Shown: positions 1-64,000 of the stretch, one piece after another
Layout of the letters: every line of letters begins with the position of its first letter
How positions within the stretch are numbered: the stretch's first letter is position 1
Source of the DNA: Propionibacteriaceae bacterium
GTDB lineage: Bacteria; Actinomycetota; Actinomycetes; Propionibacteriales; Propionibacteriaceae
Direction: 5' to 3'
Length of the DNA stretch: 64,000 nt
Assembly (NCBI GenBank): GCA_031266665.1
Contig: JAISAO010000084.1
Coordinates: forward strand, 1-64,000
The notes under the pieces: generated by a model
What the model was told of the DNA's origin: nothing
The model's database searches: none
The model's input: only the letters and a program-made list of their open reading frames with translations
Position numbers and translations under genes: made by a program

Positions 1-77
1 AGAACGGGCCGCGTGCCACGCCGCGGCCGGCTTCGCCGCCCGCCCGACGGCGACACTCTAGTTGTTAGCCGTCACGG

Positions 78-317
78 GTGGCAAAGAAAACTTTCTACAC
101 TCTCAATTTTGAAGAGCCCGATAAACTGATCGAAAATTTCGTCAAGTTGCAACCGTCGGTAGACCCTCAAATCGCTGAGAGTTGCAAGAGGGCGGCAATT
201 CGCGTGCTGGATCATATCCAGTCAGACGAGTCAGAAAGACTCGGCATCGCTTGTGATCGGAAAATAGATATTCTGGGGATAGACTCGGCCGACCCGGGCA
301 CAACCACAGGCGGGTAG
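78..317 (+). CDS. Small hypothetical protein, possibly a remnant
   Basis: A 79-codon frame opening at GTG (MAKKTFYTLNFEEPDKL...). I do not recognise a family. The first ~55 codons are clearly poorer in GC than everything downstream, suggesting acquired DNA. The last ~15 codons turn GC-rich and low in information (GIDSADPGTTTGG) and stop about 40 bases before the left inverted repeat of the ISAs1-type element, so the original 3' end may have been replaced when that element arrived. No transmembrane segment or signal peptide is visible. It could be a truncated larger protein or a genuine small gene. Confidence 0.4.
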   Translation: MAKKTFYTLNFEEPDKLIENFVKLQPSVDPQIAESCKRAAIRVLDHIQSDESERLGIACDRKIDILGIDSADPGTTTGG

Positions 318-358
318 GCCTACACCAGGGTCCCGGCAAAGTCGTGGGGTCGGGGTGC

Positions 359-1637
359 AAGGCCTCGTCAAAGTCGGTGGTGGGGCTGGTAGGCGTGCGT
401 GTTGGGCAGCGCGCCGTCGCAGATGGGGGATGGGCGCGGCTCTCGGCGCGAGGATCGGTGGTGATGTCCTCGAATCCCTCACGGAAAGCCGCGTCCGGTG
501 CCATCTTCCCTCATCGGCGGTCCCCAAGTCGATCCCAAAGCCTTGCGCGCCGCGAGCCTGGTCCATCTTCTGTCCATGGTCAAAGACCCGAGGGACCCGA
601 GGGGGGTGCGCCACCCACTGGTCAACGTGCTGGCTTTGACGCTCGGCGCGGTCGCGGCGGGTGCGAAGTCCTTCAAAGCGATCGGGGAGTGGGCGGACCG
701 GTCTTGGGGGTCCTCGGCCTGGGCGGGCGCGTCCCGTCCGAGCCGACTGTCCGGCGACTGGTCTCCACGTTGGACGCGGCGGCCCTGTTGGCCTTGTTCG
801 GGGCGCGGGCGCAGGTCCGCTGGACGGCGGCGGGCGGCCGGAGGGTCGTCGCCATCGACGGCAAAACAGTCAGGGGCGCGAAGAACGGCCCCAAAGGCGC
901 GCCGCGTCTGGTGGTGGCGACGACCCACGACAGCGGCTTAGTGGTGGGCCAGGTCCAAGTGGGGGCGAAGACGAACGAGACACCCGCCGCCAGGGACCTG
1001 CTCGCCCTGTTCGACTTGGAGGGCGTGGTGGTGACGTTGGACGCTATGCACACCCAGACGGAGACCGCGTGGCTTATCACGGCCCTGGGCGGCGATTACG
1101 TCCTGACCGTCAAGGGCAACCAGCCGGGCCTGCGGGACGACTTGGCCGCCCTGCCGTGGAGGGACGTCCCGGGCCTGGCGCTCACGGAGCGCGGGCACGT
1201 CGGGACCGTGACCCGGACGGTGAAAGCCCTGGTCAAGCCCGCCTGGATCGAGTTTCCCGGCTGTTCCCAGGTGTTGCGGATCAGGCGAGCGACGACCGTG
1301 AGGGGCAAACGTACCGTCGAGATCGTGTATCTGATCTGCTCCGCTACGATGGAGGACGCCTAACCCGAGACCGTCGCCGCGTGGGTCCAGGGGCACTGGT
1401 GCATAGAGACGCACGCCTGCACTACGTGCGGGACGTGGCATACGACGAGGACCGCTCCCAAGTCCGGACCGGGAGCGCGCCCGCCGTGATGGCGGCGATC
1501 CGCAACATCGCCATCACGGTTCTGCGGCTGCGCGGCTGGGCCAACATAGCCGAGGCCGCCAGGCGCCACTCCAGAGAACTGCCAACGGGTCGCGAACCTC
1601 CTACTCACCAGCTGAAAAGCGACTTTGACGAGGCCTT
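359..1637 (+). mobile_element. Degenerate ISAs1-family insertion sequence
   Basis: A perfect 17-bp inverted repeat bounds the region: aaggcctcgtcaaagtc at 359-375 and its reverse complement at 1621-1637. Between the arms is a broken ISAs1-type transposase. The right arm overlaps the 3' end of the transposase reading frame (residues SDFDEAL). I could not identify a target-site duplication, so outer limits may be a few bases off. About 1.28 kb is normal for ISAs1 elements. The element cannot be autonomous now because its transposase is frameshifted. Confidence 0.7.
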
Positions 1638-1659
1638 ACGGCGGGCAGCGACTCGGTAA
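498..1659 (+). pseudogene. ISAs1-family transposase, frameshifted
   Basis: The DDE transposase is spread over three frames. Codons from 498 give the N-terminal part (LLSMVKDPRDPRGVRHPLVN, SFKAIGEWAD). Near 697-710 the sense moves to another frame (GLGGRVPSEPTVRRL, AIDGKTVRGAK, TLDAMHTQTE, VKGNQPGL), which hits an in-frame TAA at 1361-1363 just before VQGHW.IE. Near 1405-1415 it shifts again to RLHYVRDVAYDED and NIAITVLRLRGWANI. The first two catalytic Asp positions (IDGKT, LDAMHTQ) remain; the third lies at the last frameshift. The lesions make it a pseudogene rather than programmed frameshifting, which is not usual in this family. Confidence 0.8.
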
Positions 1660-1666
1660 GCACGAA

Positions 1667-1690
1667 GGCTCCGGTCTTTCGACCGGAGCC
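1667..1690. terminator. Hairpin after the ISAs1 element
   Basis: ggctccggtc (1667-1676) pairs perfectly with gaccggagcc (1681-1690) around a 4-base loop. It lies 8 bases after the transposase stop codon. There is no run of T, so termination is inferred from position and stem strength only. Confidence 0.45.
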
Positions 1691-2021
1691 TAAGGCGGGA
1701 CGTTAGGCCTGTGGCGTAACGTGGCCTTCAACATCGCATGCTCGACCCGGCTGGAGCAAGGCACCTCGGGTGCCTCGAGTGCCCGGCGCGTCAGCCTACC
1801 GGCCGAATCGGCCGACGCCTGGGGTCCGTTCAGCGGCCGGACCTGCCTCGTGGCGGTGTTGCGGGCTGCTCCGGCCTGACCGGTGACAAGTGAGACGCCA
1901 TCAGCCCGCCTCGCCGGAGCCGAGGATGTTCTGCGGCTTGGTCCCATCGGCGTGATGGCGGTGACGTCGGCGCACGGGCGGTAGCCGGACATCCGTCAAG
2001 CGTCGCCGCCGCCTTCTTCTA
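1691..2021. other. Intergenic stretch between two IS elements
   Basis: About 330 bases with no convincing gene on either strand. A minus-strand frame runs 1690-1992 but has the composition of an antisense shadow and no recognisable motif. It probably represents fragments left by insertions. Confidence 0.4.
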
Positions 2022-2068
2022 GGGCGTGTCTACACTAATTTTGGGTGTCTTCGTGGTGGGATGAGTCC

Positions 2069-2826
2069 ATGGAGATCACACGGGAACAGTTCGCGCGGGT
2101 GGGGGGTCTTCTGCCGGTCCAGCGCGGGAATGTGAGGATAGACAATTACACGTTCGTGAACGCGGTGCTGTGGATCGTGCGCACTGGGTGTCCTTGGCGC
2201 GATCTGCCGGCGGAGTTCGGGAATTGGTACTCCGTCTATCAGAGGTTCTCCCGCTGGGCGCGCGCCGGAGTGATAGAACGATTGTTCGTGGCTTTGCAAA
2301 CCGAGCGGATCGTCTCGGTCGGGGTGGAGGTCCTGGCGTTGGACTCGACCTCGGCCAAGGTCCACCCCCACGGGCACGGCTCCTTGAAAAAAAGGGGCGC
2401 CAGGCCATCGGCCGCTCCAGGGGAGGACGGAACACCAAAATTCATGTGGTATCCGTCGACGACCGCACTGTCGCGGAGATCCATCTCGGACCCGGGAACG
2501 TCCACGACTCCCCCGAAGGACGGGTCTCGATAGCGGCCTTGCCGGTCGTCCCGGAGGGGACTCCCCTGTTGATGGACCGGGCCTACGAGGGCGACTCGAC
2601 CCGGGCGGCGGCCCGGGCCGCCGGTCTGGTCCCGGTCGTGCCCCCGAAGGCGAATCGCTGGAACCCGTGGGAGCACGACGAAGAGTTGTACAAACGCCGC
2701 AACGAGGTCGAACGGGTCTTCCGCCGGATCAAGCACTACCGGAAGGTCTTCACCCGCTACGACAAACTCGACGTGATCTACCTAGCGGTCGTGATGCTCG
2801 CCTTCGTCGCCATACACCTCAAATAG
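2069..2826 (+). CDS. IS5-family transposase, produced across an A7 frameshift site
   Basis: OrfA begins MEITREQFARVGGLLP and contains the N-terminal DUF4096-type region (GCPWRDLPAEFGNW) and the first catalytic Asp (ALDSTSAKVH). At an A7 tract (2387-2393) the sense moves to the -1 frame. The second half then gives the second Asp (LLMDRAYEGD) and the catalytic Glu with the Y-(2)-R/K region (RRNEVERVFRRIKHYRKV), ending at 2826. Unshifted translation stops at 2533 and would lack the catalytic core. Frameshifted two-ORF layouts are established in the IS427 group, so this is probably programmed rather than decay, but a simple mutation cannot be excluded. ATG 2069 is chosen over the upstream in-frame GTG/ATG near 2045 because homologues begin at this motif. 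Confidence 0.75.
2387..2393 (+). other. A7 slippery tract joining the two transposase halves
   Basis: Seven A residues between ttg and ggggcgcc. OrfA reads ttg-aaa-aaa-agg; a -1 slip gives gaa-aaa-aag-ggg and continues into the DDE half. Either ribosomal -1 slippage or transcriptional slippage (one extra A) would give the fusion. Confidence 0.55.
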
Positions 2827-2840
2827 TGTAGACACAACCT

Positions 2841-2867
2841 AATTTGGCAGCGAGGTGCTGCCAAATT
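2841..2867. terminator. 11-bp perfect hairpin beside the IS end
   Basis: aatttggcagc (2841-2851) and gctgccaaatt (2857-2867) form a perfect stem with a 5-base loop directly outside the IS and 14 bases from the stop of the minus-strand HTH gene. It could terminate both. Most of it (2847-2869) is also a 22/23 match to the opposite strand of the DUF1016 fragment at 3475-3497, so it may be a nuclease-gene remnant that happens to be palindromic. Confidence 0.5.
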
Positions 2868-2881
2868 GCGCAGACCCTCTC

Positions 2882-3223
2882 TCAGAAGTCATCGGCCAGC
2901 GCCGCCGCCGTCTGGCCCATCAGCCAATCCCGGTAGCGCTCCACCTCGGACTGGCCGACCCGGTAGCGGGCGCCCACTCGTGAGGCCTTGAGCGTCCCAT
3001 CCTCGATCCGGCGATGGACGGTGGCCTTGGAAACCCCCACCAGACGCGCCACCTCGGCCGGCGAGTAGGAGACGTCGACCACGGCCAGGCGGACCGGCTT
3101 GTCCGCGATCGCGGCCCGCTCCACGAACGCCAGGACCGACCGCGCCCAGTCGGAGTCCCCCGAGGGGTTCATCCGCACCATCGCCGGGGTCACGGTCAGG
3201 CCGTGCTCCAAGACTTCAGTCAT
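2882..3223 (-). CDS. Excisionase/HTH-type DNA-binding protein, antitoxin-like
   Basis: 113 residues. The C-terminal half is a MerR-like HTH_17 domain: SPAEVARLVGVSKATVHRRI is the helix-turn-helix, followed by the wing GTLKASRVGARYRVGQSEVER and a tail ending ALADDF. That tail and layout match the excisionase-type antitoxins usually encoded just before a PIN-domain ribonuclease toxin. No PIN gene follows: transcription would run into a hairpin and then the IS427-type element 42 bases away. The N-terminal ~55 residues look like a partner-binding or dimerisation region. Expected role is DNA binding and autorepression; toxin neutralisation is inference from the family. The toxin gene was probably deleted or displaced. 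Confidence 0.7.
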   Translation of the reverse strand: MTEVLEHGLTVTPAMVRMNPSGDSDWARSVLAFVERAAIADKPVRLAVVDVSYSPAEVARLVGVSKATVHRRIEDGTLKASRVGARYRVGQSEVERYRDWLMGQTAAALADDF

Positions 3224-3334
3224 GACGGTCAGTCTAACAGGCTTGAGACGGTTTCACCATAAATCGTCTCACATCGTTTCATTCGTGGGTCGGTGCCCGT
3301 CGGCCAGCACTAGTCGGGGTGCCCGCTTCGCCCA

Positions 3335-3538
3335 TCAACGACGGTCTCTCCGTCGAACCGTCTGAAGGGTGAGAATGTCCCGAGACCAGCCGTTGGCCAG
3401 GGCCTCCGTGGCATACCACTCCCGCTCATCGGGGTCGCTCATCCGGTCTAGGAGTACCTGATTGTGCCGCCAGGGCAATTTGGCAGCACCCCGCTGCAAC
3501 ATCTCCAGCGTCGGGTGGGCGGCTGCCGGCTTAAGCAT
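3335..3538 (-). pseudogene. DUF1016/YhcG-type nuclease, N-terminal fragment
   Basis: Residues LQRGAAKLPWRHNQVLLDRM and EREWYATEALANGWSRDIL are characteristic of the N-terminal domain of DUF1016 (YhcG) proteins, PD-(D/E)XK nucleases. The frame ends shortly after TLQ, where the family normally continues for over 200 residues, and upstream codons (GIQNYFERN) do not resemble the family's start. This is a short internal fragment, not a functional gene. A 23-bp piece of the same coding segment recurs inverted at 2847-2869. Confidence 0.65.
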
Positions 3539-3623
3539 GTGCCGAAGGTTCCGCTCAAAGTAGTTCTGGATGCCTGGCGGCGCGAGCTGGATGTCGCGGG
3601 CCTCCCCCGGACCGACCAGTAGC

Positions 3624-3653
3624 GTTGACGTTAGTCAACAGTTGCGGTATTGT
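3624..3653 (+). promoter_or_regulatory. Promoter with overlapping palindromic operator
   Basis: TTGACG (3625-3630), 17-base spacer, TATTGT (3648-3653): close to the sigma-70/SigA consensus. GTTGAC-gtta-GTCAAC (3624-3639) is a perfect 6-bp-arm palindrome covering the -35 box, so a repressor bound there would block RNA polymerase. Seven bases downstream of the -10 is the GTG at 3660, predicting a leaderless transcript. The natural repressor candidate is the HTH protein of the same operon. Confidence 0.65.
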
Positions 3654-3659
3654 CGGGCT

Positions 3660-3932
3660 GTGGTCAGCAAGGGACGACACCCCAAGAAGCCGATAGCCGA
3701 CGCGCTCGGCCACCTCGACCAGGCCAGGTTCGAGGTGGAGGAGGTCCACAAGGGCCACCGCTGGGGCAAAGTCACCTGCCGGGCCTGCGGGGAGAACGTG
3801 CCCGTCTACTCGACGCCCCGGTCACCCGAGGACAACGCCGAAGCCATAGGCCGGTTCGCCCGTAGGCACGACGGGCGCCATTCCGCCGCCGACGACGGGC
3901 CACGAGACGACGAGACGAGGGAAGAGTCATGA
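3660..3932 (+). CDS. HicA-like small protein, putative toxin of a TA-like pair
   Basis: 90 residues starting GTG (MVSKGRHPKKPIADAL). Basic GRHPKKPIADAL...GHRWGKVTC resembles HicA-like dsRBD-fold proteins of actinobacteria, where the GHRWG His is the likely catalytic or RNA-contacting residue. CRACGE adds a potential Cys pair, followed by a STPRSPEDNAEAIGRF helix. The start is set by the promoter: the predicted transcription start coincides with this GTG. The stop overlaps the next gene's ATG (ATGA), so the two are translationally coupled. Toxin activity is inferred from size, fold resemblance and the HTH partner. It could also be a nucleic-acid-binding accessory protein. Confidence 0.6.
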   Translation: MVSKGRHPKKPIADALGHLDQARFEVEEVHKGHRWGKVTCRACGENVPVYSTPRSPEDNAEAIGRFARRHDGRHSAADDGPRDDETREES

Positions 3933-4444
3933 ACCTGTACAACTTCACGGTCCGTCTGGACCGTTCGCCCGGCGACAACGACGTCGACACGATGTTCGAG
4001 GCCGGCCTCGACGACTGTCTGCCCGTGTCCAGCCCGGATGGGCGGGGCGAGCTGATGGTTTCCCGCCGGGCCGACAGCCTGACCCAGGCCATCCTCGGCG
4101 TCGTCGCGGACTTGTCCAAGGCTGCTTTCAAGGCCACGGGCATCGAGTCGGAAGACTTGGTGAACCTGTCCGTCATCGCCCGGCGCACGGGCCGGACGCG
4201 CGCCTCGTTGAGCCTCCTGGCCCAGGGCAAGCGCGGCCCCGGGGGGTTCCCCGCTCCCGCCGCCGGCGGCTCCAGGCCCCTGTACTCGTGGGCCGCCGTC
4301 CGGGAGTGGTTCCGCGCCCACTACGGCGACGACGCTGTGGGCGGGGGCGACCAGGACGCCGACACGCTGGCCGCCGCCGACCTGCTCCTGCGCGCCCGCC
4401 TGTTGACCGATGTGACAGGCCTGGCCCCACTGGTCGAGGCCTAG
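3929..4444 (+). CDS. Helix-turn-helix partner protein, putative antitoxin/autorepressor
   Basis: 171 residues. The N-terminal part (MNLYNFTVRLDRSPGDNDVD...FEAGLDDC...) is a small alpha/beta domain resembling HicB-like antitoxin domains. It leads into a helix-turn-helix (LVNLSVIARRTGRTRASLSL, then GKRGPGGFPAP and LYSWAAVREWF), the MerR/AlpA-like arrangement common in actinobacterial proteins paired with HicA-like genes. ATG overlaps the upstream stop by 4 bases. It is the likely ligand of the palindrome at 3624-3639. The C-terminal ~45 residues (ADTLAAADLLLRARLL) form a helical tail of unknown use. Confidence 0.65.
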   Translation: MNLYNFTVRLDRSPGDNDVDTMFEAGLDDCLPVSSPDGRGELMVSRRADSLTQAILGVVADLSKAAFKATGIESEDLVNLSVIARRTGRTRASLSLLAQGKRGPGGFPAPAAGGSRPLYSWAAVREWFRAHYGDDAVGGGDQDADTLAAADLLLRARLLTDVTGLAPLVEA

Positions 4445-4690
4445 GCTAGGAGACTGGTGCCAAACCATGTCCAGCCGCTGGAACCCCGGAGCGGGCGATC
4501 TTCGACCCCAAGCTGTTGTAGCAGTGGGTCGGCCACAGCCCCAACGCCTTGAGGCCGAATCTCATCCCGCCAGAGGCCCCGCCGAAGTAAGAACACTATG
4601 TTTATTGGTTCTCCCGCCGGACGGGGCGTGGCGGCCAAAGCGTGACGGCGGACAAATTGACCAGCCCGATCACTCCCGTATCCTGCTGGG
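4441..4690. other. Region upstream of metH; possible minus-strand gene remnant
   Basis: No intact gene. On the minus strand, 4605 down to 4441 encodes a protein-like stretch (FLLRRGLWRDEIRPQGVGA, then SGWTWFGTSL) beginning in AT-richer DNA, probably a fragment of a lost gene of unrecognised family. On the plus strand, taggagactggtgcc (4445-4459) resembles a B12 box, but the rest of a cobalamin riboswitch is absent. Confidence 0.3.
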
Positions 4691-7600
4691 GTGACCAGGC
4701 TGAGGGAGCGGTGGGGGCGCGGCGTGCTCCTGGGCGACGGTGCCATGGGCACGATGATCCAGGACAGCCAGCCGACGGCGGGGGATTTTGAGGGTTGCGA
4801 GGGCTGTAACGAAGTGCTTAACCTGACCCGGCCGGACATCGTCGCCGCCATCCACCGGGCCTATCTCGAGGCCGGGGCCGACGCCGTCACGGCCAACACC
4901 TTCGGTGCCAATCTGACGGCTCTGGCCGATTACGGCCTGACCGACCGGATAGCCGAGTTGGCCGGGGCCGGGGCGCGTCTCGCCCGGGCGGCGGCCGACG
5001 CCGCCAGCACGGCGGACTGGCCCCGTTTCGTCCTCGGGTCGGTCGGCCCGGGCACCAAGATCGCCAGCTTGGGGCAGGTCGGCTACGCCCAGTTGCGCGA
5101 CGCCTACCAGGTCCAGGTCGAGGCCATGGCGGCCGGCGGCGTGGACGCCGTCATCATCGAGACCAGCCAAGACTTATTGCAGACCAAGGCGGCCGTCAAC
5201 GGTGCCCGGCGGGCGCTGCGGGCGGTCGGACGGGACCTGCCTGTCATCGCCCACGTCACCATCGAGACCACCGGCACGATGCTGGTCGGCTCCGACATGT
5301 CGGCCGTGGTGGCCAGCCTGGCGCCACTGAGGGTCGACGGCCTGGGCCTGAACTGCGCCACCGGGCCGGAGGAGATGCGCGAGCACCTGCGCCAACTGGC
5401 CCGCCTGACCGGGCTGCACCGCTCCGCCATGCCCAACGCCGGCCTGCCCCAGCTGACCGCCGCCGGGGCGGTCTACCCGCTGGGGCCGGAGCAGTTCGCC
5501 GCCCAGGTGGCCCGCCAGGCGGCGGACTTCGGGCTCGACCTGGTGGGAGGCTGCTGCGGCACCACGCCAGACCACATCGCCGCCCTGGCCCAAGCCCTGG
5601 CCGCCTGGCCGTCCCCCGCCCGGACCCCCGCCGCCGTGATCGGACCTGGCGCCGTGGCCGCCGCCGTGGCCGGGCCTATCGCCGTGATCGGTCCCGGCGT
5701 CTCGGCCGAGTCGGGCGCCGTTGATGGGCCGACCGTTGTCATCCGAGCGGGCACCGTGATCGGGTCGGACGCTGTGGCCGACCCGGACGTCGCCGTCCGG
5801 CCGGGCGCCGTGATCGGTCCGTCAGCCGTGATCGCTCCGGGCGGCGCGGCCGAGTCGGACGCCAGCGCCGGGTCGGCTCTGGTGGTCCAGCCGGCCGCCG
5901 CGCCGTGGCCGGACGCCGTGGCCTCAACTTATTCGGCCGTCGATTTGAGCCAGGAGGTGGCTTATCTGGCCGTGGGCGAGCGGGCCAACGCCACCGGCTC
6001 GAAGGCCTTCCGCCAAGCCCTGGTGGAGGAGCGCTGGGAGGATTGCGTCGAGCTGGCCCGTCAGCAGGTGGTGTCAGGGGCCCACGTCATCGACTTGTCG
6101 GTCGACACAGTGGGGCGGGACGGGCGGGCCGACATGGCCGAGCTGGCCGCTCGTCTGGCCACGGCGGTGGCGGCGCCGATCATGGTCGACTCGACCGAGC
6201 CGGCGGTGATCGCGGCCGGCCTGGAGCGGTTGCCCGGACGCTCGATCGTCAACTCGGTCAATTTCGAGGACGGCGACGGACCCGACTCGCGCTACCGCCG
6301 AACGATGGCGGCGGTGGTCGAGCACGGCGCGGCGGTGGTGGCGTTGTGTATTGACGAGGCCGGCCAGGCCCGGACCGCCGAGCGCAAGGTCGAGGTGGCG
6401 CGGCGGCTGATCGCCGACCTGACTGGGACCTACGGCCTGGCCCTGAGCGACATCATTGTCGATTGTCTGACTTTTCCCATCGCCACCGGCCAGGACGAGA
6501 CCCGCCGCGACGCCATCGCCACCTTGGAGGCCATCCGCCAGTTGAAAGCCGAGTTCCCGGCGGTCCACACCCTGCTGGGCCTGTCGAACGTCTCCTTCGG
6601 GCTCAACCCGGCGGCCCGCCGCATCCTCAACTCGGTCTTCCTGGACCAGGCCCGCCGGGTCGGGCTGGACCTGGCCATCGTCCACCCGGGCCGGATCGTG
6701 GCCCTGGCCGAGCTGCCTGAGATCCAACTCCAAGCGGCCTTGGACCTGATCCACGACCGGCGGCGCGACGGCTATGACCCTTTGCAAGATTTCTTGGAGT
6801 TGACGGCCGACGTCCAGTTGGCGGTCCCGGCCGATCAGTCCGACCAGTGGGCCGCCCAGCCGGTGGGGGAGAGGTTGCGCCGGCGGATTGTCGAAGCCCT
6901 GTTCAAGGGTTTGGAGGCCGATTTGGACGAGGCTCTGCAGACGACCCCCGCCTTGACCATTATCAACCAAGAGTTGCTGGCGGGGATGCGGACCGTGGGG
7001 GAACGTTTCGGCTCCGGCCAGATGCAACTCCCCTTCGTCTTGAAGTCGGCCGAGACGATGAAGCGGGCGGTCGATTATCTGCGCCCCCACCTGGGCCAGG
7101 GGGCGAACCTGGGCAAAGGCACCTTGGTGTTGGCGACCGTCCGGGGGGATGTCCACGATATTGGCAAGAACTTGGTCGACATCATCTTGTCCAACAACGG
7201 CTACAACGTGGTCAACCTCGGTATCAAACAAGGTATAACGGAGATTGTCGACGCGGCCGAGGCCAGCCAGGCCGACGCCATCGGTTTGTCCGGGCTATTG
7301 GTCAAATCGACCCAGGTGATGCGCGACAATCTGGTGGAGCTGAACCAACGCGGCCTGGCAACTAAGTATCCCGTCCTATTGGGCGGGGCGGCGCTGACCA
7401 GGCAATACGTCGAGGACGACCTGCGCGCCCTCTACCAGGGCGAGGTCCACTACGCCCAGGACGCCTTCGAGGGCCTGCGCCTGATGGACCAGCTGACCAG
7501 TCGGCGGCGACAGCCGAGCCAGCTAGGAGCGGCGGATCAGTCGAGTCAGCCCGAGGCGCTGTTAAGCCAGCCCGGTGAGCCCGGAGCGGTGTCGAACACG

Positions 7601-8764
7601 GCGGCCCCGCCCCGGCCCGGGAGGGCCGTGCCCGAACCAGGCCTAGACGGATCGGGGCTGGGTCAGGATGGCGAGCCGAGTTCTAGTCTCACCGCTGTCC
7701 CACCCCGGGACGGCGGGCCGGCCGCCGCCCGCCGTCGTGGCCGCCGGGCGTCGGGGCCGGGATCCTCGGACGCCCCGCCGGCCCGCTCCCAGGTGGCCCG
7801 GGGGGTGGTCCCGCCCGTGCCCCCGTTCTACGGAACTCAAATTGTCAAGGGCGTGGCTCTGGACGAGATCGTTCCCCGGCTGGACCAGAGGGCTTTGTTC
7901 GTCGGCGGTTGGGGGCTCAAGGCCGGCCGGGGGGGACCGAATTACGACCAACTGGTGGCCGAGGCCGGGCGGCCCCGCCTGCGCCACTGGTTGGAGGTGG
8001 CCAAAACCCAACAACTATTCCACCCCGGCGTGGTCTACGGCTACTTCCCAGTCTTCTCCGACGGCTTGGAACTAGTCTTGTTGGACCCGGCGTCGGCCGA
8101 GGACGGCGACCTGGAGCGTGAACTGCTCCGCTTCCACTTCCCGCGCCAGCGCCGCCCCCCCTGGCTGGCCCTGCCGGACTACTTCCGCGACCGGGCGGAG
8201 GCCGCCGCCCAGAGGCCGGACGTCCTAGCACTTCAACTGGTCACCTTGGGCGACGCCGCCACCGCGGCGGCCAACCGCCTCTTCCAAGACGGCGCCTACC
8301 GCGACTACCTGGAATGGCACGGATTGTCGGTCTGGCTGACGGAGGCGCTGGCCGAACTGTGGCACAACCGGGTGCGGCAGGAGCTCAACTTGGTTCAACC
8401 GGCTCCTGGGCCACCGCCTGACCACGGCCTAGAGCCGCCGTTCGGCCGTGATCTTGGGCCGCCGTCGGGCCGTGACCCAGAACCATCAAAGGGCAGTGGC
8501 CCAGAGTCGCCGTCGGGCCGCGACTCGGAGTCGCCGCCGGGCCGTGGCAGCGACCAGCCGGCCCGCCGCCCGGCCGCTCGCGGCGCCCGCTTCTCCTTCG
8601 GCTACCCGGCCTGCCCCGACCTGTCCCAGCGCGCCGGCCTGGTCCGCCTGCTCGACCCGGGCCGGCTGGGCGTGACCTTGTCCGATCAGTTCCAGCTCCA
8701 CCCGGAGCAGTCGACCGACGCCTTGATCGTCCACCACCCGGCCGCCCACTACTTCAAGGTCTGA
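4691..8764 (+). CDS. metH: Cobalamin-dependent methionine synthase
   Basis: 1357 residues, four-module MetH. The homocysteine-binding domain (residues 1-~300) carries LGDGAMGTMIQ, LNCATGP and the zinc Cys pair in GGCCGTTP. The pterin-binding domain starts at VGERANATGSKAF (~430). The cobalamin-binding module has RGDVHDIGKNLVDII, the DxHxxG motif whose His ligates cobalt. The C-terminal activation domain includes FVGGWGLK and FSFGYPACPDL. It transfers methyl from methyltetrahydrofolate to homocysteine via B12 in the cytosol. GTG 4691 directly precedes the conserved start. Odd: a ~120-residue Ala/Val/Gly/Pro linker with AVIGPG-like repeats lies between the first two modules, a low-complexity linker precedes the activation domain, and a charged GRDxxxPSGRD-type insertion sits just before RGARFSFGYP. 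trmI follows after 4 bases. Confidence 0.95.
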   Translation: MTRLRERWGRGVLLGDGAMGTMIQDSQPTAGDFEGCEGCNEVLNLTRPDIVAAIHRAYLEAGADAVTANTFGANLTALADYGLTDRIAELAGAGARLARAAADAASTADWPRFVLGSVGPGTKIASLGQVGYAQLRDAYQVQVEAMAAGGVDAVIIETSQDLLQTKAAVNGARRALRAVGRDLPVIAHVTIETTGTMLVGSDMSAVVASLAPLRVDGLGLNCATGPEEMREHLRQLARLTGLHRSAMPNAGLPQLTAAGAVYPLGPEQFAAQVARQAADFGLDLVGGCCGTTPDHIAALAQALAAWPSPARTPAAVIGPGAVAAAVAGPIAVIGPGVSAESGAVDGPTVVIRAGTVIGSDAVADPDVAVRPGAVIGPSAVIAPGGAAESDASAGSALVVQPAAAPWPDAVASTYSAVDLSQEVAYLAVGERANATGSKAFRQALVEERWEDCVELARQQVVSGAHVIDLSVDTVGRDGRADMAELAARLATAVAAPIMVDSTEPAVIAAGLERLPGRSIVNSVNFEDGDGPDSRYRRTMAAVVEHGAAVVALCIDEAGQARTAERKVEVARRLIADLTGTYGLALSDIIVDCLTFPIATGQDETRRDAIATLEAIRQLKAEFPAVHTLLGLSNVSFGLNPAARRILNSVFLDQARRVGLDLAIVHPGRIVALAELPEIQLQAALDLIHDRRRDGYDPLQDFLELTADVQLAVPADQSDQWAAQPVGERLRRRIVEALFKGLEADLDEALQTTPALTIINQELLAGMRTVGERFGSGQMQLPFVLKSAETMKRAVDYLRPHLGQGANLGKGTLVLATVRGDVHDIGKNLVDIILSNNGYNVVNLGIKQGITEIVDAAEASQADAIGLSGLLVKSTQVMRDNLVELNQRGLATKYPVLLGGAALTRQYVEDDLRALYQGEVHYAQDAFEGLRLMDQLTSRRRQPSQLGAADQSSQPEALLSQPGEPGAVSNTAAPPRPGRAVPEPGLDGSGLGQDGEPSSSLTAVPPRDGGPAAARRRGRRASGPGSSDAPPARSQVARGVVPPVPPFYGTQIVKGVALDEIVPRLDQRALFVGGWGLKAGRGGPNYDQLVAEAGRPRLRHWLEVAKTQQLFHPGVVYGYFPVFSDGLELVLLDPASAEDGDLERELLRFHFPRQRRPPWLALPDYFRDRAEAAAQRPDVLALQLVTLGDAATAAANRLFQDGAYRDYLEWHGLSVWLTEALAELWHNRVRQELNLVQPAPGPPPDHGLEPPFGRDLGPPSGRDPEPSKGSGPESPSGRDSESPPGRGSDQPARRPAARGARFSFGYPACPDLSQRAGLVRLLDPGRLGVTLSDQFQLHPEQSTDALIVHHPAAHYFKV

Positions 8765-8768
8765 TCCC

Positions 8769-10007
8769 ATGAGCCACAACCCGCCGCCCGACGACCCCGC
8801 CGCCGCCCGGACGCCTGAGGACGACTACGCCCCGTCGCCGACCGTCGCCGATCTCGGCCAGCCAGTCCCGGACGTGGCCCCTGCCTCGGACGCTTCCCGA
8901 TCGTCCCACTCCGTGCCGGCCGATCCGTCCGCGCCAACCGACTGGTTGTCCGTGCCGGCCGGCCGATCCGTGGCGGGTGAAGTGTCCTTACCGGGCGACC
9001 GACCCGTGTCAGCCGACCCGTCCTCGGCGGACCTGGCCACTCCCGAGGCCCAACGCGGCGGACCGCTCTTCGGCGGGGTGGTGCGCGGACCCTTCCAGGC
9101 CGGAGAATGGGTCTCGCTGCACGGCGGCGGCAAGCGCCGCTCGGTCAAACTCGTCCCCGGCGCCACCTGGCACACCACCCGGGGCGGCATCAGCCACGAC
9201 GACATCATCGGCGCCCCGGAGGGCCGGGTCTTCACCACCACGGCCGGCTTCCCCCACATCGCCCTGCGCCCGCTGCTGGACGAGTACACGGTGTCGATGC
9301 CCCGCGGTGCCACCGTCGTCTACCCCAAGGACTCCGGCCACATCCTGATGCAGACCGACATCTTCCCCGGCGCCCGGGTGCTGGAGGCCGGGGCCGGATC
9401 GGGCGGCCTGTCGTTGGCCCTGCTGCGCCAGATCGGCCCGGGCGGGCGGCTCTACTCCTACGAGCGCCGGGCCGACTTCGCCGCCATCGCCTCGGCCAAC
9501 GTCGAGCACTTCTTCGGCGGCCCCCACCCGGCTTGGAGGCTGATCGTGGGCGACCTGCTCCAAGCCGACGACGGCCCCCAGGTGGACCGGGCGGTGCTCG
9601 ACCTGCTGGCGCCGTGGGAGTGTGTGGCGACGGTCCACCGGCGGCTGATCCCGGGCGGCTGGCTGTGTTGCTATGTGGCCACCACGACCCAGTTGGGCCG
9701 GACCATGGACACCATCCGGGCGCACGACGGCTGGATGGAGCCGACGGCGGTGGAGGTTAACGTGCGTCAATGGCGGGCCGAGGGCCTGGCCGTCCGCCCC
9801 GGCCACGCCGGTCGCGGCCACACCGGTTTCATCATCACGGCCCGCCGCCTGGCCGACGGCCAAGCCGCGCCGCTGAAACGCCGCCGCCCGGCCCCGGGCG
9901 CCTACGGCCCCGACTACACCGGCCCCCGCCCCCGAGGGGTCGAGCCGGCCGCGCCCGTGGAGGCGACGGCCGATCCCGTTCCACAGTCCGACGACGCTGA
10001 CGATTGA
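8769..10007 (+). CDS. trmI: tRNA (adenine-58-N1)-methyltransferase
   Basis: 412 residues. The TrmI core begins at about residue 100 (GPFQAGEWVSLHGG, SHDDIIGAPEG), with the signature MPRGATVVYPKD, SAM-binding VLEAGAGSGGLSLALL, YERRADFAAIA, and ending GRGHTGFIITARRLA. It makes m1A58 in the T loop of tRNA using SAM. The first ~95 residues are a Pro/Ser/Asp/Ala low-complexity extension absent from typical TrmI (~280 residues), and a ~55-residue disordered tail follows. ATG lies 4 bases after the metH stop, so the two are probably co-transcribed. If the N-terminal extension is mis-called, an internal start near residue 95 would give a canonical protein, but no stop intervenes. Confidence 0.9.
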   Translation: MSHNPPPDDPAAARTPEDDYAPSPTVADLGQPVPDVAPASDASRSSHSVPADPSAPTDWLSVPAGRSVAGEVSLPGDRPVSADPSSADLATPEAQRGGPLFGGVVRGPFQAGEWVSLHGGGKRRSVKLVPGATWHTTRGGISHDDIIGAPEGRVFTTTAGFPHIALRPLLDEYTVSMPRGATVVYPKDSGHILMQTDIFPGARVLEAGAGSGGLSLALLRQIGPGGRLYSYERRADFAAIASANVEHFFGGPHPAWRLIVGDLLQADDGPQVDRAVLDLLAPWECVATVHRRLIPGGWLCCYVATTTQLGRTMDTIRAHDGWMEPTAVEVNVRQWRAEGLAVRPGHAGRGHTGFIITARRLADGQAAPLKRRRPAPGAYGPDYTGPRPRGVEPAAPVEATADPVPQSDDADD

Positions 10008-10153
10008 CCGTCGTCCGGCTGGTGCGAGGCTCGAGTCCTCCTTGATTAGGATCAGGCTGTGGCCGTACACTAGACGCAGCAGGACGCTCCCGCGCAAGCC
10101 TTGAAAGAACAGGCCGTCAGAACGGGCGGGGCCAACGTCCTGCTTTTACTCAT
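10008..10153. other. Short intergenic region with palindrome
   Basis: No gene seen. A perfect 14-bp palindrome ctcatctagatgag (10149-10162) spans the end of the region and includes the TAG stop of the minus-strand toxin fragment. No immunity gene is present here. Confidence 0.35.
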
Positions 10154-10600
10154 CTAGATGAGACAGACCTCTGTCATCGCTCCACCTGAGTGCATAACAA
10201 ACAATCGTTCAATACGCTTCGTCGGGTTGCGCTGGTTGTATTTGGCCAACTGATTGAACAATTTCTGGGTTAACGTCTTGTTGCCGATGTCAATGACGAA
10301 GTTCTTCTTCGGGAGGCCGTGGGCGGTTGATCTGACAACCGTGTCTTTGATCTCATCGGCAATGGTCGAGTACTTGGCCTTCTGGGTTTTCAGCTCGCAT
10401 ATAGGACTGTTCTTGGGCAGCCACACGAAATCGCTTGTCGGCTTGAACGTCACGTCATCACGTGAGATCCATTCTAGGACATCGCTAAGCCCAATATCCG
10501 GGTGGAGTCTCCCCATGCGTTCGCAAAACACGATCTCGTCCGGCTCCAAGATTTCGCCGTGCGTGTCAATCCCGAGGGCCGTCTGACGCGCGTCCCAGTA
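10154..10600 (-). pseudogene. CdiA-type C-terminal nuclease toxin domain, orphan or truncated
   Basis: Sense begins near DETYWDARQTALGID and continues through PTSDFVWLPKNSPICELKTQ, YSTIADEIKDTV, NFVIDIGNKTLTQKLFNQL to the stop. The spaced Asp...GluLeuLys (SDF...CELK) and following IVD-type strand match the PD-(D/E)XK-like CdiA C-terminal tRNase domain family. The stretch is visibly AT-richer than its neighbours, as polymorphic-toxin tips often are. The open frame extends upstream to 10858, but that part is GC-rich, unrelated, and overlaps the start of the DUF5709 gene. No good start codon or ribosome-binding site is seen, so this looks like a displaced toxin cassette. No immunity gene is recognisable next to it. 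Confidence 0.55.
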
Positions 10601-10859
10601 GGTCTCATCTCCGGCCTCCCCCGCCGACGAGGCTGTGAGGCGACTCCGCGCGCGGTGCGGCGGGTTCGGCTCGGGCGACGGTGTGACCACGACGGGAGGT
10701 TTACCAGACTCGCCGCCGTTCTCGCCACTTCGAACTTGCGGCCGGACTGCGACGACCCGCCCCGGACTTCGGCAGGTGGGCGGGGCCGCTTCGAAGGCTG
10801 CGAGCGAAGAGGCCGGGGTCTGGCTGCGGCCGGGGACGGGCTGTGGCAGGATCGGCACT

Positions 10860-11288
10860 ATGAGCGAAGACGCATTCGTGCCCGATGTGGCCGAACAACT
10901 GGACCAGCTCCAAGCCGACGACAGTTTGATCGATCGGGGCGTGGCGGATGTCTTGGACGAGGGCTATATCGCTCAAGACCGCTGGTCGGTGCTCCAGACC
11001 TATGGCAACACCGCCGCCGAGGTGCGCCGGGGCGAGTCCATCGACCGGCAGATCGCGGCCGAGGCCCCGGAGTTGACGGACGAGCCGCTGCCCTGGCGGC
11101 CCGAGCCGGGTCAGGAGACGATGGTCGGCGGCCGGCGGGCCGGCCGATTGGTGGCGGTGGGCGACGGCGGCGACTCCCGGCCCGACACCATGGCCCAAGA
11201 CGTCGGCATCGACGGCGGCGGGGCCAGCGCCGAGGAGGCGGCCATGCACATTGTCGGCTCGGCGGACGAGGACGACCTGGAGGACTGA
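10860..11288 (+). CDS. DUF5709 family protein
   Basis: 142 residues, acidic, with the family signature LDRGVADVLDEGY-like segment (SLIDRGVADVLDEGYIAQDR), YGNTAAEVRRGESIDRQIAAE, and a C-terminal SAEEAAMHIV block. Function is unknown; the family is essentially confined to actinobacteria. It looks cytosolic and partly disordered. ATG 10860 is preceded by a GGA-containing weak ribosome-binding site. The longer frame (from 10635) reads through the antisense side of the toxin fragment and is not conserved. Confidence 0.8.
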   Translation: MSEDAFVPDVAEQLDQLQADDSLIDRGVADVLDEGYIAQDRWSVLQTYGNTAAEVRRGESIDRQIAAEAPELTDEPLPWRPEPGQETMVGGRRAGRLVAVGDGGDSRPDTMAQDVGIDGGGASAEEAAMHIVGSADEDDLED

Positions 11289-11445
11289 GCCCTGATGTGG
11301 GACAAACGCCCGACCGCAGTCGGGCCGACAACCCAGGGGCCGTGTTGCCCGCCCCACGGGCGGCCGATAGGTCGAGGGTAGCTGAGCCCCGAGACGGTCA
11401 CGCCCCGGCCGGGCGTGGCCCGGAGACGACTGGGAGAACTGGGAG

Positions 11446-12114
11446 ATGAGCCGAATGGGAAAGAGCGGCGGCGGTTCGGGGCCTGAGAACGGGGCGACGG
11501 CGGTCACCCTGGACACTCCCGACGGCCCTTTCAGCCTGGTGGCCAGCCTCGGTGCCATCCTCGCCTCCGGCTGGACGGACGACCTGGAGCGGCTGCGGGT
11601 CGACATCCACCCCAGCCTGAGACCGTCCACGGTCGCCCTAGTGCCGGTCGCCGCGGCCAGGGCCGACCCGGCCGCGGCATCGCCCACTGCTTTTACTCCG
11701 GTTACTCCGGTCACGGAGGCCGTGAATGACACTGCCGCCGCCGAAGTGGTCCTGGGCCGGGCCGCCAGCGCCGTCACGGCCTATTACGCCGGCCAACCGG
11801 AGGCGATCATGGACGTGCCGGTGCGCCAGGCGGGGGGCGCCTTCTGGACCGCCGTCTGGCGGAGCCTGCGGCTGATCCCTTACGGCCAACACCTGACTTA
11901 CAGCGAGTTGGCCGCCGCCGCCGGCCGTCCCCGGGCTGTTCGGGCGGCCGGTAGCGCCTGCGCCGGCAACGCCTGCGCTCTGCTGGTGCCCTGCCACCGG
12001 GCCGTCCACACTGATCCCGGGCGGATGGCCTTCGGCTACGGCGTCCCCCTCAAACAACAACTCCTGGCCCGAGAGGCGGCCTGGGCGGGGGCCGGGGAGC
12101 CCGAGGGCGAGTGA
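11446..12114 (+). CDS. ogt: Methylated-DNA-[protein]-cysteine S-methyltransferase
   Basis: 222 residues. The C-terminal domain holds FWTAVWRSLRLIPYGQHLTY (helix-turn-helix region), GRPRAVRAAGSACAGNACAL and the active-site motif VPCHRAV, with the alkyl-accepting Cys at about residue 183. It repairs O6-alkylguanine by suicide transfer to that Cys. The family usually has VPCHRV and NPCALL; here the Asn-Pro is Asn-Ala. The N-terminal half is poorly conserved and contains a PTAFTPVTPVTEAV linker. ATG has a grgagat-type ribosome-binding site (actgggag) just upstream. It stands alone between DUF5709 and a membrane protein. Confidence 0.88.
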   Translation: MSRMGKSGGGSGPENGATAVTLDTPDGPFSLVASLGAILASGWTDDLERLRVDIHPSLRPSTVALVPVAAARADPAAASPTAFTPVTPVTEAVNDTAAAEVVLGRAASAVTAYYAGQPEAIMDVPVRQAGGAFWTAVWRSLRLIPYGQHLTYSELAAAAGRPRAVRAAGSACAGNACALLVPCHRAVHTDPGRMAFGYGVPLKQQLLAREAAWAGAGEPEGE

Positions 12115-12253
12115 GGCCGGTGAGACCGGCGGGCGGCCGGACCACCGGGAAAGTCGGGGCCGGTCGGGAGGGCGAGACCAGTACGGCCGGGCGGCCGAAC
12201 GGCCGGGAGGGCGAAAACTGGGGTCGAAGAGGCCGAGTCTTGGGGGTCCGAGG

Positions 12254-12817
12254 ATGGTGAAGCCGGGGACGGCCGGACGGCTAGAACACCAGGCCGCCCG
12301 GAAGCGGGGGAACGGGGACCGCCGGGAACGGGGGAACGGGACCCGGCGGCGGCAGCGGCGCCAGCCCCAGGGCTTGGAGCGGCTGACCCTCGGCTATCTA
12401 GCCGTCTTGCTGACCTGGTTCGGGGGCGGCCTGGTGGCGGCCGGGGCCAACCCCGTGGTGCGGTCGGCCGGCTGGTGCGCCGACGATCCGACCGAGGGGC
12501 TGTGCCAACCCTTCCTGGTCGGCGCCGCCGCCCTGGTCGGGTCCTGGGGGCTGCTCTGCCTGGTGGCCTGGATCTTCGCCTTCGGGGCCGGCTGGGCCGG
12601 GTGGATCGTCTTGGCCGATCTGGTGGCGCTGCAACTGATCCTCCAAACCAACCAGCTCTGGTGGGCCGCCGGGATGCTGGCGGCCCCGGCCCTGGCCGCC
12701 GTCGTCACCCGCCCGGCCCCTGGTCCGAGGGGCTGGTCCGATTACCTCAAAGCCGGGCTGGCCGGGCTGATCCTGGTCCAGCTCGTGGTCTGGACCACCC
12801 TTTGGCTGACGGGGTGA
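12254..12817 (+). CDS. Small integral membrane protein, unknown
   Basis: 187 residues. A basic, Arg-rich N-terminus (RKRGNGDRRERGNGTRRRQR) is followed by about four hydrophobic segments: LGYLAVLLTWFGGGLVAAGA, FLVGAAALVGSWGLLCLVAW..., GWIVLADLVALQLIL..., and a C-terminal LAGLILVQLVVWTTLWL. A short extracytoplasmic loop carries a potential Cys pair (WCADDPTEGLCQ). Not recognised as a named family. dxs begins 17 bases after it, so they may share a transcript. The start at GTG/ATG 12254 is uncertain; the basic tail could be shorter. Confidence 0.6.
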   Translation: MVKPGTAGRLEHQAARKRGNGDRRERGNGTRRRQRRQPQGLERLTLGYLAVLLTWFGGGLVAAGANPVVRSAGWCADDPTEGLCQPFLVGAAALVGSWGLLCLVAWIFAFGAGWAGWIVLADLVALQLILQTNQLWWAAGMLAAPALAAVVTRPAPGPRGWSDYLKAGLAGLILVQLVVWTTLWLTG

Positions 12818-12834
12818 GCGGGGCGGGGGAGGAT

Positions 12835-14808
12835 ATGGGCGGTTGTTCTCGGGAGAGCTTGTCGCAGCCGCTAAGCTCTGAGGTTGTGGCTTGGCTGCCG
12901 CAGATTAACTGTCCCGAAGATCTTCGCCGACTCACGCTGGAACAGGCGGTGGAGTTGGCGGCTGAGGCGCGTCAATTCCTGATCCAGCAGGTGTCGGTCA
13001 CGGGCGGGCATCTGGGCCCCAATCTGGGGGTGGTGGAGCTGACCCTGGCCCTGCACCGGGTCTTCGACTCGCCCCAGGACCCGATCTTGTTCGACACCGG
13101 CCACCAGGCCTACGTCCACAAGCTGGTGACCGGCCGCCGGGACCTCTTCCCCAGTCTGCGCCAGCCCGGCGGGCTGTCCGGCTACCCGGCGCGGGCCGAG
13201 TCCGAGCACGACTGGATCGAGAACTCCCACGCCTCCACCGCCTTGTCCTGGGGGGCGGGACTGGCCGAGGGTTTCCGCCTGCGCGGCCAGGAGCGCACTG
13301 TGGTGGTGGTGGTGGGCGACGGCGCCCTGACCGGCGGCCTGGCCTGGGAGGCGCTGAACAACATCGCCCTCCAGCCCGACCTGCGCCTGGTGATCGTGGT
13401 CAACGACAACGGCCGCTCCTACGCCCCGACCCGCGGCGGCCTGGCCCGCCACCTCTCCGGGCTGCGCACGGACCAGCGCTACGAGGCCGCGCTCGACTTC
13501 GTCAAGCACACCGTCCAGGCCGCCCCGCTGGTCGGCCGCCCGGCCTACGACCTGCTGCACGGCCTCAAGACCGGCCTGAAAGACGTCCTGGCCCCCCAGG
13601 GGATGTTCTCCGACCTGGGGCTGAAATACGTCGGCCCGGTCGACGGCCACGACCTGGTGGAGCTGGAACGGGTCTTGCAACAGGTCAAGGGCTTCCCCGG
13701 CCCGGTGGTGGTCCATTGCGTGACCGAGAAGGGGCGCGGCTTCGACGCCGCCGAGCGGCACGCCGGCGACCACTTCCACGCCGTCGGCCACATCGACGCC
13801 ACCACCGGCCAATCCCTGGAGCTGGACCAGGGGACGACCTGGACCGAGGCCTTCGCCCGCCAGCTCGAGGCCCTGGGCGACGAGTTCGGTGACATCGTGG
13901 CCCTGTCGGCGGCCATGGTCGAGCCGGTCGGCCTGGGCGGTTTCGCCCGCGCCCACCCCGAGCGGGTGTTCGACGTCGGCATCGCCGAGCAACACGCCGT
14001 GGTCTCGGCGGCCGGCCTGTCGGCGGCCGGCTTCCATCCGGTGGTGGCGGTCTACGCCACCTTCTTGTCCCGGGGCTTCGACCAAATCATGTTCGATGTC
14101 GGCCTGCACCGCCAAGGCGTCACCTTCGTGCTCGACCGGGCCGGCGTCACCGGCCCCGACGGTCCCAGCCACCACGGTGTCTGGGACCTGGTCTGGCTCT
14201 CCCTGGTGCCCGGCATGGCCGTGGCCGCCCCCCGGGACGAGACCCGGCTGCGACTGGCCCTGCGCCAGGCCGTGGCCATCGACGGCCATCCCACGGCCAT
14301 CCGCTTCCCCAAAGGACGATTGCCGGCAGAGTTGCCGGCGGTGGCGGTGGTGGACGGCTTGGACTATCTGTTGGGCGGTCCCGAGGCACAACTGTTGTTG
14401 ATTGGCTTCGGCCCGCTGGCCCATTTGGCCGTGGCCGCCGGGCGGCGGCTGGCCGGCGAGGGCCGGACGGTGGCGGTGGTGGACCCGCTGTGGGTGGCGC
14501 CGCCGTTGCCCGCCCTGGTCCGAGCGGCCCGCGCCAGCCAGCTGGTGGTGACGCTGGAGGACGGGGTGGAACAGGGCGGGGTGGGCCAACAACTGGCCGC
14601 CTTATTGAACCGGGAGGAGTCCGCTCGGCCCGCCCCGGTGGTCAAGACCATGGGCCTGCCGGTCGATTTCCCGCCCCAGGGCGAGCGTGACCAGATCTTG
14701 GCCCAAGCCGGTTTCAGCGTCGATCAGGTGGTGGCGGCGGCCGAGGCCGCCTGGGCCGGCCGGATCACCCCGGCGCGGCGTCAAGACGCTCCCGGGTCGG
14801 CCGCCTAG
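12835..14808 (+). CDS. dxs: 1-deoxy-D-xylulose-5-phosphate synthase
   Basis: 657 residues, normal for DXS. Thiamine-diphosphate enzyme of the MEP isoprenoid pathway condensing pyruvate and glyceraldehyde-3-phosphate. Visible landmarks: TGGHLGPNLGVVELTLALH, DTGHQAYVHKL, the ThDP motif VGDGALTGG...NN, transketolase pyrimidine domain DVGIAEQHAV, DRAGVTGPDGPSHHG, and a C-terminal transketolase domain. ATG 12835 follows a strong ggggagg-type ribosome-binding site. An open frame extends further upstream antisense-like through the membrane-protein gene and is discounted. DUF3000 and RNase D follow within 11 bases, a neighbourhood conserved in actinobacteria. Confidence 0.95.
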   Translation: MGGCSRESLSQPLSSEVVAWLPQINCPEDLRRLTLEQAVELAAEARQFLIQQVSVTGGHLGPNLGVVELTLALHRVFDSPQDPILFDTGHQAYVHKLVTGRRDLFPSLRQPGGLSGYPARAESEHDWIENSHASTALSWGAGLAEGFRLRGQERTVVVVVGDGALTGGLAWEALNNIALQPDLRLVIVVNDNGRSYAPTRGGLARHLSGLRTDQRYEAALDFVKHTVQAAPLVGRPAYDLLHGLKTGLKDVLAPQGMFSDLGLKYVGPVDGHDLVELERVLQQVKGFPGPVVVHCVTEKGRGFDAAERHAGDHFHAVGHIDATTGQSLELDQGTTWTEAFARQLEALGDEFGDIVALSAAMVEPVGLGGFARAHPERVFDVGIAEQHAVVSAAGLSAAGFHPVVAVYATFLSRGFDQIMFDVGLHRQGVTFVLDRAGVTGPDGPSHHGVWDLVWLSLVPGMAVAAPRDETRLRLALRQAVAIDGHPTAIRFPKGRLPAELPAVAVVDGLDYLLGGPEAQLLLIGFGPLAHLAVAAGRRLAGEGRTVAVVDPLWVAPPLPALVRAARASQLVVTLEDGVEQGGVGQQLAALLNREESARPAPVVKTMGLPVDFPPQGERDQILAQAGFSVDQVVAAAEAAWAGRITPARRQDAPGSAA

Positions 14809-14818
14809 CCTTGTCAAC

Positions 14819-15493
14819 GTGGTTGCCACTGTCTCGCCTCCAGAGCCTTCGTCGGTCTTCCAAACCGCTCTGGCCGAGTGGGAGGCCTTCGCCTGGTCGT
14901 CTCGGGTGACGCTGGAGCGCCTGCCCGCCCCGACCGCCGTAGCCCGATGGTCGGCCGCCCTCGAGATCACGGTCCAGGCCGCCGCCCCGGACAGCGCCGA
15001 GGCCGTCTTCACGGCCGGCGCGGAGGATTGCTGGGGCCGCCTGACCCTGCTGCACCAGCCGGAGGGCGACCCGGACTGGGAGGGTGATTTTCGTTTGGTG
15101 GCCTTGATCCAGGCCCCCATTGACGAGCCCAGTGCCATCGACCCCTACCGGCCCCTGGCCGACTGGAACCGCCTGTTGGAGCAGTTGGACGAGCGTCAGG
15201 CCGGTTTCCGCGCCCCCAGCGGCACCGTCACCGCCAGTCTGAACCAGTCTTTCGGCGGCTTGGCCGACCGCCCGCCTAGACAAGAGGTCGAGCTGCGAGT
15301 CTCCTGGACGCCGGAACTGGCGGCCGGCGGCGGTCTGACGGCCCACCTGGCCGCCTGGCAGGACACGGTTGTTTTGATGGCCGGCCGGCCGGTCGAGGAA
15401 TTGTCCGGGGGAGAATTGGCCGCCATCGTCCCCGGCCCCGGGTCACCGCCTAGGTCGGGCTGGTTGGCCCCGGCGGGAGGGTTGTCGGTGTGA
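14819..15493 (+). CDS. DUF3000 family protein
   Basis: 224 residues. Motifs typical of DUF3000: FQTALAEWEAFAWSSRVTLE, LPAPTAVARWSAALEITV, and a tail ending SGWLAPAGGLSV. Function unknown; the gene is found next to RNase D across actinobacteria. GTG 14819 is the first usable start after the dxs stop (10-base gap). The stop overlaps the GTG of the RNase D gene by 4 bases, implying translational coupling. Confidence 0.8.
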   Translation: MVATVSPPEPSSVFQTALAEWEAFAWSSRVTLERLPAPTAVARWSAALEITVQAAAPDSAEAVFTAGAEDCWGRLTLLHQPEGDPDWEGDFRLVALIQAPIDEPSAIDPYRPLADWNRLLEQLDERQAGFRAPSGTVTASLNQSFGGLADRPPRQEVELRVSWTPELAAGGGLTAHLAAWQDTVVLMAGRPVEELSGGELAAIVPGPGSPPRSGWLAPAGGLSV

Positions 15494-16821
15494 CAGCGGC
15501 TGCCACCGGGGAGACGGCCCCGGTCGAGATTGCGCCGGTCGAGACGGGAGAGACCGAGGCCGAGGCGCCCCTGCTGGAGCGGCCGGCCGGCCCCTGGGAG
15601 CCGGTGATAGACGACTGGGAGCGGTTGGACGAGCTGATCGACCAGTTGTCGGTCCAGCGCCAGCCCATCGCCTTGGACACCGAGCGGGCCTCCGGCTTCC
15701 GCTACTACGGCCACGCCTACCTGATCCAGCTCAAGACCGTGGACGGCGGCGCCAAGCTGATCGACCCCATCGCCTTGGCCGACCGGCCGCCGGCCGACCT
15801 CTCCCGCCTGGGGGCGGTGATCAACGACCGCGAGTGGATCCTGCACGCCGCCAGCCAGGACCTGCCCTGTTTGGCCGAGCTGGGACTGAGCCCGGTCCGA
15901 CTGTTCGACACCGAGTTGGCGGCCCGGCTGGTGGGCCGGCCCCGGGTCGGACTGGGTCCGCTGGCGGAGGACCTGCTGGGGCTCAGGCTGCGCAAGGACC
16001 ACGCGGCGGCCGACTGGTCGACCCGCCCCCTGCCCGAGGATTGGCTGGTCTACGCCGCCTTGGACGTCGAGCTGCTGCACCAGCTGCGCCAACTGTTGCA
16101 AGACGAATTGGCGGCCCAGGACAAGACCGAGTGGGCCGAGCAAGAGTTCCAACACTGGCTGGAGTGGTCCAAGGAGCCGTCCTCCCCGCCGCCGGACCCG
16201 TGGCGGCGCACCGCCGGTTTGCATCTGGTGCGGTCCCGCCGCGGCCTGGCCGTGGTGCGGCAATTGTGGACGGACCGCGACCAGCTGGCCCGCCAGCTCG
16301 ACCTGGCCCCCAGCCGGCTGCTCAACGACCGGGGGATCACCGACCTGGCCGCCCAGGTGTCCGACTCCGGGACGGTCGACGCCGCCACCTTGGTGGCCGG
16401 ATCGGACTGGTTCCGCCACCGCCAGGCCGCCCGCCACCGCCCGGTCTGGCTGACGGCGGTACGACGGGCGGCCCAATCGACGGAGGCCGACTGGCCGCCG
16501 TTCAAGCGCTCCGACGACGGTCCGCCGCCGCCCCGCCAGTGGAAGCAGACCAACCCGGCGGCGGCCCGGCGCTGGGCCCAGGTGCGCCCGGCGGTCGATC
16601 AGCGGGCGGAACAGCTCGGACTGCCGCCGGAGAACCTGATCAAACCCGAGTCCCTGCGCCGCCTGGCCTGGTCCCCCCGAGGCCGGGGGGCTGACGCCGT
16701 GGCCGCCCAACTGGGCGACCTGGGCGCCCGGCCGTGGCAGTGCGAACAGGTCGCGCCCGTGGTGGCGACCGCCTGGGCCGCCGCCGGCCGCGACTCCAAG
16801 GGTGGGGCCGGCTCGAACTGA
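15490..16821 (+). CDS. rnd: Ribonuclease D (DEDD exonuclease with HRDC domain)
   Basis: 443 residues. 3'-5' exoribonuclease domain with the DEDDy residues: ALDTERASG (Exo I), HAASQDLPCL and FDTELAARL (Exo II), and YAALDVELL (Exo III, Tyr and Asp). WSTRPLP is also family-typical. HRDC-like helical domains occupy ~230-430 (RRGLAVVRQLWTDRDQLARQ; KPESLRRLAW). Role: 3' end processing of stable RNA. GTG overlaps the DUF3000 stop. The first ~35 residues are Glu/Pro/Thr-rich. It is the last gene of the dxs cluster and converges with the CbiX-like gene. Confidence 0.9.
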   Translation: MTAAATGETAPVEIAPVETGETEAEAPLLERPAGPWEPVIDDWERLDELIDQLSVQRQPIALDTERASGFRYYGHAYLIQLKTVDGGAKLIDPIALADRPPADLSRLGAVINDREWILHAASQDLPCLAELGLSPVRLFDTELAARLVGRPRVGLGPLAEDLLGLRLRKDHAAADWSTRPLPEDWLVYAALDVELLHQLRQLLQDELAAQDKTEWAEQEFQHWLEWSKEPSSPPPDPWRRTAGLHLVRSRRGLAVVRQLWTDRDQLARQLDLAPSRLLNDRGITDLAAQVSDSGTVDAATLVAGSDWFRHRQAARHRPVWLTAVRRAAQSTEADWPPFKRSDDGPPPPRQWKQTNPAAARRWAQVRPAVDQRAEQLGLPPENLIKPESLRRLAWSPRGRGADAVAAQLGDLGARPWQCEQVAPVVATAWAAAGRDSKGGAGSN

Positions 16822-16886
16822 GCGCCGTCTGGGATCACGTTCGGGTGGACAGCGGTTGTGACCTCAGTTCTGGCGCGGATCAGGGG

Positions 16887-17678
16887 TCAGGAGCCGACTT
16901 GGGCCAGGTCGACCGGGTCGGCGGTGATCATGGAGTCGATGTCGAGCAGTTCCATGGCGGCGAAGGAGTAGCGCGCCCACACCATGTCCAGCACGGCCGG
17001 GTCGGCGCCGATGGGGGCCGACACCGCCACCGCGCCGTGGCGCCAGGCCTGGCGGGCCTGGGCGATGTAGAAGGGGCCGCCACCCAGGTAGAGAGAGCCG
17101 ACGGCGATGTGGCGGCGACCCTGGCGGCGCAACTCGGCGATGGCCTGGGCGATGCCGGCCCCGGGCTCAGGCGACAGGGCGGCGGCGCAGGGCAGGCGGT
17201 GGTGGCTCCCCCAAAGACGGGCTCGGCGGGCCAGCAGGGCGCCGCCCTGGGCGTCGGCCGGCCCGGCGGCGGACAGGACCAAGGCGTCCAACTCGCTGGC
17301 GCGGGAACTGATCAGGGCGTGGCGCAGGCGGGCGTCCAAGGCTTTGAGCAGCGGGGCCTCGTGGCCGATGGGGCGGGCGACGGCCAGTTTGAGGCCGGGA
17401 TGGGCCGCCCGCACCCGGTCGATGGCGGCGTTGACGGCCGGCCCGTGTTCGACCGCGCTGGTTAGCGGCAGGGGCACGAAGACGACTTCGGCCACCCCCC
17501 GGGCGAGCAGGCGGGAGACGACTTGGACGCCATTGGGCAGACAGCCGCCGATGAAGGCGGCGTTGACCTCGACCTCCGGGCGCAGGCTCTGCAGGACCAC
17601 CCGCAGACGGTGGACGAACTCGTTGACACGGTGGTCACAACTGCCGGGGGACAGCATGACCAGGGCTGGAGCTGGCAT
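16887..17678 (-). CDS. CbiX/SirB-type chelatase-like protein
   Basis: 263 residues made of two similar alpha/beta halves, the sirohydrochlorin cobalto/ferrochelatase layout: N-terminal LVMLSPGSCDHRVNEF, then VVFVPLPLTSAVEHGPAV, later AVARPIGHEAPLLKALDARL, LVLSAAGPAD and VGSLYLGGGPFYIAQARQAW. In active enzymes the first motif is HGSRDP with a metal-binding His; here it is PGSCD, so one ligand is missing and catalysis is doubtful, although EHG and GHE His residues remain. ATG 17678 has an AAGG ribosome-binding site 5 bases upstream; further in-frame starts at 17699 and 17741 exist. No other tetrapyrrole gene lies nearby. Confidence 0.7.
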   Translation of the reverse strand: MPAPALVMLSPGSCDHRVNEFVHRLRVVLQSLRPEVEVNAAFIGGCLPNGVQVVSRLLARGVAEVVFVPLPLTSAVEHGPAVNAAIDRVRAAHPGLKLAVARPIGHEAPLLKALDARLRHALISSRASELDALVLSAAGPADAQGGALLARRARLWGSHHRLPCAAALSPEPGAGIAQAIAELRRQGRRHIAVGSLYLGGGPFYIAQARQAWRHGAVAVSAPIGADPAVLDMVWARYSFAAMELLDIDSMITADPVDLAQVGS

Positions 17679-17871
17679 AAGGCCTTCTCTCTCGATCATG
17701 GCGACCGGTCTGGGCGGAGGCGGGGTCGACTGGTCAAGCATGTGTTCTCAAGCTAAGACTGGCTCATCCCAGAGGTTAGGCGCAAATCTCCTGTCTACTA
17801 TTTGAGACTACGGGCGGATCTAGAGTGAGACGACGGCTCGGATAGGCCAGCCCGACGGCCGTCGGCCAAGG

Positions 17872-19005
17872 TCAGGGGAGCGGGATCGGGCGCTGCCCCG
17901 AGGCCTGGATCGGGGTCGGCCGGCGGCGGGTGGGGCGGAGTTGGGCCAAGAGGATGGCGGCGAACATCAGGGCGCAGCCGGCCGCCTCCCGAGGACTGAG
18001 GCGTTCGCCCAGGCAGACCGCCCCGGCCAGGACGGCGAAGGGGGCCTCCAAGGACATCACCAAGGAGGCCAGAGCGGGCGGGGCCAGACGCTGGCCCAGG
18101 GCCTGGGCGGTGAAGGCCACCCCCGAGCTGAGGATGCCGGCGAAGGCCAGGGCCGGCAGGGCCGCGGCCACGGCCGCCCACCAGTGGCCGGGAGGGATGG
18201 CGATGAAGCCGGCGTCGGCCCAGGGGCAGACCGCCAGAGATAGGACACCGGCGGTCAGGAATTGGGCCAGGCACAGCCGCAGGGCCTGACCGTGTTGGAC
18301 CAGGCGGTCGACCAGCAGGATTTGGACCGTCCAGCAGGCCGCCCCGGCCAAGATCACCAGATCGCCCCGGGCCCAAGACCAGCCCGGGGAGACGCACAAC
18401 AAATAGAGGCCGACCAGAGACAGGCCCACGGCCGGCCAGACCTGCCAGCCGGCCCGCCGCCCCCAGAACAGCCCGGCCACGGGCACCAGCACGATGTAGA
18501 GAGTGGTCAAGAACCCGGCCTTGCCGGCCTCGACCTCGACCAGGCCGGCCTGTTGCAGGTTCGAGGCGGCGAATAGGGCCAGCCCGCAGACCACCCCGCC
18601 CAACATCAGGCCGACCCCGGAGCGGGCGGGGGCGGTCGGGGCGACCGAGGCGGCGGGACGGGGGGGAGTGTCCGGGCGGGCGGGGGAAGGCGAACTGCTC
18701 AGGGCCTTCGAACCGCTTGGGGCCTCCGGGTGATCGGCGGCGGGCCAGGCTGCCGGGGCGGCCGTCCGGCGGCGGGAGCGGGACAGCCGGCCAGTCACCG
18801 CCAGGGCCACCCCGACGGTGGCGGCCCCGAGCAGGCAGCGCAGGCCGTTGAAGAGGAAAGGGCCGATATGGTCCATGCCGGTCCGCTGAGGGACGAAAGT
18901 GAAGCCCCAAATGACGGCGGCCAAAGCCAAGATGAGGGTTCCCCGCCGCGCCTGGGCCGACTGGGAGGTCGGCCGGGCGGTCGGCGGAGCGGCGGTTCGA
19001 GTCAT
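17872..19005 (-). CDS. EamA/DMT-family transporter
   Basis: 377 residues with about ten hydrophobic segments in two EamA repeats. The first starts GTLILALAAVIWGFTFVPQR (the family's WG.TF motif) and the second RGDLVILAGAACWTVQILLV. GERLSPREAAGCALMFAAIL is the usual C-terminal EamA ending. Likely a drug/metabolite or amino-acid-type permease of the inner membrane; substrate unknown. A ~50-residue Arg/Pro/Ser/Ala-rich insertion (after TGRLSRSRRRT) lies in the cytoplasmic loop between the second and third segments. An overlapping frame 17798-19150 is longer but lacks hydrophobic segments and is rejected. Confidence 0.85.
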   Translation of the reverse strand: MTRTAAPPTARPTSQSAQARRGTLILALAAVIWGFTFVPQRTGMDHIGPFLFNGLRCLLGAATVGVALAVTGRLSRSRRRTAAPAAWPAADHPEAPSGSKALSSSPSPARPDTPPRPAASVAPTAPARSGVGLMLGGVVCGLALFAASNLQQAGLVEVEAGKAGFLTTLYIVLVPVAGLFWGRRAGWQVWPAVGLSLVGLYLLCVSPGWSWARGDLVILAGAACWTVQILLVDRLVQHGQALRLCLAQFLTAGVLSLAVCPWADAGFIAIPPGHWWAAVAAALPALAFAGILSSGVAFTAQALGQRLAPPALASLVMSLEAPFAVLAGAVCLGERLSPREAAGCALMFAAILLAQLRPTRRRPTPIQASGQRPIPLP

Positions 19006-19145
19006 GGCGCAGGCGATTATGCCAGCGCTGGCCGGGCCGCGCTTCGGACCGGGGCGGCGAGGCCGAGCTGAGGGACCACTCGGGACCCCGGCGACGTGAC
19101 CGGAGCTGGACGACTAGGCCGGACCGGGCGGGGAGGCGTGCGGCT

Positions 19146-19296
19146 GGCATAAGTTTGACGGGTAGATATCGAGGGAGTGCCTGTCGCTGAGGGGAGAAGC
19201 GTTCGTCTGGCAGAAGTTTGGCGGGCGTCCCGCAGAAGCTTGATCGGTTGTCGGCGTAGGCAAATTGTCCACCCCCGACACTTGATCGGTTGAGGG
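19146..19296 (+). repeat. Four degenerate direct repeats upstream of the giant surface-protein gene
   Basis: Related ~19-bp units: ggcataagtttgacgggtag (19146), ggcagaagtttggcgggcg (19209), cgcagaagcttgatcggttg (19231) and cgacacttgatcggttgag (19276). Start-to-start distances are 63, 22 and 45 bases, close to multiples of two helical turns. The last unit contains the predicted -35 box. This looks like a regulator-binding array. Confidence 0.5.
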
Positions 19297-19309
19297 GGCG
19301 AGCTACACT
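19282..19309 (+). promoter_or_regulatory. Predicted promoter of the giant surface-protein gene
   Basis: TTGATC (19282-19287), 16-base spacer, TACACT (19304-19309). Transcription from about 19316 would give a ~205-base leader before ATG 19522. The leader can fold a stem (agcggg...agc with gct...cccgct, roughly 19318-19351). The -35 lies inside the fourth direct repeat. Confidence 0.45.
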
Positions 19310-19521
19310 TCGACGGTGAGCGGGAGCAGCAGACTTTCAGCATTGCTGGACCCGCTCGCACTGGATGGGGCTAACAGACCTTCGATCATCGGCCCCGATC
19401 CAGGTTGTGGTGGGGCACCAGACACCTGTTCGGTATCCCTGCTTCAGCGAGCGAGGCCGACCGTTTCCTCTGCCGGCCTCGTCCGTCGTCTATCGATAGT
19501 TCGACCAAGGTGGTTTTCGAC

Positions 19522-22500
19522 ATGTCCTCTGTCTCCGCATCCCCTGCTTGCGCTGCGCGCTCCCCCCGCCAGTTGTTCAAACCGCTGGCCTGGCTGATCG
19601 CCTTAGTCCTGGCGGTCGGGGGGGTGACCTTCTACCAGGGCGAGGTCTCGGCCCCCGAGGCTCAGGCCGTCACCTTGGGGGGCGGCTGGGACGGCGTCTT
19701 CCGCGAGGACCAACTGTGGTTCACCTATGACGGCGACGACATCGGCGGCTGGACCAACCCCGGCAGCATGATGAATGACGACGGGACGTTGGTCGATTTG
19801 ACGTTGGCCAACCGGACGCAGTGGTTCGACAAGGCCGGGTCGGCCAACGGCGCCGGGATCGATACCACTCGGCAAACCATCGCCGTCGGCCCGTTGTTCA
19901 TGTCTGAGGGGAACAAGAGCCTGGCCATGGCGGCTTTCGGCTCCGGCGCCAGTGGTATTACTGTGATCGGACCGAAGACGGCGAGTGGGCAGGTCAACGC
20001 TGTCAACTGGGACAGTTTGTCGATCAACGATCCGAATGGTAATAGCTGCCGATTCGGCGACAAGTGGTCCGGCGAGGTCAACCAGAAGAACGGTTATCTT
20101 TACGTCGTCGGGAAGCTCGGCCCCGACTGGAGCGGGACCAACGCCACGGGTGAGCCCGCCGGTTTCGAGGTGGCGATCTACAAGCTGGGGCACGATGGGA
20201 CGTCGGACGGGACGTCGGAGTGCCTGATCAGCTCGATCAACAGTATTATCTACTCGAAGTCCGGCAAGTCGGTCAATCAGCAGTGGAACGAGCGCTTCCC
20301 CAATAACACCCTCACCACCAACAGTTGGAACGTCTCGTCCGACATGGCCATCGACGCCAATGGTAATCTCTACCTCTGGGCGCGCTACAACGGCAGCAAC
20401 GGTGACTCTCGCCACGTTCTGTTGTCGCTCCAGCCGCCGACCGACGACGACGGCGATTACGACCCGAGCGGCACTTGGTACTACGAGGTGGCGCGGTTCT
20501 TCGACGCCGCCGCCCCCCACGACTCCAGCCGGGCTAACGGCATGGCCTTTCTCAACGGCAAGCTTTACCTTTTTCTCAACAGCACCCGTTATATTCAAGA
20601 GTGGGACACCTTGAGCGGTGCCGTTGTGAGCCGAGGGAGAATAAATGAATCCGGCAACGACTTAGCCTCGGCCCAGATGGCGCCGGTGGTTCAGGGCACG
20701 ATCTACAACGACGCTGACGGCGACGGCGTGCTCAGCGCGGCCGAGAAGACGACCGGCGTGCCCAACATCGAGGTCGAGATCTGGCAGCAGAACGGCTCCG
20801 AGGCCCCGGCCCTCAAAGGCACACTGACGACGAACGCCTCGGGCGTCTACCACGGCCTGCTGCCCTCTTCGACGGATAATTTCTACCTGCGGGTCAAGCA
20901 GCCCCAGATCAACGGCGTTAACGCCCTGCAGACCTACGCCTCCGGCGGCACTTTCTTCTACGACTCCGACGGCCAGGGCGACCGGGACCCGGACGAGGAG
21001 ATCAACACGGTCACCCCCTACTGCCACAACGTCGGCGGCGACTACAGCCCGGTGCAGCTGCCGGCGCGAACGACTGACGATGAGAAAGTGACGGCCGGGT
21101 TCGACTGCCGGGGCGCCAGGGCCGACCGGATCGACCCCAGCGATGTGACCAACCCCCTGGCCGCCGTCGGTGGGGCCTACATCGTGACCAAGGTGGACAT
21201 GAACTCGGATCTGGTGGTGGCTGAGGCCGACTTCGGCCTCAGCATCGCCGGGGCCTCCTTCGGCGACGCCAAGGCCAATGTCAACTCGACCATCGCCGCC
21301 AACGGCCCCCGCTTCGTCAACACCACCGCCCAGCGGGTCTGGCTCGGCGCCCAGGCGGCTTCAGGCCAGAGCAACGGCGTCAACGACGCCAACTCCAACG
21401 CCCACGCCAGCGATGACGGCGTCGTCCTGGTGGACGGCAACGGCCAGGAGCTGGCGCTGCAGAACCAGGTCCTGGCCGCCGGGGTGGGCTACAAGCTGCG
21501 GGCCACCGCTGCGTCCGACCCGGCCCTGGGGGCGGGCCGGGCCGGGGTCTTCGTGGCCGGCTGGTCCTCGGAGAAGTCCTCGCCGGCCGCGCTGGCCGCG
21601 AACAACCCCCTCATGGTCTACGGCTCGACCGACGACCAGGGGAGGGTCGAGTCGACCAACTATGTGGTCGACCCGACCATCTCCAGCACCACCCAAGGGG
21701 TGATGCGCTTCATCGCCTCCCAGAACGACACCATCGCCACGCCCGACAACAGCAGCGCCTTGCAGCAGTACGCCCCGGCCCGGAACAGCTCGGCCGCCAA
21801 CAACCAGCCCTGGGTGTCGGCGGGCGAGGTCGAGGACTACCAGGTCTGGTTCGCCGGCAGCATCGTGCGGGCCTCCCTGACCACCAACGGCGGAGCCCTG
21901 CCCTCGACCAGCGCCCTGGGCTACTCGATCAGCAACATCGCCGCCGCAGTCGCAGCCGCCCCCTGGAGCAGCAGCGGCGGCGTCAGCCAGGGCAGCCTCT
22001 TCACCACCGCCAGCAACGTCGCCCGGACCTCGCCCACGGCCCATCCGGTCAACTCGACGGCGGCGGCCACCACCGTCACCCTGACCGGCGGCGTGCCCAG
22101 CGGCTGGAGCCTGCAAGACATCGTCTGCCGCACCACCACCTCCGGTGTGGCCCTGGCCGAGGGCACGCTGCCGGGCGTGACCTATGACAAGGCGGCCGCC
22201 CAGCCCAGCGTCACCATCGCGGCCAACTCCTTCGCCACCACCGACGGCGCGGCCGGCAACGACATCCACGACGTCACCTGCGACTTCCAGCTGTCGCGGG
22301 CGGCCAGTCCGACCAACAGCTCCTTCGTCTTGGACGTCGACACCACCAAGGTGGGCCAGGACATCACCGGCACGGTGACGGTGCGGGACGACTCCGACCC
22401 GGCCCAGCCGCTGTCGGGCCAGCGGGTGGACCTCAGCTCCGACGCCGCCGACGTCACGCTGAAGGACTCGGCCGGCAATGTCATCACCTCCTGCACGACC

Positions 22501-25500
22501 GGCGCGGACGGCTCCTGCCAGGTCAAGATCTCGTCCACCCAGGTCGGGACCTATACCAACGCCATCCACGCCCGGGTCAACAGCATCGAGGCCGGCGGCA
22601 ACGGCCAGCCGGGGGCGGTCAGCCCCCAGACGGTCAGCTTCACCGCCGCCCAGGCCGACCCGGCCAACTCTTGGCTGGAGATCACGCCGGCCGACTTGTC
22701 CCAGACCGTCGACAGCGACTACAGCGCCCAGGCGACGGCCCGCGACAGCCTGGGCAACCCGGTCCCGGACACCACCGTGGCCTTCACCTCGGACGACCCC
22801 TCGGTCACTTTCTCCGACAATGCCAGCTGTGTCACGGGGCCGACCGGCGTCTGCCAGGTGAGTTTCACCTCGCAGGTGGCCGGCGGGCCCTACCCCGTCC
22901 ACGCCCTGGTGGACGGCCAAGACGCGGGCGGCCAGACGAATGACGGCACCGTCGACCAGTCCAAGCAGTCGCCCCAGTCACGCTCCTTCACGGCCGGCCC
23001 CGTGGCCTCGACCTGTGACCAGGACGCCCCGCGCTGCAGCTCCCTGCGGGTCTTGGACCCGAGCGTGACGACCGGCCAGTACGCCCAGCTCCAGATCACC
23101 TTGACCGACGTCCACGGCAACCCGGTGACGGGTAAGTCTCGGGCCGACATGGTCTTGTCCGCCTCCGCCGGCCTGACCTTCCTGCCTAATTTCACGGAGC
23201 CGGAGCCCGGGGTCTACATGAGCTGGGTGACGACCGTTATGGTGGGCGATTACACCGTCTACGCCACCCCGGCGCCGCTCACCTCCGCCCAGCGGCTGTC
23301 CGGCCAGGTCAACTTCAGGGCCGGCGACCCGGCGGCCTGGTGTATACCGCCGGGGGAGACCGTCGCCCAGCCGGGCTCGCGTCTGAGCTTGGACACCACC
23401 TTGGCCCGGCCGGTGTCCGGCGGCCAGCACGTCATCACCGCCACCTTGGTCGACGGCTACTGCAACCCGGTGGCGGGCGTCCCCGTGGCCTGGCAGCCGG
23501 CCACCGCTCTGACCGTCGACCAGGCCAACACCACCGCTGTGACCGGCGCCGACGGGACGGCCCAGCTGACGGTCGGCTCGGCCACGGCGGCCGACCCGGG
23601 GCACCAGGTCAGAGCCACCTACGGGACCGGCCAGACGGCCTTCGTCCATGACAACGACAGCCGGGGACAGGCCGGGTCGCTGACCGACGGCCTGGTCTAC
23701 GCCGCCTTCGCGGCCGTCAGCTGCTCACCGACCAACTCGGCCTTCGTGGCGCAGAAAGTGTCGGCCGAGGTGTCCGAGGCCGAGACCGATCCCAGGCATC
23801 CGACCAGGGGCGTCACCTTCGGCATCTGGCTGCGGACCGGGAGCACCAACATGGGTCCCTGCGAGGGCATCGCGCCGACAGTGACGGTTGACGGATCGGC
23901 CCAGGTGAGCATGGTGCGAATCGAGAACGAGAACAACGCCGCGGTCTACTGGGCCACGGTGACGGACAAGACGGCCGAGACGGTCCAGGTGACGGTCAAA
24001 CTCGGCAACGACCTGATCTCCCCGAGCCAAATACCAACGATGCCGACCACCAACCCGCAGCCGGTCACCTTCACGGCCGGCGCCCCGGTGCCGGGCTCCT
24101 GCCAGGCGGCCGACGGCACGACCCAGGTGGGCTCGCGGGTCGAGATCGACAACGCCGACTTCAAAGTCATCGGCGGCCAGGAGGGCCACAGCGCCACCGC
24201 CACCTTGGTGGACAGGTTCTGCAACCCGGTCCCCGGGGCCCAGGTGACCTGGACGCCGGCCACCTTGTTGAACCTCAACCCGGCCAGCCCGACTAGCACC
24301 GGCCCGGACGGCAAGACCACGGTCTTCGCCACCTCGAACACTCCGGGCAGCTACTCGCTCCAGGCCGCCATCACGGCCGGCGCGCTGCCCGGCTCGCCTC
24401 TGACGGCCAACTTCAAGGTCGGTCAGTGCACGGCCGGCCCCGACGGCACCAGCCGCTTCACGGTCGATCGGACCGAGGCCCCGGCCGGCTCGACCGGCGT
24501 CGGCCTGACAATCAGCTTGACCGACGCCGTGGGCGTGCCCTGCGAGCTGGACGATCTCTCCCAGCTGACGGTGACACCCGACCCGGCCTCGGCCGCCGCG
24601 GTCTCGCCCCTGACGGCCGGCGCCACCGGGGTCTTCACCGCCCAGGTGAGCGACGACAAGGCCGAGACCGTCCCGGTGACGGTCCAGCTGTCCGGCCAGC
24701 CCATCAACCCGGCGGCCCCGGCGACGGCCAACCCGCAGCCGCTCAAGTTCACCGTCGGCGCGGTCTCGAAGGACAGGTCGACCTGGACCATCAGCCCGTC
24801 CCAAGCCGAGGCCGGTTCCGAGTTCAGCGCCCGCCTGACGGCCCGGGACGCCCTGGACAACCCGGTGACCGGTCTGACCGCCGCCGAGCTGGCCCTGGGC
24901 TTCGACGCCAACGGCGCCATGACGGTGCTGTCCGGCCCGGACGAGGCCGCCCCCGGCGTCTACCAGTACCAGCTGACCCAGACCGAGGCCCAGACCTACA
25001 GCGCCACGATGACGGTCAACCAGGGCACGGTCGACCCGGCGGACGACTTCAGCTTGTCGGCCGACGCCACCGTGGTCCACGGGCCGCTGTCGGCGGCCAA
25101 CTCCCACGTCACGGCCTCCCCGGCCGGGCCGCAGCAGGTCGGCGTCAACTATCTGGTGACGGTGACGGCGGCCGACGCCTTGGACAACCCGGTGGCCGAC
25201 CTGACGGCCGACCAGTTCACGGTCTTGGGCCAGCTGGCCGAGACCTCGGATCCGGCCAGCGACATCCGGGCGGTCAACTGGGTCAACCGGGGCGACGGCT
25301 CCTACACCTTCCAGCTGACCTCGACCAAGGCCGAGACCTATCAGGTCTACGCCCAGGTGTCGGGCCAGAGCCTGGCGGAGCATCCGACGGTGGCCTTCGA
25401 GGCCGGCGGCGTCTGCGTGGCCGGCTGCACCCCGGACGACCCCAGCCACGTCACCCGGGTGACCCTGGTTGAAAATAACCGTTTGGCCGACGGGTTGCAG

Positions 25501-28500
25501 AAGGACGTCGCCGAGGCTTGGGCCTACGACGTCTTCGGCAACCCCAGGCCGGGCGCGGTCTTCGTCGCCCAGGCCGTCAACTCGATCCCGCTCAATCCCC
25601 AGACCGCCACTTGCACGGCCAACGCCGACGGCTTCTGCCAGTTGGAGTGGACCTCGGAGCAGGCCGACGCCTACGCCGCCACGGTCAAGGTCGACGGCCT
25701 GGAGTTCGCCACCTCCCAGGTCAGCGACATCGTCTTCACCAACGGCGCGGCCGACGCCGGCCACTCATCTCTGACGGTCACCCCGGACAGCCCGATCCTG
25801 GTCGGGGCCGAGTACACCTTGACGGCGCTGGTGCGCGACGCCAACGCCAACCCGGTGCCCAAAGAGACGGTGGCCTTCGCCCTGCGGGGCGACAACGCCG
25901 CCAACGCCAGCCTGTCCCAGGCCACTTGCACGACCGACCAGAACGGCTCCTGCCAGGTCAAGGCCACCAGCAAGCTGGCCGGCGACTACAGCCTCTCGGC
26001 CCAGGTGACGACGGCTGAGGGGGCGCGGGACATCGTCAACAGCCCGGCGACCATCGGCTTCGAGGCCCGGGAGGTCTGCGTGACCGACTGCCAGCCGGTC
26101 GACCCCCGCAACGTCACCCGGGTCGAGATCACCAAGGACGGGTCCAAGGTGGACGAGGCCAACCAGGTGACGGTCTTCGCCTACGACCTCTACGGCAACC
26201 CGAAGGCGGTCGCCGTGACCGCGGCGCCGGCCGCCCAGGTGACGCCCGTGGCCGCCAACGGCTCGGCCACCGACGCTTCCGGCCAGTTGGCCCTGGGCTT
26301 CGTCTCGTCCCAGGCCGGCCCCAAGACTGGCAACCAGGTGACGGTGGACGGCCAGACCCCGAGCGGGTCGCCCTTCACCTTGACCTGGGCCACCGGCGAC
26401 ATCGACCCCGACCGGTCCTCCCTGGAGAAATCTCCGATGGGGCCGCTGACGGTCGACTCGGTCTACACCGTCACCGCCACCGTGGTGGACGCCAACAACA
26501 ACCCGGTGCTGGGCGCGGCGGTCGATTTCGGCCTGAGCGACGGACCGGTCTTCGTCTCAGGCCAGTCGTCCTGCGTCACGCAGACCGACGGGCGTTGCGC
26601 CGTCGAGGTCACCTCGACCAAAGCCGGTCCTTTCGAGGTGACGGCCAAAATCGCCAACCAGGAGCTGTCTAACAGCCCGTTGGAGCTGGTCTTCACGCCC
26701 GGCCCGGTCTGCGTGGCCCCGGCCTGCGAGTCCGACCCGGGGGTCGCCACCAGCCGGGTCGAGGTCATCCAGAACGGCCAGAAGCCGAACGGCCAAGCGC
26801 GCGACATCGCCAAGCTGTGGGCCTACGACAAGCACGGCAACCCGGTCCCCGGGGCCAAGGTGGCCTCGGCCAAGCTCGACCCGACGGACGACCTGACGGT
26901 CCAGTCGCCCATCGCGGCGACCGACGCCCAAGGCGAGACCACCATCTGGTACACCTCGACCACGGCCGGCCAACACCTGGCCCTGGTGACGGTGGACGCG
27001 CTGGTGCCGAGCGGCTCGCCCCTTAGGCTGGGCTTCGGGGCGGGCGACGGCGTGCCGGCCAAGTCCTCCTTCACGGTCACCCCGGCCGGCCCGCTGACCG
27101 TCGGCGACAGCGCCGCCTCGGCCTACACCGTCACCACCACGGTGATCGACGCCTTGGACCAGCCGGTCGCCGGCGCCGTGGCGACGGTCAAGCTGGACCA
27201 CGCCGGCCCGACCTTCCCCCAAGGCGATGCCTGCCTGACCGGCGCCGACGGCGTCTGCGCGGTCGAGTTGCGCTCGACCGTGGCCGGGACCTACGGCCTC
27301 CAGCCCGAGATCACCGCCGGCGCCATCGGCCAGGCCCAGTCCCGGGTGTGGACGCCGGACGTGGTCTGCGGCCAGGGCTGCGACCCGGAGCCGGGCGTGT
27401 CGGAGAACAATTTGACCAGGGTCGAGATCATCTCGGACAACCAGACGGCCGACGGCTTCGCCAAGGACCAGGTGGCGGCCTGGGGCTTCGACCGCTACGG
27501 CAACCCGGTGATCGGCGCGGCGGTCGTCCCGTCGACCGTCGACCCCGACCTGACCATCGCCACCGCCTTGGCCGGACTGGACGCCTCCGGGCGGGCCGTG
27601 ATCGAGTTCGCCTCGCTCCAGGCCGGCCCGCACGAGGCCAGCCTGACGGTCGGCGGGTTTGACCCGGACGGCTCCCCGGTCAGCCTGAATTTCGTGGCCG
27701 GCAAGCCGTCGGCGGCCGACTCGACGGTGACGGTGGCCCCGTCCACCCTGCCGGTGGGCACCTGGGCGACGGTCACGGTTCAGGCGCGCGACGCCAACCT
27801 CAACTCGGTGGACGGTTTGACGGCGGCGGACTTCACGGTCAAGGGCCGCCAGGGCGCGACCTCCGACCCGGCGACCGACATCTTGGCCGGTTCCTTCGTC
27901 GCCCAGGGCGGCGGGGAGTACACCTTCCAGCTGACCTCGACCAAGGCCCAGAGCTACAGCCTCGACGCCACGCTGGGCGGCGGGATGATCCCGCAGCACC
28001 CGACGGTGACTTTCACCCCGGGCGGCGTCTGTGTGGCCAACTGCGAGGATCCCGACCACGTCACCAAGGTGGAGTTGGTCCAGAACAACCAGTTGGCCGA
28101 CGGCCAGTCCCAGGACCTGGCCCGGGCCCAGGCCTATGACACTTACGGCAACCCGAGGCCGGGCGCGGTCTTCACCGCCGAGGCGGTCAACTCGGCCGCG
28201 CTCGATCCCCAGACCGCCAGTTGCACGACTGGGGGCGACGGGCTGTGCCAACTGGCCTGGACCTCGACCACAGCCGACCACTACGCCGCCACGGTCACGG
28301 TCGACGGTTTGACCTTCGCCAGCTCGCAGCTGACGGACATCGCCTTCAGCAACGGCCTGGCCGACCCGAGCCGCTCCAGCCTGGACTGGACGCCGCAGTC
28401 GCCGATCAAGGCCGGGGCCAGCTATCAGCTGACGGCCACGGTGGTCGACGCCAACGGCAACCCGGTGGCCCACGAGCAGGTCGCCTTCGCCCTGCGCGGC

Positions 28501-31500
28501 GACAACGCCGCCGACGCCAGCCTGAGCGCCGCCGACTGCCAGACCAACGCCGCCGGCCAGTGCCAGGTGGACCTGACCAGTCGCTTGGCCGGGGTTTACA
28601 GCGTCTCGGCCCAGATCACCACGACCGCCGGCCCGGCCGACATCGGCCACAGCCCGGCCCAGTTGGAGTTCGAGGCCTTGGAGGTCTGCGTCGACAATTG
28701 CACGCCGGTCGACCCGAGCCATGTCACCTGGGTCGAGGTGACCGTCAACGGCGCGACCGTGGGCGGCGACAACCAGATCTTGGTCCACGCCTATGACAAG
28801 TACGGCAACCCGGTGGTGAACGCCCCGGTCGAGATCGTGCCCAGCCAGGCGGTCGTCCCCAGCCCGGCCAACGGCCAGGCCACCGGGGCGGACGGGACCT
28901 TGGCCCTGGCCTACAGCTCGACCGTGGCCGGCCCGCACCCGGACAACCGGGCGAAGGTGGCCGGACTGACCCCGGCCGGCTCGCCCTTCAGCCTGTCCTG
29001 GTCCAGCGGCGGCATCGACTACACCAAGTCGACCCTGACGGTCACCCCGGCCGGTCCGCTGACAGTCGACGACCAGTACACCTTGACGGCCCGGCTGGTC
29101 GACGCCAACGACAACCCGGTGGCCGGGGCGTCGGTCGACTTCAGCACTGACTCGCCCGACCTCAAGCTGGGTCAGCCCCGCTTGCGGCTGGACCAGACGA
29201 CCTGCCTGAGCGGCGCCGACGGCGTCTGCTCGACCACGGCCACCTCGGCCAAGGCCGGCGCCCACGCGGCGGCGGCCCAGGTGGCGGGCCAGGACCTGGC
29301 CGGCTCCCCGGCCAGCCTGATGTTCAGCGCTGGAACGGTCTGCGTGGCCCCGGAATGCGAGGCCGATCCGGGCGTTCCCACCACCCGGGTGGAAGTGATC
29401 CAGAACGGCCGGGCGCCGGACGGGGTGGCGCGTGATGTGGCCCAGGTCTGGGCCTATGACAAGCACGGCAACCCGGTGTCGGGCGCGGCCGTGACCTCGG
29501 CGGCGGCCGTCCAGGGCGACGACCTGTCGGTCCAGCCCGATATCGCGGCCACGGCCGCCGACGGCAGCTCCACCATCTGGTACACCTCGACCACAGCCGG
29601 CAACCACCAAGCCGACGTCACGGTGGCCGGCCGGACCCCGGCGGGCTCCCCGCTGACGGTCGGCTTCGGCGCCGGCGACGGCGACCCGGCGCACTCCGAG
29701 TTCATCGTCGACCCGGCCGGCCCGTTGACGGTCGGCCAGGGGCCGGACTCGACCTACACCGTCACCACGGTGGTGCGGGACGTCTTCGACGCCCCGGTGG
29801 CCGGCGCCGTGGTGACAGTCGGCCTGGATCACCCGGGGGCGACCTTCCCGCGAGGTGATTCCTGCCTGACCGACACCAGGGGCGTCTGCGCGGTCGAGGT
29901 CCACTCGACCACAGCCGGGACCTATGGCCTGTGGCCGACCATCGCGGCCGGGGCCATCGGCCAGGCGGCCTCGCGGGTCTGGACGGCCGATGTCGTCTGC
30001 GGCCAGGGCTGCGACCCGGAGCCGGGCGTGCCCGAGTCCAACCGCAGCCGGATCGAGGTGACGGTCGACCATCAGACGGCCGACGGCGACTCCCAGGACA
30101 AGATCGTGGCCTATGGCTTCGACCGTTGGGGCAACCCGGTGGTCGGCGCCGCCGTGGTGCCGTCCACCAGTGACGCCGATCTCAAGATCGTCACGCCGCT
30201 GGCCGGGATCGACGCCGCCGGCCGGGCCGAGCTGGGCTTCACCTCCACGGTGGCCGCCGCCCACAGCGTCGACGTCCTGGTCGGCGGGGCCACAGCCGAC
30301 GGCTCCCCGGCGAGGTTGAGCTTCGACGCGGGCGCGCCCTGCGCCGGTGACGATCCCAGCTGCCCCGACCCGTCGGTGCCGAACGACCGGCGTTCCCGGG
30401 TGGAGGTGACGATCGACGGCCAGCCGGCCGACGGTCAGGCCCAAGACCAGGTGACGGCCCACTTGTTCGACCAGTACGGCAACGCCGTCACGGCGACCGT
30501 CCGCTCGACGGCCGACGCCGCCGTCCAGGTCTTGACCCCGGAGGGTCCGACCGACGCTCAGGGGGCGCGGGCCATCGACTACAGCTCGACGGTGGCCGGG
30601 GAGCACTCGGTGGCGGTCGACTACTACTACGCCGGGGTTTGGAGCCCGGTGGTGTTCAAGCCCCAGCCGGGCACGACGCCGCCGGCCGGCTACACCTCGT
30701 CGCCGACGACGGTCCACTTCGAGGCCGGCCAGGTCTGCGTCTCCAGCGCCACCCAGCCGTGCTCGGACGATCCGGCCAAGCGCAGCCGGGTGGAGCTGAC
30801 GGTGGACAACCAGCGGGCCGACGGCCAGGGGCAAGACCAGGCCGTGGTCCATCTGTTCGACGCCGCCGGCAACCCGGTGGCCGGCGCCCAGGTGACGGCC
30901 CAGGCGGTCTCGGCCGGCCTGACGGTTCAGCCGATCTTGGCCACCGCGGCCAACGGCAGCACCACGGTCGGCTTCACCAGCCAGACCTTCGGGGCCCACT
31001 CGGCCCGGGTCTTCTTGGTCACCGCCGAGGGCCAGGTCGAGATCGTCTTCTACGACCAGGGCCAGCTGGTGGCGGGCAAGTCCTCGCCGCTGGCGATGCA
31101 CTTCGTCCGCGCGGACGAGCTGCCGGCGCCGATCATCACCCGGCCTGGCGACGGCGACCAGCTGAACGACTCGACCCCGACCTTCGTCGGCACGGGCGAG
31201 CCGGGGGCGACCATCGAGTTGAGGGACGGCGACGATCAGGTCATCGCCACCACCACGGTGCAGCCGGACGGCAGCTGGACGGCGACGCCGGACCAGCCGC
31301 TGGCCGAGGGCGAGCACCAGATCAGCGCCCAGCAGTCCGACGGCGACGGCAACCAGTCGCCGCCCAGCGCGTCGGTCACGCTGACAGTCGACACCGTCGC
31401 CCCCGAGGCCCCGGTGGTGACCGCCCCGGCCGACGGCTCGGTCGGCAACGACTCGACGCCGCCGATCAGCGGCACGGGCGAGCCCGGCACGACCATCACG

Positions 31501-34500
31501 GTGACCGAGGACGACCAGGTCATCGGCGCCGCCACGGTCGACCCGGACGGCAACTGGTCGGTCACGCCCAGCCAGCCTCTGGCCGACGGCGACCACACCT
31601 TCGAGGTGACGGCCACCGACCCGGCGGGCAATGTCTCGCCGGAGACCACGGTCACCACCGAGGTGGACACCGTGGCCCCGTCCCAGCCGGTGATCGACTC
31701 GCCGGTAGACGGCGCGGCCACGGCCGACGACCAGCCGACCGTCAGCGGCCACGGCGCCGAGCCCGGCGCCACGGTGACCATTGAGGCCGGCGACGGCAAT
31801 AGCTGCCAGACGACGGCGGCCCCGGACGGCTCCTTCGCCTGCCGCCTGCCCCAGCCGCTGCCCGAGGGCGACAACACCATCACCGCGGTGGTGACCGACC
31901 CGGCGGGCAACGTCTCGCCGCCGGCCGTCATCGTCACGGTGGTCGACAACCAGGCCCCCGAGGCCCCGACAGTCACCGGCCCGACCCCGGGCCAGGTGCT
32001 GAACGACCCGACGCCGGAGGTTGTCGGCCAGGCCGAGCCGGGCTCGACAGTGACGGTGACGGACGAGGACGGCAACGTCCTCTGCCAGACGACGGCGGCG
32101 GCCGACGGCGGCTTCGCCTGCACGGTCGACCCGGACCAGCCGCTGGCCGACGGCGACCACACCTTCGAGGTGACGGCCACCGACCCGGCCGGCAACGTCT
32201 CGGAGCCGACCGAGGTGCCGATCACGGTCGACACCACGGCGCCAGACGCGCCGACGGTGACGGAGCCGCAGCCGGGTGATTCGGTCAACACCGACACCCC
32301 GACCATTAAGGGCGAGGACGGCGAGCCGGGCGACACCATCAAGGTGGTCGACAAGGACTCGGGCGAGACGCTGTGCTCGACCACGGTTGGTCCTGATGGC
32401 ACTTGGGAATGCACGGTGGCGCCGGACAAGGCTCTGCCGGAGGGGTCGCACGACCTGGTGGTGACGGCCACCGATACGGCTGGCAATGTGTCCGAGCCGA
32501 CGGTGGTGCCGGGTGTGAATATCGACACCACGGCGCCGTCCGCGCCGACGGTGACGGAGCCGCAGCCGGGTGATTCGGTCGACACCGACACCCCGACCAT
32601 CAAGGGTGAGGACGGCGAGCCGGGCAACACCATTGAGGTGGTCGACCAGGGTAGTGGCGAGACCTTGTGCTCGACCACGGTGCGCCCGAACGGCACCTGG
32701 GAATGCACGGTGGACCCGGACAAGGCCCTGCCCGATGGTTCCCATGACCTGGTGGTGACGGAGACTGATCCGGCTGGCAATGTGTCCGAGCCGACGGTGG
32801 TGCCGGGTGTCGACATCGACACCACGGCGCCTGACGCGCCGACGGTGACAGAGCCGCAGCCGGGTGATTCGGTCGGCACCGACACCCCGACTATCAAGGG
32901 CGAGGACGGCGAGCCGGGGGACACCATCACGGTGGTCGACCAGGGTAGTGGCGAGACCTTGTGCTCGACCACGGTGCGTCCGAACGGCACTTGGGAGTGC
33001 CAGGTGACGCCGGACAAGGCTCTGCCGGAGGGGTCGCATGATCTGGTGGTGACGGAGACCGATCCGGCTGGCAATGTGTCTGAGCCGACGGTGGTGCCGG
33101 GGATCGACATCGACACCACGGCGCCGAGCGCGCCGACGGTGACGGAGCCGCAGCCTGGTCAGGCGGTCGACACCGACACCCCGACCATCAAGGGTGAGGA
33201 CGGCGAGCCCGGCAACACCATTGAGGTGGTCGATCAGGGCAGTGGTGAGACGTTGTGTTCGACCACGGTGAGCCCGGATGGCACTTGGGAGTGCACGGTG
33301 GCGCCGGACAAGGCTCTGCCGGAGGGTCCGCACGACTTGGTGGTGACGGAGACCGATCCGGCCGGCAATGTGTCTGAGCCGACGGTGGTCCCGGGGATCG
33401 ATATCGACACCACGGCGCCGAGCGCGCCGACGGTGACCGAGCCGCAGCCTGGTCAGGCGGTCGACACCGACCGTCCGACCATCAAGGGCGAGGACGGCGA
33501 GCCGGGTGACACCATCACGGTGACCGACCAGGACTCGGGCGAGACGTTGTGCTCGACCACGGTGAGCCCGGATGGCACTTGGGAGTGCACGGTGGTGCCG
33601 GACAAGGCTCTGCCGGAGGGTTCGCACGATCTGGTGGTGACGGAGACCGATCCGGCCGGCAATGTGTCTGAGCCGACGGTGGTGCCGGGGATCGATATCG
33701 ACACCACGGCTCCGAACCCGCCGACCGTGACCGAGCCTCAGCCGGGCCAGTCGATCAACACCGACAACCCGACCATCAAGGGCAAGGACGGCGAGCCGGG
33801 CAACACCATCACGGTGACCGACGACGCCAACGGCCAGGTCATCTGCTCGACCACAGTGCGTCCCGACGGCACTTGGGAGTGCCAGGTGCCGCCGTCCAAC
33901 GCCTTGAGCGACGGCTCGCACGACCTGTCCGTGACCGAGACCGACCAGGCCGGCAACGTCTCGCAGCCGACCGAGGTGCCGGGGATCGTGATCGACCAGC
34001 AGGGTCCCAAGACCCCGACGGTCGACACCTCGGACGACACCAGCGTCAGCGGCCAGACCGACCCCGGCGCCAACGTGGTGGTGAGCGACGAGCAGGGCGA
34101 GACGCTGTGCTCGACCACCGCCGACCAGAACGGCGACTACTCCTGTGATCCGGTGCGGCCGTTGCAGCCGGGCGACCAGATCACGGTCACGGCCACCGAC
34201 GAGGCGGGCAACAGCTCGTCCGTGACGGTGCGCAAGCTCGGACTGACGATCCAACGGCCGTCGCTGCCCCGCCTGGGGGAGCAGACCGCCACTGGTCACT
34301 ACTTCCGTCCGGGCGAGTCTGTGACGGCGTTGATGGACGGCCAGCCCATCGGCACCGGCACAGCCGACCAAGCTGGCCAGGTGAGCTTCACCTGGACCAT
34401 CCCCGTCACGACCGACTTGGGCGGCCGTCAGATCAGCTTGGTCGGAGCTATCTCCGGCCCGGTCCGCGGCCTCTTCCAAGTCACCGATGTCCTGGCGACA

Positions 34501-34632
34501 ACCGGCTCCCAGGTGTCGACCGCCTGGCTGACGGGCGCGGCTCTGGCCGGCCTGTGCGGCCTCGGCCTGCTCCTGGTCGGTTGGCGGCGGCAGCGCCAGG
34601 AAACGGAGGGGGCAGCGCGCAGAGCGGCCTAG
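19522..34632 (+). CDS. Giant sortase-anchored surface protein with invasin/Ig-like repeats
   Basis: About 5,036 residues. Signal peptide with hydrophobic core LAWLIALVLAVGGVTFY (~20-45). Unique N-terminal domain (~50-390; less GC-rich). SdrD-B-like domain (~392-510: YNDADGDGVLSAAEKTTGVP). GEVED-type domain ending SAGEVEDYQVWF (~770). Then ~930-3865 are invasin/Big_1-type repeats (AYDKHGNPVPGAKV; CxTxxxGxCxV Cys pairs), including an ~875-residue supermodule present twice. Residues ~3867-4899 hold eleven bacterial Ig-like repeats (DPAGNVSEPT), six nearly identical. The C-terminus has LATTG (4991-4995), a hydrophobic segment (LTGAALAGLCGLGLLLVGW) and RRQRQ: a sortase signal of the LAxTG class recognised by class E sortases. 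It is probably a stalk-like adhesin. ATG 19522 has an AAGGTGG site; the upstream TTG frame is ignored. No sortase gene is in the window. Confidence 0.9.
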   Translation: MSSVSASPACAARSPRQLFKPLAWLIALVLAVGGVTFYQGEVSAPEAQAVTLGGGWDGVFREDQLWFTYDGDDIGGWTNPGSMMNDDGTLVDLTLANRTQWFDKAGSANGAGIDTTRQTIAVGPLFMSEGNKSLAMAAFGSGASGITVIGPKTASGQVNAVNWDSLSINDPNGNSCRFGDKWSGEVNQKNGYLYVVGKLGPDWSGTNATGEPAGFEVAIYKLGHDGTSDGTSECLISSINSIIYSKSGKSVNQQWNERFPNNTLTTNSWNVSSDMAIDANGNLYLWARYNGSNGDSRHVLLSLQPPTDDDGDYDPSGTWYYEVARFFDAAAPHDSSRANGMAFLNGKLYLFLNSTRYIQEWDTLSGAVVSRGRINESGNDLASAQMAPVVQGTIYNDADGDGVLSAAEKTTGVPNIEVEIWQQNGSEAPALKGTLTTNASGVYHGLLPSSTDNFYLRVKQPQINGVNALQTYASGGTFFYDSDGQGDRDPDEEINTVTPYCHNVGGDYSPVQLPARTTDDEKVTAGFDCRGARADRIDPSDVTNPLAAVGGAYIVTKVDMNSDLVVAEADFGLSIAGASFGDAKANVNSTIAANGPRFVNTTAQRVWLGAQAASGQSNGVNDANSNAHASDDGVVLVDGNGQELALQNQVLAAGVGYKLRATAASDPALGAGRAGVFVAGWSSEKSSPAALAANNPLMVYGSTDDQGRVESTNYVVDPTISSTTQGVMRFIASQNDTIATPDNSSALQQYAPARNSSAANNQPWVSAGEVEDYQVWFAGSIVRASLTTNGGALPSTSALGYSISNIAAAVAAAPWSSSGGVSQGSLFTTASNVARTSPTAHPVNSTAAATTVTLTGGVPSGWSLQDIVCRTTTSGVALAEGTLPGVTYDKAAAQPSVTIAANSFATTDGAAGNDIHDVTCDFQLSRAASPTNSSFVLDVDTTKVGQDITGTVTVRDDSDPAQPLSGQRVDLSSDAADVTLKDSAGNVITSCTTGADGSCQVKISSTQVGTYTNAIHARVNSIEAGGNGQPGAVSPQTVSFTAAQADPANSWLEITPADLSQTVDSDYSAQATARDSLGNPVPDTTVAFTSDDPSVTFSDNASCVTGPTGVCQVSFTSQVAGGPYPVHALVDGQDAGGQTNDGTVDQSKQSPQSRSFTAGPVASTCDQDAPRCSSLRVLDPSVTTGQYAQLQITLTDVHGNPVTGKSRADMVLSASAGLTFLPNFTEPEPGVYMSWVTTVMVGDYTVYATPAPLTSAQRLSGQVNFRAGDPAAWCIPPGETVAQPGSRLSLDTTLARPVSGGQHVITATLVDGYCNPVAGVPVAWQPATALTVDQANTTAVTGADGTAQLTVGSATAADPGHQVRATYGTGQTAFVHDNDSRGQAGSLTDGLVYAAFAAVSCSPTNSAFVAQKVSAEVSEAETDPRHPTRGVTFGIWLRTGSTNMGPCEGIAPTVTVDGSAQVSMVRIENENNAAVYWATVTDKTAETVQVTVKLGNDLISPSQIPTMPTTNPQPVTFTAGAPVPGSCQAADGTTQVGSRVEIDNADFKVIGGQEGHSATATLVDRFCNPVPGAQVTWTPATLLNLNPASPTSTGPDGKTTVFATSNTPGSYSLQAAITAGALPGSPLTANFKVGQCTAGPDGTSRFTVDRTEAPAGSTGVGLTISLTDAVGVPCELDDLSQLTVTPDPASAAAVSPLTAGATGVFTAQVSDDKAETVPVTVQLSGQPINPAAPATANPQPLKFTVGAVSKDRSTWTISPSQAEAGSEFSARLTARDALDNPVTGLTAAELALGFDANGAMTVLSGPDEAAPGVYQYQLTQTEAQTYSATMTVNQGTVDPADDFSLSADATVVHGPLSAANSHVTASPAGPQQVGVNYLVTVTAADALDNPVADLTADQFTVLGQLAETSDPASDIRAVNWVNRGDGSYTFQLTSTKAETYQVYAQVSGQSLAEHPTVAFEAGGVCVAGCTPDDPSHVTRVTLVENNRLADGLQKDVAEAWAYDVFGNPRPGAVFVAQAVNSIPLNPQTATCTANADGFCQLEWTSEQADAYAATVKVDGLEFATSQVSDIVFTNGAADAGHSSLTVTPDSPILVGAEYTLTALVRDANANPVPKETVAFALRGDNAANASLSQATCTTDQNGSCQVKATSKLAGDYSLSAQVTTAEGARDIVNSPATIGFEAREVCVTDCQPVDPRNVTRVEITKDGSKVDEANQVTVFAYDLYGNPKAVAVTAAPAAQVTPVAANGSATDASGQLALGFVSSQAGPKTGNQVTVDGQTPSGSPFTLTWATGDIDPDRSSLEKSPMGPLTVDSVYTVTATVVDANNNPVLGAAVDFGLSDGPVFVSGQSSCVTQTDGRCAVEVTSTKAGPFEVTAKIANQELSNSPLELVFTPGPVCVAPACESDPGVATSRVEVIQNGQKPNGQARDIAKLWAYDKHGNPVPGAKVASAKLDPTDDLTVQSPIAATDAQGETTIWYTSTTAGQHLALVTVDALVPSGSPLRLGFGAGDGVPAKSSFTVTPAGPLTVGDSAASAYTVTTTVIDALDQPVAGAVATVKLDHAGPTFPQGDACLTGADGVCAVELRSTVAGTYGLQPEITAGAIGQAQSRVWTPDVVCGQGCDPEPGVSENNLTRVEIISDNQTADGFAKDQVAAWGFDRYGNPVIGAAVVPSTVDPDLTIATALAGLDASGRAVIEFASLQAGPHEASLTVGGFDPDGSPVSLNFVAGKPSAADSTVTVAPSTLPVGTWATVTVQARDANLNSVDGLTAADFTVKGRQGATSDPATDILAGSFVAQGGGEYTFQLTSTKAQSYSLDATLGGGMIPQHPTVTFTPGGVCVANCEDPDHVTKVELVQNNQLADGQSQDLARAQAYDTYGNPRPGAVFTAEAVNSAALDPQTASCTTGGDGLCQLAWTSTTADHYAATVTVDGLTFASSQLTDIAFSNGLADPSRSSLDWTPQSPIKAGASYQLTATVVDANGNPVAHEQVAFALRGDNAADASLSAADCQTNAAGQCQVDLTSRLAGVYSVSAQITTTAGPADIGHSPAQLEFEALEVCVDNCTPVDPSHVTWVEVTVNGATVGGDNQILVHAYDKYGNPVVNAPVEIVPSQAVVPSPANGQATGADGTLALAYSSTVAGPHPDNRAKVAGLTPAGSPFSLSWSSGGIDYTKSTLTVTPAGPLTVDDQYTLTARLVDANDNPVAGASVDFSTDSPDLKLGQPRLRLDQTTCLSGADGVCSTTATSAKAGAHAAAAQVAGQDLAGSPASLMFSAGTVCVAPECEADPGVPTTRVEVIQNGRAPDGVARDVAQVWAYDKHGNPVSGAAVTSAAAVQGDDLSVQPDIAATAADGSSTIWYTSTTAGNHQADVTVAGRTPAGSPLTVGFGAGDGDPAHSEFIVDPAGPLTVGQGPDSTYTVTTVVRDVFDAPVAGAVVTVGLDHPGATFPRGDSCLTDTRGVCAVEVHSTTAGTYGLWPTIAAGAIGQAASRVWTADVVCGQGCDPEPGVPESNRSRIEVTVDHQTADGDSQDKIVAYGFDRWGNPVVGAAVVPSTSDADLKIVTPLAGIDAAGRAELGFTSTVAAAHSVDVLVGGATADGSPARLSFDAGAPCAGDDPSCPDPSVPNDRRSRVEVTIDGQPADGQAQDQVTAHLFDQYGNAVTATVRSTADAAVQVLTPEGPTDAQGARAIDYSSTVAGEHSVAVDYYYAGVWSPVVFKPQPGTTPPAGYTSSPTTVHFEAGQVCVSSATQPCSDDPAKRSRVELTVDNQRADGQGQDQAVVHLFDAAGNPVAGAQVTAQAVSAGLTVQPILATAANGSTTVGFTSQTFGAHSARVFLVTAEGQVEIVFYDQGQLVAGKSSPLAMHFVRADELPAPIITRPGDGDQLNDSTPTFVGTGEPGATIELRDGDDQVIATTTVQPDGSWTATPDQPLAEGEHQISAQQSDGDGNQSPPSASVTLTVDTVAPEAPVVTAPADGSVGNDSTPPISGTGEPGTTITVTEDDQVIGAATVDPDGNWSVTPSQPLADGDHTFEVTATDPAGNVSPETTVTTEVDTVAPSQPVIDSPVDGAATADDQPTVSGHGAEPGATVTIEAGDGNSCQTTAAPDGSFACRLPQPLPEGDNTITAVVTDPAGNVSPPAVIVTVVDNQAPEAPTVTGPTPGQVLNDPTPEVVGQAEPGSTVTVTDEDGNVLCQTTAAADGGFACTVDPDQPLADGDHTFEVTATDPAGNVSEPTEVPITVDTTAPDAPTVTEPQPGDSVNTDTPTIKGEDGEPGDTIKVVDKDSGETLCSTTVGPDGTWECTVAPDKALPEGSHDLVVTATDTAGNVSEPTVVPGVNIDTTAPSAPTVTEPQPGDSVDTDTPTIKGEDGEPGNTIEVVDQGSGETLCSTTVRPNGTWECTVDPDKALPDGSHDLVVTETDPAGNVSEPTVVPGVDIDTTAPDAPTVTEPQPGDSVGTDTPTIKGEDGEPGDTITVVDQGSGETLCSTTVRPNGTWECQVTPDKALPEGSHDLVVTETDPAGNVSEPTVVPGIDIDTTAPSAPTVTEPQPGQAVDTDTPTIKGEDGEPGNTIEVVDQGSGETLCSTTVSPDGTWECTVAPDKALPEGPHDLVVTETDPAGNVSEPTVVPGIDIDTTAPSAPTVTEPQPGQAVDTDRPTIKGEDGEPGDTITVTDQDSGETLCSTTVSPDGTWECTVVPDKALPEGSHDLVVTETDPAGNVSEPTVVPGIDIDTTAPNPPTVTEPQPGQSINTDNPTIKGKDGEPGNTITVTDDANGQVICSTTVRPDGTWECQVPPSNALSDGSHDLSVTETDQAGNVSQPTEVPGIVIDQQGPKTPTVDTSDDTSVSGQTDPGANVVVSDEQGETLCSTTADQNGDYSCDPVRPLQPGDQITVTATDEAGNSSSVTVRKLGLTIQRPSLPRLGEQTATGHYFRPGESVTALMDGQPIGTGTADQAGQVSFTWTIPVTTDLGGRQISLVGAISGPVRGLFQVTDVLATTGSQVSTAWLTGAALAGLCGLGLLLVGWRRQRQETEGAARRAA
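25090..30340 (+). repeat. Two-copy ~2.62-kb supermodule inside the giant gene
   Basis: Landmarks recur in the same order with a constant offset: VCVAGC at 25411 and VCVANC at 28027 (2616), CVAPACE at 26707 and CVAPECE at 29338 (2631), VVCGQGCDPEPGV at 27361 and 29992 (2631). The units run approximately 25090-27715 and 27716-30340, each several Big_1-type domains. They have diverged substantially, so the duplication is old. Confidence 0.75.
32251..34014 (+). repeat. Six 294-bp tandem repeats encoding near-identical Ig-like domains
   Basis: The start motif ccgacggtgac recurs at 32251, 32545, 32839, 33133, 33427 and (as ccgaccgtgac) 33721, exactly 294 bases apart, so each unit is 98 codons and copy-number change keeps the frame. 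Units share TVTEPQPG, DTPTIKGEDGEPG, ETLCSTTV, GTWEC and DPAGNVSEPTVVPG. High nucleotide identity between inner units indicates recent amplification or gene conversion. Confidence 0.9.
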
Positions 34633-34714
34633 CGCACCACTGGGAGCGTGTCGGAACCGCTGGACTCCAGCCCGGCGCCCCCGCTCTGAGAGGAACACTC
34701 TCCACCTCCGCCGA

Positions 34715-34742
34715 CGGCGGGTCCCCAAGCGGGGGCCCGCCG
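34715..34742 (+). terminator. GC-rich hairpin after the giant gene
   Basis: cggcgggtcccc (34715-34726) pairs with gggggcccgccg (34731-34742) around aagc, about 80 bases after the stop codon. There is no T-tract. The remaining intergenic DNA to 34917 shows no gene; it carries a short direct repeat of ggtggcggtcggc. Confidence 0.5.
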
Positions 34743-34917
34743 CCGGGGCGTTCGGCCGCCCCAGGTCGGCGGCCGGGGCGACGACTGGCCGAAGGTCCTG
34801 ATCGGGTTAGTGACGGGGGCGAGGTTCCGGGGGTGGCGGTCGGCTTCCGCCCCCCAATGGGATGGCCCACCAGTTTGGCTGGGTTCCGGGTGGCGGTCGG
34901 CCGCCGCGACGGCGGCG

Positions 34918-36654
34918 TCAGGAGCGGGACAACTGGACGAAGCGTTCCAACTGCTCCAGCGCCCGGCCGGAGTCGATCACCTCGGCCGCTTTGACCAGAC
35001 CCTGCTCCAGCGTCAGCTCGGGGCGGCCGATGTGGATGGCGGCGGCGGCGTTCATCAGCACGGCGTCACGCTTGGGGCCGGTCTGGCCGGCCAGAATGGC
35101 CCGGGTGATGGCGGCGTTCTCATCCGGCGGGCCGCCCATCAAGTCGGCCTTGTCGCAGCGGGGCAGGCCGAGGTCCTCCGGGGTCAGGACGAAGGTGCGG
35201 CTGAAACCGTCGCGCACCTCGCAGACGGTGGTCGGAGCGGACACCGAGATCTCGTCCAGGCCGTCTTGGCCGTAGACCACGTAGGCGTTCTTGACTCCCA
35301 GATTGGACAACACCTTGGCCAGTGGTTCGACCAATGACTCTTCATACACGCCCAACAACTCCATTTTGGCGCCGGCGGGGGACACCAGCGGCCCCAGGAG
35401 GTTGAACATGGTGCGGATGGCCAGTTCGCGCCGCACCGGGGCGACGTATTTCATGGCCAGGTGATAGTTCTGGGCGAACAGGAAGCACAGGCCGATCTCG
35501 CGCAGCAATTCGACCGAGCGGTGGGGCGGGATGGCGATGTCGACCCCCAGGGCCTCCAAGACATCGGCCGCCCCGGAGCGGGAGGTGGCCGCCCGGTTGC
35601 CGTGCTTGGCCACCGGCACGCCGGCCGCCGACACCACCAAGGCGGTGGTGGTCGAGATATTGAAGGAGTCGGAGTGGTCGCCGCCGGTGCCGACTATCTC
35701 CAAGGCGTCCATCTCGTGCAACAGGCGGACGCAGTGGCGGCGCAGGCCGACGGCCGAGCCGGTGATCTCATCAATGGTCTCGCCCTTGACCGTCATGGCC
35801 GTCAGATAGGCCGCCATCTGGATATTGGAGGTCTGGCCCGACATGATCTCGTCCATCACGGCCAGGGCGGTGTCGTGGCCGATGTCCTGACGGGCGGCCG
35901 CTAGTTGAATGGCCTCTTTAATCACGTTCGTCCTCCTGGGCGGTTGCGAGTCGGTCGGATCGGCCACCGGGGTTGGCGTCACGCCACCGGCCGGGCCAGT
36001 CGCTATCCCGGACTTGATCTTGGATCTCGACCGCTGCTGGGCCAGGCTGGTCGAGCTGGTCAAGCCAGGGGCCGTCAGAGTCAGGAAATTACGCATGATC
36101 TGTTCGCCCCGGGGGGTCAGGATCGACTCGGGGTGGAATTGGACCCCGTACAGCGGCCGGCGGCAGTGGGCCACCGCCATGATCTCGCCGTCGTCGCTCC
36201 AGGCCGTGGCCGCCAGCGTCTGGGGCAGGGTGCCGGGGCGCACCGCCAGCGAGTGGTAGCGGCCCACCTCGATGACCTCCGGCAGGCCGGTGAACAACAA
36301 GGCCTCCTGGTCCAGGCGGCAGGGCGAGGCCTTGCCGTGGACCAGTTCCCGGGCCCGGGCGACGGTGGCACCGCCGGCCTGGCAGATGGCCTGATGGCCC
36401 AGGCAGACCCCGAAGAGCGGAATCTGGCCGGCCCGCAGCGCCAGTTCTTGGCAGATGCCGGCGTCCTGGGGCGCCCCGGGTCCGGGCGACAGCACAATGT
36501 GGCTGGGGTTGAGCGCCAACACCTGGTCGACGCTGATGGCGTCGTGGCGCCAGACCGCGATGTCGGGGGTCTGGCCCAGGTCCTCCAAGATGGCGCCGAT
36601 CTGCTGGTAGAGGTTGAAGACGAAACTGTCGTAGTTGTCGATCAGGACGATCAC
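34918..36654 (-). CDS. trpGD: Fused anthranilate synthase glutaminase (TrpG) and anthranilate phosphoribosyltransferase (TrpD)
   Basis: One uninterrupted frame of ~578 residues. TrpG (1-~195): IVLIDNYDSFVFNLYQ, oxyanion motif SPGPGAPQDAG, nucleophile Cys in GVCLGHQAI, catalytic HPES. A ~45-residue Ser/Arg/Pro linker follows, then TrpD (~245-578): IVGTGGDHSDSFNISTTTA (PRPP-binding), KHGNRAATSRSGAADVLEALG, FNLLGPLVSP. TrpG supplies ammonia to TrpE; TrpD adds phosphoribosyl to anthranilate. GTG 36654 overlaps the trpE stop by 4 bases. Inside the linker end is AGGAGG, 6 bases, then GTG 35925, an excellent separate TrpD start (335 residues), so both fused and free TrpD may be made. trpC, trpB and trpA do not follow here. 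Confidence 0.88.
   Translation of the reverse strand: MIVLIDNYDSFVFNLYQQIGAILEDLGQTPDIAVWRHDAISVDQVLALNPSHIVLSPGPGAPQDAGICQELALRAGQIPLFGVCLGHQAICQAGGATVARARELVHGKASPCRLDQEALLFTGLPEVIEVGRYHSLAVRPGTLPQTLAATAWSDDGEIMAVAHCRRPLYGVQFHPESILTPRGEQIMRNFLTLTAPGLTSSTSLAQQRSRSKIKSGIATGPAGGVTPTPVADPTDSQPPRRTNVIKEAIQLAAARQDIGHDTALAVMDEIMSGQTSNIQMAAYLTAMTVKGETIDEITGSAVGLRRHCVRLLHEMDALEIVGTGGDHSDSFNISTTTALVVSAAGVPVAKHGNRAATSRSGAADVLEALGVDIAIPPHRSVELLREIGLCFLFAQNYHLAMKYVAPVRRELAIRTMFNLLGPLVSPAGAKMELLGVYEESLVEPLAKVLSNLGVKNAYVVYGQDGLDEISVSAPTTVCEVRDGFSRTFVLTPEDLGLPRCDKADLMGGPPDENAAITRAILAGQTGPKRDAVLMNAAAAIHIGRPELTLEQGLVKAAEVIDSGRALEQLERFVQLSRS
35923..35937 (-). promoter_or_regulatory. Internal ribosome-binding site and GTG start for free TrpD
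   Basis: On the minus strand AGGAGG (35937-35932), six bases, GTG (35925-35923) ATT AAA GAG. This is a perfect anti-16S core with optimal spacing, inside an open frame that already reads through from TrpG. It decides whether TrpD is made only as a fusion. Confidence 0.7.
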
Positions 36655-38117
36655 GGCCGGCCCGCCTTCTCCACGGCCTCGATCACGGCGGCCAGTTTGC
36701 GCCGGCACTCGGCGTACTCCGACTCCGGGCGGGAGTCGGCCACGATACCGGCGCCGGAGCGGACGAAGACCCGGCCGTTCTTCTGGAAGGCCAGCCGGAT
36801 GGCGATGCAGGTGTCCAGGTCGCCGTTCAGGCCGAGGTAGCCGACGGCGCCGCCGTAGATGCCACGCCGGGCGCCCTCCAATTGGCCGATGATCTGGCAG
36901 GCTCTGATCTTGGGCGCCCCGGACAGAGTGCCGGCCGGCAGCAGGGCGGTGATGGCGTCGACGGCGTCCAGGCCGGGGCGCAGCCGGCCGCGCACCAACG
37001 AGGCCAGGTGCATGACGTGGGAGAAACGGACCACCGACAGGTGGTCGACCACCTCGACCGAGCCGAAACGGGCGATCCGGCCGATGTCGTTGCGCCCCAG
37101 ATCGACCAGCATGTTGTGTTCGGCCCGCTCTTTGGCGTCGTTCAACAACTCTTGTTTTAATTTGCGGTCGGCGGCGGCGGTGCCTCCCCGGCCCCGGGTG
37201 CCGGCCAAGGGGAAGGTCTCCACCCGGTCGCCGCGCAGCCGCACCAGCGTCTCCGGCGCCGCCCCGGCGATCTGGACGTCGTCCGAGGCGAGGTAGAACA
37301 TATAGGGCGAGGGGTTGGCCCGGCCCATCAATTGGTAGCTCTGGAAGAGGTCGCCCGAGGCCTCGCACTCCAGCCGGTTGGACAAGACGACTTGGAAGAT
37401 GTCGCCCTGGGCGATGTGCTCCTGGGCCTGGAGCACCAACTTGGTCCAGTCCGACTGGTCGAACAAGGGCCGCCATCCCGAGGCCAGCCGCAGCCGCTCC
37501 GGCTCCGTCTTGGGGCCCTGTTCCAGCCGGCGGCGCAGTCGCTCGGCCTCGGTCAGGGCGCCGGCGTAGTCGCGGGCCAGGTGCTCGGTCTCCAGGTTGA
37601 AGATCAAGGAGATGGTCCTGGCCTGGTGGTCGAAGGCCACCACCTTGTCGAACAGCATCAAGTCGACATCGTGGAAGCCCTCGACGTCTTGGCGCCCCAG
37701 GTCGATGCAGGGCTCGGCGTAACGGATGTAGTCGTAGGCGAAATAGCCCACCAGGCCGCCGGTGAACGGCGGCAGCCCCGCCACCTTGGGGCTGGAGTGG
37801 TCGGCCAGCACCTGGCGGATGTGGTCGCCGGGGTCGGTGGTGGTCTGTTGCTGGCGCTCCCCGCCGTTGCTGATGGTCAGCCGGCCGTCTTGACAGGTCA
37901 ACTCCAAGATCGGGTCGAAGCCCAAGAAGGTGTGGCGCCCGGAGGTGGCGGTGGTCTGGCGCGACTCCAAGACGAAACAGTGCCGGCTGATCTGGCGCAG
38001 GCGGCGGAAGCAGTCGGCCGGGGTCAGCCGGCCGGTCGGGAAGACGGCCGCCACCGGGACGCGGCGATGGCCCGCCCCGAGGGCTTGAGCCTGGGCCAGG
38101 CTGGGTTGGAGCCGCAT
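36651..38117 (-). CDS. trpE: Anthranilate synthase component I
   Basis: 488 residues. Chorismate-utilising enzyme making anthranilate with TrpG. N-terminal domain includes HCFVLESRQ (the LLES-type feedback-inhibition region) and FTGGLVGYFAYDYIRY. The catalytic domain has GDIFQVVLSNRLE, PSPYMFYL, GAAPETLVR, PLAGTRGRG, ERAEHNMLVDLGRNDIGR, LLPAGTLSGAPK and YGGAVGYLGLNGDLDTCIAIR. ATG 38117 shares a base with the EcsC stop (TGATG), and the stop overlaps trpG, so the three genes are coupled. A longer upstream frame runs antisense through EcsC and aat and is discounted. No leader-peptide attenuator is apparent because the operon begins with EcsC. Confidence 0.95.
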   Translation of the reverse strand: MRLQPSLAQAQALGAGHRRVPVAAVFPTGRLTPADCFRRLRQISRHCFVLESRQTTATSGRHTFLGFDPILELTCQDGRLTISNGGERQQQTTTDPGDHIRQVLADHSSPKVAGLPPFTGGLVGYFAYDYIRYAEPCIDLGRQDVEGFHDVDLMLFDKVVAFDHQARTISLIFNLETEHLARDYAGALTEAERLRRRLEQGPKTEPERLRLASGWRPLFDQSDWTKLVLQAQEHIAQGDIFQVVLSNRLECEASGDLFQSYQLMGRANPSPYMFYLASDDVQIAGAAPETLVRLRGDRVETFPLAGTRGRGGTAAADRKLKQELLNDAKERAEHNMLVDLGRNDIGRIARFGSVEVVDHLSVVRFSHVMHLASLVRGRLRPGLDAVDAITALLPAGTLSGAPKIRACQIIGQLEGARRGIYGGAVGYLGLNGDLDTCIAIRLAFQKNGRVFVRSGAGIVADSRPESEYAECRRKLAAVIEAVEKAGRP

Positions 38118-38908
38118 CAGGCGGCCCGCTCGGCCGGGGCGTCGTCGGCCTGGCCAGACTGGTCGGAATGGCCGGACGGGCCGCCTCGGTCGGCCGGGGC
38201 GGGCGGCAGGGGGCGGCGGCTGACGAATTGGTCCTTGGCGTAACGGGCCACCCGCCCGGTGGCGTAGGCGTCCACCACCGCGCCCACCCCGCCGCCCAGC
38301 AGCGGCACCCGACGGAGGGCGAAACCGGTCAGGAAGCCGGCCAGGTCCTTGACCCCTAGCTGAGACATGATCCCCGCCAGCGCCTGCTGCGCCACCTGGT
38401 CGGTCAGGTCGCTGTCGGCCACCGCCGCCGTGGCCACCACCAGGGGGACGCCGGGCAATTGGCCGGCGTCGATCTGGCGTTGCACCAGCTTGTCGCCCAG
38501 CAGGCACATCACCAGCGCCGTCCGCACCCGGGGGTCGTCGACGTCGTAGCCCCGCAGATGGGCGATGCAGGCGGCCAGCCGGACCTGGACCACCACCACG
38601 CCGACCAAATTGGCCGGCAGGCCGACCAGCGAGGCCAGGCCGCCGCCCAGATTGGTGACGAAACCCTGGGCCGAGGCCAGGCCGATGTGGCTGAGGGTCA
38701 GCCAGTCCATCGCCTGATCGACCGACTGGCGGCGTTGCAGGCTGCGGCCGGCCGTGTGCTTGGCCCCGGGCAGGCCGGGCAGGCCCTCGACCGAGGCCTG
38801 GACCAGTTTGAGCAGCCAGGCGGCGGATTGTCGCGGCACCAGTTGGGGCAGGCCGACCAGCACCGTGCCCGCCACCTGGGTGGCGACGGTCGTGACCAGT
38901 CGAGCCAT
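38117..38908 (-). CDS. EcsC family protein
   Basis: 263 residues. Starts MARLVTTVATQVAG. Core EcsC-like segments: AMDWLTLSHIGLASAQGFVTNLGG, LPANLVGVVVVQVRLAACIAHLRGYD, VRTALVMCLLGDKL, and a C-terminal GFALRRVPLLGGGVGAVVDAYATGRVARYAKDQF. The family is named after the third gene of the Bacillus Ecs ABC locus; its function is unclear and it is predicted membrane-associated through hydrophobic helices. The stop overlaps the trpE start, an unusual leader gene for a trp operon. A short disordered tail (GGPSGHSDQSGQADD) ends the protein. Confidence 0.75.
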   Translation of the reverse strand: MARLVTTVATQVAGTVLVGLPQLVPRQSAAWLLKLVQASVEGLPGLPGAKHTAGRSLQRRQSVDQAMDWLTLSHIGLASAQGFVTNLGGGLASLVGLPANLVGVVVVQVRLAACIAHLRGYDVDDPRVRTALVMCLLGDKLVQRQIDAGQLPGVPLVVATAAVADSDLTDQVAQQALAGIMSQLGVKDLAGFLTGFALRRVPLLGGGVGAVVDAYATGRVARYAKDQFVSRRPLPPAPADRGGPSGHSDQSGQADDAPAERAA

Positions 38909-39074
38909 GACGCCTCCTTCGCTGCTCGCCGCCGGTCAGTCTAACGGCCTGGGGCCACGCCGGTCGGGGTATGGGCGGCTTGGGCGGCGGGAGGGGTGCC
39001 CGTCGTCCCCTGGCGCCAGCCCGGACTTGATGCGGGATCTGGGTCGCCCGCCGGGGGCGGCCTACGATGGGCGG

Positions 39075-39797
39075 GTGCCTGCGCTCGCGGTTTTCGGGCC
39101 GCCCGAACTGTGGCCTAACGAGGATCTGGTGGCCTTCACCGACCAGTTCGACGCCCCTCTGGTGGAGGCGGCCTACCGCTCCGGGGTCTTCCCTATGCCG
39201 CTGCGGCGGGCCTTCTTCGGCCGACGCATGGCCTGGTGGTCGCCGCTCGACCGGGGCCTGATCGAGCCGGCCGACTTCCGAGCCTCCCGCTCGCTGGCCC
39301 AATCGGCCAAGCGCTACCGCGTCACCGTCAACCAGGCCTTCGACCGTGTGGTGGCGGCCTGCGCCGACCCCGGGCGGCCAGGCGGCTGGATCGACGCCGA
39401 CGTCCAGGCCGTCTACGGCCAACTCCACCGCGCCGGCCTGGCCGTGTCGGTCGAGGTCTGGGACCGGGCGGACCAGTTGGTCGGCGGGCTCTACGGCGTC
39501 AGCCTGGGCGGCCTGTTCGCCGGCGAGTCGATGTTCCACCGTCCGAGCGGCCGGGACGCCTCGAAAGTGGCGTTGTGGCGGCTGGTGGCGGACTGGCTGA
39601 CGCCGACGCCTGGGGGCGGCGCCCGACTGGTCGATGTGCAGTGGGCCACGCCCCATCTGGTCAGCCTGGGGGCGAAGTCGGTTCCCCGGCTGGAATATCT
39701 GGAGCGACTGTCAATCGTGCTGGACCAGCCCCGGCCGTCTTGGCCCGGTGGAACAATTGCCAATGATATGGTTTCAGAAAGCTCTTCCTCTATCTAA
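39075..39797 (+). CDS. aat: Leucyl/phenylalanyl-tRNA-protein transferase
   Basis: 240 residues. Adds Leu or Phe from aminoacyl-tRNA to the N-terminus of proteins starting with Lys or Arg, feeding the N-end rule pathway. Landmarks: YRSGVFPMPL, AWWSPLDRGLI, GGWIDADVQAVYGQLHRAGLAVSVEVWD, LVGGLYGVSLGGLFAGESMF and SKVALWRLV. GTG 39075 gives the conserved start just before ELWPNEDLVAF. The usual T-W-I is G-W-I. The tail (GTIANDMVSESSSSI) runs into AT-richer DNA and may be extended relative to homologues. Divergent from the EcsC-trp operon. Confidence 0.85.
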   Translation: MPALAVFGPPELWPNEDLVAFTDQFDAPLVEAAYRSGVFPMPLRRAFFGRRMAWWSPLDRGLIEPADFRASRSLAQSAKRYRVTVNQAFDRVVAACADPGRPGGWIDADVQAVYGQLHRAGLAVSVEVWDRADQLVGGLYGVSLGGLFAGESMFHRPSGRDASKVALWRLVADWLTPTPGGGARLVDVQWATPHLVSLGAKSVPRLEYLERLSIVLDQPRPSWPGGTIANDMVSESSSSI

Positions 39798-40397
39798 TTC
39801 TACCTCATTAAGATAAGCTGATAACCGTTTTCGTTCAGCTTCAGTGGCCGGGCCGCAGGGATGGCCAACCAGTCTTTGACAAGTCCGAACGTCAACCAAC
39901 TAAGGTTCAGGCGGTCGGTCTGTATTGACTCCGGGGAACAGCCGGGTAATATATCTCTCGTCGTGGGAATTCAACGATTCCGACGACAGCGCCACCAATG
40001 CCTGGGTCCGTCGTCAATCCGATTGCGGTGCCCACCTCCTGCGTCGGGATTCGGAGACCGGCGCAGGGTGTCGCATGTGTGTAGAACCGCCCTTCGGGGG
40101 GAGAGCGGTTTAGACGCCGTGCGATGGGTGGTGGTCGGCGGCGCCCCTCAGCTTGATCACTCCTGTTTGAGGTGAGGCTGCCGTCGGCCACCACTCCCAT
40201 CGTCCCCCGCCCCCGGCCCAGTCTTAGGCTCAGTCCCCGCCCATCGCCCGACGGTCCCGGCCGGCGCCCCGCCGGAGAAGTCTCATAGGCGTCTGTGAAA
40301 TGTTTTAGGGCTTTCTGGGAGGTTAACGGCCATAGTTGGTCGTCGAGGACGCGACCGCGCCCCGCCCGCGCTGACCAGCCAACCAAGAAAGCAATAT
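39798..40397. other. 600-bp intergenic region with hairpins, AT-richer at both ends
   Basis: No gene supported on either strand. Contents: a short stem (aaccgc 40085-40090 with gcggtt 40105-40110), the larger wobble-paired hairpin listed separately (40126-40198), and an AT-rich segment just before the DUF4956 gene (gaaatgttttagggctttc) likely to hold its promoter. Confidence 0.5.
40126..40198 (+). ncRNA. Possible structured RNA or leader hairpin
   Basis: Left arm gggtggtggtcggcggc (40126-40142) pairs with gccgtcggccaccactccc (40180-40198) with G.U wobbles and a small bulge; an inner ctca/tgag pair extends it. Wobble pairing favours selection on RNA. It lies ~200 bases upstream of the DUF4956-VTC operon. 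Without a promoter call or homologues this remains tentative. Confidence 0.3.
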
Positions 40398-40988
40398 ATG
40401 TTTTTAATCATCCTGCCTCTGGCCGACCTGGCCGCCATCGTCGTCCTAGCCCTGGGCCTCTACTACCCCCGTCACCGCCGCCACGACTTGACCCTGTCCT
40501 ACCTGGCCATCAACGTCGGCGTCCTGGGGGTGTCCACGGCCCTGGGCGCCACCAGCGTCAACGCCGGCCTGGGACTGGGCCTGTTCGGCGTCCTGGCCAT
40601 CATCCGTCTGCGCAGCTTCGAGCTGGACCAGCACGAGATCGCCTACTACTTCTCCGCCCTGGCCCTCGGCGTCATCGGCGGCCTGGGGGCGGACATGGGC
40701 TGGGCGGCCCTGGGGTTGATGGCCCTGATCCTGGTGGTTCTGGGGCTGGCCGACGCCCGCCGCTTCAGCGGCCGGCACCGCTGGCAGTCGGTCAAACTGG
40801 ACGCCGCCGTGACCGACCAGGACGAACTGGTGGCCCGGCTGGAGAACCTGCTGGGGGCGCGGGTGCTGGAGGCCCGGCCGCGCCAAGTCGACCTGGTCAA
40901 CGACATCACCACGGTCGATGTGCGCTACCTCGTCGCCCCGCCCGCCCGCCCGGTGGCCAAGACGGTTGGCGGCGGGTGGACGTCATGA
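40398..40988 (+). CDS. DUF4956 membrane protein
   Basis: 196 residues. Opens with hydrophobic LIILPLADLAAIVVLALGLY, followed by LSYLAINVGVLGVSTAL, NAGLGLGLFGVLAIIRLRSF (the family's conserved RLR segment), YYFSALALGVIGGLG and LGLMALILVVLGL, i.e. about five membrane segments. A soluble C-terminal domain (VKLDAAVTDQDELVARLENL) follows. DUF4956 genes are regularly found with VTC-domain polyphosphate polymerase and CotH or carbohydrate-binding genes; the biochemical role is unknown. The stop overlaps the VTC ATG (ATGA). Ribosome-binding site aagaaag is weak. Confidence 0.85.
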   Translation: MFLIILPLADLAAIVVLALGLYYPRHRRHDLTLSYLAINVGVLGVSTALGATSVNAGLGLGLFGVLAIIRLRSFELDQHEIAYYFSALALGVIGGLGADMGWAALGLMALILVVLGLADARRFSGRHRWQSVKLDAAVTDQDELVARLENLLGARVLEARPRQVDLVNDITTVDVRYLVAPPARPVAKTVGGGWTS

Positions 40989-42226
40989 TCAAGACGAGCC
41001 AGCCGGAGTCGGGCGCCTTGGAGCCGGGCCTGTCAGGGGCAGTTGTGCGGGAGCCGGCCGCGTCAAAGACCGGCGCCTTGGAGGCGGGCGGGCTGGGGAC
41101 GGTCGCGCCGGAGACGAGCCTGGGGAGTCCGGTCGGGGCGAGCGCCCCGCCGCCGGCCGCCGGGGGCCCCGCTTGGTCGGACCGGACCGACCGGCTGGAA
41201 ACCGGGGCCTCGGCCGAGCCGATCGCCCCAGCCGCCAGAGGCGCCGCTTGGTCGGTCCGGATCGGCCGTTTGGCGGCCGTCGACTTGGCCGAACTGACCG
41301 CCCGGGCGGAGTTGATGGCCCGGCGAGACCGTAAGTATCTCTTGCCGGAGTCGGCCCTGGGCCTGGTCTGGGACGGCCTGTCGGCCGACGCCCGTGTCCT
41401 GGAGATCGACGGCCGGCGGCGTTTCGACTACCACTCGGTCTACTACGACACGCCAGAGCTGGAGGCCTTCTTCCTGACCGTCGGGCGGCGGCGGCGGCGC
41501 TACAAGTTGCGCACTCGCCAACACGGCCCCCAGGCCCCGATCATGGTCGAGGTCAAGACCCGGGGACCGAGGGGGCTGACGGTCAAAGACCGGATCGGCT
41601 ACTACGACCGTCCCTGGTCGGCCGATGGGGCCGCCGAGGTGGCCCACGGGGCGGCGAGCGATAAGACAGCCATCCCGCCGGTTGGGGCCGTCCCACTGGT
41701 TGGGGCCGACGTCCGCCGTCTGGCCGATGAGGCCGCCTCCCGTCCGGTGGTCGGTCCGCTGGGCGGGAGGGCGGGGAATCCCGGGGCGCTGGTCGGATCA
41801 CCGGACGGATGGTCGTCCGGGGCGGCTGTCGAGCCGCTGGACGGGGAACTGGTCCGGGCCGCCCGGGCGGCGCTGGCCGCCCGTGGCTGCCGCCCGCCGG
41901 CCGCCGCCTGGAGCCCGGTCCTGGGCTGCCGCTACCGCCGGACCACACTGTTGCTGCCCCAGGGCGGGCGGGCCACCATCGACACCGACCTGTCGTGGAG
42001 CGGGCCGGACGGCGCCGTCAGACCGGCCGCCGGCTGGGCCGTGGTCGAGACCAAGACCCTGGGTCCGGCCACCTCCTTGGACCGGGCGCTATGGGCGGCC
42101 CGGGTCCGCCCCGTCAGCTTGTCCAAGTTCGGCGTCGGCCTGATCCTGACCAGCCCGGAGCTACCCCGCCACCGCTGGCGGCGAGTCATCGAGGATTGTT
42201 TCGAGGCAGGTCGGACATGGCGCTGA
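40985..42226 (+). CDS. VTC-domain polyphosphate polymerase-like protein
   Basis: 413 residues. The first ~110 residues are low complexity (Gly/Ala/Glu/Pro). The VTC tunnel domain follows: MARRDRKYLLPESAL, FDYHSVYYDTPEL, RRRRYKLRTRQHG, PIMVEVKTRG, then after a ~55-residue disordered insertion CRYRRTTLLLPQG, ATIDTDLSW, AVVETKTLG and VSLSKFGVGLIL. Alternating basic strands and the conserved Glu-x-Lys motifs are those that bind polyphosphate and metal in eukaryotic Vtc4. Likely makes or binds polyphosphate at the membrane with DUF4956; not demonstrated in bacteria of this type. A 133-bp tandem copy of its 3' end follows. Confidence 0.8.
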   Translation: MIKTSQPESGALEPGLSGAVVREPAASKTGALEAGGLGTVAPETSLGSPVGASAPPPAAGGPAWSDRTDRLETGASAEPIAPAARGAAWSVRIGRLAAVDLAELTARAELMARRDRKYLLPESALGLVWDGLSADARVLEIDGRRRFDYHSVYYDTPELEAFFLTVGRRRRRYKLRTRQHGPQAPIMVEVKTRGPRGLTVKDRIGYYDRPWSADGAAEVAHGAASDKTAIPPVGAVPLVGADVRRLADEAASRPVVGPLGGRAGNPGALVGSPDGWSSGAAVEPLDGELVRAARAALAARGCRPPAAAWSPVLGCRYRRTTLLLPQGGRATIDTDLSWSGPDGAVRPAAGWAVVETKTLGPATSLDRALWAARVRPVSLSKFGVGLILTSPELPRHRWRRVIEDCFEAGRTWR

Positions 42227-42377
42227 ACCTTGTCCGCCGGCGCCTGTCAGCTGGTCCGAGTTCGGCCTCGGCCTGGTCCTGGCCGGCCCTAAGTCGCCCC
42301 GCCAGCGTTGGCGGCGGGGTGGCAATGATGGTTTCTAAGAGGTCGGACCTGGCGCTGAGCCTGGTTAGACGGCGCCG
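42113..42377 (+). repeat. 133-bp tandem duplication across the VTC/lipoprotein junction
   Basis: Unit 1 42113-42245 and unit 2 42246-~42377 align throughout: gtcagcttgtcc / gtcagctggtcc, ttcggcgtcggcctgatcctg / ttcggcctcggcctggtcctg, ggtcggacatggcgctga / ggtcggacctggcgctga. Unit 2 is a decayed copy of the end of VTC (the stop context is preserved but out of use) and carries the beginning of the next gene. The ATG of unit 1 (42217) is CTG in unit 2, which is 132 bases and in frame downstream. Confidence 0.75.
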
Positions 42378-44307
42378 TCCGCCGGCCGTCCTGGCCCTGG
42401 CCGTGGCCCTGGTCCTGGGGTTGGCCGGGTGTGAGGGCGCCGCGACCGAGGGCGACGTGACCAGCACCGCCTTGGTGGTGCCCCAGTCGGTGGCGGAGGC
42501 CATGGCCGACAATCGGACGCCGGCTGTGGCCCAGGACATCCCCCAGTCCCCGGTGACGGTCGAGTTGGCCGGGGCGGACACCGCCCGCCAGGCGGGCGTC
42601 GACGTCAGCGGTCAGACCGTCAGCTTGACCCAGGCGACCGACTACCACCTGTCGGGGCGGCTGGACGGCCAGGTGGTGGTGGACGTGTCCGACGGCGTGG
42701 TCCACCTGACGCTGGAGGGCGTCACCATCGAATCGGACCAGCCCGGGGCGCTGATCGTGGAACAGGCCGACCAGGTGGTCGTCCACCTGGCCGCCGGCAG
42801 CGTCAACCGCTTGGCCGACGCCGGCCAGCCGGCGTCCGACCAGTCGGAGGACCAAGCGGGCTCCGAGCCGTCGGCTTCCGAGCCGTCGGCTTCCGAACCG
42901 GCGGGGTCCGGCCAGCCGGACGGGACGCTCTTCTCGCGCGCCGACCTGCTGATCGACGGCCCGGGCGAGTTGGTGTTGGAGAGCGCCGAGGGCGATGCCC
43001 TGGTGTCGAACGACGGGCTGGTCATCAGCGACGGCCAGTTCACCGTCACGGCCGGCGACGACGCCATCCGGGGCAAGGACTACCTCGTCGTCCAAGGCGG
43101 CCAATTCGACCTGACGGCCGGCGGCGACGCCCTCAAATCGACCAACGACTCCGACCCGGCGGCCGGTTACATCTGGGTGTCCGGCGGGACCATCACGGCC
43201 CAGGCCGCCACCGACTGCCTCGACGCCGCCAGCGATGCCCTGATCTCGGGCGGCGAGCTGAGGCTGGCCTGCGGCGACGACGGCGTCCACGCCGACCAGG
43301 CGGTCGTCATCGACCAGGGCAGTCTGACCATCAGCCAGTCCTACGAGGGACTGGAGGGTCAGGTGATAGTCATCGCCGGCGGCGAGCTGGCGGTGACGGC
43401 CAGCGACGACGCCATCAACGCCAGCGACGGCTCGGGAGCCGGGATGGAAGCGGGCTTCGGCGGCGGTGGCATGGGTGGTGGCGGCGGCTGGGGTGCCTTC
43501 CCCGGTGGCGAGGCCAGCGGCGCCCCGGGGAACTTCCCCGGCGGTGGTCAGGGTGCCTTCCCCGGTGCTGACGCCAGCGGTGGTCCGGGGTCTTGGCCCG
43601 GTGGCGAGGCCAGCGCCTTTCCCGGGTTCCCCGACGGCCAGGCCAGCGCCTTCCCCGGCACCGGTGGTGGTGGCGGCGAGGACGGCCGGTCCGGTGGCCA
43701 GGGCTTCCCCGGCGGCGGCCTGGGCGGCTTCCCCGGCGGTGACGCCAGCGGCGCCCCGGTCCTTCCCGGCGGCCAAGACGGCTTGCCCGACGGTCAGGCC
43801 AACGCCTTCCCCGGCGGCGGCTTGGGCGGCTGCCAGAGCGGCGGTGCGACCGCCGGCCAAGACGGCGGCCCGGTGCTGTCGATCACGGGCGGCGTCCTGG
43901 TCCTGACGGCCGGCGGCGACGGCCTCGACTCCAACGGCACGGCCACCATGAGCGGCGGCCAGGTGACCGTCTACGGCCCCACCAGCCAGATCGACGGCGC
44001 CATCGACGCGGAGCGCTGCCTGGTCGTGACCGGTGGCACCCTGGCGGCCTTCGACAACGGCGGCATGTCCGAGACGCCTGGTCCGGACTCGACCCAGCCC
44101 TGGCTGACGGCCGATCTGGGCCAACTCCCGGCCGGGTCTGTCTTGGCCGTCCGGGCGGCCGACACCACCGTCGTGGCTAGCTACCAACTGCCCAAGGCGG
44201 CCAGCCTGCTGGTCTTCACCGACCCGGCCTTGAAACCGGGCGCCGTTTACACCATCACAGACGCCGACGGCGCCGAGTTGGCCACCGCCACCGCCACCTC
44301 CCCCTGA
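42325..44307 (+). CDS. Gly-rich carbohydrate-binding lipoprotein (Cthe_2159/PF14262-like)
   Basis: 660 residues from ATG 42325. Lipoprotein signal: RRRRPPAVLALAVALVLGLAGC with lipobox LAGC. Beta-helix-like carbohydrate-binding domain with repeating strands: VDVSGQTVSLTQATDYHLSG, GDALVSNDGLVISDGQFTV, GDDAIRGKDYLVVQGGQF, ISGGELRLACGDDGVHAD, SYEGLEGQVIVIAGGELAV, DDAINASDGSG. A ~130-residue Gly/Pro/Phe-rich region (FPGGxASGAPG) then a last strand set (GGDGLDSNGTATMSGG) follow, both typical of this family. It probably binds acidic polysaccharide at the envelope. A start at 42217, overlapping the VTC stop by 10 bases, would add 36 residues derived from the tandem duplication. Confidence 0.82.
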   Translation: MMVSKRSDLALSLVRRRRPPAVLALAVALVLGLAGCEGAATEGDVTSTALVVPQSVAEAMADNRTPAVAQDIPQSPVTVELAGADTARQAGVDVSGQTVSLTQATDYHLSGRLDGQVVVDVSDGVVHLTLEGVTIESDQPGALIVEQADQVVVHLAAGSVNRLADAGQPASDQSEDQAGSEPSASEPSASEPAGSGQPDGTLFSRADLLIDGPGELVLESAEGDALVSNDGLVISDGQFTVTAGDDAIRGKDYLVVQGGQFDLTAGGDALKSTNDSDPAAGYIWVSGGTITAQAATDCLDAASDALISGGELRLACGDDGVHADQAVVIDQGSLTISQSYEGLEGQVIVIAGGELAVTASDDAINASDGSGAGMEAGFGGGGMGGGGGWGAFPGGEASGAPGNFPGGGQGAFPGADASGGPGSWPGGEASAFPGFPDGQASAFPGTGGGGGEDGRSGGQGFPGGGLGGFPGGDASGAPVLPGGQDGLPDGQANAFPGGGLGGCQSGGATAGQDGGPVLSITGGVLVLTAGGDGLDSNGTATMSGGQVTVYGPTSQIDGAIDAERCLVVTGGTLAAFDNGGMSETPGPDSTQPWLTADLGQLPAGSVLAVRAADTTVVASYQLPKAASLLVFTDPALKPGAVYTITDADGAELATATATSP

Positions 44308-44320
44308 CTTGGGGGTGCCG

Positions 44321-44548
44321 TCAATCCTCCAAGCAGGTGTCGATCTCGACTTGGCTGAAGTTCCGCCCGAAGTCAATCTGCGGCATCCCCGTCAACGGGT
44401 TGATGGTGACGTTGTCGGGTTCATCCTGCGATTCCAGGCTGACGATCAACAGCTCTGTCGTCAAGGCGGAGAAGGACTGACCGCGGGCGGCGGCCAGCCG
44501 CTTGAGCCGATGGTGCAGCCCGGGCGGCAGATCCACGGTGACACGCAT
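44321..44548 (-). CDS. Ribbon-helix-helix (CopG-like) antitoxin-type protein
   Basis: 75 residues. MRVTVDLPPGLHHRLKRLAA forms the DNA-contacting beta strand and first helix, with SFSALTTELLIVSLES as the second helix of a ribbon-helix-helix fold; the acidic tail (IDTCLED) would bind a toxin. No toxin gene lies on either side: downstream it converges with the lipoprotein gene and upstream is the histidine kinase end. Orphan antitoxin or small regulator. Confidence 0.65.
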   Translation of the reverse strand: MRVTVDLPPGLHHRLKRLAAARGQSFSALTTELLIVSLESQDEPDNVTINPLTGMPQIDFGRNFSQVEIDTCLED

Positions 44549-44601
44549 GATCGCATCGTATCTGTGATGCGCTCTCGTGACTCGGGAGCTGGGAGCGTTG
44601 G

Positions 44602-45621
44602 TCAGGCGACGGGGAGGCGGAGCAGGAAGGTGGTGCCGCTGGGGCCGGTCGACTCCAAGACGATGTCGCCGCGCGAGCGTTGGGCGATCTCCGACACCAG
44701 GGCCAGGCCCAAGCCGAAGCTGCGCCGCCGGCCGGACTCGCCGTGGGCGAAACGCTCGAACAGGCGGCCGGTCTCGGCCGAGGCGATGCCGCAGCCCTGG
44801 TCGTGGACGCGGATGGCGACGGCGAAACCCTCGACCGTCGCGCTGACCTCGACGGCGCCGCCGGAGGGGGAGTGCTGGATGGCGTTGTCGACCAGGGCGA
44901 CCACGGCGCGCGACAAGGAGCGGGCCGGCACCGCCACCACAGCCTCGCCCGGCGTTGCCACCCGCAGAGCCACCTTGGCCTCGTCGGCGATCGGCTGGAG
45001 GGAGGCGACGGCGGCCTGGACGGTCGGCCCGACCGGGGTCGAGGTGGCGGCGCCGGACTCCTCGACGGTCAGCAGCAGGTCGTTCAGGACGTCGTTCATG
45101 CCGGCCGCGTCCTCGCGCAGCTTCCGGGCCACGCCCCGGACGTCCTCGCCCCGGTCGAGACGGTGCTGCAACAGTTGGACGCGGGTCGACAAGACGGTCA
45201 GCGGGGTGCGCAGCTCGTGCGAGGCGTCGGCCACGAAGTGGCGCTGCAATTGCAGGGCCTCGGCCAGGGGGGCGGCGGCCTGGCGGGCGGCGTACCAGGC
45301 GACGACGGCCAAGACGGCCACGGAAACGACCGCCAAGCTGACGATGGTGGTGACGACGTGGCCCGGGTCGAGCACCCAGACGGGCTGGACGACGGCGGCG
45401 GGCTCGAAGGGGCTCTGGCGGTTGAGGCTGGTGTCCGTCACCAGGCGGCGGTTGCGCAGGATGACGGTGATGGTGATGGCGGCGTCGATCAATAAGATGA
45501 CGGCGGTGGCGAAGCCGACCCGGAGGCCGACCCGGATGGAGGCCAGACGGACGCGGCGGTCGTCGGCCGCCAGCCCGGCGGTCGAACGGCCGACTGGAGT
45601 CGGGGGGACGGGCCAGGTCAC
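44602..45621 (-). CDS. Two-component sensor histidine kinase
   Basis: 339 residues. Two membrane segments (VGFATAVILLIDAAITITVIL and VVTTIVSLAVVSVAVLAVVAW) flank a short ~50-residue extracytoplasmic loop. HisKA domain with phospho-acceptor in FVADASHELRTPLTVL; HATPase with N box ALVDNAIQHSPSG, G1 box VHDQGCGI, F box LFERF and G2 GLGLALV. GTG 45621 lies ten bases after the response-regulator stop; same operon. The sensed signal is unknown; the loop is small. Confidence 0.88.
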   Translation of the reverse strand: MTWPVPPTPVGRSTAGLAADDRRVRLASIRVGLRVGFATAVILLIDAAITITVILRNRRLVTDTSLNRQSPFEPAAVVQPVWVLDPGHVVTTIVSLAVVSVAVLAVVAWYAARQAAAPLAEALQLQRHFVADASHELRTPLTVLSTRVQLLQHRLDRGEDVRGVARKLREDAAGMNDVLNDLLLTVEESGAATSTPVGPTVQAAVASLQPIADEAKVALRVATPGEAVVAVPARSLSRAVVALVDNAIQHSPSGGAVEVSATVEGFAVAIRVHDQGCGIASAETGRLFERFAHGESGRRRSFGLGLALVSEIAQRSRGDIVLESTGPSGTTFLLRLPVA

Positions 45622-45631
45622 GTCGTCCCGG

Positions 45632-46291
45632 TCACGTCGGGGAGCCCAAGCGGTAGCCGCGGGAGCGCACCGTCTCGATCAAGTCGTAGTCGGCCTTGCG
45701 GCGGATGTAATGGACGTAGGTGTCGACCGTGCCCGGGGTGTCGTCGGAGGAGAAGACGGCCGACAGGATCTCGTCCCGGCTGAAGACGTGCTCCGGCGAC
45801 TCGGCCAGCAGGGACAGCAGGGCGCTCTCGGTGGCGGTCAGGGAGACGCGCTCGTCGTAGGGGCTGTAGAGGGTGTCGGTGTCGGGGGTGAAGAGCCAAT
45901 TGCCGATGTAACGGCGTTTGCCCTCGGCCGTGAAGCCCCGGCGCAGGGCGCGCAGCCGGGCCTCCAACTCGTCGAAGTCGAAGGGCTTGACCAGGTAGTC
46001 GTTGGCCCCGCCGTCCAGGCCCGACACCCGGTCCGCCACCGTGCCCAGGGCGGTCAGCATCAGGATCGGGGTGGCGATGCGGGCCCGGCGGACGGCCTCG
46101 ATCACCTGCACGCCGTCGATCCCGGGCAGGCGGCGATCGACCACCATCAGGTCGTAGTGCTTGTGCAGGGCCAGGTCGAGCCCGGCCTCGCCGCTGGCGG
46201 CGTGGTCCACCTCATAGGTCTCGCGCAGCACCTCGACCACCATCTCGGCGATGGTGGGGTCGTCTTCGATCAGCAACAGTGAGGCGTCCAC
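45632..46291 (-). CDS. OmpR-family response regulator
   Basis: 219 residues. Receiver domain LLLIEDDPTIAEMVVEVL, phospho-acceptor in YDLMVVDRRLPGIDG, switch Thr MLTALG, Lys in YLVKPFDFDELEARL. The winged-helix DNA-binding domain contains LTATESALLSLLAESPEHVFSRDEIL, VDTYVHYIRRKAD and TVRSRGYRLG. GTG 46291 (MDASLLLIEDD) is chosen; the frame extends to 46507 but the extra residues are not receiver-like. The target may include the divergently transcribed BACON gene, since the shared upstream region holds an inverted repeat. Confidence 0.88.
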   Translation of the reverse strand: MDASLLLIEDDPTIAEMVVEVLRETYEVDHAASGEAGLDLALHKHYDLMVVDRRLPGIDGVQVIEAVRRARIATPILMLTALGTVADRVSGLDGGANDYLVKPFDFDELEARLRALRRGFTAEGKRRYIGNWLFTPDTDTLYSPYDERVSLTATESALLSLLAESPEHVFSRDEILSAVFSSDDTPGTVDTYVHYIRRKADYDLIETVRSRGYRLGSPT

Positions 46292-46339
46292 CTGGCCATT
46301 GTGGCCCCTGTCGGACCAAGACTGCTCTAAGACCCGATC

Positions 46340-46385
46340 CCGGTCCGCTCCGGGGACCGTCACAGCCGTGGTCGGAGCGGGCCGG
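46340..46385. promoter_or_regulatory. Inverted repeat in the divergent promoter region
   Basis: ccggtccgctccg (46340-46352) and cggagcgggccgg (46373-46385) form an inverted repeat with one mismatch (a G.T wobble) and a 20-base gap. It lies between the response-regulator start and the BACON gene (46292-46527 holds no gene). Candidate operator or leader hairpin. Confidence 0.4.
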
Positions 46386-46527
46386 ATTAAGATTTGGTTC
46401 ACGGCTCGTCGCCGCTGGACCGCCACTGGATCAGGACTGACGGCAGGTGTAGTCTCAAAACGAATCTCCTTCGCCGACTGGACCGTATTTCGGCCAGGCA
46501 AAGCCATATAGCGAAAGTAGAATTTAA

Positions 46528-47589
46528 ATGCGGAGAATCATAGCGGTCACCGTGGCTGGTTTGGTTTGCATATTAGGCCTCGGCGTGCCCGCCGCCAACG
46601 CCGACGAACCGGTTGACCAGCCTGCGGCCACCACTGAGGCCCCCACCACCCTCACCCTGTCCAAGGACGACTACAGCCAGAACCACCGTTCCGGCTCGGT
46701 CACGGTCAAGGTCAAGACCTCGGCCGAGTCCTGGACCGCCCAGGCCGGCGCCGACTGGGTGACGCTGTCGGTCGCCAGCGGCGTCAGCGGCGACAAGGTG
46801 GTCGTGACCCTGGACGCCAACGCGACCATCGTCGCCCGCTCCGCCGTCGTGACCTTCACCGCCGGCGATCAGACGGCCAGCCTCAGCCTCAACCAGAAGG
46901 CGGCCCCGGCCACCTTGACCCTGGGCCAGCCGGAGTCTCAAGACGTGACCTACCCGGTCAGCGGCTGGTGCGGCTTCGCCGCCCTGGTCGCGGTCGACAC
47001 CAACCAGGGGATCTGGGGTGTTCAGACCAAGGACGACTACGACTGGCTGACGGTGATGCCCGGTAACTCGTACTTCACCGTCATTGTGATGCAGAACTCG
47101 GGCAAGGCTCGGACCGGCACGATCAAGGTGGTGGCCGGCGACGCCAGCCAGACCATCAAGATCAAGCAGGACGCCGCTCCTCAACTGTCCTTGTCGCGCA
47201 AGAACTGGACCGCCGACAGCGCCGGCGCCAGCACCACTATCAAGGTCAAGTCGCCCGATCCGGCCACCCTGGGCTGCGGCGACTGGTCCGTCGACCAGAC
47301 CTGGACGGCGGAGATCAAGTCCGGCGGCGACTGGCTGGCGGTCTCCAGTCTGGGGGGCAACGACGGTGACGAGGTCACGCTGGTCGCCGACCAGAACCCC
47401 GACCCCAAGATCAAGAGGACTGCCGTCGTCAGCTTCAGCAACGGTTTCAACACGGTTGACCTGACCGTCACTCAGAAGGAGCCCGTCAACTTCTCCGGCG
47501 TGTCCAACTGGCTCAACGCCTTGTTCCAACAGATCCTGGCAATAATCCTGTCCTGGTTCCAGGCTCTGCCCACCCTGACCCTGGGTTAA
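46528..47589 (+). CDS. Secreted BACON-domain protein
   Basis: 353 residues. Signal peptide MRRIIAVTVAGLVCILGLG with cleavage near ANADEP. Three BACON-like beta-sandwich repeats: LTLSKDDYSQ...WTAQAGADWVTLSVASG, a divergent second containing WCGFAALVAVDTNQG and YDWLTVMPG, and LSLSRKNWTADS...GGDWLAVSSLGG. Each ends with a TxxxSLxVxQK-type strand. BACON modules are thought to bind carbohydrate or mediate attachment. The C-terminal LFQQILAIILSWFQALPTL is hydrophobic without a charged tail, perhaps a membrane-interacting helix. A strong terminator follows. Upstream DNA is AT-richer. Confidence 0.75.
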   Translation: MRRIIAVTVAGLVCILGLGVPAANADEPVDQPAATTEAPTTLTLSKDDYSQNHRSGSVTVKVKTSAESWTAQAGADWVTLSVASGVSGDKVVVTLDANATIVARSAVVTFTAGDQTASLSLNQKAAPATLTLGQPESQDVTYPVSGWCGFAALVAVDTNQGIWGVQTKDDYDWLTVMPGNSYFTVIVMQNSGKARTGTIKVVAGDASQTIKIKQDAAPQLSLSRKNWTADSAGASTTIKVKSPDPATLGCGDWSVDQTWTAEIKSGGDWLAVSSLGGNDGDEVTLVADQNPDPKIKRTAVVSFSNGFNTVDLTVTQKEPVNFSGVSNWLNALFQQILAIILSWFQALPTLTLG

Positions 47590-47607
47590 CCCTCGGGCCA
47601 ACCCGAT

Positions 47608-47667
47608 AACAGATCCGGCGGCTCCCACCCCTCGGCCATGGCCGACACGGGGGCCGCCGGATCTGTT
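47608..47667 (+). terminator. 15-bp perfect terminator stem after the BACON gene
   Basis: aacagatccggcggc (47608-47622) pairs with gccgccggatctgtt (47653-47667), with an inner cggccatggccg palindrome in the loop. It lies 19 bases after the stop. A short ttt follows the stem. Confidence 0.7.
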
Positions 47668-47829
47668 TCGCCTCCCGCACCCGGGGCGGTCCAGTGGAGG
47701 AGGCGTCCGGCCGGCCGGACGAGGAAGTCCACCCGCTTCAGACCGTCAAATGTTCGCAATGGGTTTGGGAGCCGTGTAGAGTCAGTCGTAGTTCCTCCAA
47801 GAGCCGTCTCGCTGCCGAAGGGATTCGCC

Positions 47830-50800
47830 ATGAGAAAAACCGTTCCGGCGGCTCTGGCCGCTGTCCTCGCTGTCGCTGGTCTGGTCATGACCCCCGCCGT
47901 CGCCGGAGGCGACCCGCTGACCTCCAAGCCGATCGGCGAGCCGCTGGCCATGACCCTGGCCGAGGCGGGCAACGCGTCGGGCTGGGCGAACAAGGTCAAG
48001 TCGGTCCTGAAGACCCAAGGCTATGACTCGGCTGTGGTGGGTAAGGCCTACACCGGCCAAGGCGTGACGGTCACTCCGGCGACCGGGAGCATCGCCGTGG
48101 CCTCGAACACGTCGGTCAACGTCGGTTCGGCCGTGGCCGACGCCGACGGCGCCTGGACGCTGACCGCCAGCCAGGTCAAGCTGACCCTGCCCAGCACCAG
48201 CGGCTTGACCTTGACGAAGGCTGAGATCCTGGCCGTCTGGCCACAACAAGAGTTCACGGCCACGTTGGCCGGCCACGTCGGCCGCTATTTGATCGACTGG
48301 GGGGCCAAGAGCGGCCGGGTGCTGGCCTCGACCGGCGACTCTTCGATTGACGACACCATAGTCAGCAGCCTGCTGGACAACCGCGATGCCATCAGCGCCA
48401 CCAGCTTCGCCCAGAATGTGGGCGCCGATATGGCCAACCAGATCGTCACCTGGGTGAACCAGCCGACGCTGACCTGGAGCGATCAGGTGGCTTGGCCCTA
48501 CACCTTCGGCCAGGCCTTCAGCGGCTTGACCGCCGGCGTCGAGGCGACCATGGATCCGGCGGGCGCGGTGTCCTCGTCCTGGATGGCCGAGCTGACCGGC
48601 TCCGCCGCTCTCAGCGGCAAACTGAATGACCAGAAGTGGAGCACCGGCCTGTCCAGCGCCGTGACTGGCCAAATCTCCTCCGGCACTGCTCTGAGGACCA
48701 GTCTGAACGCGCTCAACCCGTCGGACCAGGCCTGGGCGGCCCTGTTGGCGGCCGACCGCAGCATCATCAACAACCGCTTGGACGCCTGGTCCGCCACCAT
48801 CGTCAAGGTCATGAACAGCGACACCAAGCGCGACCTGGACGGCAAGACGGGCGACATCGAGGGTGAGAAGCTGACGATTCACGCGGTGGAGATGGGCGCC
48901 GCCGCCCAGGCCATCACCACCCAGCGGCTGATCGACTTGTACAACACCAAGCTGACCAATTCCTGGAAGTCGACCATCCAAAAGAGTCTGACCCTCACCG
49001 GAACCGCGCAGCGGACCTTCGCCCCGGGCGCGGTCCAGCACATCGTGGCCACGAATGTGACCACTGTGGCGACGCCCACGCCGACTCCAACGCCGACTCC
49101 AACGCCGTCTCCGACGCCGACGCCTACGCCTACGCCGTCTCCGTCTCCCACGCCTACGCCGTCTCCGTCTCCCACGCCTACGCCGTCTCCGTCTCCCACG
49201 CCTACGCCGTCTCCGTCTCCCACGCCTACGCCGTCTCCGTCTCCCACGCCTACGCCTACCCCGTCTCCCACGCCTACCCCGTCTCCCACGCCTACCCCGT
49301 CTCCGACGCCTACCCCGTCTCCGACGCCCACGCCTAGCCCGTCTTCGACGTTTGAGCCGACCGATGAACCCACAATTATCGATACCACTGGCACGATAGA
49401 CACCGGGGGCGCTTCGCCGACGCCGGCTGTGTGCGTGGCTTTTGATGACGATGTGGATGAGATTCGAGCCGCGGTGGTGGTGTTGGACAACTACACCCAG
49501 AGGCCGCTGGCGGAAACGGTCGTGGCTTTGGACACGCTGTCGGTCGATTTGGGCCGACTGGCGACGTCCGATCCGCCGGCCTCGGTGGTCGCCCCGTTGA
49601 CCTTGACGCTTACTTTCGTCAATGATCTGAGAACGGCTATAGCGAAGTTCGATTTGGGGCAGATGTCGGCCTTGTCGGCCCGTATGCCGGGAGCGCGAGC
49701 GGCTCTGGATCAGGCGTTGGACGGAATAGAGCAGTACTGCGACTCCGAGTCCGCATCTCCGTCGCCTAGTCCGTCTCCGTCTCCGTCGCCTTCTCCTAGC
49801 CCGACGCCTACACCTACTCCCACTCCGTCTCCGTCGCCTAGTCCGTCTCCGTCGCCTACTCCGTCTCCGTCTGCGCCGGTTGAGGTGTGCGCGGTTTTTG
49901 AGGCTGATGTGACGGCGGTGTCGGAGGCTTTGGAGGGTTTGGGGTCGGCGGCTTCGGCGGATGAGACGGTGGCTTTGTTGGACACCTTGGTGGCTGGGTT
50001 GGGTCGGGTGTTGGCGGCTGATCCGCCGGCGGCGGTGTTTGAGCCGTTGGCGGTGGCGATCGGTTTCTTCAGCGATCTGAGAACGGCCGTGGTGAACGAT
50101 GACGCGGGTATGGCGGCGGATTTGGTGGCTCGTCAGCCGGCGGCTCAGGAGGCTTTGAATCAGGCTCTGGTCGGGATCGCGCAGTATTGTGGTTATCCGT
50201 TGCCGTCTGATTCTCCGTCGTCCTCGTCGGCCGCGTCGTCCACCGCGGTTGAGTCACCGTCTCCGTCGCCCACGCCGACGCCTACGCCGTCTCCGTCGCC
50301 CACGCCGACGCCTACGCCGTCTCCGTCGCCCACGCCGACGCCTACGCCGTCTCCGTCGCCCACGCCGACGCCTACGCCGTCTCCGTCGCCCACGCCCACT
50401 CCGTCGCCCACGCCGTCTCCGTCGCCCACGCCGTCGCCCTCACCCACGTCGTCCGCGACGCCGGGCGACTTCTGTGACGCCAACGCCGCCTTGGTCCAAG
50501 ACGCCAACGCCATGGCCCGCGCGGCGGCGGCCGGGGCGCTCGTCCTGGTCAGCCACTACCTGGGCGATCTGGTGGACGATCTCAACCGGATCGGGGCCAA
50601 CCCGCCGTCGTCGGCGGCGGCCATGGTGGCCGGTCTGGCCGGGCGCGTCCAAGTCATCAAGGCCGCTATCGACAATCTTAATTTCACTGTCTTGAAGACC
50701 ATGAACCAGCAGGCGGCCCAGGTCACGGCCGATGTCGAAGGGCTCCAAGCCGTGGTCCAGCCGCTGTGCCAAGGCGGGGGCCAACCCCCGGCCCCGGACG

Positions 50801-51567
50801 CTCAGATCAGGTTGTCCAAGTCCATCTGGACGCCCGCCGCCGGCGGCGGCACGCTAGTCGAGCGGGTGATCGACGGATCCGCCTGGACCGCCTCGGCCGA
50901 CGCCAACTGGCTCCATCTCAGTCGCGACAGCGGCGCCGGCGGCGACTTCATCCTGGTGACCGCCGACTCCAACCCCGGTGGTGCACGCTCCGGCGTCGTC
51001 ACCGTCAGCGCCGTCGACGGCAGCTCCAGCCGCACCCTGGTGGTCAACCAGGCGGCCGCCCCGCCGAAGGTGGCGGTGGTGCCGAGCGGCGTCTGGCAGG
51101 TCGCGTCCGACGGCGGCGCCCAGCCGCTGACCGTGGTCACGAACCAGGAATCATGGACGGCCCAGTCCAACGCCAGTTGGCTGACCGTCGAGGATGGCGT
51201 CGTCACCGTGGCCGCCAACCCCGGCGCCGCTCGGACGGGCCGGATCACGGTCCAGGCCGGACCGGTGGCGACCACCCTGACCGTGCGTCAGGCGGCCGCC
51301 CCCAGCCTGGCCCTGAGTCGTAACACCGTCCCGCTATTGGCCAATGGCGGCCGGTCGCTGGTCGTGGTCCTGACCAACCAGGCGACCTGGCAGGCGACGG
51401 CGGACCAGCCCTGGGTCCACCTCAGCGCCAGCAGCGGCGGCAACGCCGCCGTCGTCCAACTGAGCGGCGACGCCAACACCACCAAGGTGGCCCGCGATGC
51501 CACCATCACCTTCACCACCGCTGACGGCCGAGTCGTCAAGACCGTGCTGGTGCGCCAGTTCGGCTGA
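47830..51567 (+). CDS. Large secreted protein: N-terminal domain, three Cys-bounded helical modules on PT/PS linkers, three BACON domains
   Basis: 1245 residues. Signal peptide [20 protein letters not shown], cleavage near AVAGG. Residues ~30-415: unrecognised mostly helical domain ([20 protein letters not shown]). Linker 1 (~416-506, PTPTPSPS). Module A 535-637, B 687-787, C 882-980, each ~100 residues starting and ending at Cys ([13 protein letters not shown]...[18 protein letters not shown]...[18 protein letters not shown]...VQPLC); A and B share DTL..LGRL..DPPA...P.T..F..DLRTA. Linkers 2 (~641-682) and 3 (~791-877). BACON repeats ~993-1245 ([40 protein letters not shown]). No sortase or lipid anchor. 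ATG 47830 follows gaaggga. Modules A-C belong to no family I recognise. Confidence 0.75.
49075..49345 (+). repeat. Microsatellite-like repeat encoding linker 1
   Basis: Tandem 24-bp unit cctacgccgtctccgtctcc-cacg repeated about five times in the middle, flanked by 6- and 12-bp variants (ccgact, ccgtctcccacg). All units are multiples of three, so copy-number change alters linker length without frameshift. Confidence 0.85.
49750..49875 (+). repeat. Simple repeat encoding linker 2
   Basis: Short 6-bp units (ccgtct, ccgtcg, cctact) encoding [14 protein letters not shown]. Less regular than the other two linkers. Confidence 0.7.
50255..50460 (+). repeat. 30-bp tandem repeat encoding linker 3
   Basis: The unit ccgtctccgtcgcccacgcc-gacgcctacg is repeated about four times almost perfectly, then shorter variants follow. 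It is in frame (10 codons per unit) and prone to slippage. Confidence 0.85.
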
Positions 51568-51917
51568 GCCCTGATCGACCCGCTTCTCGACCACCGAGCG
51601 GCCCCATCCGGGCTGGCTGGCGGTGCTGCCGACGCTCAACGAACGTCCAGTCCGTCTGCGCGCCGACGCCACCGCCCACCCGTGGGAGGCCGCTCACCCC
51701 GCCGATCAGTGGTGGATCTGGGCTGAGCCGATTCAGCTGGGCCGATTCAAGGGTTGGCCCAAATCCCGGATCAAGTCCGGGATGGCGATCCAGTGACGTC
51801 TTTGGGACGACGATCCGGTGACGTGGTGGCGGGACCGGCCCGTGGTCGCGACCGACCCCCGGCGGACGGGTTCGGGCCGGGTCTTGGCGGGCGGTCGAGA
51901 TCCGGCTGGACCCGGGA
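51568..51917. other. Intergenic region with possible coding remnant
   Basis: 350 bases without an intact gene. In one plus frame, ~51590-51797 reads protein-like (HPGWLAVLPTLNERPVRLRA, HPADQWWIWAEPI) and ends inside the palindromic repeat; no start or family is recognised, so probably a gene fragment. Confidence 0.35.
51762..51784. repeat. Interspersed palindromic element, best-preserved copy
   Basis: atcccgga-tcaag-tccgggat is a hairpin with 8-bp arms. Related copies: 36004-36026 (tatcccggacttgatcttggatct, in the TrpG-TrpD linker) and 39017-39040 (cagcccggacttgatgcggg..., upstream of aat). The same core is widespread as a REP-like element in other high-GC bacteria. Confidence 0.6.
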
Positions 51918-53894
<1,977 letters not shown>

Positions 53895-54070
53895 AGGTCG
53901 AGCCTACGGGGTGGCGGTGACAGTCTCGGGGTCCGCGCGGGGTGTAAGAAGGGGGGTGCCGCGCCGTTGCCAGCTACCGTGCCCCCCGCAACCCGACGAA
54001 CGGGAATGTTGGCTCAAGGCTACCGCCTGGGGCGCGCTCCGGCCGTCGTGGCCGCTGGTGGTCCCTAGGG
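53895..54070. other. Short intergenic region
   Basis: 176 bases between recQ and the DUF3467 gene; no gene or clear signal seen. Confidence 0.3.
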
Positions 54071-54346
54071 TCAGCGGGAGCGCTGGTTCTCCTGCTCCCA
54101 GGCCGACAACTGTTGTTCGAGGGCCTTCATCAGCTCGAAGACCTGGGAGGGGGGGATGCGCACCCGCGAGACGATGGCGGCGTTGTGTACCAGGTCGCCC
54201 GAGTCGTTGTCGCGTTGCACCGGCTCGGTCAGGGCGGCGAAGTCGAGCACGAAGGCGTCTTTGGTGTGCCAGGCGCGGACGAAGTCCGCGAAGACGCCCG
54301 CCAACTGCTTCGGGGGAAGGGAGATCTGGATGCGCTGCTCTGGCAT
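54071..54346 (-). CDS. DUF3467 family protein
   Basis: 91 residues starting MPEQRIQISLPPKQLAGVFA. Family features: AGVFADFVRAWHTKDAFVLD, then HNAAIVSRVRIPPSQVFELMKAL and a C-terminal helix. A small cytosolic protein of unknown function widespread in bacteria and phage. ATG 54346 has a GGA-type site (ccttcag region weak). Longer overlapping frames are shadows. Confidence 0.75.
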   Translation of the reverse strand: MPEQRIQISLPPKQLAGVFADFVRAWHTKDAFVLDFAALTEPVQRDNDSGDLVHNAAIVSRVRIPPSQVFELMKALEQQLSAWEQENQRSR

Positions 54347-54432
54347 GTCTGAAGGATAGCGCGCCCCGGATTCCGCCGCTCCACCCGGCGCGGGACCGCG
54401 CGGCCGGCCCCACGGCTGGTGACCGCAGGTTG

Positions 54433-55089
54433 TCAGCCCGCGATCCGGCGCAGATGGAGCACATGGTCTTGGCGGACGCCGGGTTGTCCTTCGGGCCCAG
54501 CCAGCTCGACGGCGGCGATCTCGTCCCGCAGGGTCTCCCACTGGCCGGCGGCCAGCCGCAGGGCGGCTCGGTTCTGCTCGGGCGACGGCAGCGTCAGGTT
54601 GACCGGGTGGTCGCCCTCCGGCATCCCTCGATGCCACGGCGGCAGGCCCCAGTGCGAGACGACGAGCAGGCGCCCGCCCGGCGCGACCGCCTCGGCCGCG
54701 CGCCGCAGGATGCTCTCGCGCTCCCCGGGGACGGCCACCGGCGAGTGCAGAAACTGCGCCGCCACGAGATCGAACCGCCCTTGAGGGAAGTCTGTGCCGA
54801 GGTCGTGCTGTTCGAAGCGCGCCCGTTCCGTCAGGCCGAGCCGGGCGGCGTGGGCGCGGGCCCGCTCCAGGGCGATCCCCGCCACATCGACGCCGAGCAC
54901 GGTCCAGCCGTGTTCGGCCAGCCAGATGGCGTCGGCGCCCTCCCCGCAGCCGAGGTCGAGGGCCGTGCCTGGTTCGAGGCCGCCGATCTCGGCGACGAGG
55001 TGGCGGGTCACCGGTCCGTGCTCGGACCAGGTGCGCTGGCCGTAGAAGCCGTCCCAGAACTCGGGGGCGCCGGGCGTGGTGCTGGTCAT
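54433..55089 (-). CDS. Class I SAM-dependent methyltransferase
   Basis: 218 residues. Methyltransferase motif I LDLGCGEGADAIWLAEHGW, motif post-I VLGVDVAGIALERARAHA, and FDLVAAQFLHSP before APGGRLLVVSHW. Resembles the tellurite/thiopurine-type small methyltransferases annotated near regulators in actinobacteria; the substrate cannot be deduced. Starts MTSTTPGAPEFWDGFYG, a typical N-terminal for this group. It is downstream of the AbiEi-like gene in the position where a toxin would normally sit, 88 bases away. Confidence 0.8.
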   Translation of the reverse strand: MTSTTPGAPEFWDGFYGQRTWSEHGPVTRHLVAEIGGLEPGTALDLGCGEGADAIWLAEHGWTVLGVDVAGIALERARAHAARLGLTERARFEQHDLGTDFPQGRFDLVAAQFLHSPVAVPGERESILRRAAEAVAPGGRLLVVSHWGLPPWHRGMPEGDHPVNLTLPSPEQNRAALRLAAGQWETLRDEIAAVELAGPEGQPGVRQDHVLHLRRIAG

Positions 55090-55177
55090 GATTGTGTCCT
55101 CTCGGTCGGCCTCCGGCGGTCTCGACAGCGGTGGCGATGGTTTGGGGCGCGTCGACGGTAGGTCTCATCGCCGTCGC

Positions 55178-55735
55178 TCACGAGAGCGTGTCCAGCGCTT
55201 GCAGGATCGGGGTCTTCGCGCGGGGCAGTCGCATGGCCATCTCCACCAGTCGTGCCGGCTGGCCGCCGCCGCGCAGCCACTCCTTGAGGGCGTCGCGGGC
55301 GAACTCATAGCCGAGTTCGCCGCGCAGGCGGAAGGCGTCAGCGATCGACCGCTCGGGTGAGTATAAACCGATCATCAGGTCGCTGCCGGTGATTGGGATT
55401 TCCTGGCGGCCCAACTCGAAGGTGGCGCGGTCGAAGGAGTGCCAGGTGATCGCTGAGTCGGTGGCCGGGATCCGGGCGCCGCGCGGGATCGCGACATCCA
55501 GCGTGTTCGGGATCGTGTCGGTCAGGTCGTGGTGCGCCAACGCGGAGGTCAAACAGAGCGTCGCCTCGGGCCGTCGTGTCGCCGCCTCCAACCAGTCCCA
55601 ATCGGCGGCGGTCGCGTCAAAGGGGAGATAGAGGCCGCGGGCGATCCTCTCGTAGCGGCCAGCGCGCGCGGCGCGGTACAGGCCGCTGCGAGACAGCCCC
55701 TCACGCTCCGCGGTGCCCGGCGTCAGCGCGGCCAC
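55178..55735 (-). CDS. AbiEi-type antitoxin, orphan
   Basis: 185 residues. N-terminal winged-helix (LSRSGLYRAARAGRYERIARGLY), then the AbiEi domain with LCLTSALAHHDLTDTIPNTLDVAIPRG, ITWHSFDRATF, YSPERSIADAFRLR and a final helical segment. In type IV AbiE systems AbiEi binds its own promoter and prevents killing by the AbiEii nucleotidyltransferase encoded directly after it. No AbiEii follows; the next gene is a methyltransferase. GTG 55735 is set by GGAGG seven bases upstream. The AT-richer region upstream contains gtaggcagctac, a short palindrome and candidate operator. Confidence 0.7.
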   Translation of the reverse strand: MAALTPGTAEREGLSRSGLYRAARAGRYERIARGLYLPFDATAADWDWLEAATRRPEATLCLTSALAHHDLTDTIPNTLDVAIPRGARIPATDSAITWHSFDRATFELGRQEIPITGSDLMIGLYSPERSIADAFRLRGELGYEFARDALKEWLRGGGQPARLVEMAMRLPRAKTPILQALDTLS

Positions 55736-55856
55736 CGTCACCACCTCCGATCCTTGGTATGAAACGTCTACAGGTAATCGTAGCTGCCTACCGTTTATTC
55801 CGCCATCATGGTCGGCGTGCGGATGAGGCTGGCCCACGCTCGTCCGGCGTTCGTGG

Positions 55857-57653
55857 TCAGAGAGTGGCGGCCGCCTCCAGCCGTTCGCCCAGCTCGTACC
55901 AGCGGCTCTCCAGGTCCCGCGATTCGGCTTCCAGGTCGGCGATCCGCTCCAGCTCCAGCCCCAGCCCGACGTAATCGGACTGATCGTGATCCGCCAGCGC
56001 CAGCCGGGCGCCGTCGATCCGCTCTTGCAGCTTGGCCATCCGGCGCTCCAGCGAGGCCAGCTCCTTCTGGGCGGTCCGCAGCTGCGCCCCCGACGGGCCG
56101 TCGGCGACTGGCTCTGGTGCTGCGGGCGTCTCGGCCGTCGGCGCGGATGACTGGCCGGCGCGGAGCCGGAGGTACTGGTCGATCCCGCCCGGCAGGTGGC
56201 GCAGCCGGCCGTCGATGATGGCGTATTGCTGGTCTGTCACCCGCTCCACCAGGTAGCGGTCGTGCGACACCACCACCAGGCTGCCCGGCCAGGAGTCCAA
56301 CAGGTCCTCCAAGGCGGCCAAGAGGTCGATGTCGACGTCGTTGGTCGGCTCGTCGATCAACAAGACATTGGGCTCATCCAGCAAGACCAGCAACAGTTGC
56401 AGCCGGCGCTGCTGGCCGCCGGACAATTCGCCCACCTTGGCCGACAGGTGGGCGGGGGAGAAGCCCAAGAGTTCCAGCAACTGGGTCGGCGTCACCGTCT
56501 TACCCTCCGCCTGGTAGTCGTGGCGGGCGCGGGCCAACACCTGGCGCACCGGCTCGTCCGCCCACTGGGCCAAGGCGGCGAAACGTTGGTCCAGCAAGGC
56601 CAGACGGACACTCTTGCCCCGTTTGACCCGCCCCGTGGTGGGGGTCAGGGCGCCGGCGATCAGTCCCAGCAAGCTGGATTTGCCGGCTCCGTTGGCCCCC
56701 AGGACGGCGCTCCGCTCGCCCGGGGCCAGCCGCCACTCCACCTGGCGCAGGACCTCGTGGCCGTCGAAGGACAAGCCGACGTCTACCAGTTCGACCACCT
56801 CCTTGCCCAGCCGGGCGCTGGCCAGCCGGGCCAACTCCACCCGGTCGCGCGGCGGCGGCACATCGGCGATCAACTGGTTGGCGGCCTCGATGCGGAACTT
56901 CGGCTTGGCCGTCCGGGCCGGCGGGCCGCGTCGCAACCAGGCCAGCTCTTTGCGCAACAGGTTCTGGCGCCGGGCCTGGCTGGCGGCCAGGCGGCGGTCG
57001 CGCTCCAAGCGTTGCAGCACGTAGGCGGCGTAGCCACCCTCGAAGGGCTCCACCCGTCGGTCGTGGACCTCCCAGGTGGTGGTCGCCACCTCGTCCAGCA
57101 GCCAACGGTCGTGGGTCACCAGCAGCAGCCCGCCGGCCCGCTTGGGCCAGCGCCTCCGCAGGTGGTGGGCCAGCCAGGCGACGGCTTCGACGTCGAGGTG
57201 GTTGGTCGGCTCGTCCAAGGCGATGACGTCCCAGTCTTGGACCAGCAGGGCGGCCAGGGCGACCCGGCGGCGCTGCCCGCCGCTGAGGCGGGAGACGGGG
57301 GCGGCGAAGTCGATGTCGGCCGCCAGGGAGGCGATGATGTGGCGCGTCCTGGGGTCGCCGGCCCACTGGTGCTGGGGCCGCCCGGCGGTGATGGCCCGCC
57401 CGACCGTGGTCCGGTCGTCCAGGCCGTCCGCCTGCTCCAACACCCCCAGGCGCAGGCCGTCGCGCCAGGTCACCTGGCCGGCGTCCGGGGCGATCCGTTT
57501 CGACAACAATTTGAGCAGGGACGATTTGCCGTCGCCGTTGCGGCCCACGACGCCGATCCGGTCCCCCGTCCCCACGCCCAGGCTGACGTCGTCGAACACC
57601 AGCTTGGTCGGATACTCCAGGCGGACCGACCGCGCCCCCAACAAATGAGCCAC
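55857..57653 (-). CDS. ABC-F family ATPase (Uup-like)
   Basis: 598 residues. Two ABC domains without membrane segments: Walker A GRNGDGKSS and GANGAGKSS, signatures LSGGQRRR and LSGGQQRR, Walker B/D loops IALDEPTNHLD and LLIDEPTNDVD, separated by the inter-ABC linker (RQNLLRKELAWLRRGPPART). A C-terminal coiled coil (AQKELASLERRMAKLQERI) is typical of Uup. These proteins act on ribosomes, some protecting from antibiotics. The second D-loop has NDVD for the usual NHLD. The first Walker A has Asp where Ala/Cys/Val is usual. GTG start at 57653; ATG 57661 is out of frame. Confidence 0.9.
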   Translation of the reverse strand: MAHLLGARSVRLEYPTKLVFDDVSLGVGTGDRIGVVGRNGDGKSSLLKLLSKRIAPDAGQVTWRDGLRLGVLEQADGLDDRTTVGRAITAGRPQHQWAGDPRTRHIIASLAADIDFAAPVSRLSGGQRRRVALAALLVQDWDVIALDEPTNHLDVEAVAWLAHHLRRRWPKRAGGLLLVTHDRWLLDEVATTTWEVHDRRVEPFEGGYAAYVLQRLERDRRLAASQARRQNLLRKELAWLRRGPPARTAKPKFRIEAANQLIADVPPPRDRVELARLASARLGKEVVELVDVGLSFDGHEVLRQVEWRLAPGERSAVLGANGAGKSSLLGLIAGALTPTTGRVKRGKSVRLALLDQRFAALAQWADEPVRQVLARARHDYQAEGKTVTPTQLLELLGFSPAHLSAKVGELSGGQQRRLQLLLVLLDEPNVLLIDEPTNDVDIDLLAALEDLLDSWPGSLVVVSHDRYLVERVTDQQYAIIDGRLRHLPGGIDQYLRLRAGQSSAPTAETPAAPEPVADGPSGAQLRTAQKELASLERRMAKLQERIDGARLALADHDQSDYVGLGLELERIADLEAESRDLESRWYELGERLEAAATL

Positions 57654-57851
57654 CCGGACATGATAAAGACCGCCCCGCCCCCAGGCCCGGGACTACGCGG
57701 CCCGCCGGTCGGCCACGGCCCGCCGCCGCGCGTTCGTCGGGGCCACGGGCGGCGATCATGACCACGACGTCACCACCCGGCCTTCCCGGGCGGTCCGGCG
57801 GGGTGGAGGGCGCTAACCGGGGGCCGATCCGACGCCTGACAGACTGGGCCC

Positions 57852-58694
57852 ATGAAACCTGCGACGGCAATCGCGAGAGCCCAGTTGAGGGCGACGTTCG
57901 AGGTGCGTCCCCTGAGATGGTGGCAGCTGTGGCGGCTGCTGAGCCCCCGGCGGTGGTGGCGGATGTGGCGGCTGAAGCGCGTCCAGCTCGGGCCGGAGGT
58001 CGATTGGACGGTGGGCGACGACGGCTACGTCCGCCCGCCCATCACACCGCCGGTCTGCCTGGACGACCAGGGCCGGGTGATCGACTTCGGCCGGCGCTGG
58101 GGGATGGACGGCCCACCGGTCGAGGCCTACTCGGTGGTCCACCACCCGGAGCGCTTCGCGCCCCTGGTCGAGGTGGCCCAGGCCATGGTCGAGCACCTGG
58201 CCCGGACCTACGACGTGACGGTCGAGGACATCACCGACCTGGACGGTGAGCGTGAGCCCAAGTGGCGGCCCGACCCGGCTGAGACCGACGAGAGGCCCGT
58301 CACCCGCCGGGCGGTGGCCATCACCCCCCAGCGGGGCGATGCCGCCCGGCTGATCGTGGTCTGGAGCAGTTTCCCAGGGGTCGAACTGTGGGCCGGGGCT
58401 TTCTTCCGAGAGGCTTTCCCCGACTGTGGCTGTGACGCCTGCGACGAGGAGTGGTCGGTCTGCGCCGACCAACTCGAGCAGACGGCCCTGGCGGTGGCGC
58501 TGGGAAGTTTCTCGGAGAAGATTAAGGGCCGTCGGCTGGAGACCAGGCTGAGACGCCCCGGAAGCTCATCCGGGGGGACTAGCCGACTCAAAGACCAGTC
58601 ATACTCGGCTGCTCGCATCGCCCGGGCCAGACGCCTCCTGGCCGCGCGGCCGACCGACTGGCAGCCCTGGCCCCGCCGCCCGGCGGCCGTCTGA
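57852..58694 (+). CDS. DUF6226-like protein
   Basis: 280 residues. An Arg/Trp-rich N-terminus ([20 protein letters not shown]) precedes [36 protein letters not shown], a [12 protein letters not shown] strand, and a Cys-rich motif [15 protein letters not shown] near residue 200. The paired-Cys GCDACDE and the HPERF segment are what I associate with the DUF6226 family (unknown function, actinobacterial). The Cys set could bind a metal. No partner genes are obvious. Confidence 0.6.
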
Positions 58695-58885
58695 GGCGCC
58701 GTTCAGGCTTGACACTTCACGGGTTTGGGCCACGTCGGCCTGGAGACTCGGCCTCCGCCCTGGGCCCGGTCCGCCTCCGCGGCGGCCAATGGCGTCCGAC
58801 TGAGCGGGCCGGCGGGTGGACGAACCCGGTCGACGGCGGCGTCGGGCGACTGGGGAGGCCGGGCGGGCGTGGCAAGATGGGGGCC

Positions 58886-59389
58886 ATGGCAACGACAGAT
58901 TTTCAAGGCACCCCGGTCCACACCGCGGGCGAGCTACCGGCCGTCGGCTCGGCCCTGCCCGCGTTCCACTTGACCGGCAACGATTTGGCCGCGGTCGACT
59001 CGGCCGCCTGGGCCGGGCGGCGCCTGGTGGTCAACATCTTCCCCAGCGTCGACACCGGTGTCTGCGCCCTCAGCGTCCGGCGCTTCAACCAGTTGGCCGC
59101 CGGGCTGCCCAACACCCAGGTGGTCTGCGTCTCCCGCGACCTGCCCTTCGCTTTGGGCCGTTTCTGCGCCGCCGAGGGCATCGCCAATCTGGTCACGGCC
59201 TCGGCCTTCCGCTCCAGTTTCGGCCGCGACTACGGCGTCGAAATGATCGACGGGCCGCTCCAAGGCCTGCTGGCGCGGGCCGTGGTGGTGGCCGACGAGC
59301 GGGGCCAGGTGGTCCACGTCGAACTGGTCCAGACCATCGGCCAGGAGCCGGACTACGACGCCGCCGTGGCCGCCGCCACCGCCGCCTGA
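58886..59389 (+). CDS. tpx: Thiol peroxidase
   Basis: 167 residues, normal Tpx length. Peroxidatic Cys60 in [12 protein letters not shown] and resolving Cys94 in [13 protein letters not shown] match the E. coli Cys61/Cys95 pair. It reduces hydroperoxides using thioredoxin in the cytosol. The usual DTPVC is DTGVC, a conservative difference. ATG 58886 is preceded by gatgggggcc; a second in-frame ATG at 58877 would add three residues. The 190 bases upstream carry no gene. Confidence 0.93.
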
Positions 59390-59487
59390 CCACCCCGTCC
59401 GACTCTCCGCCCGCCCGGCCCGCCCAGGCCGTGGCGGGCGCCGGCCGTTGGGCGCGGGGAAGTTGAACGCGGAGAAATAGAGTCATC

Positions 59488-60996
59488 GTGTCACCAGCGA
59501 CACCCGCCGATCCGGGCCGCCGGATCGTGCTGCCGGGCGTGGCCCGCAGCTTCGACCGTCGGCTGGTGCTGCTGATCAACATGGTGCCGCTGGCCCTGGC
59601 CCTGATCCAGATCTCGTCGGTCAACGTCGGTTTGCATTCGATCAGCCAGTCGCTCGGGGCGCAATCCTCAGACCTGCAATGGGTCTTGTCGGGCTACGCC
59701 TTGGCCTTCGGCATCACGCTGGTGCCGGCCGGCCGGCTGGGCGACGCCGCCGGCCGGGGCTCGGTCTTCGTCGTCGGGCTGGGCCTGTTCGCCCTGGCCT
59801 CGTTGGCCTGCGGGCTGGCCCCGACGCCGCTGCTGCTGAACCTGGCGCGGGTCTGCCAAGGGTTGGGGGCCGGCCTCCAAGGCCCTCAGACCACCGGGTT
59901 GATCCAACAGTATTTCTCCGGCCAGGCCCGGGCTAGGGCCTACGCCCTGTCGGGCATGGTGGTGGCGGCCTCGGTGGCCGTCGGCCCGGTCATGACCGGC
60001 TCGTTGATCAAGGCGGTCGGCCCGGAGCTGGGCTGGCGGCTGCCCTTCTTGATCAACTGCCCCCTCGGCCTGCTGGGCTGTGTCTGCGCCCTGCGCTGGC
60101 TGCCCTTCGAATCCGAGCGCGCCCGCCGCCGGGCCAAGGCCGCCTCGGTCAAAGGGGCGACGGCCGGGGCGAGGCGGGAACGGTTGGAGTTGGACCCGGT
60201 CGGCGCCGCTTTGCTGACCGGCGCGGTGGTCAGTCTGATGCTGCCCAACATGTTGGGCCAACAGGTCGGGGCGGAACGCTTCTGGCTACTGTCCGGGGTG
60301 GTCCTCGGCGGCGGCCTGTGGCTGTGGTGGGAGGCGCGGCACAAGGCCCGGGGCCGGGTGCCGATGGTCGATCTCAGCCTGTTCCAGATCAAGTCCTTCG
60401 CCCGCCAAACCCTGGTGTCGGCGTTGAACTTCCTCGGCATGACCTCGGTCTTCGTGGTGCTGCTCTTGTTATTGCAGCGCGGCCTGGGCTGGGAGGCCCT
60501 GCCCGCCTCCTTGATCGGCCTGCCCAACGCCATCTTGTCCTGCGCCGGCGCCATCTGGGCCGGGAGGCAGGTTTTGGCCAAGCGGGATTGGTTGATCGTG
60601 ATCTCCCTGCTCGCCATCGTCGCGGGCGTCTTGTCCACGGCCGGCGTCGTCTACCTGGTCTGGCGCCACGGGCTGAGCCCCTGGTGGCTGATGGCCACGC
60701 TGGCCCTCAGCGGCCTTGGCCAGGGCATGTTCGGGGCGGCCAACCAGACCCTGTCCATGCTCGACGTGCCGGTGGCCATGGCCGGGGTCGCCGGAGGCGT
60801 CAAATCGATGGCCGAACGTTGCTCCACCGCCGTCGGCAACGCCATCATGACCGGTGTCCTGTTCAGCCTCCAACCCGTCGCCGGCTGGCCCGAAGGCGTC
60901 ATCGCCGCCTACGCCGGGGTGGCCGCCGCCGTTTTGGCGGCCCTCGGCTTGGCCTGGGCCTTCGCCCTCAGAGCGGCCGCAGCTGGCCGGCGGTGA
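59488..60996 (+). CDS. MFS transporter, DHA2 (14-TM) drug-exporter type
   Basis: 502 residues with about fourteen hydrophobic segments. Signatures: LQWVLSGYALAFGITLVPAGRLGD (motif D/A region, GRLGDAAGR), GLGAGLQGPQTTGLI (motif B-like) and MVVAASVAVGPVMTGSLI (motif C). Likely a proton antiporter exporting drugs or metabolites. GTG 59488 follows ggagaaatag. The 3' end overlaps the convergent minus-strand gene by 29 bases. Substrate unknown. Confidence 0.9.
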   Translation: MSPATPADPGRRIVLPGVARSFDRRLVLLINMVPLALALIQISSVNVGLHSISQSLGAQSSDLQWVLSGYALAFGITLVPAGRLGDAAGRGSVFVVGLGLFALASLACGLAPTPLLLNLARVCQGLGAGLQGPQTTGLIQQYFSGQARARAYALSGMVVAASVAVGPVMTGSLIKAVGPELGWRLPFLINCPLGLLGCVCALRWLPFESERARRRAKAASVKGATAGARRERLELDPVGAALLTGAVVSLMLPNMLGQQVGAERFWLLSGVVLGGGLWLWWEARHKARGRVPMVDLSLFQIKSFARQTLVSALNFLGMTSVFVVLLLLLQRGLGWEALPASLIGLPNAILSCAGAIWAGRQVLAKRDWLIVISLLAIVAGVLSTAGVVYLVWRHGLSPWWLMATLALSGLGQGMFGAANQTLSMLDVPVAMAGVAGGVKSMAERCSTAVGNAIMTGVLFSLQPVAGWPEGVIAAYAGVAAAVLAALGLAWAFALRAAAAGRR

Positions 60997-61702
60997 CGGT
61001 CAGCAGGCCGGGGTGGAGCTTCTTGGAGCCGGCGTCGTCATCCTCGAACAGGCTCTGGTTGAGGGCGGCCAACCCGGCGGTGGAGCCGGCGTCGTCGCGG
61101 CCGCAGACGTGCATCAGGTCGCGCCGGGCGATGGCCAGCACGGGGTCCCCGGCGATGTCGTCCGGGTTCAGCCAGGAGGCGGTGTTGAGGATCAGGGAGG
61201 CGGTCAGCTCGGGGTGGCCGGGCAACTCGATCCGGTAGCGGCCGGCGTTGCCCTGGCGCTCGATCCCGGTGCACAACTGGTCCAGGGTGGCCCGGGCGGC
61301 GGCGCCGACCTGGGCCGGGCTCAGACCGGCGGCCTTGGCCTGGCGAGGCGATATCAGCTCGAAGCTGTCCGGGAGGTCGAAAGCGAAAGCCAGCTTGAGG
61401 CCGTGGGGCAAGTCCTCGGTCAGCGGCCACCACTGGGGGTCGTCCAACTGGGACTTGAGCCGGTCCAGCCAATCGGCCGGCTGGACCAGAGGCACGATCG
61501 GCCAACGGCTGTCGCTGACGATCTGATCCGCGCCCTCCTCGGCGGCGCCCTCGTCCGGCGCGGGGATCAGGTCTAGGTCCGAGGCCTCGACGCGGTCAAT
61601 CTCCGCCCCGGCGTCACCATCTTCCAGGTCGGTTCCGGCCTCGACCCGGTCGGTCTGGTCCGCCGACACCGGTGAGTCTCTCTTACGCTTGAACAGGCTC
61701 AT
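60968..61702 (-). CDS. Conserved-looking cytosolic protein of unknown function
   Basis: 244 residues. The N-terminal ~75 residues are acidic and disordered (EAGTDLEDGDAGAEIDRVEA). The globular part begins VPLVQPADWLDRLKSQLDDP and includes LPHGLKLAFAFDLPDSFEL, RYRIELPGHPELTASLILN and DPVLAIARRDLMHVCGRDD. I do not recognise the family. It starts MSLFKRKRD, like many small actinobacterial cytosolic proteins. No membrane segment. The 3' end overlaps the MFS gene convergently. The neighbouring HAD gene lies in the same direction 66 bases upstream. Confidence 0.65.
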   Translation of the reverse strand: MSLFKRKRDSPVSADQTDRVEAGTDLEDGDAGAEIDRVEASDLDLIPAPDEGAAEEGADQIVSDSRWPIVPLVQPADWLDRLKSQLDDPQWWPLTEDLPHGLKLAFAFDLPDSFELISPRQAKAAGLSPAQVGAAARATLDQLCTGIERQGNAGRYRIELPGHPELTASLILNTASWLNPDDIAGDPVLAIARRDLMHVCGRDDAGSTAGLAALNQSLFEDDDAGSKKLHPGLLTVTAGQLRPL

Positions 61703-61767
61703 GGGGTCAAGCTAGCATCCGGCCCACGCCGGGCTCGGGAGCGGTCGCCGAGTTTTCGTCCGGGCGG

Positions 61768-62427
61768 TCAGACTCCCAGGGCGGCCACCAGGTTGTCGGC
61801 CACCGGGAAGCCGCTGGCCTCCAGGCGGGCGCGAGAGCAGTCGCCGGTCGGCACCAGCACGGCCTCGGCCCCGGCGTACTGGGCCGCCACCGCATCGTCG
61901 GTCATGTCCCCGATCACCAACACCTGGGCCGGGTCCAGGCCCAAGGCCTCCAGGCGGGCGGCCAGGAGTTCGCCCTTGCTGTCGTGGCCGCTGGCCCACA
62001 GTGACTGGTCGGAGCCGACGACCTCGAGGAAGCGGTCGGTCAGGCCGAAGGCGGCCACGTCTCGCTGGAGTTGGCCACAACGGTGCAAAGACACGATGGA
62101 CTGGGTCCAGCCCCGACGTCGGACCAGGTCCAAGGCGGCCGAGGCGTCGTCCGCCAGCCCGATCTTAGACAATCCGGATTTGTAACAGGCCAGCCATACC
62201 CGGTTGACGACATCCCAGTCGTCGTCGGTCAGGGCACGGCCGGCCAAGCGGTCGTAGGTCGGCCGCACCGGCCGGTCGACCAGTTCGCGCCAACGCTCCA
62301 AGGTGACCTCATCGGTCACGCCCAGAGCGGCCAGGGCGGCGTTGGCCGAGGCCAGGGTCAACAAGGTGTCGGCCAACAAGGTGCCGTTCCAATCCCAGAC
62401 GATGTGGCGGGGCGTTGACGTGGTCAT
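61768..62427 (-). CDS. HAD-superfamily hydrolase (phosphoglycolate-phosphatase-like)
   Basis: 219 residues. Catalytic motif I VWDWNGTLLADT (Asp nucleophile and second Asp), alpha-helical cap (RWRELVDRPVRPTYDRLAG), motif II Ser in SIVSLHRC, motif III Lys in HDSKGELL, motif IV VLVIGDMTDDAVAA. Probably a small-molecule phosphatase. ATG 62427 (MTTSTPRHIVW) is chosen; the frame extends to 62508 without family resemblance. Confidence 0.85.
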   Translation of the reverse strand: MTTSTPRHIVWDWNGTLLADTLLTLASANAALAALGVTDEVTLERWRELVDRPVRPTYDRLAGRALTDDDWDVVNRVWLACYKSGLSKIGLADDASAALDLVRRRGWTQSIVSLHRCGQLQRDVAAFGLTDRFLEVVGSDQSLWASGHDSKGELLAARLEALGLDPAQVLVIGDMTDDAVAAQYAGAEAVLVPTGDCSRARLEASGFPVADNLVAALGV

Positions 62428-62540
62428 ATGTCTTGAGCCTACCGGGCGGGCCTGATTTGATGATGGGCCCCAGGTAGGCTGCCTCCCGGCCGGGCCGGCC
62501 AATAACAAAATATAAGTTTAAAATGGTTGAGGGGTGGAAG

Positions 62541-63539
62541 ATGGCTTATGTGGTGGCGGTCGACGCCGGCGGCACAGCCACGCGCGCCGTTGTGGCCGAT
62601 GTCGAGGGGCGGTGCCTGGGCTACGCCTTGGCCGGCGGCGGCAATCCGGTGTCGGCCGGGGCCGAAGCGGCGATGATCGCCTTCCGGGACGGTTTGGAGC
62701 GAGCCTTGGGGCAGGCCGGCGTGGCCGGTGACGAGGTCGAGTTGGTGTTGTTGGCGATGGCCGGCGATGTGGTGGGCGACCGGGCGGGAGAGTTGAGCCG
62801 ACTGCTGCGCCACCTCGGACTGACGGCCCCGGCCGTGGTCGAGGGCGACCTGCTGGGGGCCTACTGCTCCGGGGCGCCCGAATTGGACGGCTACTGCCTG
62901 GAGGCCGGCACGGGCTCCGGGGCCATCCGGGTCGAGGGCGGGCGGCTGGCCGCCTCGGCCGACGGCCTGGGATGGCTGCTGGGCGACGAGGGCTCCGGCT
63001 TTTGGATCGGCCGCCGCGCCTTGGCGGCGGGGCTGGCGGACCTGGACGGGCGCGGCCCGGCCACCGGGCTGACCACCTTGGTGTTGGCCGAGTTGGGGCT
63101 GCCCGACGACCGACGGCCGGGGGAGCACGGCCGCCCGGCAGTGATCGACCAAGGGCTGCGCTTGGTCTACGCCGACCCGCCGGTGGCGCTGGCCCGCTTC
63201 GCCCGACTGGTCTTCGAATTGGCCGACGACCCGGTGGCCCAGTCAATCCGCCAGGCGGCCGGCCGACGGCTGGCGGCCACCCTGGGGGCACTGGTCGTGC
63301 CCCAGGTGGCCGGGCCGGTGGTGTTGGCCGGGTCGGTCCTGACTCGCCAGCCCGAGTTGGCCGCCCAGGTGAGCCGGGCCGGCGCAGCCGGTTTCGCCCG
63401 CCCGCCCGAGTACCGGTTGGTGGCGGACGGGGCCGTCGGAGCCGTGGTCTTGGCCCTGCGGCGACTCGGCCGTCCGGTCGACCGGGCCGTCTTCGAGCGC
63501 GTCGCCGCCACTTTGGGGGCCCTGCCAGGACGCCGCTAG
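62541..63539 (+). CDS. BadF/BadG-type ATPase, N-acetylglucosamine-kinase-like
   Basis: 332 residues of the ASKHA fold: phosphate-1 VAVDAGGTATRAVVAD, GGGNPVSAG, phosphate-2 region CLEAGTGSGAIRVEGG, DGLGWLLGDEGSGFWIGRRAL (typical of GlcNAc kinase-like proteins) and adenosine motif VVLAGSVL. Likely phosphorylates an amino sugar in the cytosol. ATG 62541 follows gaggggtgg; AT-rich DNA with tataag (62511) upstream may be its -10. The TAG stop (63537-63539) is made from bases at the left boundary of a MITE-like inverted repeat, so the original C-terminus may be shortened. Confidence 0.82.
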   Translation: MAYVVAVDAGGTATRAVVADVEGRCLGYALAGGGNPVSAGAEAAMIAFRDGLERALGQAGVAGDEVELVLLAMAGDVVGDRAGELSRLLRHLGLTAPAVVEGDLLGAYCSGAPELDGYCLEAGTGSGAIRVEGGRLAASADGLGWLLGDEGSGFWIGRRALAAGLADLDGRGPATGLTTLVLAELGLPDDRRPGEHGRPAVIDQGLRLVYADPPVALARFARLVFELADDPVAQSIRQAAGRRLAATLGALVVPQVAGPVVLAGSVLTRQPELAAQVSRAGAAGFARPPEYRLVADGAVGAVVLALRRLGRPVDRAVFERVAATLGALPGRR

Positions 63540-63699
63540 ATGGTTGATTCCAAGGGCTGGGCGATGGATTCGCGCTCAGGCGGCGGGCCGGCAAGGAAGA
63601 GGAGGGAGGCGATGTGTCGCATCGTCGACCGACGATGACGCCGTCCGGCGTGTCGTCTGGGCGTGAGGACGAGCCCATGGCTTGGAATCAACCATCTAG
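63536..63699. mobile_element. MITE-like element with 19-bp perfect terminal inverted repeats
   Basis: ctagatggttgattccaag (63536-63554) and its exact reverse complement cttggaatcaaccatctag (63681-63699) bound a 164-bp segment with no gene. Inner sequence also pairs partly (catcgtcg...cgacgatg). If the outer TA of CTAG is the target duplication, the element is 160 bp with termini GATGGTTGATTCC, the pattern of Tc1/IS630-type MITEs. The left TA supplies the first two bases of the upstream gene's stop codon. Confidence 0.6.
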
Positions 63700-63823
63700 G
63701 CGACCGGCTGACCCGGTTCGTGCGGGGCACCCTGGGGTAAGGCTTCCACGGCCTCAGGCCCGTGGCCCGGGCGCATTAAGATATGGGTAGCTTGCGCTCG
63801 TGTAGATCAGGAGATGGTTCTTA
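63700..63823 (+). promoter_or_regulatory. Upstream region of the aminotransferase gene
   Basis: taagat (63777-63782) and overlapping tatggg are -10 candidates; ccacgg...ccgtgg (63747-63766) is a short inverted repeat just upstream. aggaga (63809-63814) serves as ribosome-binding site for ATG 63824. Confidence 0.4.
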
Positions 63824-64000
63824 ATGTCTGTTTTCGCCGCCGTCCCCCTGGCCCCGCGCGACCCTGTGCTCGGCGTCACTGAGGCTTTCCGCGAGGATCC
63901 CCGCGGCATCAAGGTCAACCTCGGCGTCGGCGTCTACCAAGACGAGCGCGGCGACATCCCGGTGCTGGACTGCGTCCGCCAAGTCGAACTGGCCATGGGC
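63824..64000 (+). CDS. Aspartate/aromatic aminotransferase, 5' part
   Basis: First 59 codons; the gene runs off the window. MSVFAAVPLAPRDPVLGVTE, then AFREDPRGIKVNLGVGVYQD is the characteristic start of class I aminotransferases of the AspC/TyrB group (xVNLGVGVYxD). A pyridoxal-phosphate enzyme transferring amino groups between aspartate or aromatic amino acids and 2-oxoglutarate; the active-site Lys lies beyond the window, so AspC versus TyrB cannot be decided. Confidence 0.8.
   Translation, partial: MSVFAAVPLAPRDPVLGVTEAFREDPRGIKVNLGVGVYQDERGDIPVLDCVRQVELAMG

Follow-up and report, generated by a model that had tools for sequence, protein, structure and literature searches.

A CTAG-flanked MITE with IS982-type ends at the stop codon of a kinase gene, and a core common to Actinomycetes elements with differing ends

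The palindromic element at positions 63536-63699 of the window (the whole 64,000-nucleotide stretch of Propionibacteriaceae DNA analysed here) is very probably a MITE with IS982-type ends, inserted at the CTAG that holds the stop codon of a kinase gene, and a member of a group of Actinomycetes MITEs in which a folded centre has been kept. An IS982-family transposase acting in trans would recognise the terminal 15-20 bp or so (ATGGTTRATTCCAAGGG), and an element of about 156 bp would have been inserted at CTAG with duplication of 4 bp; the target here being the CTAG with the TAG stop of the kinase, the end of the gene would have been left unchanged. Members of the wider group have the same centre of about 57 nt and nearly the same total length, about 155-170 bp, with ends that match different insertion sequences.

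The element and its copies in the host genome

Read at the coordinates given above, the element measures 164 bp, both CTAGs included. The 19-bp perfect inverted termini (CTAGATGGTTGATTCCAAG at 63536-63554, its exact reverse complement at 63681-63699) and the CTAG ends described in the original prediction are all present. If mismatches are tolerated, each arm extends to 27 nt with 89% complementarity, and the pair comes third in the window-wide list of inverted repeats lying within 400 bp. Folded as a single strand, the element forms one hairpin of -111.2 kcal/mol (-71.3 in shuffled sequences, z = -10). It is found once in the 64-kb window, and carries no transposase gene, 164 bp being too short to encode one. 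Features are listed in Table 1.

Table 1. Features of the kinase gene and of the adjoining element, in window coordinates
Feature	Position	Strand	Remarks
Host gene, BadF/BadG/BcrA/BcrD-type ATPase (sugar-kinase-like)	62523..63539	+	PF01869, E 5.8e-24; start perhaps 62541
Left target duplication CTAG	63536..63539	.	TAG within is the kinase stop codon
Left terminal inverted repeat, IS982-type	63540..63562	+	ATGGTTGATTCCAAG perfect, imperfect up to 63562
Conserved core match	63587..63649	+	covariance model R1, 71.7 bits, E 4.9e-18 in window
Core helix, 5' strand AGAGGAGGGAG	63598..63608	+	pairs with 63626-63636; three GA/AG tandem motifs
Core, apical part	63609..63625	+	G·T wobble and C-G junction pairs, then variable covarying stem-loop GATG...CATC
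Core helix, 3' strand CGACCGACGAT	63626..63636	+	A63598-T63636 replaces the usual G-C pair
Right terminal inverted repeat	63673..63695	-	inverted-repeat alignment
Right target duplication CTAG	63696..63699	.	flank comparison

The host assembly (3.28 Mb, 106 contigs, 94% complete) contains at least 40 matches, which are 90-100% identical to the element along most or the whole of its length, 40 of 112 candidates having been scored. A 15-nt stretch of the element end occurs 94 times in the same genome with at most one mismatch, against a single occurrence of the reversed control pattern. The search for other copies suggested along with the original prediction thus returned a dispersed family, and not a single-copy native sequence; the element is multicopy and non-coding, as proposed for a MITE-like segment devoid of transposase, and would need a transposase supplied in trans. 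A length below about 500 bp, terminal inverted repeats, a target duplication, the lack of a transposase gene and dispersion in many copies are all features by which MITEs are recognised.

Forty-three distinct host copies were analysed. Between their flanking 4-mers 39 of them measure 149-156 bp, and four measure 56 bp only; the flanks of the copies are unrelated to one another. The 56-bp copies lack the core described below and reside at different sites in the genome. Either the core was already missing when they moved, or it was lost at the present site, and their form is compatible with a deletion between two CTGGGCG repeats found in the arms. A 31-bp remnant and truncated copies are also present in the host genome. 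A second MITE end type, CTAGTGGTCTGTCGCATCTAAAAG, was found in the host at four places (contigs C50, C16, C49 and C92) together with the same core, two end types thus sharing one core in a single genome; no helper transposase was identified for the host family with these ends.

Several host copies (L013, L042, L047 and L082) adjoin a different repeat, ...CGGAGGGAGGACACTTCGTGGGGYGRCTAG, at its CTAG edge, an arrangement which suggests adjacent insertions of different repeats having CTAG in common. Facing ends 1.5 kb apart on a host contig (C8:2024-3567) were considered as a candidate autonomous parent and rejected, the locus being a MITE copy interrupted by an IS110-family element, which encodes a 391-aa transposase (PF01548 and PF02371). 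The insertion of the latter lies within the conserved purine strand of the MITE core, between GGAAGA and GAGGAG.

The core and its distribution

In relatives of the same genus, blastn often matched the middle of the element only, in sequences which have other ends. A pattern derived from this middle was found in at least 119 stretches when one genome per species was searched, nearly all from Actinomycetota, a few of the pattern matches being due to chance. Bases are conserved outside the search pattern too, on both sides; the apparent conservation is inflated by the fact that part of the cores were found with patterns built from the core itself. According to a covariance model (R1, 63 positions, the core itself spanning about 57 nt), hairpin elements with this core are present in 103 of the 394 Actinomycetes genomes sampled, and in 33 of 138 genera, with up to at least 13 matches per genome among the matches listed. 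The next best place in the window scores 15.5 bits, against 71.7 for the core. Scores were obtained also outside Actinomycetota, at 60.6 bits in a contig of a Clostridiales MAG (L200) and at 43.4 bits in a contig of Syntrophaceae (L134), which may represent transfers or mis-binned contigs.

The 178 distinct elements carrying the core fall into about 50 end types, some of which are over-split; ends are IS982-like, IS5-like or, in many instances, unassigned. Their total length is 163 bp in the median, and 118 of the 144 elements outside the family of the window element measure 155-170 bp. Over 32 representatives of different end types, information per position is 1.2-2.0 bits in the core, and mostly 0-0.6 bits in the arms. 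Had the elements descended from one insertion sequence, one would expect the opposite of differing ends and a conserved middle; the ends would have been exchanged, or would have re-evolved. Streptomyces elements with CTAGGGCCTGTCGTTTGGATC-type ends have the inner part of these ends in common with an annotated IS5-family element, which is bounded by CTAG-flanked inverted ends; a clean two-ended IS5-family match to CTAGGGCCTGTCGTTTGGATC, the commonest Streptomyces end, was not found, the likeness being limited to the inner part. In Frankia sp. CIT1 core variants were observed (L143, L151, L199 and L214), in which GCCGGGG... follows GTCGACCGACGA instead of CAACG; the variant is common to several copies, and therefore the altered core has spread as well.

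In the folded core strand an outer stem is followed by a short GGC/GCN helix with a bulge on either side, then by an 11-bp helix and, beyond a wobble and a C-G pair, by a variable stem. The consensus strands of the 11-bp helix are GGAGGAGGGAG and CGACCGACGAC; the helix includes three GA/AG tandem motifs, kept in 82 and 77, 83 and 84, and 81 and 81 of the 84 alignment rows. Pairs located between the tandems vary in a compensatory manner, the first from G-C to C-G and the seventh from G-C to A-T, each in 8 rows. At the junction 57 rows have a G·T pair, 10 a T·G, 5 a G-C, 4 a C-G and 3 a T-A pair; all these counts refer to rows that include related sequences, and are not independent events. In Nocardioides speluncae the outer tandem is turned into Watson-Crick pairs, the partner strand being unchanged. 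The covariation score is 0.359 (0.102 when shuffled, at most 0.074 when slid) in an alignment fitted to the model, and hence leaning towards it, and 0.320 vs. 0.102 in a MAFFT alignment that was not so fitted. Judging from the alignments, it is probably the folded core strand on which selection acts, and the centre would most likely be kept for its fold, that is, the 11-bp helix with its three 5'-GA/3'-AG motifs under a variable stem.

Cores show no preferred orientation relative to flanking genes: outside the host 41 are sense and 43 antisense, and in the host genome the counts are 7 and 9 respectively. The lack of bias speaks against a role in host mRNA, and the folded centre would act as ssDNA or RNA in the life cycle of the element itself. 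The G·A motifs can be formed by one strand only, which points to a strand-specific role in the replication, the excision or the transcript of the element, and this is our best guess. As to replication, the few positions listed hinted at a preferred orientation; origins could not be placed, and no claim is made. Putting these elements together, we tentatively propose that the core may be an as yet undescribed structured RNA or ssDNA module, marked by its three tandem G·A motifs and by a preference for a G·U/T wobble; widespread among Actinomycetes, it would ride small palindromic elements of nearly fixed length, whose terminal repeats would change to use the IS5- or IS982-type transposase of the host, the fold doing its job in the element cycle.

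Two other views of the core deserve attention. The core may have no function, being conserved because the elements descend from a recent common ancestor spread horizontally, with the palindrome kept by transposition or repair. This is less likely than not, since the core is nearly fixed while the arms are nearly unconserved across end types, and since arm-to-arm copying, by which a wholly palindromic element can acquire paired changes, would remove the GA/AG mismatches, although 77-84 of 84 rows retain them. In favour of a function-free core are nonetheless the many near-identical copies that single genomes contain, the unbiased orientation and the persistence of coreless 56-bp copies. Less probable still is a core that is bound by a protein as ordinary double-stranded DNA. 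A binding site of this kind would agree with the long, nearly fixed stretches GAGGGAGG and CGACCGACGA, but not with the compensatory changes seen across the hairpin strands (G-C to A-T or C-G; G·T to T·G, C-G or T-A), because duplex binding would not require them. Should the folded core have a role, it would add a new kind of cis-acting component to those of bacterial MITEs; core hosts include Streptomyces, Frankia, Kribbella and Nocardioides, and some of them are tractable in the laboratory, which makes the question testable.

Ends, target site and the kinase stop codon

The end of the window MITE reads CTAG followed by ATGGTTGATTCCAAGGGC. A 30-nt query made of the MITE end detected similar ends in Streptomyces and Rhodococcus plasmids, where they flank IS982-family transposases. 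A protein search with one of the plasmid transposases led to five identical IS982 elements of about 1.05 kb in an order-level relative (G047), with ends CTAG followed by ATGATCGATTCCAAGGGG, and one IS982 element in a genome of the same genus (G015), with the end CTAG followed by ATGAGTTATTCCAAGGGG. IS982-type transposases with such ends score 186, 174 and 199 bits with the family model (NCBIfam NF033520; equivalog cut-off 130), which assigns the MITE to the IS982 group, its termini being like those of elements whose transposase passes the family cut-off. Autonomous elements sharing the ends of the MITE thus exist in relatives and on plasmids; the 106 contigs of the 94% complete host assembly, searched at E 1e-10, yielded no such IS982 transposase.

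Variants of these arrangements were also encountered. In the Streptomyces plasmid NZ_CP108366.1 (L303, 2503-4357) IS982-type ends are 1.85 kb apart and enclose, in addition to an IS982 transposase, a putative metallo-hydrolase reading frame, perhaps a passenger gene. Solitary left ends of about 30 bp, TAGGGCCTGTCGTTTGGATCAGGCCGG, with no right end nearby, were observed in a Streptomyces-type genome (L266, L278 and L284). No autonomous element with the ends of H27-C3 (TAACGACCTCGGGGGCAATGG) or of Nocardioides speluncae (CTAGTGGNCA...) was identified in the sequences examined; in plasmid searches, the end TTAGAGGTTCCGCC gave one weak match with no inverted partner, and the end CTAGTGGTCTGTCGCATC no match.

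CTAG is found at 80 of the 86 flanks of host copies, the exceptions being one-sided changes, and at 10 of the 10 ends of the five IS982 elements of G047. In the sister genome G013 one copy lies between two CTTG tetramers, and therefore the 4 bp belong to the target, which is duplicated, and not to the repeat. This bears on the assignment to the IS630/Tc1 type, with a TA target, made in the original prediction. The element is a palindromic MITE with TA inside CTAG, and TA is the target of ERIC, the Correia element and similar hairpin MITEs; the ends of the window element, however, match IS982 elements, and the bases duplicated are four (CTTG/CTTG in G013, CTAG elsewhere) instead of the two of a TA duplication, which leaves an IS630/Tc1 origin highly improbable.

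The CTAG tetramer is about four-fold under-represented in the window (43 found vs. about 177 expected from base composition), and 4 of the 43 sites contribute a predicted stop codon. In contrast, 15 of the 43 host MITE copies adjoin a predicted stop codon through their CTAG (Fisher p = 0.008; both counts rely on gene calls made with a simple codon model). Selection against insertions within genes could explain much of this difference.

The TAG that ends the kinase reading frame (63537-63539) lies inside the left CTAG. The BadF/BadG/BcrA/BcrD-type ATPase assignment of the product is consistent with a sugar kinase. When the flanks are joined by script, the same TAG and the same kinase protein result. 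An orthologue in G013, the only one detected in the genus (53% identity; partial, the N-terminus being cut by the contig end), terminates with ...ATLTSLRAPGTV, the window kinase with ...ATLGALPGRR, the two ends falling within 2 residues. Because joining the flanks keeps the TAG, and the orthologue ends at nearly the same place, neither trimming nor extension of the kinase is indicated, and the gene would end where it did before the insertion. The proposal of a stop codon formed or altered by the insertion, and of a C-terminus perhaps trimmed by it, finds no support in these data, the TAG belonging to the duplicated target. The stop-codon story is an ordinary one: an element targeting CTAG falls on TAG stops, and the protein is unchanged. 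The view that the palindrome is a native terminator or regulatory structure of the kinase gene, and is not mobile, is barely credible: the hairpin is strong and directly 3' of the stop codon, but more than 40 copies have unrelated flanks, the ends are those of IS982 elements, and no terminator-like site with a T run was found.

Comparison with known systems

MITEs, MITEs derived from IS982 elements and CTAG targeting are already known. Neither the element nor its core has a match in Rfam 15, and no description of the core, nor of a folded core common to differing ends, was found in the literature searched, the coverage of which is incomplete (mostly without subscription journals); "not found" is not the same as "unknown". 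ERIC, Correia, RUP and NEMIS repeats are palindromic, intergenic, multicopy sequences of about 100-200 bp, thought to be moved in trans and targeting TA. They resemble the window element as palindromic multicopy repeats, and differ in the target, which is CTAG for the latter; we know of no structured core common to members of these families with unrelated ends. REP and BIME are palindromic repeats found near gene ends and associated with RAYT transposases, REPs being 20-40 nt in length, with a GTAG foot and no target duplication. The window element is not a 20-40 nt hairpin with a GTAG foot; it measures about 156 bp, and has long inverted repeats and a 4-bp CTAG duplication.

In Cardinium a MITE has been reported whose origin is an IS982-family element (PMC9769881). 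In the passages of that paper considered here, it is, as the window element, a short repeat without transposase, present in many copies, with IS982-like inverted ends; it differs in its size, about 240 bp, and in residing in an endosymbiont of another phylum. A conserved core, a CTAG target and a variety of ends are not mentioned in these passages. IS5-family elements of E. coli and Streptomyces have 4-bp targets which include CTAG (PMC11894529). An annotated IS5-family element and the ends of core-bearing Streptomyces MITEs have TCGTTTGGATCA in common, whereas the window element and the IS5-family elements have different end sequences. IS982-family insertion sequences (NF033520) differ from the MITE in their size, about 1.05 kb, and in the presence of a transposase gene; their ends, CTAG followed by ATGATCGATTCCAAGGGG, are very similar, and they are likewise flanked by CTAG.
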